Source: an uncultured Eubacteriales bacterium
GTDB lineage: Bacteria > Bacillota > Clostridia > Oscillospirales > Acutalibacteraceae
Assembly (NCBI GenBank): GCA_900317025.1
Contig: ONFG01000016.1
Location: 1-34,432 of the forward strand
Length of the DNA: 34,432 nt
Direction of reading: 5' to 3'
Shown: piece after piece, positions 1-34,432 of the stretch
Numbering within the stretch: position 1 is the stretch's first letter
How the letters are laid out: every line of letters starts with the position of its first letter
Program-made: the position numbers and the translations under genes
Notes under the pieces: model-generated
The model's database searches: none
The model's input: the letters and a program-made list of their open reading frames with translations, nothing else
What the model was told of the DNA's origin: nothing

Positions 1-864
1 AACACCACGGAGAAGTACGCCTACGTTGTCGCCTGCCTCAGCGTAATCAAGAGTCTTTCTGAACATCTCGATACCTGTTACAACGACCTTGCGCTTCTCG
101 TCTGTGAGACCTACGATCTCAACTTCCTCGGAAGTTCTGAGCTGACCACGCTCTACTCTACCTGTAGCAACTGTACCACGGCCTGTGATCGTGAATACGT
201 CCTCGACAGGCATAAGGAACGGAAGGTCTGCCTTACGCTCAGGTGTGGGGATGTAGGAGTCTACAGCATCCATGAGCTCGTGGATGCACTTGTACTCGGG
301 AGCGTTCGGATCCTTGGATGAGCTGTCGAGTGCGAGGAATGCGGAACCCTTGATGATCGGTGTGTCGTCGCCCGGGAACTCATACTCGTCGAGGAGCTCT
401 CTGATCTCCATCTCAACGAGCTCGAGAAGCTCGGGATCGTCAACCTGATCGGTCTTGTTCATGAATACTACGATGTAAGGAACGCCTACCTGACGGGAAA
501 GAAGGATGTGCTCTCTTGTCTGGGGCATCGGGCCGTCTGCTGCGGATACAACGAGGATAGCGCCGTCCATCTGAGCAGCACCGGTGATCATGTTCTTAAC
601 GTAGTCGGCGTGACCGGGGCAGTCAACGTGAGCGTAGTGACGGTTAGCTGTCTCATACTCAACGTGTGCTGTGTTGATCGTGATACCACGCTCTCTCTCC
701 TCGGGAGCCTTATCGATGTTAGCGTAATCTACGAACTCTGCGTCGCCTTCGAGGTTAAGAACCTTTGTGATAGCAGCTGTAAGCGTTGTTTTACCGTGGT
801 CAACGTGGCCGATTGTACCAATGTTGACGTGCGGCTTGTTTCTGTTAAACTTTTCCTTTGCCAT
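1..864 (-). CDS. tuf: Elongation factor Tu, N-terminal 288 residues (partial, runs off left edge)
   Basis: EF-Tu is the GTPase that carries aminoacyl-tRNA to the ribosomal A site. The visible part begins [20 protein letters not shown] and contains the P-loop GHVDHGKT (about residues 19-26), the switch II motif [12 protein letters not shown], and the base-recognition motif NKTD in the place of the usual NKxD. Domain 2 follows with [12 protein letters not shown]. No stop is reached before the window edge, so about 110 C-terminal residues are missing from a normal protein of about 400. The start ATG at 864 has an AAGGAG ribosome site 9-10 bases upstream. It is the last gene of the str cluster, 112 bp after fusA, and has its own promoter in that gap. 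Family assignment is secure from sequence motifs. Confidence 0.98.
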
Positions 865-896
865 TGGAAAATCACTCCTTTTAAGTTATTAATTAT

Positions 897-925
897 ATGA
901 TAGCAATTTTTGAAGTAAATTGCAA
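897..925 (-). promoter_or_regulatory. Promoter of tuf
   Basis: On the minus strand TTGCAA (920-925) and TATCAT (897-902) are separated by exactly 17 bp, and the -10 is preceded by TGC (extended -10). It lies in the fusA-tuf gap 33 bp upstream of the start codon, so tuf can be transcribed apart from the upstream str genes. Confidence 0.7.
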
Positions 926-976
926 CACTTTTTTGTAATTTTCACAAGATTTTTTTGTAAAATCTTTGTGTATCAA

Positions 977-3076
977 TTACTCAGCCTTCTTGCGGGCTGT
1001 CATGATCTCTTCGCCGATGTTCTTCGGAACTTCCTGATATGTGTCAGGCTCCATTACGTACTGACCGCGGCCCTGTGTCTTGGAACGGAGGTCTGTAGCG
1101 TAACCGAACATCTCGGAAAGCGGAACGTTGGAGATGATTCTCGAAGTACCGTTCTCCGTCTCCATGCTGCGGATCATGCCGCGGCGGGAGTTGAGGTCGC
1201 CGATAACGTCGCCCATGTACTCCTCGGGAACGATTACGGAAACCTTCATGAGCGGCTCCATGAGTACGGGGTTAGCCTTCTTCATAGCCTCCTTGAACGC
1301 CATAGAACCGGCGATCTTGAACGCCATTTCGGAGGAGTCGACCTCGTGATAAGAACCGTCGTAAAGAGTGACCTTTACGTCAACTACGTTGTAGTTAGCG
1401 AGAACGCCGGCGAGCATTGCGCCCTGGATACCGGTGTCAACTGCCGGGATGTACTCCTTCGGGATAGCACCGCCGACAACAGCGTTGACGAACTCGTAGC
1501 CCTTGCCCGGGTTCGGCTCGATCTTGATCTTAACGTGACCGTACTGACCCTTACCACCGGACTGACGTGCGTACTTGTGGTCGACGTCTGCACTGCCCTT
1601 GATGGTCTCTTTGTAAGCAACCTGCGGCTTACCGATATTAGCCTCGATCTTGAACTCACGGAGAAGTCTGTCTACGATGATCTCAAGGTGAAGCTCGCCC
1701 ATGCCGGCGATGATCGTCTGGCCTGTCTCTTCGTCGGTGTAAGCCTTAAAGGTCGGGTCTTCTTCGGCAAGCTTTGCGAGGGCGATGCCCATCTTCTCCT
1801 GACCTGCCTTTGTCTTCGGCTCGATGGCTACGCGGATAACCGGCTCCGGGAATTCCATCGACTCGAGGATAACGGGGTTCTTCTCGTCGCAGAGAGTGTC
1901 GCCCGTTGTTGTGTTCTTCAGACCGATAGCAGCGGCGATGTCGCCTGCGTAGCAGGTCTGGATATCTTTACGTGCGTTGGCGTGCATCTGAACGATACGG
2001 CCGATACGCTCGTTGTTGTCCTTAACGGAGTTGTAGACCGTTGTGCCGGCGTCGAGCGTACCGGAGTAAACTCTGAAGAAGCAGAGCTTACCAACGAACG
2101 GGTCGGTCGCGATCTTGAACGCGAGAGCCGAGAACGGCTCGCTGTCGGAGGAGTGTCTCTCGATCTCCTCGTCCGTGTCGGGATTAATGCCCTTGATGGC
2201 CGGAATGTCGGTCGGAGCGGGCATATAGTCGATAATGGCGTCAAGAAGCTTCTGAACGCCCTTATTTCTGTAGGAAGTACCGCAGGTCACGGGCACCATC
2301 GTGTTCTCGATCGTGCATCTGCGGATAACCTTCTTGATCTCGTCGATAGAGATCTCTTCGCCTGCGAAGTATTTCTCCATAAGCTCGTCGTCCTGCTCTG
2401 CAACAGACTCGATAAGCTCATCGTGATACTTCTGAGCAAGCTCCTTCATGTCTTCGGGGATCTCTTCCTCTCTCATGTCCTTGCCGAGGTCATCGTAATA
2501 GATGTCGGCCTTCATTGTGAGAAGATCAATGATTCCCTTAAACTCGTCTTCTGCGCCGATCGGAAGCTGGATCGGAACAGCGTTGCACTTCAAGCGATCC
2601 TTCATCATCTGAACAACTCTGTAGAAGTCGGCGCCCATGATATCCATCTTATTGACGTATACCATACGGGGGACCTTGTAGTTGTCAGCCTGACGCCATA
2701 CAGTCTCGGACTGAGGCTCAACACCGCCCTTTGCACAGAGGACCGTTACGCTGCCGTCGAGGACTCTGAGAGAGCGCTCAACTTCTACCGTAAAGTCAAC
2801 GTGGCCGGGAGTATCGATGATGTTGATACGATGCTTGTCATACTGGTGAGCGGAGCCCTGCCAGTAGCAAGTTGTAGCAGCGGAGGTGATTGTGATACCT
2901 CTTTCCTGCTCCTGGACCATCCAGTCCATCGTGGAAGCACCGTCGTGTGTTTCACCCATCTTGTGGTTGATACCTGTATAGTATAGGATACGCTCGGTAG
3001 TCGTCGTTTTACCGGCGTCGATGTGAGCCATGATGCCGATATTACGCGTTTTTTCAAGTGAGACTTCTCTTGGCAT
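977..3076 (-). CDS. fusA: Elongation factor G
   Basis: EF-G is the ribosomal translocase GTPase. The 699-residue product has the normal family length. The N-terminal G domain shows [15 protein letters not shown] (P-loop), the switch [10 protein letters not shown] and NKMD. The middle domain carries the [24 protein letters not shown]-type region and domain IV/V follow with [11 protein letters not shown] and RRGMIRSME. The start ATG at 3076 is 8 bases after AGGAGG. It sits 42 bp downstream of rpsG and is followed by tuf, the classical str order, so it is co-transcribed with rpsG from a promoter at 3617-3645 and probably also from the rpsL promoter. Nothing unusual is seen in the sequence. Confidence 0.98.
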
Positions 3077-3118
3077 AGTATCCTCCTATTTTTGTAAAAA
3101 TATGCATTACAGGGAAAA

Positions 3119-3589
3119 TTACCATCTGTAATGTGCGAAAGCCTTGTTGGCCTCTGCCATCTTGTGTGTGTCGTCACGCTTCTTAGCAGCGCCGCCCGCA
3201 CCGTTGACAGCGTCCATGATCTCGGCGGCAAGCCTTTCCTTCATCGTCTTCTCGCTGCGGAGTCTCGAATACTTCGAGATCCAGCGCAGGCCGAGCGTCT
3301 GACGTCTCTCGGGTCTTACCTCCATCGGCACCTGATAGTTGGCACCGCCGACGCGGCGTGTCTTTGTCTCGAGAACAGGCATTACGTTTTCCATAGCCTC
3401 TTCAAAAACCTCGAGCGGTTCCTTGCCGGTCTTCTCTCTTACGATGTCGAACGCACCGTAAACGATCTGCTGAGCAACACCCTTCTTACCGTCATACATG
3501 ATGTTGTTGATAAGGCGTGTTACGAGCTTTGAGTTGTAAATCGGATCCGCTAAAACATCTCTTTTAGCGATAGAGCCTCTTCTTGGCAT
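3119..3589 (-). CDS. rpsG: 30S ribosomal protein S7
   Basis: S7 is the primary 16S rRNA binding protein that nucleates assembly of the 30S head. The 156-residue product begins [20 protein letters not shown] and contains the family signatures [36 protein letters not shown] and the C-terminal [15 protein letters not shown], all full length. The start ATG at 3589 follows AAGGAGGGAAG with normal spacing. It lies between rpsL and fusA in the str operon. A good promoter in the 145-bp rpsL-rpsG gap suggests that rpsG-fusA has an extra entry point for RNA polymerase. Confidence 0.98.
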
Positions 3590-3616
3590 CTTTACTTCCC
3601 TCCTTCATAATTTAGA

Positions 3617-3645
3617 ATGATATCATAGGTACTCGAAAGTGACAA
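3617..3645 (-). promoter_or_regulatory. Internal str-operon promoter before rpsG
   Basis: Minus-strand TTGTCA (3640-3645), a 17-bp spacer, and TATCAT (3617-3622) preceded by TGA (extended -10). The rest of the rpsL-rpsG gap (3646-3734) holds a G-U-containing hairpin without a T-tract and no obvious terminator, so read-through from rpsL is likely as well. Confidence 0.65.
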
Positions 3646-3734
3646 ACTCCCGCTTTGCCAATACAGAGGTATATATGTGAACGCTCCGTATTGAGCCGAA
3701 ATTATCTTGCAATAATTCTGGAATTGTCTGTTTC

Positions 3735-4154
3735 TTACTTACCTGCCTTCGGACGCTTAGCGCCGTACTTCGAGCGGGCCTGCATACGCTTTGCAACACC
3801 CTGTGCATCGAGCGTACCACGAACGATGTGGTAACGAACACCAGGCAGGTCCTTAACACGTCCGCCACGGATGAGAACAACAGAGTGCTCCTGAAGGTTG
3901 TGGCCAACGCCCGGAATGTACGAGGATACCTCGATTCCGTTGGAGAGTCTTACTCTGGCGATCTTTCTGAGAGCCGAGTTAGGCTTCTTCGGCGTAGCAG
4001 TCTTAACAGCTGTGCAAACGCCTCTCTTCTGCGGCGAATTCTGGTCGATCGCCTTGCGCTTCTTGGAGTTCCAGCCCTTTAAGAGTGCCGGAGCCTTTGC
4101 CTTCTTCTCGGAAACCTCTCTGCCCTTACGAACGAGCTGATTAAAGGTTGGCAT
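3735..4154 (-). CDS. rpsL: 30S ribosomal protein S12
   Basis: S12 sits at the decoding centre and affects accuracy and streptomycin response. The product of 139 residues begins [20 protein letters not shown] and carries the strongly conserved [18 protein letters not shown], the decoding loop [28 protein letters not shown] and the tail [13 protein letters not shown] chose ATG 4154 because AGGAGG lies 8 bases upstream and homologues start at MPTFNQL; an in-frame start 24 codons further upstream would place the hairpin leader inside the gene. The loop has PKKPNSA, with lysine at the position where streptomycin-resistance substitutions occur (established for S12), so no resistance substitution is evident there. 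First gene of the str operon. Confidence 0.98.
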
Positions 4155-4182
4155 TTTACGGATTCCTCCTTTCTTCAATAGT

Positions 4183-4234
4183 AAAAAAATAAGCAATCGC
4201 GGGGAAAAGGGTATACTTTGCCCCACGATTACTT
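4183..4234 (-). promoter_or_regulatory. Hairpin plus T-tract in rpsL leader, attenuator-like
   Basis: Directly downstream of the rpsL -10 box the minus strand has arms at 4226-4234/4191-4199 and GGGG/CCCC at 4221-4224/4201-4204, followed by seven T (4183-4189). This has the shape of an intrinsic terminator between promoter and rpsL. The predicted transcription start (about 4228) falls inside the upstream arm, so only the inner GC-rich part may form in the RNA. Function as an attenuator is inference. Confidence 0.4.
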
Positions 4235-4263
4235 ATTTTACAATACCCGGCAAAAAAAGTCAA
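4235..4263 (-). promoter_or_regulatory. Main str-operon promoter before rpsL
   Basis: Minus-strand TTGACT (4258-4263), 17-bp spacer, TAAAAT (4235-4240). It lies 81 bp upstream of the rpsL start codon and 95 bp below the stop of the upstream nif3 gene. No clear terminator is seen after nif3. Confidence 0.75.
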
Positions 4264-4358
4264 CTGTTTTTTCACCGGGAAAAATATGAAACGAAAATTC
4301 TCACAATACGTCATGTTTTCCGAAAGCACGGCGGAGTTTTTGTGCAAAACGCACACGT

Positions 4359-5117
4359 TTAGATCACGCCCACGCCGTCGGAAAATACGCCGGATTTCAC
4401 GAAATCCACCTCAGGGAATGCTGCCGACAGCCGCTTTGCAAGCGGCGAAATGACGACGTCTTCGCTTTTGTAGTGACCGAGGATAAACGTGCTGATGCCG
4501 CTCGCGTTTGCAAACAGCAGCTCGTGATGCTTTATTTCGCCGGTGATGAACGCGTCGCAGCCCTCCTCTGCGGCGCTGTAAATCTCGCTGCCGCCCGCAC
4601 CCGAGCAAAGCCCGACCTTGTTGATCTCCATGTTATACTCTGTGAACGCAACGCCGCCCATGTGAAGGCGTTTTTTAAGCCTTGCCGCAAGGTCGCCCGG
4701 GGCGAGCGTTTCCGTCGTTTTTGCGATAAAGAGGATATCGTTTTTCTCGCTCGGCGCGCAGCCGGTAAGGCCTGCTGCTTCTGCCAGCGCCGTGTTTACG
4801 CCGAAGACGGGCGACTTGTCGAGGTTCGTATGCGCGCACAAACAGGTAATCCCGAACCGCGCCGCCATGTAAACGGGGCTTGATGCTTCGACCCTTTTTA
4901 TCCCGCCGAAGATGATTGGGTGGTGGCTGATGATAAGCTCTGCGCCGATCTCGTTTGCTTCGGAAACGACCTCGTTCGTGATGTCGAGCGAGAGCAGCGC
5001 TTTTGTGACGGGTGCGCCCTTATCGCCGACGAGAACGCCGACGTTGTCCCACTCCTCCGCCGAAGCAAACGGCGCAAAGGAATCCATATATTCGTAAATG
5101 TCTCTGACTGTCGTCAT
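4359..5117 (-). CDS. Nif3-family dinuclear metal-centre protein (YqfO-like)
   Basis: Members of the NIF3/DUF34 family are widespread metal-binding hydrolase-like proteins with no settled biochemical role; some are annotated, doubtfully, as GTP cyclohydrolase I type 2. The 252-residue product has the family metal ligands: ISHHPIIFGG (H65, H66), AHTNLD (H96, D100) and the C-terminal GHYKSE (H215, E219). It lacks the PII-like insert that lengthens the Bacillus YqfO form, so it is the short type. Its start ATG overlaps the trmK stop by four bases (ATGA), which implies translational coupling; the trmK-nif3 pair is a common arrangement in Firmicutes. Family is secure, function is not. Confidence 0.92.
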   Translation of the reverse strand: MTTVRDIYEYMDSFAPFASAEEWDNVGVLVGDKGAPVTKALLSLDITNEVVSEANEIGAELIISHHPIIFGGIKRVEASSPVYMAARFGITCLCAHTNLDKSPVFGVNTALAEAAGLTGCAPSEKNDILFIAKTTETLAPGDLAARLKKRLHMGGVAFTEYNMEINKVGLCSGAGGSEIYSAAEEGCDAFITGEIKHHELLFANASGISTFILGHYKSEDVVISPLAKRLSAAFPEVDFVKSGVFSDGVGVI

Positions 5118-5815
5118 TGCTTTTCCCCCTCGTTTTCCCTTCCGTCGACGCCGAAGGTCTGTGTAATGTAGTTTATCGCTTCGTCAAATTCCGATGTGTC
5201 GCCGCCGCCAAGCGCGGTGCCGTTTCGTTTTTTCAGCAGCTTCGAGAGTACGCTGTTCATGCAGCCTCTGGCACACTCGCCGTCGTTTTGAAGCTTCCCG
5301 GCGTAGCGAAAGGAGGGCGTCGGTGTGAACGCTTCGCCCGTATACGAGACGAGAAGCACGGTGTAGAACTTGCCGCCGTGGGCGCAGGGCGTTTCGCTCT
5401 CGATGGAGTAGCCGTTTTCGCAAAGAAAGCGGCGCAAAAGCTCGGGCTTCGTCATCGGCTGGAGAATAAGCCGCTTCTCAGCGCTTTGGAGCCACGGCGC
5501 ACGGGAGATGATATCGGCGATAAGCTCGCCGCCCATGCCCGCGATAACGACGTCGTCGGCTTCCTCGGGCTTCACCTCGTCGAGGCCGTCGGACAGGCGG
5601 GTCGTGACTATATCGCCCACCTTATAGTATTCGATATTCTCCTGACCGGAGCGAAGCGGCTTTTCACGGACGTCGCAGGCGACCGCCGAGGTGATAAGCC
5701 CGTTTTTTGCAAGCCACACGGGCAGATAAGCGTGATCGGTGCCAACGTCGGCAAGGTGTGCGCCCTTTCTGACAAGCGAAGCGCAGACGGAAAGTCTGCC
5801 ATCGAGGGTAAGCAT
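5114..5815 (-). CDS. trmK: tRNA (adenine(22)-N1)-methyltransferase
   Basis: TrmK makes m1A22 in tRNA using S-adenosylmethionine. The 233-residue product has the usual length and shows the Rossmann SAM motif HLADVGTDHAYLPVWLA (residues about 20-36), the acidic strand end CDVREKPL, the family motif VIAGMGGELI and LILQPMTK. The C-terminal helical part follows. Start ATG 5815 has AGAAGG about 9 bases upstream. The stop overlaps the start of the nif3-family gene downstream. Upstream is a 160-bp gap filled by a short repeat element, so this pair probably has its own transcription start or read-through from the rlu gene. Confidence 0.94.
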   Translation of the reverse strand: MLTLDGRLSVCASLVRKGAHLADVGTDHAYLPVWLAKNGLITSAVACDVREKPLRSGQENIEYYKVGDIVTTRLSDGLDEVKPEEADDVVIAGMGGELIADIISRAPWLQSAEKRLILQPMTKPELLRRFLCENGYSIESETPCAHGGKFYTVLLVSYTGEAFTPTPSFRYAGKLQNDGECARGCMNSVLSKLLKKRNGTALGGGDTSEFDEAINYITQTFGVDGRENEGEKQ

Positions 5816-5855
5816 TTTAGAGTACCTTCTTTCTGTAGGGAAGTTGGGAGGAGTT

Positions 5856-5973
5856 AATGAATACTGAAGACTGAAAAATGAATAATTACGGAGTCGCTGC
5901 GCTCCTGTTTTTATAGAGCACTTTCTATATTATTAATTCTTAAGTCTTAAGTCTTAAGTTTTAAGTATTCATT
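5856..5973. repeat. Short inverted-repeat element between rlu and trmK
   Basis: About 118 bp bounded by imperfect terminal inverted repeats: AATGAATACTGAAGACTGAA at the left and, read on the minus strand from the right, AATGAATACTTAAAACTTAA (three mismatches in 20). Inside is GGAGTCGCTGCGCTCC and three TTAAGTCT-type direct repeats (5938-5962). The right end reaches the first base of the rlu stop codon. A related copy in opposite orientation lies at 15318-15595. It looks like a non-autonomous (MITE/REP-like) element. Confidence 0.65.
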
Positions 5974-6947
5974 TAGCGAAGCGCTTTTTCGCTGATCCCC
6001 AAGTAATCAAAAAACCACACTCTGTCAATGGCAAAGGTTCTGCCGTTGAGGTATTCAAGGGCGCCGCCGTCGGTCGTGAAGGCGAACGTCAGCTTGTAGG
6101 AGCAGAGAGCCTGCCATTTGAGCGGCACGTTTTTGTTGAGTGCGTTCGTGCCGTATTTGCCGTCGCCAACGAGCGGGCAGCCGATCGACGCCATGTGCGC
6201 TCTGATCTGGTGAGTTCTGCCTGTTAGCAGCTCAACCTCGCAAAGGCTCATTTTACCGTAGGTTTTAAGGACGGTGTAGCGAGTTTTGACCGTCTTTGAA
6301 TCAGGCGTTTTCTTATGCGAGATGTAGACCCTGTTCTGCTTCTCGTTCTTCACAAGGTAGCCCTCAAGCAGTGCGCTGCGTTTTTTCGGCGTCCCGTGGA
6401 CCATGCAGAGGTAGAGCTTTTTCATCTCTCTGTCTTTGATCTTCTGGTTTAAAATGCGCAGAGCCTCGGCATTCTTTGCGCCGATAACGATGCCGCCGGT
6501 GTTGCGGTCGATGCGGTTTGCCAGCGCCGGGGCGAATGAGTTTTCGTCCTTCGGGTCGTACTCGCCCTTGTCGTACATATAGTGTTGAAAGCGTGCGAGC
6601 AGCGAATCGAAGTGATACGTCTCGTCGGGGTGGCAGAGAAGCCCGGTCGGCTTGTTCATGAGGATAATGTTCTCGTCCTCGTAGACAACGTCGAGCCTGT
6701 TCGGAGCTTTTAAAAAGTCGTAGGTATCATACTCGGGCGCTTCAAAGAATTCGTCCTTGATGTAAAGCGTGATGACGTCGCCCTCTTTAAGGCGCGTCGA
6801 GATCTCGCACCTTTTGCCGTTTACCTTGATACACTTCTTCCTTATATATTTATACATCAGCGCCGTCGGCATACTTTTGAAGCGCTTCGAGATGAATTTA
6901 TCAAGACGCTGGTCGGCGTCGTTTTTGTTTATCGTGATCTCTCTCAT
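5973..6947 (-). CDS. RluA-family rRNA/tRNA pseudouridine synthase
   Basis: This enzyme family isomerises specific uridines in rRNA or tRNA. The 324-residue product has an N-terminal S4 RNA-binding domain (about residues 12-65, RLDKFISKRF to LKEGDVITLYI) and the catalytic domain with the motif ALANRIDRNTGGIVI, in which D147 would be the catalytic aspartate; the usual HRLDRxTSG is varied to NRIDRNTGG. Later motifs ELLTGRTHQIRAHMASIGCPLVGDGKYG are typical. Which of RluA/RluC/RluD it corresponds to cannot be decided. Start ATG 6947 follows AAAGGG by 7-8 bases. Only 11 bp separate it from the GNAT gene upstream, so the two form an operon. The stop codon abuts a repeat element. Confidence 0.93.
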   Translation of the reverse strand: MREITINKNDADQRLDKFISKRFKSMPTALMYKYIRKKCIKVNGKRCEISTRLKEGDVITLYIKDEFFEAPEYDTYDFLKAPNRLDVVYEDENIILMNKPTGLLCHPDETYHFDSLLARFQHYMYDKGEYDPKDENSFAPALANRIDRNTGGIVIGAKNAEALRILNQKIKDREMKKLYLCMVHGTPKKRSALLEGYLVKNEKQNRVYISHKKTPDSKTVKTRYTVLKTYGKMSLCEVELLTGRTHQIRAHMASIGCPLVGDGKYGTNALNKNVPLKWQALCSYKLTFAFTTDGGALEYLNGRTFAIDRVWFFDYLGISEKALR

Positions 6948-6958
6948 GACAGTTCCCT

Positions 6959-7444
6959 TTACAGAAGCTCGATATAATACGGACAGATGTTCTCATAATG
7001 CCCGTCCTTCATGCGAAAGCCGCCGGGGATAACGCCGAGCTGATGAAAGCCTGCGCGCTCATACAGGCGGCGTGCGTGGACGTTGCTCTCGACTACGGCG
7101 TTGAACTGGAGCACACGAAAGCCAAGCTCCCGCCCCGCTTCGATGCAGTCGCGAACGAGCCTTTCGCCAATGTGCTTTCCGCGGCTTTCGCTGCTCACGG
7201 CATAGCTTGCGTTGCAGATGTGACCGCAGCGCCCGACGTTGTTCGGGTGAAGGATATACAGCCCGTAAATTTTGCCTTCGTCGTCAACGGCGACCGCCGA
7301 GCGGCTTTGCGAAGCGAAAAACTCGGCTCCGCTTTCCACATCGAGCGTCTCCTCCTGAGGAAAAGCGACGCCGTCTTCAACGATCTCGTTCCATATGCGT
7401 ATCATCTCGGGGAGGTCTTCCCTCTCGTACTCTCTGACTATCAT
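6959..7444 (-). CDS. GNAT-family N-acetyltransferase
   Basis: A 161-residue single-domain acetyl-CoA-dependent acyltransferase. The fold signature is clear: ASYAVSSESRGKHIGERLVRDCIEAG (motif A, acetyl-CoA pyrophosphate loop with SRGKHIG at about residues 93-99) and NAVVESNVHARRLYERAGF (motif B). The pattern resembles phosphinothricin/amino-acid type acetyltransferases, but the substrate cannot be told. Start ATG 7444 follows a GGGAGAGATAAGG stretch. It is the first gene of a two-gene unit with the pseudouridine synthase and lies just below the adhE terminator. Confidence 0.88.
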   Translation of the reverse strand: MIVREYEREDLPEMIRIWNEIVEDGVAFPQEETLDVESGAEFFASQSRSAVAVDDEGKIYGLYILHPNNVGRCGHICNASYAVSSESRGKHIGERLVRDCIEAGRELGFRVLQFNAVVESNVHARRLYERAGFHQLGVIPGGFRMKDGHYENICPYYIELL

Positions 7445-7470
7445 CCTTATCTCTCCCGCAATTACAGAAA

Positions 7471-7499
7471 CTGCACCGACAGAAAACCGGTCGGTGCAG
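7471..7499 (-). terminator. Intrinsic terminator after adhE
   Basis: Perfect 10-bp arms CTGCACCGAC (7471-7480) and GTCGGTGCAG (7490-7499) with a 9-base loop, followed on the minus strand by TTTCTGT. It lies 16 bp after the adhE stop and 27 bp before the GNAT start. Confidence 0.8.
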
Positions 7500-7514
7500 C
7501 CGCAAATTTATATT

Positions 7515-10130
7515 TTATACCGTCTCGAAGTTGCCGTAGTACGCATTGAGGTACATCTGCTTGATCTCGGAGATAAGCGGGTATCTCGGGTTTGCGCCGG
7601 TGCACTGGTCGTCGAACGCCTGCTCGCTCATCTCGTCGAGCCTGTCGAGGAAGTCCTGCTCGTCGATGCCGTAGTCCCTGATCGTCTTCTTGATGCCGAC
7701 TCTCTCCTTTAGCTCGTCGATAGCGGCGATGAGGTTCTCAAGCTTCTCCTCTTCTGTGTCGCCCTTAATGCCGAGGTAATCGGCTACCTCGCAGTAGCGC
7801 GCTCTCGTGTGCGGGTGATCATACTGGCTGAAGGTACCCATCTTTGTGGGCGCTTCGGCAGAATTAAAGCGGAGAACGTGGTCGATCATGAGCGCGTTTG
7901 CGATGCCGTGGGGAATGTGGTGGAATGCGCCGAGCTTGTGAGCCATCGAGTGGCACACGCCGAGGAACGCGTTCGCGAATGCCATGCCCGCCATCGTTGC
8001 GGCGTTTGCCATTTTCTCGCGCGCAACGGGGTCGTTCGGACCATCGTCATACGCTCTGGGAAGGTATTCAAAGATCATCTTGATCGCGCGAAGGCCGAGA
8101 CCATCGGTGTAATCGGTCGCCATGATCGAAGCGTAAGCCTCGAGAACGTGGGTAACGGCGTCGATACCGGAAGCGGCGGTAAGCCCCTTAGGCGCGGTCA
8201 TGTGGTAGTCGGTGTCGATGATCGCCATGTTCGGGAGCAGCTCGTAATCCGCGAGCGGATACTTAACGCCCGTTCTCTCGTCGGTGATAACGGCGAAGGG
8301 AGTTACCTCGGAGCCTGTTCCGGCGGATGTGGAGATCGCGATGAAGTAAGCCTTCTCGCCCATCTTCGGGAACGTGTAGATCCTCTTTCTGATATCCTGG
8401 AAGCGCATCGCCATATCGAGGAAGTCAGCCTCGGGGTGCTCGTAAAGTACCCACATGATCTTGCCGGCGTCCATAGCGGAGCCGCCGCCGAGGGCGATGA
8501 TAACGTCGGGCTTGAACTGCTTCATCTGCTCCGCGCCCTCCATCGCGCTTGCGAGCGACGGGTCGGGAGCAACGTTTGAGAACGTTGCGTGCTCGATGCC
8601 AAGCTCCTCGAGCTTGTCGGTAATCGGCTTTGTGTAGCCGTTATTGAAAAGGAAGCTGTCGGTTACGATGAACGCGCGCTTTTTGTCCATCACGTGTTTC
8701 AGCTCGTCGAGAGCGACGGGCAGGCAGCCTCTCTTGAAGTAGACCTTTTCGGGTGCTCTGAACCAAAGCATATTCTCACGCCTCTCCGCAACTGTTTTGA
8801 TATTGAGCAGGTGCTTTACACCTACGTTTTCCGAAACGGAATTGCCGCCCCACGAGCCGCAGCCGAGCGTCAGCGACGGCGTAAGGTTGAAGTTATAAAG
8901 ATCGCCGATGCCGCCGTGAGACGAAGGGGTGTTCACAAGGATACGGCAGGTCTTCATTCTCTCGGAGAACTCCGCGAGCTTTTCCTTCTCGGTAACGGCA
9001 TTGAGGTAGATCGAAGACGTGTGACCGTAGCCGCCGTCTGCGATGAGGTGCTCCGCCTTTGCGAATGCGTCCTGAATGTCCTTTGCTCTGTACATCGCGA
9101 GTACGGGAGAGAGCTTCTCGTGAGCGAACTCCTCTTCAAGCTCCACGCTCTCGACCTCGCCGATGAGTATCTTTGCCGTTTCGGGAACGTCAACGCCGGC
9201 GAGTGCGGCGATCGTGTGGGCCTTCTGACCTACGATCTTTGCGTTGAGCGCGCCGTTGATGATGATCGTCTTTCTTACCTTTTCCGTCTCCTCCGGGTCG
9301 AGGATATAGCAGCCTCTGTAGGCGAATTCCTTCTTCACCTGCTCGTAAACGGAGTCGAGCACGATCACGGACTGCTCGGAGGCGCAGATCATGCCGTTAT
9401 CGAACGTCTTGGAGTGGATTATCGAGTTGACCGCAAGCACAACGTCGGCGGTATCGTCGATGATGGCGGGCGTGTTGCCTGCGCCTACACCGAGAGCCGG
9501 CTTGCCGCTGGAATAAGCAGCCTTTACCATGCCGGGGCCGCCCGTCGCGAGAATGATGTCGGACTCGCGCATGAGCGTATTGGTAAGCTCAAGCGAGGGA
9601 ACGTCGATCCAGCCGATGATGCCCTCGGGAGCGCCCGCCTTTACGGCAGCGTCGAGAACGACCTTTGCGGCAGCAATCGTCGACTTCTTAGCCCTCGGGT
9701 GGGGGCTGATGATGACGGCGTTTCTCGTTTTAAGAGCGATAAGCGTCTTGAAGATCGCCGTTGAGGTCGGGTTCGTCGTCGGGATAACGGCGCCGATAAC
9801 GCCGATCGGCTCGGCTACTCTCTTAGTGCCGAAAGCCCTGTTCTCCTCGATAACGCCGCAGGTCTTCGTGTCCTTGTATGCGTTGTAGATGTACTCGGCG
9901 GCAAAGTGGTTCTTGATGACCTTGTCTTCAACGACGCCCATGCCCGTCTCTTCGACCGCCATCTTTGCAAGGGGGATCCTCGCGTTGTTGGCGGCAAGCG
10001 CTGCCGCTCTGAAAATCGCATCCACCTGCTCCTGGGAGTACGTCGCAAGCTTAGCCTGCGCCTGCCTTACGCCGGCAAGCATCTTCTCAAAGGCTTCAAT
10101 ATTGTCGATGACACCGTAAAGCTCACTCAT
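7515..10130 (-). CDS. adhE: Bifunctional acetaldehyde-CoA/alcohol dehydrogenase
   Basis: AdhE reduces acetyl-CoA to acetaldehyde and then ethanol with two NADH, a fermentative redox sink; the family forms long cytosolic spirosome filaments. The 871-residue product has both modules. Residues 1-440: CoA-acylating aldehyde dehydrogenase with VGAGNTPAI and catalytic C249 in FDNGMICASEQS. Residues about 460-871: iron-containing alcohol dehydrogenase with the NAD motif IALGGGSAMDAGK and metal-ligand region LGVCHSMAHKLGAFHHIPHG. Length is normal. Start ATG 10130 has a GGAGAG ribosome site. Upstream is a control region with a promoter inside a palindrome and a Rex-like site; downstream is a strong terminator, so it is monocistronic. 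Confidence 0.97.
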   Translation of the reverse strand: MSELYGVIDNIEAFEKMLAGVRQAQAKLATYSQEQVDAIFRAAALAANNARIPLAKMAVEETGMGVVEDKVIKNHFAAEYIYNAYKDTKTCGVIEENRAFGTKRVAEPIGVIGAVIPTTNPTSTAIFKTLIALKTRNAVIISPHPRAKKSTIAAAKVVLDAAVKAGAPEGIIGWIDVPSLELTNTLMRESDIILATGGPGMVKAAYSSGKPALGVGAGNTPAIIDDTADVVLAVNSIIHSKTFDNGMICASEQSVIVLDSVYEQVKKEFAYRGCYILDPEETEKVRKTIIINGALNAKIVGQKAHTIAALAGVDVPETAKILIGEVESVELEEEFAHEKLSPVLAMYRAKDIQDAFAKAEHLIADGGYGHTSSIYLNAVTEKEKLAEFSERMKTCRILVNTPSSHGGIGDLYNFNLTPSLTLGCGSWGGNSVSENVGVKHLLNIKTVAERRENMLWFRAPEKVYFKRGCLPVALDELKHVMDKKRAFIVTDSFLFNNGYTKPITDKLEELGIEHATFSNVAPDPSLASAMEGAEQMKQFKPDVIIALGGGSAMDAGKIMWVLYEHPEADFLDMAMRFQDIRKRIYTFPKMGEKAYFIAISTSAGTGSEVTPFAVITDERTGVKYPLADYELLPNMAIIDTDYHMTAPKGLTAASGIDAVTHVLEAYASIMATDYTDGLGLRAIKMIFEYLPRAYDDGPNDPVAREKMANAATMAGMAFANAFLGVCHSMAHKLGAFHHIPHGIANALMIDHVLRFNSAEAPTKMGTFSQYDHPHTRARYCEVADYLGIKGDTEEEKLENLIAAIDELKERVGIKKTIRDYGIDEQDFLDRLDEMSEQAFDDQCTGANPRYPLISEIKQMYLNAYYGNFETV

Positions 10131-10171
10131 GATAAACTCTCCTGACTTAAATAAACTCTCTTAACCGCGGG

Positions 10172-10205
10172 AAACGACATCGTTATTTTTTTATCAATGT
10201 CGTTT
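10172..10205 (-). promoter_or_regulatory. Inverted repeat in adhE 5' leader
   Basis: Arms AAACGACAT (10172-10180) and ATGTCGTTT (10197-10205), 9 bp perfect, around an A/T-rich 16-base loop. It is about 42 bp upstream of the start codon and downstream of the predicted transcription start, so it could be an RNA stem-loop or an operator. There is no T-tract after it, so it is not a terminator. Confidence 0.5.
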
Positions 10206-10216
10206 TTAGCACCCGC

Positions 10217-10256
10217 CTTGTGTTATTAGCATATCACAAGCGGCGACTTTTTTCAA
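10217..10256 (-). promoter_or_regulatory. adhE promoter with palindrome over the -10
   Basis: Minus-strand TTGAAA (10251-10256), 17-bp spacer, TATGCT (10228-10233) with TGA just before it (extended -10). The -10 is centred in an imperfect 24-bp palindrome (10217-10240) with outer arms CTTGTG/CACAAG and inner TAT/ATA. A protein bound there would block the promoter. The TTGTG...CACAA half-sites recall Rex-type operators but the spacing (12) is longer than the known 8. Confidence 0.65.
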
Positions 10257-10300
10257 TAGCAAACGCCGAACAAATTGAAAATCCGCATTTTCAACTCATT

Positions 10301-10324
10301 TCGTTAAATATAAAACAAATTATA
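10301..10324 (-). promoter_or_regulatory. Possible second adhE promoter -10 abutting a Rex-like operator
   Basis: Minus-strand TATAAT (10319-10324) is followed at once by an 18-bp site TTGTTTTATATTTAACGA (10301-10318), which matches 11 of 14 fixed positions of the clostridial Rex consensus TTGTTAAnnnnTTAACAA. Rex is the NADH-sensing repressor known to control adhE in Clostridia. The matching -35 is poor, so promoter activity is uncertain. The remainder of 10257-10435 has no gene; AAAGCGT/ACGCTTT arms lie near 10354-10381. Confidence 0.4.
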
Positions 10325-10435
10325 GTGGATATTCACAAAATGGAATCCGATAAAAGCGTACATTTGTTAAACCGACGCTTTACGCTCATGCTTTTGCACT
10401 AAACGCAATACCTTCATTTGGTAAAACAGCACAAC

Positions 10436-10468
10436 AAAAGGTGAGGAGAAAAGTACCCCTCACCTTTT
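10436..10468 (-). terminator. Intrinsic terminator after the membrane protein gene
   Basis: Perfect 11-bp arms AAAAGGTGAGG (10436-10446) and CCTCACCTTTT (10458-10468) with an 11-base loop; on the minus strand CCTTTTGTTGTG follows. It ends the 10484-12508 gene and insulates the adhE control region. Confidence 0.8.
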
Positions 10469-10483
10469 ATAAATATCCTGTAT

Positions 10484-12508
10484 TTACAGCTTCCTCAAAA
10501 GCTGCGTGATGGACGCGAACGTCGTCAGGTAATACTCGTACTCGTTCGAGAAGATGAGCAAAAAGCCGACAGCGGCAGTAGCAAAGAGCGCGGTACACAG
10601 CAGCACATAAGCGGTCGCGTAGGCGCGCTTTTCGGCGGCTTTCAGCATTTCGAGAGCGTCGAACGCAGCGACGAGCGCCACGAGCAGTATCGGCACCATG
10701 ATGTCGGCGGTGTAGCGGTAGAGCGCGCCCGCCTTGCACATATCCACAAACGCCAGCAGCACCGCCAGAACGAGCAGCGAGAGCGTGAACCGAGACTTGA
10801 ACCTGTCCTTCCTCTTTGCCGCCGGATAGAGGAACACGCCCCACGCAGCCGGGAACGCGAACGCGCCGACGCAGCAGTGGACGAACGTAAAGCGCGGATA
10901 TGCGCCAAGGTCGTGCCAGTTTACGTCAAGGTACGGGAACGTCAGGCTATACTCAGGCTGTTCGAGGAAGTAGTGGTAGAGCATCGCCGGGAGATACGCG
11001 AGCGTCAGCGTATTTGCGGCGGCGGAGCTTACGGTAAGCTGGTAGGAAAAGCCGAACTCAAAGGGGCTGTCGAAGCGCATATAATTATACGCCATGAGCG
11101 CCCCCGCGCCGAGCACAACCGGAACGCCGATCGAGCAGACGTAGGCAAGCTTTCGCCCGGGCTTTTCGCTCTTGCTGCCGAGGATAAAGAACGCCGGGAC
11201 AAGAGCCGCCGCGCAGTAGATAAGAAGCGACGGGCGCGAGCCTGCTATAAACACGGCGGCGATACCCGACAAGACGAGGTACACGATCCGCTTTTTGAAG
11301 CTCTCTTCATAGTACGCCGTCAGCAGGAAGAACAGGAACGCCGCGAGAGATCCGATTCCCGAGATCACGGCGATCGAGTAAAAGACCTCCTCTGCATTGA
11401 GCGGCAATATCATCGTGCCAAATATCAGCGCCGCCTGCCCGAGAAGCGCGGGTATCAGCGGAACGCCCTTGCAGAACCGCTTCAGCACGAGCGCGTAAAG
11501 CAGCGACAGAAAGACGATCGCGTAGCACGTAACGATCGCCGAGGCAAGCCTTGCGACAGGCAGCTTCCCCGTAAGGAAATAGACGGGGTAATACACCGTA
11601 AAGACGGGTACTACGCCGAAGTAGGAGTAAAATTTCCCGTTGTAATAGGCGCGGTCCCAGAAGTCGCCCGTCGCCCCCACCTCGTCGCGTTCGCTGAGGT
11701 CATAGGGATTTTGGAGCGAGGCAAACTGAGCCTCGTCGCAGTCGACGTTTATCGAGAGCCGCCTCTCCAGGAACGCGCTTGTAAGCTGCTGGTACTGATC
11801 GCTCGTGAACTTGTCCTCCAGCGGGTAATCGGCGAGCAGCTTATACTCGTGCGTTGCGCTCAGCGCAAACGGGAACGCCAGCACGATCACACAAAGCACG
11901 GCTGCACCCGTCATAACAAGCACCGGGTCGCTCTTGCCGAAAGGCAGCCTCCAAAGCCCCAACTCTATCGCAAAGCAGATAAAGAGCATGACTGCAAGGC
12001 GAAACGGGCGGAAGCGAAAGCCCGGCTGCGCGTTGAGCGAAACCGCCGTTACCCTGAACGGGTAAGCGTTCTCGTCGGGAAATTCTATCGTAAGCGAGCC
12101 GACCTTGCCGAACGCAGAGACGTTGACGATGTTCCTCTCGCCCGCGCCAAAGTACAGGCGCGCCGTATGGCTGTTCCGCCACGCGCCGGTCTGCTTCGCG
12201 AAATTCTCGTCGGTGAACGTGATTTCGGCGTTTACGTAGCGGCAGCGCTCGTCGTCAACCTCGATACAGAGGTTTTTCATCTCGCAGCCGACGTTTTCAA
12301 ACGAGATCGTACCCCTTTGCATCTCGATAACGCCGTCGTCGATATTGGCGCTGCTCTTTACCGGCTTGACGCTTGCCGTATCCATCGGAAGCTGCGTAAA
12401 CTGCGCGCCCGACGCCGCCAGCGAGATCGCCGAAGCGTTGGAGATAAGCAGCTCAAGAACGACGCACGCCGCGACGATCAGGAGATATTTTAAAGTCTTT
12501 TTTTTCAA
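10484..12508 (-). CDS. Large polytopic membrane protein, possibly GT-C glycosyltransferase-like
   Basis: I do not recognise a named family. The 674-residue product has an N-terminal hydrophobic helix (residues 7-30), an extracytoplasmic beta-rich region of about 120 residues, then roughly ten hydrophobic segments from residue 168 on (for example LAVMLFICFAIELGLW, VLVMTGAAVLCVIVLAFPFAL) and a motif DFWDRAYYNGKFYSYFGVVP at about 280-300. A large extracytoplasmic first loop with acidic residues followed by many helices is the layout of GT-C lipid-linked sugar transferases, so a role in cell-surface glycan is inferred, not shown. The start is TTG at 12508, preceded by AAGGGGTGG; no upstream ATG is available. 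It follows the lysA terminator, with no strong promoter seen. Confidence 0.7.
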   Translation of the reverse strand: MKKKTLKYLLIVAACVVLELLISNASAISLAASGAQFTQLPMDTASVKPVKSSANIDDGVIEMQRGTISFENVGCEMKNLCIEVDDERCRYVNAEITFTDENFAKQTGAWRNSHTARLYFGAGERNIVNVSAFGKVGSLTIEFPDENAYPFRVTAVSLNAQPGFRFRPFRLAVMLFICFAIELGLWRLPFGKSDPVLVMTGAAVLCVIVLAFPFALSATHEYKLLADYPLEDKFTSDQYQQLTSAFLERRLSINVDCDEAQFASLQNPYDLSERDEVGATGDFWDRAYYNGKFYSYFGVVPVFTVYYPVYFLTGKLPVARLASAIVTCYAIVFLSLLYALVLKRFCKGVPLIPALLGQAALIFGTMILPLNAEEVFYSIAVISGIGSLAAFLFFLLTAYYEESFKKRIVYLVLSGIAAVFIAGSRPSLLIYCAAALVPAFFILGSKSEKPGRKLAYVCSIGVPVVLGAGALMAYNYMRFDSPFEFGFSYQLTVSSAAANTLTLAYLPAMLYHYFLEQPEYSLTFPYLDVNWHDLGAYPRFTFVHCCVGAFAFPAAWGVFLYPAAKRKDRFKSRFTLSLLVLAVLLAFVDMCKAGALYRYTADIMVPILLVALVAAFDALEMLKAAEKRAYATAYVLLCTALFATAAVGFLLIFSNEYEYYLTTFASITQLLRKL

Positions 12509-12561
12509 AAATCAACCACCCCTTCGGATGCACTTATAAAAAACATTCATGACGCAGGGAA

Positions 12562-12605
12562 AAAGGCTCAGCCCTGAATTCACTTTTACCGGGGCGTGAG
12601 CCTTT
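12562..12605 (-). terminator. Intrinsic terminator after lysA
   Basis: Arms AAAGGCTCA (12562-12570) and TGAGCCTTT (12597-12605), with inner GCCC (12571-12574) pairing GGGC (12592-12595). On the minus strand GAGCCTTTTTCCC follows. It closes the dapA-lysA unit. Confidence 0.75.
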
Positions 12606-12643
12606 GAGTGCGCAGTATATAGTCGGGGATCCCCCTTACTCTC

Positions 12644-13939
12644 TTACAATTCGTTCGAGATCATGCTTTCGTACGTCTCGCGCTTGATGACCGTGAAATC
12701 TTCGCCGTCTTTTATCATCACAACGGCGGGCTTCGGGACTTTGTTGTAGTGGCTCGCCATCGCGTAGTTGTACGCACCGGTCGTCAGAACGGCGATCGTG
12801 TCGTGGCGGGCGGGCTTCGGCATCATCACGTCTTCCTGAATGATGTCGCCGCTTTCGCAGCAGCGCCCCGCAACGGTGCATTTGTAGTCGCACGGCTCGT
12901 TCATACGGTTTGCAAGCAGGACGGTGTAGGGCGACTGGTAGAGCGTGAAGCGGGGGTTGTCGGTCATGCCGCCGTCGATCGAGATGTAGTTTTTAAGCCC
13001 GGTTATCTCCTTGAGGTAGCCGGCGGTGTAAAGCGTCATTCCGGCGTCGGCAACGATGCTCCTGCCCGGCTCCATGAGGATCTGCGGCATCTTTACGCCG
13101 AATTCACCGCAAAGCGAATGTACGATCTCGGAGATGCCCTTGATGTTCGCTTCGTAGTCGATCTCCGGGTCGTCTTCCGTGTAGCGGACAGCCATGCCGC
13201 CGCCGAGGTTGAGCGTTGAAGCCTCGTAGCCGTACATCGTCTTGATGTCGGCGATGAACTTTATCATGATCCTTGCGGCGTCGCAGAACGGGTCATACTC
13301 GAAGATCTGCGACCCGATGTGGCAGTGGAAGCCGGTAAGCTCGATGTTCGGGAGCGCAAGCGTTCCCTTTACAAGCTCGTATGCCTGATTCGTCTCGATC
13401 GCAACGCCGAACTTTGAGTCGACGCTGCCCGTCGAGATCTTCTTGTGGGTGTGGGGGTCAATGCCGGGGGTGATGCGAAGCAGGATCTTCTGCTTTGCCG
13501 AAAGCTCGCCCGCTATCTCGTTTACCGCGGCGACCTCTTCTACGCTGTCGCACACGAAGTGACCCACGCCGTGGCTGATGGCAAAGCGGATCTCGTCGTC
13601 GGTCTTGCTGTTGCCGTGAAAGTACGCTCTTTCAAGCGGGAAGCCCGCCTTGTGAGCCGTGTAGATCTCGCCGGCGGAAACGCAGTCGATGCCGATGTTC
13701 TCGCTTGCCGCGATCTTGTAAATGTACTTGAAGCTCAGAGCCTTGCTCGCGTAAAGAGGCATCGAGTCCGGCGTGAAATACTTCTGCATCGCGGTGCGGT
13801 AAACGGTGCATTTCTCCCTGATCTTCCCCTCGTCGAGCAGCATGAGCGGCGTGCCGTACTTTTTTGCCATCTCCACCGTATCAACGCCCGCCAGCGTGAG
13901 GTGGTTTTTCTCGTTTACCGAAAGATTGTCACATATCAT
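12644..13939 (-). CDS. lysA: Diaminopimelate decarboxylase
   Basis: LysA decarboxylates meso-diaminopimelate to L-lysine, the last step of the pathway, with pyridoxal phosphate. The fold III PLP signature is present: YASKA with the Schiff-base lysine at about residue 66, the phosphate-binding glycine loop LNLGGGMAVRY, EPGRSIVADAG and the active-site CCESGD near residue 355. Two starts are possible. ATG 13948 touches the AAGGGG ribosome site, while ATG 13939 stands 9 bases from it, so I favour 13939 (431 residues; 434 if 13948). It lies 72 bp downstream of dapA without a terminator between, so the lysine riboswitch before dapA controls both. Confidence 0.96.
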   Translation of the reverse strand: MICDNLSVNEKNHLTLAGVDTVEMAKKYGTPLMLLDEGKIREKCTVYRTAMQKYFTPDSMPLYASKALSFKYIYKIAASENIGIDCVSAGEIYTAHKAGFPLERAYFHGNSKTDDEIRFAISHGVGHFVCDSVEEVAAVNEIAGELSAKQKILLRITPGIDPHTHKKISTGSVDSKFGVAIETNQAYELVKGTLALPNIELTGFHCHIGSQIFEYDPFCDAARIMIKFIADIKTMYGYEASTLNLGGGMAVRYTEDDPEIDYEANIKGISEIVHSLCGEFGVKMPQILMEPGRSIVADAGMTLYTAGYLKEITGLKNYISIDGGMTDNPRFTLYQSPYTVLLANRMNEPCDYKCTVAGRCCESGDIIQEDVMMPKPARHDTIAVLTTGAYNYAMASHYNKVPKPAVVMIKDGEDFTVIKRETYESMISNEL

Positions 13940-14020
13940 TTTTAACATCCCCTTTTGTTTGATCCCCTGATTTTATGCCGCGCAAAGACGGCAAAGACTT
14001 TTTTGGGCTGCCTTATCGTA

Positions 14021-14911
14021 TCAGAACGAAAGCCCTGCTTTTCTCATCTCTTCGTAGAGAACCTCGGCGTGAGCGTCCTCCATCGGGGTGAGCGGCATTC
14101 TGAGGTAGTTCTCGCCGAAGCCGAGCTTTGCCATTGCGGCCTTTGCCGGGATCGGGTTTACCTCGGAGAAAAGCGCGTTGATAAGCGGCAGATAGCCGAC
14201 CTGCATCTTCATGGCGGTCTCGAGGTCGCCGTCGAGGAACTTGTGGACCATCTCGCTCGTCTCCTTCGGGAGAACGTTTGAGAGAACGGAGATAACGCCC
14301 TTGCCGCCGATCGAGAGAATCGGGAGCGTCTGGTCGTCGTTGCCGCTGTAGAAGTCGAGGTACTCGCCGCACTCGTGGATCTCGCTGATGCACTGCGAGA
14401 GGTTGCCGCTTGCCTCCTTAACGGCAGCGATGTTCGGGTGAGTCATAAGCTTTTTGAAAGTCTCAACGCCGATGTTTACGCCCGTTCTGCCGGGAATATT
14501 GTAGAGAATGAGCGGCTTTGCGGAAGCGTCGGCGATAGCCGTGAACATCTTTACAAGGCCGTTCTGCGTAGCCTTGTTGTAGTAGGGCGTTACGACGAGG
14601 CAGGCGTCCGCGCCGACCGAGCAGGCGTACTTTGTAAGCTCGATCGCGTAGGACGTATCATTCCCGCCGGTCCCTGCGATCATGGGAACGCGGCCTGCGA
14701 TCCTCTCTGCCGCGAAGCGGATAGCCTCTCTGTGCTCCGCATCCGAGAGAGTGGAAGCCTCGCCCGTTGTGCCGCAGATAACGAGCGCGTCGATGCCCTG
14801 CTCGATCTGCCAGTCGATGAGTCTGCCGAAATTTTCGTAGTCAACGCCGTTTTCGTTGAGGGGGGTAATGAGGGCGGTAGCCGCGCCCGTGAAGATAGTT
14901 TGCTTTGACAT
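14021..14911 (-). CDS. dapA: 4-hydroxy-tetrahydrodipicolinate synthase
   Basis: DapA condenses pyruvate with aspartate semialdehyde, the first committed step to diaminopimelate and lysine. The 296-residue product begins MSKQTIFTGAATALITPLNE. It shows ICGTTGEASTLSDAEH (residues 45-60), the catalytic tyrosine Y137 in LILYNIPGRTGVNIG and the Schiff-base lysine K165 in IAAVKEASGN. The start at 14911 is fixed by AAAGGAG 9 bases upstream; an in-frame extension of 90 codons upstream is artefactual because it runs through the riboswitch. With lysA downstream it forms the lysine-branch operon. A lysine riboswitch and terminator precede it. Confidence 0.97.
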   Translation of the reverse strand: MSKQTIFTGAATALITPLNENGVDYENFGRLIDWQIEQGIDALVICGTTGEASTLSDAEHREAIRFAAERIAGRVPMIAGTGGNDTSYAIELTKYACSVGADACLVVTPYYNKATQNGLVKMFTAIADASAKPLILYNIPGRTGVNIGVETFKKLMTHPNIAAVKEASGNLSQCISEIHECGEYLDFYSGNDDQTLPILSIGGKGVISVLSNVLPKETSEMVHKFLDGDLETAMKMQVGYLPLINALFSEVNPIPAKAAMAKLGFGENYLRMPLTPMEDAHAEVLYEEMRKAGLSF

Positions 14912-14953
14912 AATCCATGTCTCCTTTTGAATAATAATTTGATTTAATGCAAC

Positions 14954-14980
14954 AAAAAAAGCCGATAAACATCGGCTATC
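14954..14980 (-). terminator. Riboswitch-controlled terminator before dapA
   Basis: Arms AGCCGAT/ATCGGCT (14971-14977 and 14960-14966) with a 4-base loop, then seven T on the minus strand (14954-14960). The upstream flank GATAGC (14975-14980) is exactly complementary to GCTATC (15025-15030), the 3' strand of aptamer stem P1. When lysine is absent P1's 3' strand can pair here and break the terminator, as expected for the OFF-switch class. Confidence 0.85.
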
Positions 14981-15020
14981 AAAATCACTCAAAACAAATT
15001 CAAAGGAACGTTTATCATAA

Positions 15021-15183
15021 TTAAGATAGCTCTCCGCATTAGCGACAGTAGGGCGGATCTTATCCGAACTACCAAGATGCACTTTCGCCTCGCACACCTT
15101 TCGGCAGATACGCCTTTCACGATTTTCGTAGCCTGCGAAGCCGTGGGAAACCGCTACTGATAGCACCTGCGCCTCTATCATAA
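15021..15183 (-). promoter_or_regulatory. Lysine riboswitch aptamer (L box)
   Basis: On the minus strand a 163-base segment is closed by P1 (TTATGATAG at 15183-15175 with CTATCTTAA at 15029-15021, one mismatch). Conserved L-box blocks are in order: GATAGAGGCGC, the AGTA turn, GAAAGGCG, GCCGAAAGG, CTACTGTC and GGAGAGCTATC. Together with position before dapA this identifies a lysine-sensing aptamer. Lysine binding should stabilise P1 and permit the terminator at 14954-14977. Confidence 0.92.
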
Positions 15184-15196
15184 TTGCATTAAATTC

Positions 15197-15225
15197 ATAA
15201 TAGCATTAAATGCGGAATGTGTCAA
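15197..15225 (-). promoter_or_regulatory. Promoter of the lysine riboswitch-dapA-lysA transcript
   Basis: Minus-strand consensus TTGACA (15220-15225), 17-bp spacer, TATTAT (15197-15202) preceded by TGC (extended -10). It lies immediately upstream of the L-box aptamer. The stretch 15226-15317 shows nothing I can name. Confidence 0.85.
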
Positions 15226-15317
15226 TAGGTAATTGAAAAATAATATAAAAAGTCGGTAAAACGTCGTAACGCCCTCACCAACATAGTATGCGGCAGGGGA
15301 GTTTTGGGCGATTGGAT

Positions 15318-15595
15318 AAATGAATAATTGCGAATGCGCCGTGCATTTTGTTTTTATAAATCAGGAGCGCAGCGACTCCGACATTATTCATTATTAAGGA
15401 GACACTGATTAAATCGAGTACCTATATCGCGCAGTCAGATTTTCAGGAAAATTACACGAAACGACCGCAGGAATACTGACGTATTTCAAGGGAGTTGAGT
15501 GCAATTTGACGAAAAGATGCAAGCGAGATGGGTACTCAGTCCGCAGGACGTGGTTTAATCAGTGGCTCCTTAAGTTTTCAGTCTTCAGTATTCGT
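15318..15595. repeat. Second copy of the short repeat element, interrupted by a MITE
   Basis: Read on the minus strand from 15595 it begins AACGAATACTGAAGACTGAA, matching the left end of the 5856-5973 element (one mismatch in 20). After the inserted segment it resumes with ATGAATAATGTCGGAGTCGC and the shared GGAGTCGCTGCGCTCC (15363-15378), and ends with AATTATTCATT. So this is the same element family in opposite orientation, split at 15394-15573. Confidence 0.65.
15394..15573. mobile_element. 180-bp MITE with 20-bp terminal inverted repeats
   Basis: Left end TTAAGGAGACACTGATTAAA (15394-15413) and right end TTTAATCAGTGGCTCCTTAA (15554-15573) are inverted repeats with one mismatch in 20. Sub-terminal GAGTACC and GGTACTC also pair. 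There is no open reading frame of note, so it is non-autonomous. Ends begin TTAA, which may be the duplicated target or part of the repeat. It sits inside another repeat whose uninterrupted form is at 5856-5973. The transposase family that moves it is unknown to me. Confidence 0.8.
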
Positions 15596-15604
15596 TAAAC
15601 CGCT

Positions 15605-15644
15605 CCGCCCCCGGAAGGGCGCCATTTGTCCTTTCCGGGGGCGG
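15605..15644 (-). terminator. Long hairpin after thiT
   Basis: Perfect 12-bp GC-rich arms CCGCCCCCGGAA (15605-15616) and TTCCGGGGGCGG (15633-15644), 14 bp after the thiT stop. The T-tract on the minus strand is poor (GGTTTAAC), so it may act as a weak terminator or an mRNA 3' stabiliser. Confidence 0.6.
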
Positions 15645-15658
15645 GTGAATTTTCGATA

Positions 15659-16285
15659 TCAGTCTTCAAGGTTGCTCGAAACGAGCTTTGCAAACTGCGG
15701 GGTCTTGAAGAGAACAATCGCGCCTATCATCGTGAAGATAAGCTCGGGGAGCATATACGAGCCGTTGTATACGCACGAGTAGAGCCATGGGTTACTCCAC
15801 TCCTCGGGCATCCAGATGTCGAAGACGAGAGCGCCCGAAAGCAGATGGAACACGAAGCGCAGAACGATCGCGAGCGCTACGCCGGCGATGATCCCGGGAG
15901 TACCCTTCTTGCGGAACGCGCCCGCAAGACCGAGCGACGTATACGCGAGGATATAGTCAAGCGCAATGCACGCCACGAGCGCAAGCGGAGAGAGACCCCA
16001 GCCGAACACGCCGTCTGCGATGCCGAAACCGAACTGAATGAGCGAATAGGTGAACGCGCCGACCATGCCCCAGCCGATGCCGTACTCGATCGAGACAAGG
16101 GCGATCGGGAGCATCGACAGCAGAGTTATCGAGCCGCCGAGCGGGAGCTGATAGACCTTGATGAGGCTTAACACCGTTGCCATGCCGATGAGCACCGCCG
16201 TAAGAACAAGGCGCTTTACGTTTGTCTTTTTGCCGGAAGCCTTTACTGCATTTTCGGGCTTCGCTGCTGTTGCTTCTTTTGCCAT
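15659..16285 (-). CDS. thiT: Thiamine ECF transporter substrate-binding (S) component
   Basis: ThiT is the membrane S component that captures thiamine and works with a shared ECF energising module (EcfA/A'/T), which is not in this window. The 208-residue product has a short hydrophilic N-terminus then about six hydrophobic segments, including LVLTAVLIGMATVLSLIKVY, the loop LPLGGSITLLSMLPIALVSI and EYGIGWGMVGAFTYSLIQFGF, which are typical of the YuaJ/ThiT family. Start ATG 16285 follows AAAGGAAAG with 6-7 bases spacing; an upstream in-frame start would run into the terminator. A TPP riboswitch immediately upstream supports the substrate. Downstream is a 12-bp hairpin. Confidence 0.92.
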   Translation of the reverse strand: MAKEATAAKPENAVKASGKKTNVKRLVLTAVLIGMATVLSLIKVYQLPLGGSITLLSMLPIALVSIEYGIGWGMVGAFTYSLIQFGFGIADGVFGWGLSPLALVACIALDYILAYTSLGLAGAFRKKGTPGIIAGVALAIVLRFVFHLLSGALVFDIWMPEEWSNPWLYSCVYNGSYMLPELIFTMIGAIVLFKTPQFAKLVSSNLED

Positions 16286-16335
16286 TTGAATCTTTCCTTT
16301 CAAAAAACGATATAGAAAATATAGAAAAAATATAT

Positions 16336-16367
16336 AAAAACGGGGCGCTGCCAAACGCAATGCCCCG
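16336..16367 (-). terminator. Terminator between TPP riboswitch and thiT
   Basis: Arms CGGGGC/GCCCCG (16362-16367 and 16341-16346) with a 15-base loop, then TTTTTATATA on the minus strand. It is the likely expression platform of the TPP aptamer. Confidence 0.75.
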
Positions 16368-16382
16368 CTGAAAATCAAATAT

Positions 16383-16462
16383 GATCCCTACGGCGGCATT
16401 ATCCGCATCAGGTCTATGGGTCGGGGTTCATAACCCCCTCTCAGCCTGTTTACAAGCTCCCC
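16383..16462 (-). promoter_or_regulatory. TPP riboswitch (THI box)
   Basis: The minus strand reads GGGGAGC, then GGCTGAGAGGG, ACCC, GACCTGATGCGGATAATGCC and GCCGTAGGGATCA in the correct order and spacing of the thiamine pyrophosphate aptamer. It precedes thiT and a terminator, so thiamine pyrophosphate should switch thiT off. No strong promoter is seen in the 33 bp between it and the yebC stop, so it may be reached by read-through from yebC. Confidence 0.93.
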
Positions 16463-16495
16463 TTTTTTTATTGTGTTTAACGACACGCCGCAAGA

Positions 16496-17239
16496 TTATT
16501 CTTCGTCCGGCTCGTCAAATTCCCAGTTGTGCCAGACGTTCTGAACGTCGTCGTTGTCCTCAAGTAAGTCGAGCATCTTCTGCATCTTCTCTACCTGATC
16601 GGGGTCTTCAAGCTTCGTGTAGTTCGACGGTACCATCTCGACCTCGGCCTCGATGAACTTGTAGCCGAGAGCCGTAAGAGCCTCGTTTACCGCACCAAAA
16701 TCCTCAGGCTCGGTGTAGATCTCGAAAACGTCGTCCTCAGCCTTGAAGTCTGCGGCGCCGCTCTCGAGCGCGTCTTCCATTACCTTCTCCTCGTCGAGAT
16801 CCTCGGCTTCGGTGATGAGTACGCCCTTCTTCTCGAACATGAACGCTACGCAGCCCTGCGTGCCGAGGTTGCCGCCGAATTTATCGAATGCGTGGCGAAC
16901 GTCGCCCGCAGTTCTGTTGCGGTTGTCGGTCAGCGCCTCAACGATAACGGCGATGCCGCCCGGACCGTAGCCCTCGTATGTGATCGCCTCGTACTTGGAA
17001 GCGTCGTTGCCGCTTGCCGCCTTTTTGATGATGCGCTCGATGTTGTCGTTAGGCACATTGTTTGCCTTCGCCTTTGCAATGGTATCTCTCAGGCGTGAGT
17101 TGACGTTCGGGTCTGCGCTGCCGCCCTCTTTGATGGCAACGATCAGCTCTCTGCCGATTTTCGTAAAGACCTTGGCTCTTGCGCCGTCGTTTTTAGCCTT
17201 CTTGTTTTTGATGGTGCTCCATTTATTGTGTCCGGACAC
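16496..17239 (-). CDS. yebC: YebC/PmpR/TACO1-family protein
   Basis: The family has been described both as DNA-binding regulators and, more recently, as ribosome-associated factors that relieve stalling; which applies here is not known. The 247-residue product begins (M)[20 protein letters not shown], the family hallmark, followed by [14 protein letters not shown], the [21 protein letters not shown] motif and an acidic C-terminal half. I place the start at GTG 17239 since homologues start at MSGHNKW and AAAGGA is 9 bases upstream; ATG codons 4-6 codons earlier overlap that site. It has its own promoter. Family is secure. Confidence 0.95.
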
Positions 17240-17295
17240 ATTGATCATTCCTTTCAAAAAAATGCGGCAGATGGAACTACTGCACTAACTTAAAA

Positions 17296-17324
17296 ATTTT
17301 ACCATACATCGGGACATTTTTCAA
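17296..17324 (-). promoter_or_regulatory. Promoter of yebC
   Basis: Minus-strand TTGAAA (17319-17324), 17-bp spacer, TAAAAT (17296-17301) with TGG before it (extended -10), 57 bp upstream of the GTG start. Upstream (17325-17520) contains no gene I can support. Confidence 0.75.
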
Positions 17325-17436
17325 GATGTAATCGGATTTTTCGCGTTTTTTTACAAAATTGTTATTATTTTGTTCGGGCAGACTCTGCAATATAATACCT
17401 TTGCTTGCGAAAGGGCGGGAGTATGCCTCCGACGGA

Positions 17437-17458
17437 AAACTTTTTTGAAAAAAAGTTT
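17437..17458. repeat. A/T-rich palindrome in the yebC-pnp gap
   Basis: Perfect 10-bp arms AAACTTTTTT and AAAAAAGTTT around GA, followed by another AAAAAAACTTT. It lies between the divergent yebC promoter and the small-RNA candidate. No T-tract position makes it an obvious terminator for a known gene. Confidence 0.4.
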
Positions 17459-17523
17459 GAAAAAAACTTTAATTAATATTCTTAAAAGAAAGTTGTGTTT
17501 TTGGGCTGAAAAATATATCCCCC

Positions 17524-17555
17524 TTGACATGATCGGGTTTATGGTGTGTTATAAT
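17524..17555 (+). promoter_or_regulatory. Plus-strand promoter of small-RNA candidate
   Basis: Consensus TTGACA (17524-17529) and TATAAT (17550-17555) on the plus strand. The spacer is 20 bp, longer than the ideal 17, which lowers certainty or implies an activator. No protein gene follows on this strand; a structured segment and a terminator do. Confidence 0.5.
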
Positions 17556-17561
17556 AAGCAG

Positions 17562-17684
17562 AAAGAGAGCGCCGCTCATCAGCGTGCGCAGCACGCGCAT
17601 TTCAAATTAAAGCATTTAATTTGAAACTAGTATTAGTATAAGAAACACCGATACTTTGGGAGTGGCGGTGTTTCTTGTTTTTTT
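17562..17684 (+). ncRNA. Candidate structured small RNA, three hairpins, unknown family
   Basis: About 123 bases between a plus-strand promoter and a terminator in a gene-free gap. Hairpin 1: GCGTGC-GCA-GCACGC (17582-17596). Hairpin 2: 12-bp perfect arms TTTCAAATTAAA / TTTAATTTGAAA again closing a GCA triloop (17600-17626). Hairpin 3: 11-bp arms AAGAAACACCG (17640-17650) and CGGTGTTTCTT (17666-17676) then seven T (17678-17684), an intrinsic terminator. A linker CTAGTATTAGTAT separates 2 and 3. I do not recognise it as a named RNA family. It could be a trans-acting RNA or the antisense half of a type I toxin pair, but I see no convincing toxin frame. Confidence 0.55.
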
Positions 17685-17695
17685 ACCTTTTACCA

Positions 17696-17740
17696 AAAAC
17701 GGACGATCCGGAAAGCTGAAATGCTCCGATCGTCCGTTTT
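17696..17740 (-). terminator. Terminator after pnp, usable in both directions
   Basis: Perfect 13-bp arms AAAACGGACGATC (17696-17708) and GATCGTCCGTTTT (17728-17740). T-rich ends are present on both strands, so it ends pnp on the minus strand and backs up the plus-strand small-RNA terminator. Confidence 0.85.
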
Positions 17741-17760
17741 GTTTTAGCTATTTATCTGCA

Positions 17761-19968
17761 TTATCTGCGGAAATTGCGGCGGTCGCCTCTTCTGTCGTTT
17801 CTCGGGCGGCGCTGCTGATCGCTGATGTCATTCTCGGGAACAAGACCCTCTACCTCGATGAGTGCGTCTCTTCTGGAGAGGTTGAGTCTGCCCTTATCGT
17901 CGATCTCGAGCACCTTAACGATGATCGTGTCGCCCTCGGAGACTACGTCCGTTACCTGCTCGGTGCGCTTAACGTCAAGGCGGGAGATGTGGCAAAGGCC
18001 CTCCATGCCCGGTGCAATCTCAACGAATGCGCCGAAGTCCATGATGCGTGTAACTCTGCCATAGAATACCGCGCCGATCTCCGGCCCGTTTGCGATAAGC
18101 TCGATCGCTGCGATAGCTGCTTTGCACTTATCAGTGTCCATACCGGAAACAAATACGTTGCCGATGTCGCCGTTCTCCTCAATGTCGACCTTGACCTCGA
18201 ACTGAGCCTGGATCTCCTTGATGACCTTGCCGCTCTTGCCGATGACCTCGCTGATCTTCTCGGACGGGATCGTCGTTGTGAACATCTTCGGTGCGTAAGG
18301 CGAAAGCTCCTTTCTCGGCTCGGGAATAGCCTTGAGGATAACCTCGTCAATGATATAGTTGCGCGCCTTGTGGGTCTTGTAGAGAGCTTCCTTTACCATG
18401 TCGGGCGTAAGGCCGCTGATCTTGAGGTCCATCTGGATTGCGGTGATGCCGTCCTTTGTGCCGGCTACCTTGAAGTCCATGTCGCCGAAGAAGTCTTCAA
18501 GCCCTTGGATATCGACCATTGTCATCCAGCGCTCACCCTCGGTGATAAGACCGCAGGAGATGCCTGCGACGGGAGCCTTGATCGGAACGCCTGCGTCCAT
18601 GAGCGAAAGTGTGGAGCCGCAGACGGAGCCTTGCGACGTAGAGCCGTTGGACGATACTACCTCGGAAACGAGGCGGATAGCGTACGGGAACTCTTCGACC
18701 GACGGGATGACCGGGAGAAGCGCTCTCTCTGCAAGCGCGCCGTGACCGATCTCACGTCTGCCCGGACCTCTCGACGGCTTTGTCTCGCCGACGGAGTAGC
18801 TCGGGAAGTTGTAGTGGTGTATATATCTCTTTTCCTCTTCGTCGTCGATGCCGTCGAGGAGCTGCTTATCGGAAACGGGGCCGAGCGTTGTTACGGTGAG
18901 AACCTGAGTCTGACCTCTTGTGAACAGACCTGAGCCGTGAACTCTCGGGAGAAGACCTACCTCGGAAGCGAGCGGACGGATATCGTCCATGCCTCTGCCG
19001 TCGACGCGCTTCTGCTCGTCGAGCAGCCAGCGGCGAACTATGAACTTCTGAGTCTTGTAAAGGCACTCGTCGATCTTAGCCTCCATGTCGGGGTAGATCT
19101 CGTCAAACTTCTCGTGAACCGCCTCGTAGATGGGCTTTAAGCGCTCGTCTCTTACCGTCTTGTCGTCGGTATCGAGAGCCGCCTTGACGTCCTCCTCGCA
19201 GAAGGACTTGATGGCCTCAAACATATCGTGATCCGGCTCATTGGAGGGGTACTCAAACTTCGGCTTGCCGATCTCTGCCTGAATCCCCTTGATGAACTCG
19301 ATGATCTTCTGGTTAGCCTCATGACCTGCCATGATGCCGTTGTACATAACGTCGTCGGTAACGCAGTCTGCGCCTGCCTCGATCATTGCGATGCGGCTGT
19401 CGGTCGAAGCGACGGTAACGGCCATCTTGCTTGCCGCTCTCTGCTCCTTGTTCGGGTTGATGACGTACTCGCCGTCAACGTAGCCTACCGATACGCTCGA
19501 AACAGGACCGTTCCACGGAACGTCGGAGATGGAGATCGCGATCGACGTTGCGACCATCGCCGTGATCTCGGGCGAGCAGTCGGGGTCTACCGACATAACG
19601 GTAGCGACGATCGAGCAGTCGTTTCTCATGTCCTTCGGGAAGAGCGGGCGGATCGGGCGGTCGATAACTCTCGACGTAAGGATCGCCTTCTCAGAGGGGC
19701 GACCCTCCCTTTTAAGGTAAGAGCCGGGGATCTTGCCTACGGCGTAGAGCTTCTCCTCGTAGTCAACGGAAAGCGGGAAAAAGTCGATGCCGTCTCTCGG
19801 CTTCGCGGAAGCCGTAACGGCTGCCTGAACGACGGTGTCGCCGTAGCGAACGAGGCACGAGCCGTTGGCAAGCTGAGCCATCTTGCCCGTTTCAACAACG
19901 AGCGGGCGGCCTGCGAATTCGGTCTCAAAGACCTTGAATTTGTCAAATTTCATCATTGAATTTGCCAT
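17761..19968 (-). CDS. pnp: Polyribonucleotide nucleotidyltransferase (PNPase)
   Basis: PNPase is the trimeric 3'-5' phosphorolytic exoribonuclease of mRNA decay. The 735-residue product has the standard order: two RNase PH-like domains (about residues 10-225 and 320-550) around a helical linker, then a KH domain with EVIGKSGKVIKEIQAQF and an S1 domain with GRVTRIMDFGAFVEIAPGME. The core motifs GPGRREIGHGALAERAL and SNGSTSQGSVCGSTLSLMDAG are intact. The C-terminus is arginine-rich (RRPRNDRRGDRRNFRR). Start ATG 19968 follows AAGGAA. It is downstream of rpsO, as in most bacteria, separated by two RNA stem-loops that may serve autoregulation. Confidence 0.97.
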   Translation of the reverse strand: MANSMMKFDKFKVFETEFAGRPLVVETGKMAQLANGSCLVRYGDTVVQAAVTASAKPRDGIDFFPLSVDYEEKLYAVGKIPGSYLKREGRPSEKAILTSRVIDRPIRPLFPKDMRNDCSIVATVMSVDPDCSPEITAMVATSIAISISDVPWNGPVSSVSVGYVDGEYVINPNKEQRAASKMAVTVASTDSRIAMIEAGADCVTDDVMYNGIMAGHEANQKIIEFIKGIQAEIGKPKFEYPSNEPDHDMFEAIKSFCEEDVKAALDTDDKTVRDERLKPIYEAVHEKFDEIYPDMEAKIDECLYKTQKFIVRRWLLDEQKRVDGRGMDDIRPLASEVGLLPRVHGSGLFTRGQTQVLTVTTLGPVSDKQLLDGIDDEEEKRYIHHYNFPSYSVGETKPSRGPGRREIGHGALAERALLPVIPSVEEFPYAIRLVSEVVSSNGSTSQGSVCGSTLSLMDAGVPIKAPVAGISCGLITEGERWMTMVDIQGLEDFFGDMDFKVAGTKDGITAIQMDLKISGLTPDMVKEALYKTHKARNYIIDEVILKAIPEPRKELSPYAPKMFTTTIPSEKISEVIGKSGKVIKEIQAQFEVKVDIEENGDIGNVFVSGMDTDKCKAAIAAIELIANGPEIGAVFYGRVTRIMDFGAFVEIAPGMEGLCHISRLDVKRTEQVTDVVSEGDTIIVKVLEIDDKGRLNLSRRDALIEVEGLVPENDISDQQRRPRNDRRGDRRNFRR

Positions 19969-20030
19969 GTTTTGGATTCCTTCCTTTTTGATAGTATTTT
20001 CGGCAAAAGCCGCGTAAAAGGAAGCACGGG

Positions 20031-20093
20031 ATTTAGCAATAAAATCAGCGTTCGGGCTTCGCTTTTGCGCAAGCGCTGATTTTACCGCTAAAT
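20031..20093 (-). promoter_or_regulatory. Long two-part stem-loop in the pnp leader
   Basis: Arms ATTTAGC/GCTAAAT (20031-20037, 20087-20093), a 3x3 internal loop, then AAAATCAGCG/CGCTGATTTT (20041-20050, 20074-20083) and further pairing around GCTTCGC/GCGCAAGC at the tip. It lies 63 bp upstream of the pnp start. A leader stem cleaved by RNase III followed by PNPase action is the known autoregulation in Escherichia coli; a similar role here is inference. Confidence 0.6.
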
Positions 20094-20130
20094 TTGTCCG
20101 CAGCCTCCTTTTGGGTCAAAATTACATTTT

Positions 20131-20155
20131 GGGGACAGACGTTACATCTGCCCCC
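20131..20155 (-). terminator. Stem-loop after rpsO
   Basis: GGGG-A-CAGA (20131-20139) pairs with TCTG-C-CCCC (20147-20155), the mismatch being a G-U pair in the minus-strand RNA. It is 16 bp beyond the rpsO stop. There is no T-tract, so it is more likely a processing or 3' stabilising stem than a full terminator. Confidence 0.4.
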
Positions 20156-20171
20156 TGTTTGCTTTGAAAGA

Positions 20172-20435
20172 TTACTTACGGATACCGAGTCTGGCGATGA
20201 TCGAACGATATCTCTCGATGTCTACCTTGGTGAGGTAGTTGAGAAGGTTTCTTCTCTTACCTACCATCTTCAGAAGACCTCTTCTGGAGTGGTGATCCTT
20301 CTTGTGAGTCTTGAGATGCTCTGTGAGGTCGTTGATCCTCTTTGTGAGAACAGCGATCTGAACCTCGGGAGAACCTGTGTCGCCCGGATGTGTAGCATAC
20401 TCCTGCATGATAGCAGTCTTTTCAGCTTTTGTCAT
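20172..20435 (-). CDS. rpsO: 30S ribosomal protein S15
   Basis: S15 binds the 16S rRNA central domain three-way junction and helps form bridge B4. The 87-residue product begins [30 protein letters not shown] and contains [19 protein letters not shown] and [10 protein letters not shown], the rRNA-contacting segments, at full family length. Start ATG 20435 follows AGGTGG; upstream in-frame codons (24) are leader. It is the first gene of the rpsO-pnp unit, with a consensus promoter 135 bp upstream and a structured leader between. Confidence 0.97.
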
Positions 20436-20563
20436 GATTTTTCCACCTATCTTTAAAATATTCAGCCCTTGAAGCGTTCTCAGTTCGGGGTCAGGTGAAT
20501 GCCGCAAGGCGGCTTAGTCCGCCGACCGTGAACGGGGCTTTGCACTTCGTGCCGCAAAGGCAC
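20436..20563 (-). promoter_or_regulatory. Structured rpsO 5' leader, possible S15 autoregulatory site
   Basis: The 128-base leader contains at least two stems on the minus strand: CTTT/AAAG with inner GCAC-GAA-GTGC, and GGCGG-ACTAAG-CCGCC (near 20508-20523). S15 in several bacteria represses its own mRNA by binding leader structures that differ between lineages, so this leader is a natural candidate. The identity of any S15 binding site is not proven from sequence alone. Confidence 0.45.
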
Positions 20564-20569
20564 AAGGGT

Positions 20570-20598
20570 ATTATATCACACGAAATGTAATTTGTAAA
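20570..20598 (-). promoter_or_regulatory. Promoter of rpsO-pnp
   Basis: Minus-strand TTTACA (20593-20598), 17-bp spacer, TATAAT (20570-20575) preceded by TGA (extended -10). Confidence 0.85.
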
Positions 20599-20629
20599 GG
20601 GAAAATTTGTTACAAAAGTGATTGCGGCG

Positions 20630-20645
20630 GTCGGCAAGCGCCGAC
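20630..20645 (-). repeat. GTCGGC/GCCGAC hairpin, related to one at 26593
   Basis: Arms GTCGGC (20630-20635) and GCCGAC (20640-20645) around a 4-base loop, between the small membrane peptide gene and the rpsO promoter. A similar motif GGCGGTCGGnAAnCGCCGACA recurs near 26591-26612. It may mark the 3' end of the 20716-21523 transcript but has no strong T-tract. Confidence 0.35.
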
Positions 20646-20715
20646 AGGCAGCTCGCGTTGACAGCCTTTCTTTGAGACGACCTTCGTCCCGTGCAGCTCG
20701 CGGCGCACGCCTGCC

Positions 20716-20817
20716 TCAGTTAGCCAGTATCGAAACGAATATCGAGCCAAAGAGTAAAACGGCGCAGACGCCTGCGACGATGCGCACCAGAAGCTTGCGC
20801 TTTGCTTCGTAACTCAT
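20716..20817 (-). CDS. 33-residue single-pass membrane peptide
   Basis: A small reading frame encoding MSYEAKRKLL, then about 18 hydrophobic residues (VRIVAGVCAVLLFGSIFVSI) and the tail LAN. The start is strongly supported: AAAGGAGG lies 9 bases before the ATG, one of the best ribosome sites in the window. The layout (short basic N-terminus, one transmembrane helix, almost no tail) suggests an N-in membrane-anchored peptide. It starts 25 bp after the stop of the beta-helix protein gene, so they are probably co-transcribed. I do not recognise the family; similarity in form to Prli42-like stress anchors is only a resemblance. Confidence 0.7.
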   Translation of the reverse strand: MSYEAKRKLLVRIVAGVCAVLLFGSIFVSILAN

Positions 20818-20842
20818 GTTGCATTGCCTCCTTTAAAAAGCG

Positions 20843-21523
20843 TCACCTTGCACCAAGGTCCTTCGCGCAGACCTCGCCGCGGCTCTTGTAGATGCAGTTT
20901 TCTGCAACGTAGCCCCTCACCATCGAAAGAGGGTAAACGTTGGTGTGCCTCCCGATAACGGTGCCGGGGTTCAGAACGCTGTTGCATCCGATCTCCGTCC
21001 CATCGCCGATGATCGCGCCGAACTTCTTCCTGTTGGTGTCGAGCCTCGTTCCCTCTATCGCGACCGTTACGAGCGATTTGTCGGACTTGAGATTCGACGT
21101 GATGACGCCCGCGCCCGTGTGCGACTTGTAGCCGAGGATCGAGTCGCCGATGTAGTTGTAGTGAGGGCACTGCACGCTGTCGAAAAGGATAGAGCCTTTC
21201 AGCTCCGTCGAGTTGCCGACAACGCAGTTTTTGCCGACGATCGCCGTGCCTCTGATAAACGCGCAGTGGCGCACCTCGGTGCCTTCTCCGATGATGAGCG
21301 GGCCGTTCAGATACGCCGTCGGGGCAACCTTCGCCGTCTTGTGTACCCAGATGTTCTCACCGGGGGTGTCGTATTCGTCTGCGGGAAGGGCTTTGCCCGT
21401 TTCAATGATAAACTCTGAAAGGCGGTCGAACGCCTCCCACGGGAATTTTACCGACTCAAAGAGCGGCTTTGCGATCGTCTTGTCAAAATCGAGCAGATTT
21501 GCTGCAAATAGTTTCTCCTGCAT
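20843..21523 (-). CDS. Left-handed beta-helix (hexapeptide) protein, GlmU C-terminal-like
   Basis: The 226-residue product has an N-terminal helical part (residues 1-55) followed by hexapeptide repeats characteristic of LbH acyltransferases, for example VAPTAYLNGPLIIGEGTEV, CAFIRGTAIVGKNCVVGNST and IGDGTEIGCNSVLNPGTVIG. This arrangement matches proteins annotated as UDP-N-acetylglucosamine pyrophosphorylase-related or GlmU C-terminal-like, without a nucleotidyltransferase domain. HTGAGVITSNLKSD resembles the GlmU acetyltransferase active loop (HxGxGVxxxNxxG), so an acetyl transfer to a sugar nucleotide is plausible, not shown. Start ATG 21523 follows GGAGAT. A consensus promoter lies 36 bp upstream. 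Confidence 0.82.
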   Translation of the reverse strand: MQEKLFAANLLDFDKTIAKPLFESVKFPWEAFDRLSEFIIETGKALPADEYDTPGENIWVHKTAKVAPTAYLNGPLIIGEGTEVRHCAFIRGTAIVGKNCVVGNSTELKGSILFDSVQCPHYNYIGDSILGYKSHTGAGVITSNLKSDKSLVTVAIEGTRLDTNRKKFGAIIGDGTEIGCNSVLNPGTVIGRHTNVYPLSMVRGYVAENCIYKSRGEVCAKDLGAR

Positions 21524-21558
21524 TTTAAATATCTCCGCTTTCTGTACTTTTGTGTATA

Positions 21559-21587
21559 ATTATACTGCCTTTTTTAACCGTTTTCAA
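21559..21587 (-). promoter_or_regulatory. Promoter of the beta-helix protein gene
   Basis: Minus-strand TTGAAA (21582-21587), 17-bp spacer, TATAAT (21559-21564). It lies only 16 bp after the stop of the transglutaminase gene, and no terminator is seen between them. Confidence 0.8.
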
Positions 21588-21602
21588 TGCTTAAAAGCAC
21601 GA

Positions 21603-24359
21603 TTAATCGAAGAACAAAATATATTTTATTATTAACTTTTTCCACCGCGGCTTTGAAGCGTACATATTCCCCGTGAGCTTTTTAATGAACGCCTGCATTG
21701 AGCGTATCGTTTCGCCGGACGGCGGGTCTTTGCCGAAGCGCGCCGAGAGAGCCGCGCGCGTGAATTCGTGAAGCGCCTTGGAGCCTGCGTTTATGGGCAG
21801 CTTCGCCGCGCGCGAGGCAAACGCCTCTTCGCCCTCGCCCTTGCGCTTTGACGCGCCCATCAGTCGCATTACGCGAAGCGAGTAGAAGTACATCGCCAGC
21901 GCAGCCTTTTTCGTGTCGGTGCGCGAAAAGCGCAGCCACCTTATCCTGCAGACGGCAAGGCGCAGCAAAAGCCACGCCGCCGCGATGAACGCGATCAGCA
22001 GAAGCGCTTTGAGAAGCGACTTCAAAAACATAAGCAGCTTTGACGCAGCTTTCGGCGCTGTCGGCGTGCTGCCGGGCGAGGCGGGCGCTTCGGGCGCCGC
22101 CGTTTCGCTGTCGGAGGCTGTATCGCTCTCGGTGTCGGTGTCTGTCTCGGCGGCGGAGTCGGAGTCAGTCTCGGTGTCGGAGTCGGTCTCCTCGTCAGTG
22201 TCGCTTTCCGTCTCGGCTTCTTCGTCGGAGTCGCTCTCGGGCGGCTTGTTTTCCTCGGGCTGCGTACCGTCGGAGTAGTACGGCGTGAATTCGACCGCCT
22301 GCCAGCCGGTAAGCGGCGAGTAGACCTCTGCCCACGCGTGGCTCGAGCTGTCAAGCACCTTCGCGAAGCCGCCTGCGTCCCGGTCGGTCAGATTCTCGTG
22401 GGTGACGATGTAGCCCTCGCAGTAGCGCGCGGGGATCCCGGCACGCCTGAGCATCAGCACCGCCGCCGTCGCGAAGTGGACGCAGTAGCCCTTGTGGTTC
22501 TCGTTTATGAAGTACTCGACGAAGTCGCGCCGCGCGGGCGTTCTGCCCGGCTCAAGAGTGTATTCGGCGCTGTCCTGCAAATATCGTCTGATGTAGCTCT
22601 CCATCGCGCCGTAATAATTGCCGATATCGAAATATGACGTACCGGCGTCAAGGCAGCTCACGCTCTCGTCAAAAAGCATCTGCGCCGTTTCGTCGAAGTC
22701 GCCGGGCAGCCAGTCCCCGATATCGTCGGGGTAAGAGAGGTAGTTGTCGGCGGCGAAGGCGCGGTACGTTTTCTCGTTCTCCAAAAATTCGGCGTATTCG
22801 CCCGTATCGTCGAAATAGTCGCCGTAGAAAGAATTCGGAGAATTGAAATCTCCGCTTTTAACGACCGAAGCGACGGCAGCGGGTGCGTCTGACGAGGGCA
22901 GCCCGCCGAAGAACCACGGCGAGTAAAGCAGCTCGGACTTTGCGTAGATCGTCTGCTTGTAGCTGCTCTCGCCGACAAAGCGCGCAAACGTAAAGCAGCC
23001 GTCGTATTTGGAATTCGCCTTGTCGAGCAGATCATCCGACATTTCGGGTATCAGCCGACAGTCGGTAAGGGCGATCCTGTGGTTGATTGAGCGGTTTTTT
23101 ATCGTGACCTCGATCGACGCCGGCTCGTAAAGAGGCGAGGCGTTGTCCGCATTGTGGGTAAACTGCGGGTAGAAGCCGTCTTCGGCAAAGCCGTCCCAGA
23201 AGGTATAGGAGCGGTAAAGCCTTGGACCCAGCTGCTCCCAGCGCCGCCCCGTGTAATTCGCCGAGGAATAAGAGCGCAGGTAAAGCGGGTTTGACGTCTT
23301 CGCCTTTACCTCGAACATCGTCTTGCCGGTAAAGTCGAGGTCGCCCAGGCGCGAAAGCCTGCCGTTGTTGAGCGCACTCGAAGTGCCGACGCCGAGGCTG
23401 TCGAGCGCCGTTCCCGATGCGATTGTTTCGGCGGTGTACATCAGTTCCTTCGCAAGCTCATCCGCCTTGTCGCTTCGTTTGAACGTGTCGAAGCCGATGG
23501 CGGCGTTTGCAGCGGAGAGGATCAGCGAGGCGCACACGAGGTAAATCATCGCCTGCTGAAACGCCGGGAACGCGGAGTATTTTCCGTTTATCTTCAGCGT
23601 GCTGCCGAAGCTCGAAACGGTATTTTTCGGCGACGAGCGGCGCCAGCCCTGCACCCTGCACGCATACATCACAAGGCATATCACGACGAGCGCCATAAGA
23701 CAGCCCTCGCTCTCGAAGCAGTCGAGCGCAACGGGGAACGCCGTCACGCCGAGCGTTATCGCCGCGAATAAAAAGGCGCTGCACCTGCGCACGCCGAGAT
23801 AAGCCAACAGGAACGCCATGGCGAAAAGCACCGCGAACAGGAAGTACATTATCTCCTTTTCGGGGGCAGCGTCTTCAAGCTCGAAGTACGTCAGGTAATA
23901 CTGCGACGCCGTTTTCCGTTGCTGGAGCAGCACCGTATAAAAGCCCTTGTTGATGAGCCGGATAAAGCCGTTAGCGACGAGCCTGTACCCGCGCCCGAAA
24001 ACGATCACATACAGCGCCAAAAGCGAGCAGATCGCCTTGGCGGAGTGGCGGTAGAGCGCGTTTGCGGCGCAGATAAGCCCGCTGCCCGCGATAACGCCGA
24101 GGTAAAACAGGCGCACCTGAGAGGGCTTGAAGCTTGTTCTTACAGGCTCGATCGAGGGCGCGCCGAAAAGCCGGAAGCCGTCGACGAAGATCTTCGCAAG
24201 GCAGAACACCGCCGCCGTAACGAGAACGCAGGAAAGCACGCTCATCAGAACGCGAAGGCGGGAGTCTCCGCTTGAGCTGATGCCGATAACGCTCGTCGGC
24301 TCAAGCGTGCCGCCGTAGCGCTCAGGCTTGTATTTTACTTGCTGTTTGGACAAATTCAT
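21603..24359 (-). CDS. Membrane transglutaminase-like protein (TgpA type) with Asp/Ser-rich linker
   Basis: A protein of about 918 residues: several N-terminal membrane helices (to about residue 290), a large extracytoplasmic region with a papain-like transglutaminase fold, an acidic linker, one more helix (KALLLIAFIAAAWLLLRLAV) and a C-terminal cytoplasmic DUF4129-like part. Catalytic residues are visible: C626 in KGYCVHFATAAVLMLRRAGIPAR-type context and H674 in SSHAWAEVY. Between the enzyme domain and last helix lies about 50 residues of D/S/T/E repeats. It ends the moxR-DUF58-tgpA operon. The start is uncertain: ATG 24359 (GTG just before it) lies only 8 bp after the DUF58 stop and has AAAGG very close; TTG two codons on is an alternative. 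Substrate unknown. Confidence 0.88.
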   Translation of the reverse strand: MNLSKQQVKYKPERYGGTLEPTSVIGISSSGDSRLRVLMSVLSCVLVTAAVFCLAKIFVDGFRLFGAPSIEPVRTSFKPSQVRLFYLGVIAGSGLICAANALYRHSAKAICSLLALYVIVFGRGYRLVANGFIRLINKGFYTVLLQQRKTASQYYLTYFELEDAAPEKEIMYFLFAVLFAMAFLLAYLGVRRCSAFLFAAITLGVTAFPVALDCFESEGCLMALVVICLVMYACRVQGWRRSSPKNTVSSFGSTLKINGKYSAFPAFQQAMIYLVCASLILSAANAAIGFDTFKRSDKADELAKELMYTAETIASGTALDSLGVGTSSALNNGRLSRLGDLDFTGKTMFEVKAKTSNPLYLRSYSSANYTGRRWEQLGPRLYRSYTFWDGFAEDGFYPQFTHNADNASPLYEPASIEVTIKNRSINHRIALTDCRLIPEMSDDLLDKANSKYDGCFTFARFVGESSYKQTIYAKSELLYSPWFFGGLPSSDAPAAVASVVKSGDFNSPNSFYGDYFDDTGEYAEFLENEKTYRAFAADNYLSYPDDIGDWLPGDFDETAQMLFDESVSCLDAGTSYFDIGNYYGAMESYIRRYLQDSAEYTLEPGRTPARRDFVEYFINENHKGYCVHFATAAVLMLRRAGIPARYCEGYIVTHENLTDRDAGGFAKVLDSSSHAWAEVYSPLTGWQAVEFTPYYSDGTQPEENKPPESDSDEEAETESDTDEETDSDTETDSDSAAETDTDTESDTASDSETAAPEAPASPGSTPTAPKAASKLLMFLKSLLKALLLIAFIAAAWLLLRLAVCRIRWLRFSRTDTKKAALAMYFYSLRVMRLMGASKRKGEGEEAFASRAAKLPINAGSKALHEFTRAALSARFGKDPPSGETIRSMQAFIKKLTGNMYASKPRWKKLIIKYILFFD

Positions 24360-24367
24360 CACCTTTA

Positions 24368-25462
24368 TCAGCGCTTTTCGGCGCTCTTTTCGGACGAGTC
24401 GATCACGACGATGTTTTTAAGCCCGTCCGTCGGCTCGCTGCCGGGGACGGACGAATCGAATATATAATAAGCCGAACCGCCCGGCGCATCGGAGAGGTAC
24501 ATATTAAACGTGTACATCGGCTCGGCGGGGAGCTTCTCCGAGAGGAACGCCTTCAGCGCCGGCGCAAGCTCGCCGTACTGCGAAACTCCGAACGAGATGA
24601 GCCTGCCCGCCCTCGCGGAGTAGAACGTCACCTCGAACGGCTGCTCCGACTCAAGAAGAAACGATGCCAGCGACAAAAACTCCCCGAGCAGCCTGTCGGC
24701 TCGCTTTTTGATCTCTTCAGGCGAAACGCCCGCCGCAAGCGACGATTCGAGCAGCACGGTGCAGCTCTCCTCTATCGGGCGGCTGAACTCCTTGACCATG
24801 AGCAGGTCGAGCTTCGAGCTTAATCGCCAATGAACGTTTCTTATGTCGTCGCCGTCGCGGTACTCGCGTACCTCGAAGACCTGCGAACGGTCTTCGCCCT
24901 TCTGGGTGTCGGAGTAGCGGTCGGAGTCTGCAAGCTCGTCGGTGCAGATGCGGCAGCCCTTCGCCGAGCCTGCGTAAGACGGCGTGATGAGTGAATTCGC
25001 AGAGGCGCTCCTCCCCTTTGCCGGGAACGAGAATATGCCGAACGGGTCGCACACCCGCGCCTTCAAAGCCGTACACTCGACCAGCGCCGCGTACTTCGCC
25101 GCCATCGAGACATATACCTCCTTCGACTCATACGCGCCGACCGAGACTCTTATCCTGCGGCGTATAAACTCGTCTTCCGATGCGTCTTTAAAGCGCAGCT
25201 CGAAATTGACGACGGGCGCCGGCAGGAACGTTTTACACTCCGCCTTGGCGCAGAACTCAACGAGCCGCTTATCGGGCTGCGCGGGAGACGCGGCGACCGT
25301 TACGAAAAGCTTTCTCGACGCGGCGAACGCCTCTGCGCCGCCTATGACCGTAAAGCCGATCAGCAGAAGGATCGCAGCGAACGGGACGTAGGAATTGCAG
25401 TAAAGATAGAACAAAAACAGCCCCAGGATCACGAGGCAGTAAACCACCCTGTTTTTAAGCAT
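24368..25462 (-). CDS. DUF58 domain protein
   Basis: A 364-residue protein with two N-terminal membrane helices (residues about 7-48) and a cytoplasmic or membrane-proximal DUF58 domain carrying the hallmark DIRNVHWRLSSKLDLLMVKEF (about residues 210-232), part of a von Willebrand A-like fold. DUF58 proteins are usual partners of MoxR ATPases and TgpA-type transglutaminases, presumably as the assembly client or adaptor. The start ATG 25462 is preceded by GAGAGGTTGATCT, whose ribosome site overlaps the moxR stop (stop at 25466), so translation is coupled. The biochemical role is not known. Confidence 0.9.
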   Translation of the reverse strand: MLKNRVVYCLVILGLFLFYLYCNSYVPFAAILLLIGFTVIGGAEAFAASRKLFVTVAASPAQPDKRLVEFCAKAECKTFLPAPVVNFELRFKDASEDEFIRRRIRVSVGAYESKEVYVSMAAKYAALVECTALKARVCDPFGIFSFPAKGRSASANSLITPSYAGSAKGCRICTDELADSDRYSDTQKGEDRSQVFEVREYRDGDDIRNVHWRLSSKLDLLMVKEFSRPIEESCTVLLESSLAAGVSPEEIKKRADRLLGEFLSLASFLLESEQPFEVTFYSARAGRLISFGVSQYGELAPALKAFLSEKLPAEPMYTFNMYLSDAPGGSAYYIFDSSVPGSEPTDGLKNIVVIDSSEKSAEKR

Positions 25463-25465
25463 AGA

Positions 25466-26398
25466 TCAACCTCTCACCAAAGGCTCCGGAACGCTGCGCA
25501 GAATATCCTCAAGCGCAGCCTCGGCGGAAACGTCGGAGATCTTCGCCTGCGGGCTCATGATGATGCGGTGGGCGCAGACGTCGGCAAAAACGCGCTTAAC
25601 GTCTTCGGGGATCACGCAGTCGCGCTTATGCAGAAACGCGCTTGCCGCCGCCATATTTGAAACGGCGAGCGACCCTCTCGGGCTTACGCCGAGGGTAATG
25701 AGCTTGCTTTCGCGCGTCGCCTTTATGAGCCTTGCGATATAACCGAAGATCTCGTCGCTTCGGTAAACGGCTTCGACCTTCTTCTTCATCTCTGTGATAT
25801 CAAACGCCGACGCGACCGGCTCGACGAGCGAGATCGGGTTTATGCCCTGCCTGTCTTTCAGAAGCGCGATCTCGTTTTCAAGGCTCGGGTAGCCCATTGT
25901 AAGGCGCACGGTGAAGCGGTCCATCTGCGACTCGGGCAGCGGCAGAGCGCCCGCCGTGCCGACGTGGTTCTGCGTTGCGATGACAATATGCGGCGTCGGG
26001 CAGTGGTGGGTCACGCCGTCGACCGTTACGGAGTGCTCCTCCATAAGCTCGAGCAGCGCTGACTGCGTCTTGCTCGACGTTCTGTTGATCTCGTCGGCGA
26101 GCAGCAGGTTGCAAAGCCCCGCGCCCTCTTTGTACTCAAATTTTCCGGTCGCTTTGTTATACATCGAAAAGCCCGTGATATCCGACGGCATAACATCGGG
26201 CGTAAACTGCACCCTTCGGCACTCCAGCTGCATCGCCTTTGAAAAAGCGAGCGCCATCGTCGTTTTGCCCACGCCGGGAATATCCTCGATAAGGATATTA
26301 CCCCCCGCGAGAATGACCTCCATAACCTTGACTAAGACGTCGTCCTTGCCGACAACGGCCTTTTTAACTTCCTTTATTATCTTTACCGCCTGCTTCAT
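25466..26398 (-). CDS. MoxR-family AAA+ ATPase
   Basis: MoxR ATPases are chaperone-like remodelers that mature client complexes. The 310-residue product has the Walker A motif IEDIPGVGKTTMALAFSKA (about residues 39-57), Walker B NLLLADEINRTSSKTQSALLELMEE and sensor 1 VIATQNHVG; a C-terminal lid domain follows (SPRGSLAVSNMAAASAFLHKR). I chose ATG 26398, where the product begins MKQAVKIIKEVKKAVVGKDD, with AGGTGG 4-5 bases upstream; an upstream extension would read through the leader repeats. First gene of a three-gene unit with DUF58 and the transglutaminase, the well-known association. Confidence 0.95.
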   Translation of the reverse strand: MKQAVKIIKEVKKAVVGKDDVLVKVMEVILAGGNILIEDIPGVGKTTMALAFSKAMQLECRRVQFTPDVMPSDITGFSMYNKATGKFEYKEGAGLCNLLLADEINRTSSKTQSALLELMEEHSVTVDGVTHHCPTPHIVIATQNHVGTAGALPLPESQMDRFTVRLTMGYPSLENEIALLKDRQGINPISLVEPVASAFDITEMKKKVEAVYRSDEIFGYIARLIKATRESKLITLGVSPRGSLAVSNMAAASAFLHKRDCVIPEDVKRVFADVCAHRIIMSPQAKISDVSAEAALEDILRSVPEPLVRG

Positions 26399-26430
26399 AA
26401 TACCACCTGAACAAATGATTATACAAGATC

Positions 26431-26487
26431 TCTGTAAGCTTTGTGTGCGGACACAAAATTTCAAGCTTTCTGTAAGCTTTGTGCGCG
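26431..26487. repeat. Two 19-bp direct repeats in the moxR leader
   Basis: TCTGTAAGCTTTGTGTGCG (26431-26449) and TCTGTAAGCTTTGTGCGCG (26469-26487), one mismatch, 38 bp apart. Both lie between the moxR promoter and start codon, so they are in the 5' leader. Function unknown; they could be paired protein sites or a duplicated leader. Confidence 0.6.
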
Positions 26488-26504
26488 TACTGCCGGACTA
26501 AATA

Positions 26505-26534
26505 ATTATACCACCTGCCGCAGTTGTTTTTCAA
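26505..26534 (-). promoter_or_regulatory. Promoter of the moxR operon
   Basis: Minus-strand TTGAAA (26529-26534), 18-bp spacer, TATAAT (26505-26510). Upstream, 26535-26729 holds no gene. It contains overlapping hairpins CTTTCCG/CGGAAAG (26642-26657) and CCCGGAAA/TTTCCGGG (26649-26673), which are mutually exclusive and lie just upstream of the plus-strand zinc-ribbon gene. Confidence 0.8.
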
Positions 26535-26729
26535 CAAGGTCCAAGAAATATTAAACTATGTTTACAATTCCGTAAAAGAACGAAGCATCGAGGCGGTCGG
26601 AAATCGCCGACAAAAGGCTGCCCGCTGAAACGATACACTTGCTTTCCGCCCGGAAAGCCGCGTATTTTCCGGGCATATCGGGGAATACTGGTTATATGAA
26701 AATCAAACGGTGAAAGGAACTCAAAAGCT

Positions 26730-27101
26730 ATGGTATGTAAAAAGTGCAGCGCGTGGAACGACGATCGGGCGAATTTCTGCTCAAAGTGCGGCGGCGAGCT
26801 TTACAAGAGCACGCTCGTGACGTCGCCCGCCGCAAAAAGCGTTACGGCGACCGCCGTGCCGACCTCGGGGATAAGAGCCTTTTCGGGCATCGGGAACGGC
26901 TACTTAAAAAGCGCCGACCTGCGTGCGCCAAGCGTGACTTTCGGCGCGCCCCGCTCCGACACGTATCACTCGTATTACAACACCTTCACAACGGGCGCAA
27001 AGGCAAGCCTTCGCCCCGACGGGATGTGGATATGCCCCGACTGCGGCGAGCTGAACGGTCATGAAAAGCTCTACTGCACCGGCTGCGGGCGGTACAGGTG
27101 A
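26730..27101 (+). CDS. Double zinc-ribbon protein
   Basis: A 123-residue protein with two zinc-ribbon knuckle pairs separated by a low-complexity linker. N-terminal: C3-K-K-C6 and C17-S-K-C20. C-terminal: CPDC and CTGC in the last 25 residues, followed by GRYR. The 70-residue middle is rich in S/T/A/P and Y and has no recognisable fold. Such paired ribbons often mediate protein or nucleic-acid contacts, but no specific role can be assigned. Start ATG 26730 follows GAAAGGAAC by about 9 bases. It is divergent from the moxR operon and is followed by a terminator shared with lysC; it appears monocistronic. Confidence 0.8.
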   Translation: MVCKKCSAWNDDRANFCSKCGGELYKSTLVTSPAAKSVTATAVPTSGIRAFSGIGNGYLKSADLRAPSVTFGAPRSDTYHSYYNTFTTGAKASLRPDGMWICPDCGELNGHEKLYCTGCGRYR

Positions 27102-27117
27102 AGCGAAGCGCAAAAAA

Positions 27118-27150
27118 TCCCGGGCAGGACTGAAAAGCCGCTGCCCGGGA
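27118..27150 (+). terminator. Bidirectional terminator between zinc-ribbon gene and lysC
   Basis: Perfect 9-bp arms TCCCGGGCA (27118-27126) and TGCCCGGGA (27142-27150). The plus strand follows with GTGTTTTTTT and the minus strand with six T, so it can end both converging genes. Confidence 0.88.
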
Positions 27151-27161
27151 GTGTTTTTTTA

Positions 27162-28367
27162 TTAGTCGAAGAACTTCTCGTGAATTGCCTTTACCGCGTT
27201 GTCGGCGTCGTCTTCGTCGATGAGGACGCTGACCTTGATCTCGCTGGTGGAGATCATCTGAATGTTGATCTGAGCGTCGAAGAGCGCCTCGAACATCTTC
27301 GTTGCAACGCCTGCGTGGCTCTCCATGCCTGCGCCTACGATCGAGATCTTTGCAACGTGGGTGTCTGCCTTTACTTCCTTAACGCCGAGCGGGAGCAGAT
27401 ACTCTTTAAGGATGCGCTCCGTCTCCTCCGCGTTGTCCTTTGCAACGGTGAAGGTGATGTCCTTCGTGCCGTCTCTGCCGACCGACTGGAGAATGATGTC
27501 TACATTGATGTTCGCAGCCGAAACCTTCGAGAACACCTTGAACGCAAGACCCGGTCTGTCGGGAAGACCGATGATCGAAACTCTTGCTACCTCTTTATCC
27601 TTAGCGACACCGCTTATCAACATTTTCTCCACTTTTGCTGCCTCCTTAACGATCGTACCCGGCTCTCTTTCTAAGCTGGAAAGTACCTCTAACTCAATAT
27701 TGTATTTTTTAGCCATTTCAACGGAGCGGTTGTTGAGAACCTGCGCTCCGAGTGTTGCAAGCTCGAGCATCTCGTCGTAGGAGATCTCTTCGAGCTTCTT
27801 TGCGTTTTCGACCTTTCTCGGGTCTGCCGTGTAAACGCCCTTTACGTCTGTAAAGATCTGGCAGAGGTCTGCGTGCATCGCCGCGGCGATAGCAACGGCG
27901 CTCGTGTCGGAGCCGCCTCTGCCGAGCGTTGTAACGTCGTCATACTTGTTAAGGCCCTGAAAGCCCGCAACTACAACGATGTTCTTCTTGTCAAGCTCCT
28001 TGCGGATCCTCTCGGGAACGACTCTCTTGATCCTCGCCTTGGTGTAAGCCGAAGACGTCTGGAAGCCTGCCTGCCAGCCGAGAAGTGAAACGACAGGGTA
28101 ACCGAGCTTCTCGATAGCCATCGCAAGAAGAGAGATCGAGATCTGCTCGCCTGAGGAGAGGAGCATATCCATCTCGCGCTTTGAAGCGTGGGGGTTGATC
28201 TCGTTCGCCTTTTCGATGAGGTCGTCGGTCGTGTCGCCCTGTGCGGAAACGACAACGACAACGTCGTTGCCCTGCTTGTAGGTATCGGTGACGATGCTTG
28301 CTACGTTGAAAACTCTCTCAGCGTTCGCAACCGAGCTGCCGCCGAATTTCTGAACAATTAAGCCCAT
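27162..28367 (-). CDS. lysC: Aspartate kinase
   Basis: Aspartokinase phosphorylates aspartate, the entry step for lysine, threonine and methionine. The 401-residue product begins MGLIVQKFGGSSVANAERV; it has the kinase motif KFGGSSVAN, the loop TTLGRGGSDTSAVAIAAA and two C-terminal ACT domains (about residues 260-401; VSIIGLPDRPGLAFKVF, ISIVGAGMESHAGVATKMF) that usually bind the feedback amino acid. Start ATG 28367 has AAGGAG 8 bases upstream; a 55-codon in-frame extension runs through the intergenic hairpin and is not used. It is the third gene of hom-thrB-lysC, 85 bp after thrB. A hairpin CCGAACA/TGTTCGG (28387-28410) stands just before its ribosome site. No lysine riboswitch is seen here. 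Confidence 0.97.
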   Translation of the reverse strand: MGLIVQKFGGSSVANAERVFNVASIVTDTYKQGNDVVVVVSAQGDTTDDLIEKANEINPHASKREMDMLLSSGEQISISLLAMAIEKLGYPVVSLLGWQAGFQTSSAYTKARIKRVVPERIRKELDKKNIVVVAGFQGLNKYDDVTTLGRGGSDTSAVAIAAAMHADLCQIFTDVKGVYTADPRKVENAKKLEEISYDEMLELATLGAQVLNNRSVEMAKKYNIELEVLSSLEREPGTIVKEAAKVEKMLISGVAKDKEVARVSIIGLPDRPGLAFKVFSKVSAANINVDIILQSVGRDGTKDITFTVAKDNAEETERILKEYLLPLGVKEVKADTHVAKISIVGAGMESHAGVATKMFEALFDAQINIQMISTSEIKVSVLIDEDDADNAVKAIHEKFFD

Positions 28368-28452
28368 TTTAAAAACTCCTTTTTGACCGAACAACGCTTT
28401 GACTGTTCGGGGAATGACTGATTTGGTGTGCTTTCGACCGGCACTTGACCGA

Positions 28453-29349
28453 TCACTCGAGTATGACCCTCGCACCCTCGCCGTCGGCGGAAAGTACGGT
28501 AAACTTCCAGCCGTCCACGCCGTGGCTCTCAAGGTGAGAAAGGGCGTATTTATTGAACTGATCGACGAGCGTGTCGTCGATGATGGCGATTATCGACGGG
28601 CCTGCTCCGCTGATGTACGTGCCGTATGAACCCAGCTCGTAGCTTATTCGGAAGACGGTGTCGATACCGTTTATGAACTTCTTTCTGTACGGCTGGTGCA
28701 GGCTGTCCTGAACTGCCACACGAAGATTCTCAAGGCTGCCCGAGAAGAGCGCCGCCGTCATCAAGGACGAGCGGGAGAGGTTATACACGGCGTCCTCCCT
28801 TGTGTAATCATTCGGGAGCGCCTTTCGTGCGACCTCCGTTTTCAGCTCGAACGGCGGAATGAACACGCCGAAGCGAATGTGCTGCGCCACGGGGACGCTC
28901 ACGCTGTAGACCCTGCCGTTTTCCATCGCAGAGGTAACAAGACCGCCGAGCAGAGCGGGCGTCGTGTTGTCGGGGTGGCCCTCGATCTTGCAGGCCAGGT
29001 TCACGAGGTCATGGGTCGACATCGGCGAGCCTAAGAAGCGGTTAGCGCCGATAAGACCCGCGGCGATGCACGCCGACGAGCTGCCCAGGCCCCTCGTCAT
29101 CGGGATATTGTTCTCCTGAACGATCTTTAGCCCCGGGAGCTTCTTGCCGCACTCCATATAGAGGCGCTGAGCCGACCAGTAGATGAGGTTGTTCTCGTCG
29201 GTCGGGACTTCGATATCGTCCGCCGAGGAGATGTCTATAACGTCTGCCTCTTCGATGTGAACGTAGTTGTACATATCGAGCGCAACGCCGAGGCTGTCGA
29301 AGCCAGAGCCTAAGTTGGCGCTCGTTGCGGGGATACGTATCTTTATCAT
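28453..29349 (-). CDS. thrB: Homoserine kinase
   Basis: ThrB phosphorylates homoserine, the first step of the threonine branch. The 298-residue GHMP kinase begins MIKIRIPATSANLGSGFDSLGVALD and has the GHMP ATP loop MTRGLGSSSACIAAGLIGAN (about residues 84-103) and the C-terminal GTYISGAGPSIIAII motif. The start overlaps the hom stop (ATGA type), so translation is coupled. The next step, threonine synthase, is not in the window. Confidence 0.96.
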   Translation of the reverse strand: MIKIRIPATSANLGSGFDSLGVALDMYNYVHIEEADVIDISSADDIEVPTDENNLIYWSAQRLYMECGKKLPGLKIVQENNIPMTRGLGSSSACIAAGLIGANRFLGSPMSTHDLVNLACKIEGHPDNTTPALLGGLVTSAMENGRVYSVSVPVAQHIRFGVFIPPFELKTEVARKALPNDYTREDAVYNLSRSSLMTAALFSGSLENLRVAVQDSLHQPYRKKFINGIDTVFRISYELGSYGTYISGAGPSIIAIIDDTLVDQFNKYALSHLESHGVDGWKFTVLSADGEGARVILE

Positions 29350-30584
29350 ATTTTAGCCACTCTGATCGTTGCCTTTACGTCGGCGCACTTTGCAAACTCG
29401 GCGCACTTTGCCGTGAAATCGGAGTATGCAAGCTCGGGAGTAATGAACGCGATCTCGCCGCACTCTGCGCCCGCTTTTTCGATCTTCACGCACTCGCCGA
29501 AGATCTCGCCTGCCTTTGCAAGAGCGGCGCTCTCGTCGTCTGCGTTTGCGAGGACGTACATTGCGTTCACATAGCCCTCATACGGGAGCACATTGGAGCC
29601 GTCGCCGTCTGACCACATGATATTGCGGCGCTTTTCCTTATGGAGCACGCAGTCCATAACGTCCGCGACGACCGCGCTTGCCGTGGGGAGCTTGCCTGCG
29701 CCCCTGCCGTAGAAACCGATCGTACCGGAGGAATCGCCGCGCACGAGCAGCTCGTTATATACGCCGTCGACGTTGGAGAGCTGGCAGTCGCCGGACACGA
29801 ACATCGGAGCGGTGATGATCTCGACGTTATCGCCGTTCTTTCTTGCGGAAGCGATGAGCTTTACAGCGCCGCCCCATGCCTTTGCGTATTCAACGTCCTT
29901 GAGAGTCACCTTTGTGATGCCCTCGGTGTGGACGCTTTCGGGGTAAACGTGAGTGCCGTAGACAAGAGCGGCGAGTATGCAGATCTTTCTGCACGCGTCG
30001 TGGCCCTCGATATCGGCTGCGGGATTGCGCTCTGCGTAGCCCTTCTCCTGAGCGAGTGCGAGCGCGTCTTCAAACGACATATTGTCGTTAATCATTTTAT
30101 TCAGAATGAAATTGGTCGTTCCGTTTAGGATACCGTTGATCTTCTCGATCTCGTTTGCGGCAAGGCACTGATGGAGCGGGCGGATTATCGGGATAGCGCC
30201 GCCGACGCTTGCCTCAAAGAGGAAGTTCACGTTCTTATCCTTTGCGATGGCGAGAAGCTCCGCGCCCTTAGCGGCAACAAGCTCCTTATTGGAGGTAACA
30301 ACGCTCTTGCCCTTTTCAAGGCACTGCTTAACGAAAGTATACGCGGGGTTAAGGCCGCCCATTACCTCTACCACGATCGAGATCTCGTCGTCGGAGATGA
30401 TGTCGTTGAAATCCTTTGTAAAGCGGTCAGCGATCGGGCTGTCGGGGAACTCTCTGAGATCGAGCACCCTTTTGAGATAGACCTCTTCCTTGACCTTCTT
30501 TGCGATCGAATCGGCGTGCTTCAGCAAAATCTCTGTCACTCCGCCGCCGACAACGCCGTGACCCATAACTGCTACCTGTATCAT
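29346..30584 (-). CDS. hom: Homoserine dehydrogenase
   Basis: Hom reduces aspartate semialdehyde to homoserine. The 412-residue product begins MIQVAVMGHGVVGGGVTEIL with the NAD(P) Rossmann loop (GHGVVGGG), then VVEVMGGLNPAYTFVKQCL, SVVTSNKELVA, the substrate loop ASVGGAIPIIRPL, INGILNGTTNFILNKM and GYAERNPAADIEGHDACRK. The C-terminal part is a short ACT-like domain that diverges from the usual form, so feedback by threonine may differ. I chose ATG 30584 because homologues start at this MIxVAVMGHG and a GGGG ribosome site lies 10 bases upstream; an in-frame extension of 37 codons upstream is the leader. First gene of the hom-thrB-lysC operon. Confidence 0.96.
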   Translation of the reverse strand: MIQVAVMGHGVVGGGVTEILLKHADSIAKKVKEEVYLKRVLDLREFPDSPIADRFTKDFNDIISDDEISIVVEVMGGLNPAYTFVKQCLEKGKSVVTSNKELVAAKGAELLAIAKDKNVNFLFEASVGGAIPIIRPLHQCLAANEIEKINGILNGTTNFILNKMINDNMSFEDALALAQEKGYAERNPAADIEGHDACRKICILAALVYGTHVYPESVHTEGITKVTLKDVEYAKAWGGAVKLIASARKNGDNVEIITAPMFVSGDCQLSNVDGVYNELLVRGDSSGTIGFYGRGAGKLPTASAVVADVMDCVLHKEKRRNIMWSDGDGSNVLPYEGYVNAMYVLANADDESAALAKAGEIFGECVKIEKAGAECGEIAFITPELAYSDFTAKCAEFAKCADVKATIRVAKI

Positions 30585-30693
30585 TCTAACTATGCCCCTA
30601 ACTTTATAAGGAAAGCGCACGGCACGCCCGCAATTTAACGCGATAAAGCGTCGCAAACGGAATAAGCCGCCGATCCTAAAATTAATCGCTATC

Positions 30694-30722
30694 ATTTTAC
30701 CACAAAACCGCGTAAATTACAA
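30694..30722 (-). promoter_or_regulatory. Promoter of hom-thrB-lysC
   Basis: Minus-strand TTGTAA (30717-30722), 17-bp spacer, TAAAAT (30694-30699) with TGG before it (extended -10). The leader of about 105 bases shows no T-box or riboswitch pattern I can recognise. Confidence 0.65.
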
Positions 30723-31097
30723 ATAAATCTTACAAATTTGGCGATAAAACCGAAAATTTCGATAAATGCCCTTAATATTCGGTTGGCATGGCGAAAATTT
30801 TGTATGGTTTGGCGGCGTATCGCGGCGAGGAAGCAACAATGCGCGTTTTTTGTCACAAGACAAAGCTTCCGCACGCCCGCGGGGTAAATAAGAGCGCAAA
30901 ACTGCACCCTTCATGCATCGAGGCGGGATAGAGACTTTTCCCTCGTAAAAGAAAGCGGAATGGTATACTAAAAGTACGCGCACAGACCAAAATCTTTGAA
31001 CGTCGGTAACCTTCGGTTTGTTTCCCGACGAGAAGTTATCCTTTTCTTTACCTTCGCCCCTCTGTCGCCTTTGCCCCTCTATCGCCGGGGCGGGCGA

Positions 31098-31125
31098 CAT
31101 ACTTTTGGTAAACCCCAAAAGTATG
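31098..31125. repeat. Perfect 11-bp inverted repeat
   Basis: Arms CATACTTTTGG (31098-31108) and CCAAAAGTATG (31115-31125) around six bases in the gene-free stretch. It lies 15 bp from a second, longer hairpin, suggesting one composite element. Confidence 0.6.
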
Positions 31126-31140
31126 CAAAAGCGTTCCAAC

Positions 31141-31187
31141 GAGGGGGCGAAAAAAGTGCATTTTACGGTTGGGTTTTTCGCCCCCTC
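31141..31187. repeat. Perfect 14-bp inverted repeat, GC-rich
   Basis: Arms GAGGGGGCGAAAAA (31141-31154) and TTTTTCGCCCCCTC (31174-31187) around 19 bases. There is no neighbouring gene whose 3' end it would serve, so it is probably a repeat element or RNA structure rather than a terminator of a known gene. Confidence 0.65.
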
Positions 31188-31330
31188 TTTGGATTCTCCC
31201 CCATGGTTGCTCTAGGAAGCCTTCTTGTTTGCCGCCCGCTTAGCGCGCCGCCGGAAAAGGCTCTACTCCTCCTCCGAGCATACACTCTTTATCCTTGCGC
31301 TCTTTACTGCCTTGCGGGCGTATGGCTTTT

Positions 31331-31670
31331 GACGGGCTATATCTTACATAAAACTAAAATCGGAACTGTCAGCGCCCGCTTGGGCGGTAAGTGTATAATT
31401 ATAATGGGCAGCTTTCGACGCGGAGACCGGCTGTCCTTAATGATAAACTAAAATCGGAACTGTCTGCGGGGACACGCCGCCGTAAGTGTATAATTTTAGT
31501 GGTCAGCCCTCGGCGCGGAGACGGGCTATGCTTTACATAAAAGTAAAATCGGAACTGTCTGCGGGGACACCCCGCCGTAAGTGTATAGTTTTAGTGGGCA
31601 GCCCTCGGCGCGGAGACGGGCTATATCTTACATAAAAGTAAAATCGGAACTGTCAGCGGGGACACCCCGC
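31331..31670. repeat. Tandem array of about 95-bp units, three full and two partial
   Basis: The anchor TAAAATCGGAACTGTC occurs at 31355, 31449, 31544 and 31639 (spacing 94, 95, 95), and a partial unit starts at 31331. Each unit carries, in order: the anchor, a small GC stem, GTAAGTGTATA, a second stem AGCCC...GGGCT, and CTTACATAAAA. In units 3 and 4 the first stem is GCGGGG-ACA-CCCCGC; in unit 1 it is a different sequence with the same shape, CGCCC-GCTT-GGGCG. The array ends 5 bp before the cyclophilin promoter. Confidence 0.85.
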
Positions 31671-31675
31671 CCGCC

Positions 31676-31704
31676 TTGCTATTTCTCGGAAAAGATGGTA
31701 TAAT
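31676..31704 (+). promoter_or_regulatory. Promoter of the cyclophilin gene
   Basis: TTGCTA (31676-31681), 17-bp spacer, TATAAT (31699-31704) preceded by TGG (extended -10). The 5' leader contains a small perfect hairpin GTGCC-GAAC-GGCAC (31719-31732) just before the ribosome site. Confidence 0.75.
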
Positions 31705-31748
31705 TATCGTATCTCATTGTGCCGAACGGCACGGAAAGGAATTTTATC

Positions 31749-32267
31749 ATGGCAAATCCTATCGTTACTTTTGAAATGGAAAACGGCAAGGTGTTCAAAG
31801 CTGAGCTTTACCCCGAGGTCGCGCCCAATACCGTCAAAAACTTCGTCTCGCTCGTGAACAAGGGCTTCTATAACGGTCTTACGTTCCATAGAGTTATCTA
31901 CGGCTTTATGATCCAGGGCGGCTGCCCCAAGGGTACAGGCACAGGCGGCCCCGGTTACGGCATCAAGGGCGAGTTTGCTTCCAACGGCTTCAAGAATGAC
32001 CTCAAACACGACGCGGGCGTGCTCTCGATGGCGCGCGCGATGGCTCCGAACTCCGCAGGCTCGCAGTTCTTCGTTATGCACAAGAAGGCGCCCCACCTCG
32101 ATGGTCAGTACGCCGCTTTCGGTAAGGTCACCGAGGGCATGGACGTCGTAAACGAGATCGCCGAGTGCGACACCGATTTCTCCGATAAGCCCCTCGACCC
32201 GCAGGTGATGAAGTCCGTCACCGTCGAGACGTTCGGCGTTGATTACGGCGAGCCGGAGAAGTGCTGA
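31749..32267 (+). CDS. Cyclophilin-type peptidyl-prolyl cis-trans isomerase
   Basis: Catalyses proline isomerisation during folding; cytosolic, as no signal peptide is present. The 172-residue product begins MANPIVTFEMENGKVFKAEL and shows the cyclophilin core: NFVSLVNKGFYNGLTFHRVIYGFMIQGGCP (catalytic arginine in FHRV), AGVLSMARAMAPNSAGSQFFV and HLDGQYAAFGKVTEGMDVV. The usual VLSMAR and SQFF signatures are intact; the family tryptophan of the drug-binding site is replaced in HLDGQYAAFG, as in many bacterial forms. Start ATG 31749 has AAAGGAA 7 bases upstream; a longer in-frame start at 31719 would put the leader hairpin in the gene. Own promoter and a strong terminator mark a single-gene unit. 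Confidence 0.95.
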   Translation: MANPIVTFEMENGKVFKAELYPEVAPNTVKNFVSLVNKGFYNGLTFHRVIYGFMIQGGCPKGTGTGGPGYGIKGEFASNGFKNDLKHDAGVLSMARAMAPNSAGSQFFVMHKKAPHLDGQYAAFGKVTEGMDVVNEIAECDTDFSDKPLDPQVMKSVTVETFGVDYGEPEKC

Positions 32268-32328
32268 GGCGCTTCGCTGAATGAATAAAGTCGGAAAGCC
32301 TTTGGCTTTTTCCGTATTCTGAAAAACT

Positions 32329-32364
32329 GCGCAGCCGCGGGCTTCTACCCGGGCTGCGCTTTTT
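32329..32364 (+). terminator. Bidirectional terminator between cyclophilin and lipoprotein genes
   Basis: Arms GCGCAGCC (32329-32336) and GGCTGCGC (32352-32359) with inner CGGG/CCCG, then TTTTT on the plus strand and GTTTTTC on the minus strand. An earlier weaker hairpin GGAAAGCC/GGCTTTTTCC lies at 32293-32313. Confidence 0.88.
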
Positions 32365-32365
32365 G

Positions 32366-33502
32366 TTATTGCTTCACTGTGTTTTCATAGGCGTATTTGT
32401 CGATCTTCGCGGTGATCTGCTTGTTGAAAAGCGAGTCGAGATCGCGGTAGCCCTTGTAGTAATACCTGCCTGTCGAGAAGGTTTCGCCGTAGAACTCGTT
32501 GCCCTCGGGTACTCCCATCGAGCTAAGGTCAAACGAGCAGGTGCCGTCTTCGAGCAACATGACGTCGGTGTAGTACGAATAGTAGTAGTAATTGAACGGC
32601 TTGTTGTTGTCGTCGGCGTTTAGCGCCGTCACCTCGTAGACGAAGTAAACGTAGTTCGTCGGGCTGACTGCAATCGAGCTGTCCTTCGGGTATACGAAGT
32701 AGTTGCCGAGCAGCTTCATGCCCTTGAACGACTCGGGTTCGACCCAGTTTGCCGCCGTGTACGCTTTGAGCGAATCCTGCGCGTTCTTGTCCATCTTGTC
32801 GAGCGTGTCCTGCGGTATATCGTCAAGCTTCATCGCGTAAGCGGAAAGCCCCTCGACGGTGTACTCCTTCTCGGTCGCGGTCGGGATCTTGCCGTAGCCG
32901 CGGCAGTAATCATCCAACTCGCCGGACGGCGCGGAGACGGTCACAACGACCTTGTCGCCGTTTGAAAGCCCACCGATCTTATCGGGCAGATACAGAAGCC
33001 CGGATACCTCGCTGTCGCTGTCGGAGATCGAAACGTCGCCGTTGGGCGCCACTCCCGAGAACGTCACCTTGATATTTTCAAACGGGTCGAACTTCTCGCC
33101 CTCTTCAAGCCCCGTGATGTCGAGCGTCTTGTTCTCGCAGACGATGTCGACGGGGAAAAGCTCCTCAAGGCGCGCCTCGTTTACGTCCCATGTGTACGTA
33201 ACGGTGTCGCCGTTTGAAAGGCCGGTGTCTTTATCGAGGTCACCGGAGATGTACTCCTCGATGCGCATCATCACGCCAAGCTCCTCTTCCTCGCCGGCGT
33301 TGTCGGAAAGCCCGAACGCCTTGAGGTTGTCGCTGACAAGCGCGTCGTAGTCGAACGAGGTCGAGACCTTGCCCGCCGTGTCAAATCCGCTCGGCTCAAG
33401 CGTAAGGTAGTTGTTAAGGTCGATCTTCGTGCGCCCGCAGCCCGCAAGGAGTACGAGTGCCGCCGCTGCTGCGGCTGCCATTATAATCTTGTTTGTTTTC
33501 AT
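32366..33502 (-). CDS. Secreted lipoprotein with two repeated beta domains
   Basis: A 378-residue protein with a lipoprotein signal: MKTNKIIMAAAAAAALVLLAGC, lipobox LAGC with the lipidated cysteine at residue 22. Two related domains follow, each with an LSNGD motif (LSNGDTVTYTWDVNEA at about 95-110; LSNGDKVVVTVSAP at about 175-188) leading to a K-x-(L/Y)-x-(I/V)-x-GL strand (KTLDITGLEE, KEYTVEGLSA), suggesting Ig-like beta domains. The C-terminal 150 residues hold many tyrosines (FNYYYYSYYTD). No enzyme motif is recognised. Start ATG 33502 follows AGAGAGG. It has a consensus promoter overlapped by iterated operator-like repeats shared with the divergent XRE regulator, which probably controls it. 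Confidence 0.85.
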   Translation of the reverse strand: MKTNKIIMAAAAAAALVLLAGCGRTKIDLNNYLTLEPSGFDTAGKVSTSFDYDALVSDNLKAFGLSDNAGEEEELGVMMRIEEYISGDLDKDTGLSNGDTVTYTWDVNEARLEELFPVDIVCENKTLDITGLEEGEKFDPFENIKVTFSGVAPNGDVSISDSDSEVSGLLYLPDKIGGLSNGDKVVVTVSAPSGELDDYCRGYGKIPTATEKEYTVEGLSAYAMKLDDIPQDTLDKMDKNAQDSLKAYTAANWVEPESFKGMKLLGNYFVYPKDSSIAVSPTNYVYFVYEVTALNADDNNKPFNYYYYSYYTDVMLLEDGTCSFDLSSMGVPEGNEFYGETFSTGRYYYKGYRDLDSLFNKQITAKIDKYAYENTVKQ

Positions 33503-33554
33503 CGTTTTTCCTCTCTTTAAATAGAAATTTATTCACAAACAGCTGTACATGACA

Positions 33555-33583
33555 ATTATATAACGAGTTTTTAGGTTTGTCAA
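33555..33583 (-). promoter_or_regulatory. Consensus promoter of the lipoprotein gene
   Basis: Minus-strand TTGACA (33578-33583), 17-bp spacer, TATAAT (33555-33560), both perfect. Repeat 1 (33562-) fills the spacer and repeat 2 (33582-) starts at the -35, so a bound protein would block it. Confidence 0.88.
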
Positions 33584-33650
33584 CGAGAAATTAGGTTTTT
33601 TATCGAGAAATCCGGAATAATATTTATAATAGAATTGAATGAGTTTCTCG
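33562..33650. promoter_or_regulatory. Iterated operator-like repeats at exact 20-bp spacing
   Basis: AACGAGTTTTTAGG (33562), AACGAGAAATTAGG (33582) and ATCGAGAAATCCGG (33602) are direct repeats exactly 20 bp apart, two helical turns. An inverted copy of the core, CGAGAAACTC on the minus strand, lies at 33641-33650. On the plus strand TATAAT at 33625-33630 sits between repeat 3 and the inverted copy and would be the XRE gene's -10. Repeats therefore cover both promoters. Confidence 0.6.
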
Positions 33651-33697
33651 CTTGAAATGTGAATATCCCGTATCGGGAAAGCAGGGAGGTGATCTGC

Positions 33698-34039
33698 ATG
33701 AAGTTCAACGAGAAGCTGCGTTTGCTCATTGAAGAGAAGAACATCACCCAGAAGAAGGTCGCCGAAGACCTCCACATCGCACCGTCGACGATGGGCGGCT
33801 ACGTGAGGGGCGTAAGCGAGCCGGATTTTGAGACGCTGAAAACGATCGCCGCCTACTTCGGCGTAACGATCGACTTTCTTCTCGACACGGAAAACTGCGG
33901 CGGTGAAAGCTCCGCCGAGGACGGCCTTTTGAAGACCTTCCGTGAAATGACGCCGCTTCAGCAGGAGACTTTTGTCGAGCTTGGCAAAACGTTCGTTCGG
34001 GTGAGTCGGGAAAACTACAGGAACAACGGAAATAACTAA
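33698..34039 (+). CDS. XRE-family helix-turn-helix regulator
   Basis: A 113-residue DNA-binding protein with an N-terminal HTH domain (residues about 5-62): LRLLIEEKNITQKKVAEDLHIAPSTMGGYVRGVSEPDFETLKTIAAYF-type, ending FGVTIDFLLD. The C-terminal 50 residues are helical and may dimerise. Start ATG 33698 follows GGGAGGTGATC, an ideal ribosome site; a frame extension upstream covers a TCCCG/CGGGA hairpin and is not used. It is divergent from the lipoprotein gene across iterated repeats, so autoregulation and control of the lipoprotein are likely but inferred. A second, degraded copy of its 3' end follows. Confidence 0.9.
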   Translation: MKFNEKLRLLIEEKNITQKKVAEDLHIAPSTMGGYVRGVSEPDFETLKTIAAYFGVTIDFLLDTENCGGESSAEDGLLKTFREMTPLQQETFVELGKTFVRVSRENYRNNGNN

Positions 34040-34137
34040 GCCTCAACGGAGCTTCCATAAACATCTTAGCACAAACGGAAAACTTTTTCCACTCACGGCG
34101 AACAAAAACGGTTCGGCGGAAAATCTCGCCGTGCTTT

Positions 34138-34230
34138 GCAAAATGTTCGTTCGGGCGAGTCGGGGAAAACTACAGGAAAAACGGAAGCGACCGAGCCTCA
34201 ACGAAGCTTTCGTAAACATCTTAGCACAAA
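34138..34230 (+). pseudogene. Degenerate duplicate of the XRE gene 3' end
   Basis: About 93 bp (34138-34230) repeat 33984-34075 closely: both contain GTTCGTTCGGG, GAGTCGGG, AAAACTACAGGAA, GCCTCAACG and AAACATCTTAGCACAAA. The second copy has one extra G (GGGG for GGG), shifting the frame and removing the stop, so it does not encode the same tail. The offset is about 154 bp. Between copies (34076-34137) is a hairpin CACGGCGA/TCGCCGTG. Confidence 0.8.
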
Positions 34231-34243
34231 TCAAAAAAAATTT

Positions 34244-34306
34244 CCACAAGATAGAGAGGTCATTTACACGCCGTGACGCAGCCTGTTCTATCTTGTGGAT
34301 TTTTTT
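34244..34306 (+). terminator. Long-stem terminator after the XRE region
   Basis: Perfect 12-bp arms CCACAAGATAGA (34244-34255) and TCTATCTTGTGG (34287-34298) enclosing 31 bases that can themselves pair (AGG/CCT, GTCA/TGAC), then seven T (34300-34306). Confidence 0.75.
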
Positions 34307-34315
34307 CGGGAAATA

Positions 34316-34339
34316 TGGTATAATGATAAGATTATACCA
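34316..34339. promoter_or_regulatory. Perfect palindrome containing a -10 box on each strand
   Basis: TGGTATAAT and ATTATACCA are perfect 9-bp inverted arms around GATAAG. Each arm holds TATAAT with a TGG extension, so a -10 is offered on both strands. No clear -35 is found at 17 bp on the plus strand (TGGATT). It may be a promoter with an operator, or part of the structured element that follows. Confidence 0.5.
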
Positions 34340-34432
34340 AACTCAATTAAAAAGCTTTAAAAGCTTTTTATAGCGCCGCAGGCGCGTTTGAGTTTGTATG
34401 AGACGGGATGACGCGCTTTGCGCGGCATCAGC
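34338..34432 (+). ncRNA. Second structured RNA-like element, cut by window edge
   Basis: Outer arms CAAACTCAA (34338-34346) and TTGAGTTTG (34388-34396) enclose two stems: AAAAAGCTTT/AAAGCTTTTT (34349-34369) and GCGCC-GCA-GGCGC (34373-34385). A third stem GATG-CGCGC-TTT-GCGCG-CATC follows (34407-34429). The three-way-junction form and the GCA triloop echo the 17562-17684 element. The 3' end is outside the window, so boundaries are unknown and transcription is unproven. Confidence 0.4.

Follow-up and report, generated by a model that had tools for sequence, protein, structure and literature searches.

Small type I toxin-antitoxin modules such as TxpA/RatA, BsrG/SR4 and SprG/SprF combine a hydrophobic peptide with an antisense RNA. 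In the par/Fst module, a short antitoxin RNA with an intrinsic terminator is transcribed convergently with the gene of a hydrophobic peptide of ~30 aa with a charged tail, encoded on the opposite strand (PMC7472228). The modules of Clostridioides difficile (CD2517.1-RCd8 and others) are reported as convergent and overlapping toxin and antitoxin RNAs, the toxins being 50-53 aa long in three modules and 34-59 aa overall (PMC6563280). Additionally, the Coxiella elements QMITE1 and QMITE2, small repeats with about 50 copies, are reported as a source of sRNAs (PMC5896051).

The locus considered here lies in a stretch of 34,432 nucleotides (contig ONFG01000016.1 of an uncultured Eubacteriales bacterium), the whole of which is called the window. 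With a probability of roughly three in four, we read it as what is left of a type I antitoxin RNA gene, an orphan that was partly destroyed and into which a MITE has inserted, a reading that comes from sequence comparison. The features involved are as follows.

17524..17555, plus strand: promoter, with TTGACA at 17524-17529, a 20-nt spacer and TATAAT at 17550-17555 (from the sequence and the relatives' promoter profile)
17556..17576, plus strand: putative residual 5' end of an antitoxin-like transcript; in the family alignment the hairpin GAGTACTGCAC..GCGGTTACTC is missing here
17577..17635, plus strand: 5'-truncated MITE-like element (consensus nt 95-153, 98.3% identity to the consensus), which carries both GCA-loop hairpins
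17582-17596, plus strand: hairpin 1, GCGTGC-GCA-GCACGC
17600-17626, plus strand: hairpin 2, a perfect 12-bp stem, TTTCAAATTAAA-GCA-TTTAATTTGAAA
17633-17635, plus strand: TTA directly after the MITE end TAGTA, taken to be the duplicated target site on the 3' side
17636..17684, plus strand: 3' linker and intrinsic terminator of the antitoxin-like RNA (from the covariance model R1)
17640-17676, plus strand: terminator stem of 11 bp, AAGAAACACCG...CGGTGTTTCTT, followed by G and seven T up to 17684
17697..17740, minus strand: separate hairpin 3' of the pnp-like gene, outside the unit; a similar hairpin adjoins pnp in the related genome G005 (L088)
17761-19968, minus strand: ORF that we take, from its translation, to be pnp-like
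16496-17257, minus strand: ORF that we take, on the same basis, to be yebC-like
34332..34432, plus strand: another copy of the MITE, comprising nt 1-101, 99% identical and cut by the contig end

The original prediction had described this gap as one small RNA of three tandem hairpins, with its own promoter and terminator and directed against the neighbouring genes. Its letters were read correctly: the promoter, both GCA-loop hairpins with the perfect 12-bp stem and the 11-bp terminator stem are all present, with the refinements that a G precedes the seven T and that the two promoter hexamers are 20 nt apart, a spacing that the prediction does not give. The orientation holds as well. Both adjoining ORFs are on the minus strand, so that plus-strand transcription would run against both, and the promoter and terminator resemble those of the relatives described below. 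The promoter could alternatively be read with TGTTAT as the -10 element at 17 nt, or with an extended -10 element, TGTTATAAT. It is not listed by a standard scan that accepts spacers of 16-18 nt, nor is the terminator listed by a standard scan that accepts loops of 3-8. Folding of a 123-nt stretch gave -43.4 kcal/mol against -26.3 +/- 3.1 kcal/mol for shuffled sequences, none of the 200 shuffles being as stable, and the first GCA hairpin is absent from both the minimum-energy and the centroid folds. The Rfam search proposed earlier, performed at gathering and E-value thresholds, gave no credible match for the window locus, the best sub-threshold model being GibS with 26.8 of 115 bits. The claim that the unit belongs to no named family is thus true of Rfam, but the unit does resemble an unnamed, recognisable family of type I antitoxin-like RNAs. 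In the same window, Rfam places a lysine riboswitch at 15019-15185 (minus strand), 5' of a presumably dapA-like gene, and a TPP riboswitch at 16368-16473 (minus strand), 5' of what we take to be a membrane-protein gene.

What did not survive is the unity of the three hairpins, since the first two of them come from a repeat that is scattered over the genome. In a search of the own genome with 17515-17700, at least 40 places including the window, these being the best 40 of 72 candidates, matched query positions ~63-121 (window 17577-17635), and a second DNA search for the element also gave at least 40 places. Both GCA triloops derive from this repeat, so their succession is no distinctive mark of an RNA gene. 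When the copies were aligned with their flanks, the repeat grew to ~153 bp, TTATACTAAACTCAATT...GTATGAGACGGG...GCGTGCGCAGCACGC...TTTCAAATTAAAGCATTTAATTTGAAATTAGTATTA, with ends TACTA..TAGTA as terminal inverted repeats. A covariance model of the element (R2, built from 13 sequences including the window fragment) matched the own genome 74 times at E 0.001, with at least one overlapping opposite-strand pair among these hits; the window fragment is one of the 74, with 64.1 bits. Elsewhere in the genus, R2 matched three times in G005, 12 times in G020 and not at all in the other 19 genomes; in a family sample searched at E 1e-4, with stricter filters and seven candidates scored per genome, it was found in two of 398 genomes (the own genome and G132). 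The exact pattern of the element occurred in one record, RUG322, in a scan of a contig collection from which records near the window may be missing; the RUG genomes are presumably of cow rumen origin. Five contigs of the own genome (C3, C46, C25, C10 and C23 of G000) terminate in or beside copies of the element; the assembly therefore seems to break at the repeat, and copies may be undercounted.

The positions and flanks of the copies are those of a small mobile element. None of 30 loci (29 distinct copies, L152 being the same as L157) lies within a chosen ORF of at least 110 aa, and 9 of the 25 copies for which both neighbours were called sit between converging genes. Of the 32 complete copies that were parsed, 26 carry the same triplet on both flanks (20 TTA, 4 TGA, 2 TAA), against a mean of 15.3 under permutation and with 0 of 10,000 permutations as high as 26; the left-end filter behind this count omits three G132 copies with equal triplets (L239-L241) and copies without a terminal AGTA, and one of the 32 rows (L070), which looks mis-parsed, was scored as a miss. 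Some IS5-like elements produce TNA duplications of this kind. An empty site for one copy was sought in G005, G016 and G002, where the flanks were apart or unmatched. The structure of the element also covaries. An alignment of 22 rows, drawn from four genomes and fitted to R2, has 91.8% of its cells paired, and both partners have changed in 15 of 35 pairs (mean of shuffles 11.0; 15 or more in 4 of 500). Counted by cells, both-sided changes number 89 against 31.1 in shuffles (0/500) and 0-7 in slid versions. The number of further pair types, 28, shows no excess over shuffles (460/500 as high). One row of this alignment (A4), L233, reads the reverse strand and was kept in. Related elements in G020 and G132 (L234, L236, L239-L241, L245, L247, L248, L250) have a similar hairpin order, other stem letters and TNA flanks. 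A multi-copy, short, intergenic repeat with inverted-repeat ends and a target duplication, it behaves like a MITE.

The remaining part of the locus has a different kinship. Among the 22 genus genomes, its terminator part (query ~118-169) was matched in G001, G002, G008, G011, G013, G017, G020 and G021, the best match, in G001, having E 3.8e-9 by plain BLAST, with weaker or shorter matches as well. Eleven relative sites were inspected; they are 78-85% identical over about 40-56 nt, and each match lies within a promoter-RNA-terminator unit. All share a layout in which TTGACA, 20 nt and a TATAAT-like element are followed by what is typically AAGAGTACTGCACAGTAAGCGGTTACTCC, then by a linker and finally by the AAGAAACACCG terminator, with an RNA of ~95 nt; at gathering score, Rfam reports tRNAs alone at these 11 loci. 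A covariance model (R1) was built from 12 relatives' RNAs, with the window left out. In the genus it matched in 18 of 22 genomes at E 1, a level at which noise is likely, and in 11 of 22, own genome included, at E 1e-5. In the family sample, at E 1e-5 and with stricter filters, 9 of 398 genomes and 5 of 135 genera had a match. Both-sided changes were observed in 15 of the 22 pairs of its helices (77 cells against 27.7 in shuffles, 0/500), the 5' helix being the weakest, with 84.2% of cells paired and one pair unpaired in 22 rows. For this alignment (A2), R1 served as the template for fitting and the structure was assigned once the rows had been viewed; three of the rows kept in it (L031, L190, L018) come from the opposite strand of the palindromic terminator. 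Building covariance models from homologues, as the original prediction had suggested, thus does reveal compensatory changes, in the antitoxin-like RNA (R1) and in the MITE (R2), but as two separate families.

At several relative sites, a short ORF, with a ribosome-binding site like GGGAGGTGATAAC ahead of it, converges on the RNA from the opposite strand; an example is MKMTDICILINTVIQVISFCAKVYKNRKQK. The count was made on 46 R1 loci, namely all 30 forward genus matches of at least 37.7 bits except the window, and the 16 family-sample matches from outside the genus. A convergent ORF with a ribosome-binding site, a hydrophobic core and a basic tail is present at 29 of them (under a rule of 24-45 aa, the ORFs found being of 27-36 aa), whereas in the controls the same rule passes 25 of 2300 mononucleotide shuffles and, among genomic stretches, 4 of 314; one of the 29 ORFs, L225, is unlike the others. 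No toxin was detected at the other 17 loci, two of which (L017 and L187:93) are shortened by contig ends, and this suggests that orphan units are not unusual. In G020 (C96; L079, L013), the candidate type I unit occurs three times, 382 bp apart, 3' of a tRNA gene, the third without a detected toxin ORF. A profile of 18 peptides gave 18 genus matches at E 1e-7 or better, 17 of them adjoining an R1 locus, an overlap that is largely by construction, as most profile rows came from R1 loci. The informative exception is a toxin-like peptide at G003:C117:4839-4919 (E 1.1e-11), where no R1 match is listed and which suggests a diverged or different antitoxin alongside.

None of the peptides tested reaches a curated Pfam or NCBIfam cutoff. 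Below the cutoffs, Pfam Hol_Tox scores 14.0 and 14.9 of 23.3 bits, NCBIfam PepG1 13.2-15.9 of 70 and, for one peptide, TisB 12.1 of 25 bits; scores just as high come from unrelated families, such as one of poxvirus membrane proteins (15.4 bits). The combination of an R1 RNA with a convergent peptide ORF is nevertheless the layout of a type I toxin-antitoxin module, and we regard it as a candidate system. By analogy with par/Fst, TxpA/RatA and SprG/SprF, the RNA in the relatives most likely silences the toxin mRNA that faces it, through pairing with the overlapping transcript. When the 5' parts of antitoxins were folded as duplexes with the ribosome-binding sites of toxins, the 12 cases gave mixed results, several being no better than shuffles, and such pairing of the RNA 5' part was not upheld as a general mechanism.

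In the window's own genome, the top R1 match is the locus under study (17587-17684, 51.5 bits, E 1.5e-7), followed by two matches at a single further place, with E 0.07 and 0.62. The match comes from the terminator half; the 5' half lands on MITE letters, where two of five stem pairs are non-standard. The R1 match is partly circular, given that the 12 sequences of the model were found via their likeness to the window's terminator. The promoter played no part in finding the relatives and is therefore an independent line of support. With a profile of the relatives' promoters (n = 12), position 17523 scores 26.3, compared to 11.3 for the next position on either strand of the window, and with both hexamers masked the site ranks 23rd of 68,798 positions. 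The window promoter, with GnTGTnnTATAAT, has the family promoter feature, yet it scores below the family range of 34.1-52.4, which was taken from the profile's own rows. The family's 5' hairpin, GAGTACTGC..GCGGTTACTCC, is missing, as neither CTCCC nor GGTTACTCC nor GCGGTT occurs in 17556-17690. No toxin ORF was found in the window (best peptide-profile score 5.4 bits) or in the own genome, where the best hit, 18.4 bits, lies inside a 483-aa frame and where an earlier search found none at E 1; this genome is 92.38% complete, and a toxin elsewhere could have been missed. As no toxin was found, the window does not hold a complete type I system, and it belongs to the antitoxin-like family through resemblance of its sequence, not through function.

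The 3' junction indicates how the two parts may have come together. After the MITE end TAGTA the window reads TTAGTATAAGAAACACCG, where the linker consensus of the family is TTTAGTGTTTTAAGAAACACCG, and past TAGTA and TTA it continues GTATAAGAAACACCG. A TTA of the antitoxin linker was therefore probably the target, with its 3' copy kept. The MITE would have entered the linker at this TTA, with the antitoxin 5' hairpin on one side of it and the terminator on the other. MITE nt 1-94 would then have been deleted, along with that hairpin, and the toxin gene lost, leaving a unit that now abuts the hairpin 3' of pnp. Both the antitoxin hairpin and MITE nt 1-94 are absent from the stretch 17556-17576. 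Within it, AGCGCCGC (17568-17575) is an 8-nt match to MITE nt 41-48 that 11 of 500 shuffles also reach, and it might be a scrap of the MITE. The unit was sought beside pnp in 21 relatives; pnp was found in 18 of them, with no unit in the 420 bases after it (42 bases only at L098), and was not found in the other three. In G005, G002 and G010, the 3' ends of pnp and yebC face each other with no such unit between them; in G016 the two genes are also arranged tail to tail, at a distance of about 900 bp. The window's yebC-like gene is turned round relative to pnp by comparison with G005, G002 and G010, which makes the gap holding the unit a rearrangement site.

Several other explanations have to be weighed against an interrupted antitoxin gene. 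The resemblance could be due to convergence, if a chance promoter and an ordinary terminator around a MITE fragment happened to look like an antitoxin RNA; the diagnostic 5' hairpin and the toxin are indeed missing, and the choice of relatives via the terminator makes R1's window match partly a product of construction. We nevertheless consider this unlikely, in view of the plain BLAST match of the terminator in G001, of a promoter that was not used in picking the relatives and leads the rest of the window by 15 units, of the 20-nt spacing common to the window and its relatives, and of the presence of TTGA(C/A/T) upstream of 44 of the 46 R1 loci (the other two are without a TTGA motif). The free-standing regulatory sRNA gene with three purpose-built hairpins that was first proposed is the least probable of the readings considered. 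Promoter, stable fold and terminator do follow each other in the right order, with no Rfam match, but two of its hairpins belong to a repeat and recur with it at dozens of further sites, and no second locus with all three was found in the 22 genus genomes searched.

A functional chimera, in which the antitoxin promoter and terminator drive a MITE-derived trans-acting RNA that pairs, for example, with MITE copies in untranslated regions, is improbable, more so than convergence. The promoter and terminator look intact, nine MITE copies are placed between converging genes, and MITE-derived sRNAs are reported from Coxiella (PMC5896051); however, no such chimera was found in any of the 21 genus relatives, and palindromic hairpins would be expected to pair with themselves first. 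Slighter still is the chance that the antitoxin gene has been re-used, its MITE hairpins serving as an RNA that pairs with, or competes for factors of, the ~70 intergenic copies; if that were true, the locus would be a young genome-wide regulator made from a toxin-antitoxin relic and a transposon. With the pairing module and its target both missing, the likeliest state of the interrupted antitoxin gene is that of a relic with a promoter and a terminator that still appear sound. If transcribed, it would give an RNA of ~125 nt that ends in the old terminator and is probably without its original target.

The locus itself is ordinary in kind, and its main yield is the toxin-antitoxin family behind it, a candidate type I family of these Clostridia that lies outside Rfam, is arranged in tandem in several genomes and is sometimes represented by the RNA without a detected toxin. 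A second yield is the family of the MITE, whose structure covaries and whose copies have 3-bp TNA flanks. In a literature search by title and start of abstract, no paper was found on this RNA family or on a MITE within a type I antitoxin gene. The chimera would illustrate a route to sRNA-like loci, namely a transposon landing in a decaying antitoxin gene, and it is a caution that a promoter, hairpins and a terminator alone do not define a new RNA family.

Compared to TxpA/RatA, BsrG/SR4 and SprG/SprF, the relatives described here are alike in combining a hydrophobic peptide with an antisense RNA, the Hol_Tox and PepG1 scores being below cutoff, and differ in that their RNA belongs to no Rfam family at gathering score. 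With par/Fst (RNA II), they share a convergent RNA and a hydrophobic peptide (PMC7472228), whereas the 18 peptides are without proline and hence without a PXXXG motif. Moreover, par/Fst has DRa/DRb complementarity, while the two RNAs of the relatives share, as judged by eye, a similar 5' sequence in the same sense; the window copy has neither the toxin nor the 5' module. The C. difficile modules, compared by their description in PMC6563280, have the same convergent layout and likewise belong to Clostridia, while the candidate toxins of the relatives here are of 27-36 aa. In Coxiella, the sRNA arises from the element itself (PMC5896051), whereas in the window the promoter and terminator would come from the gene that the element interrupted.
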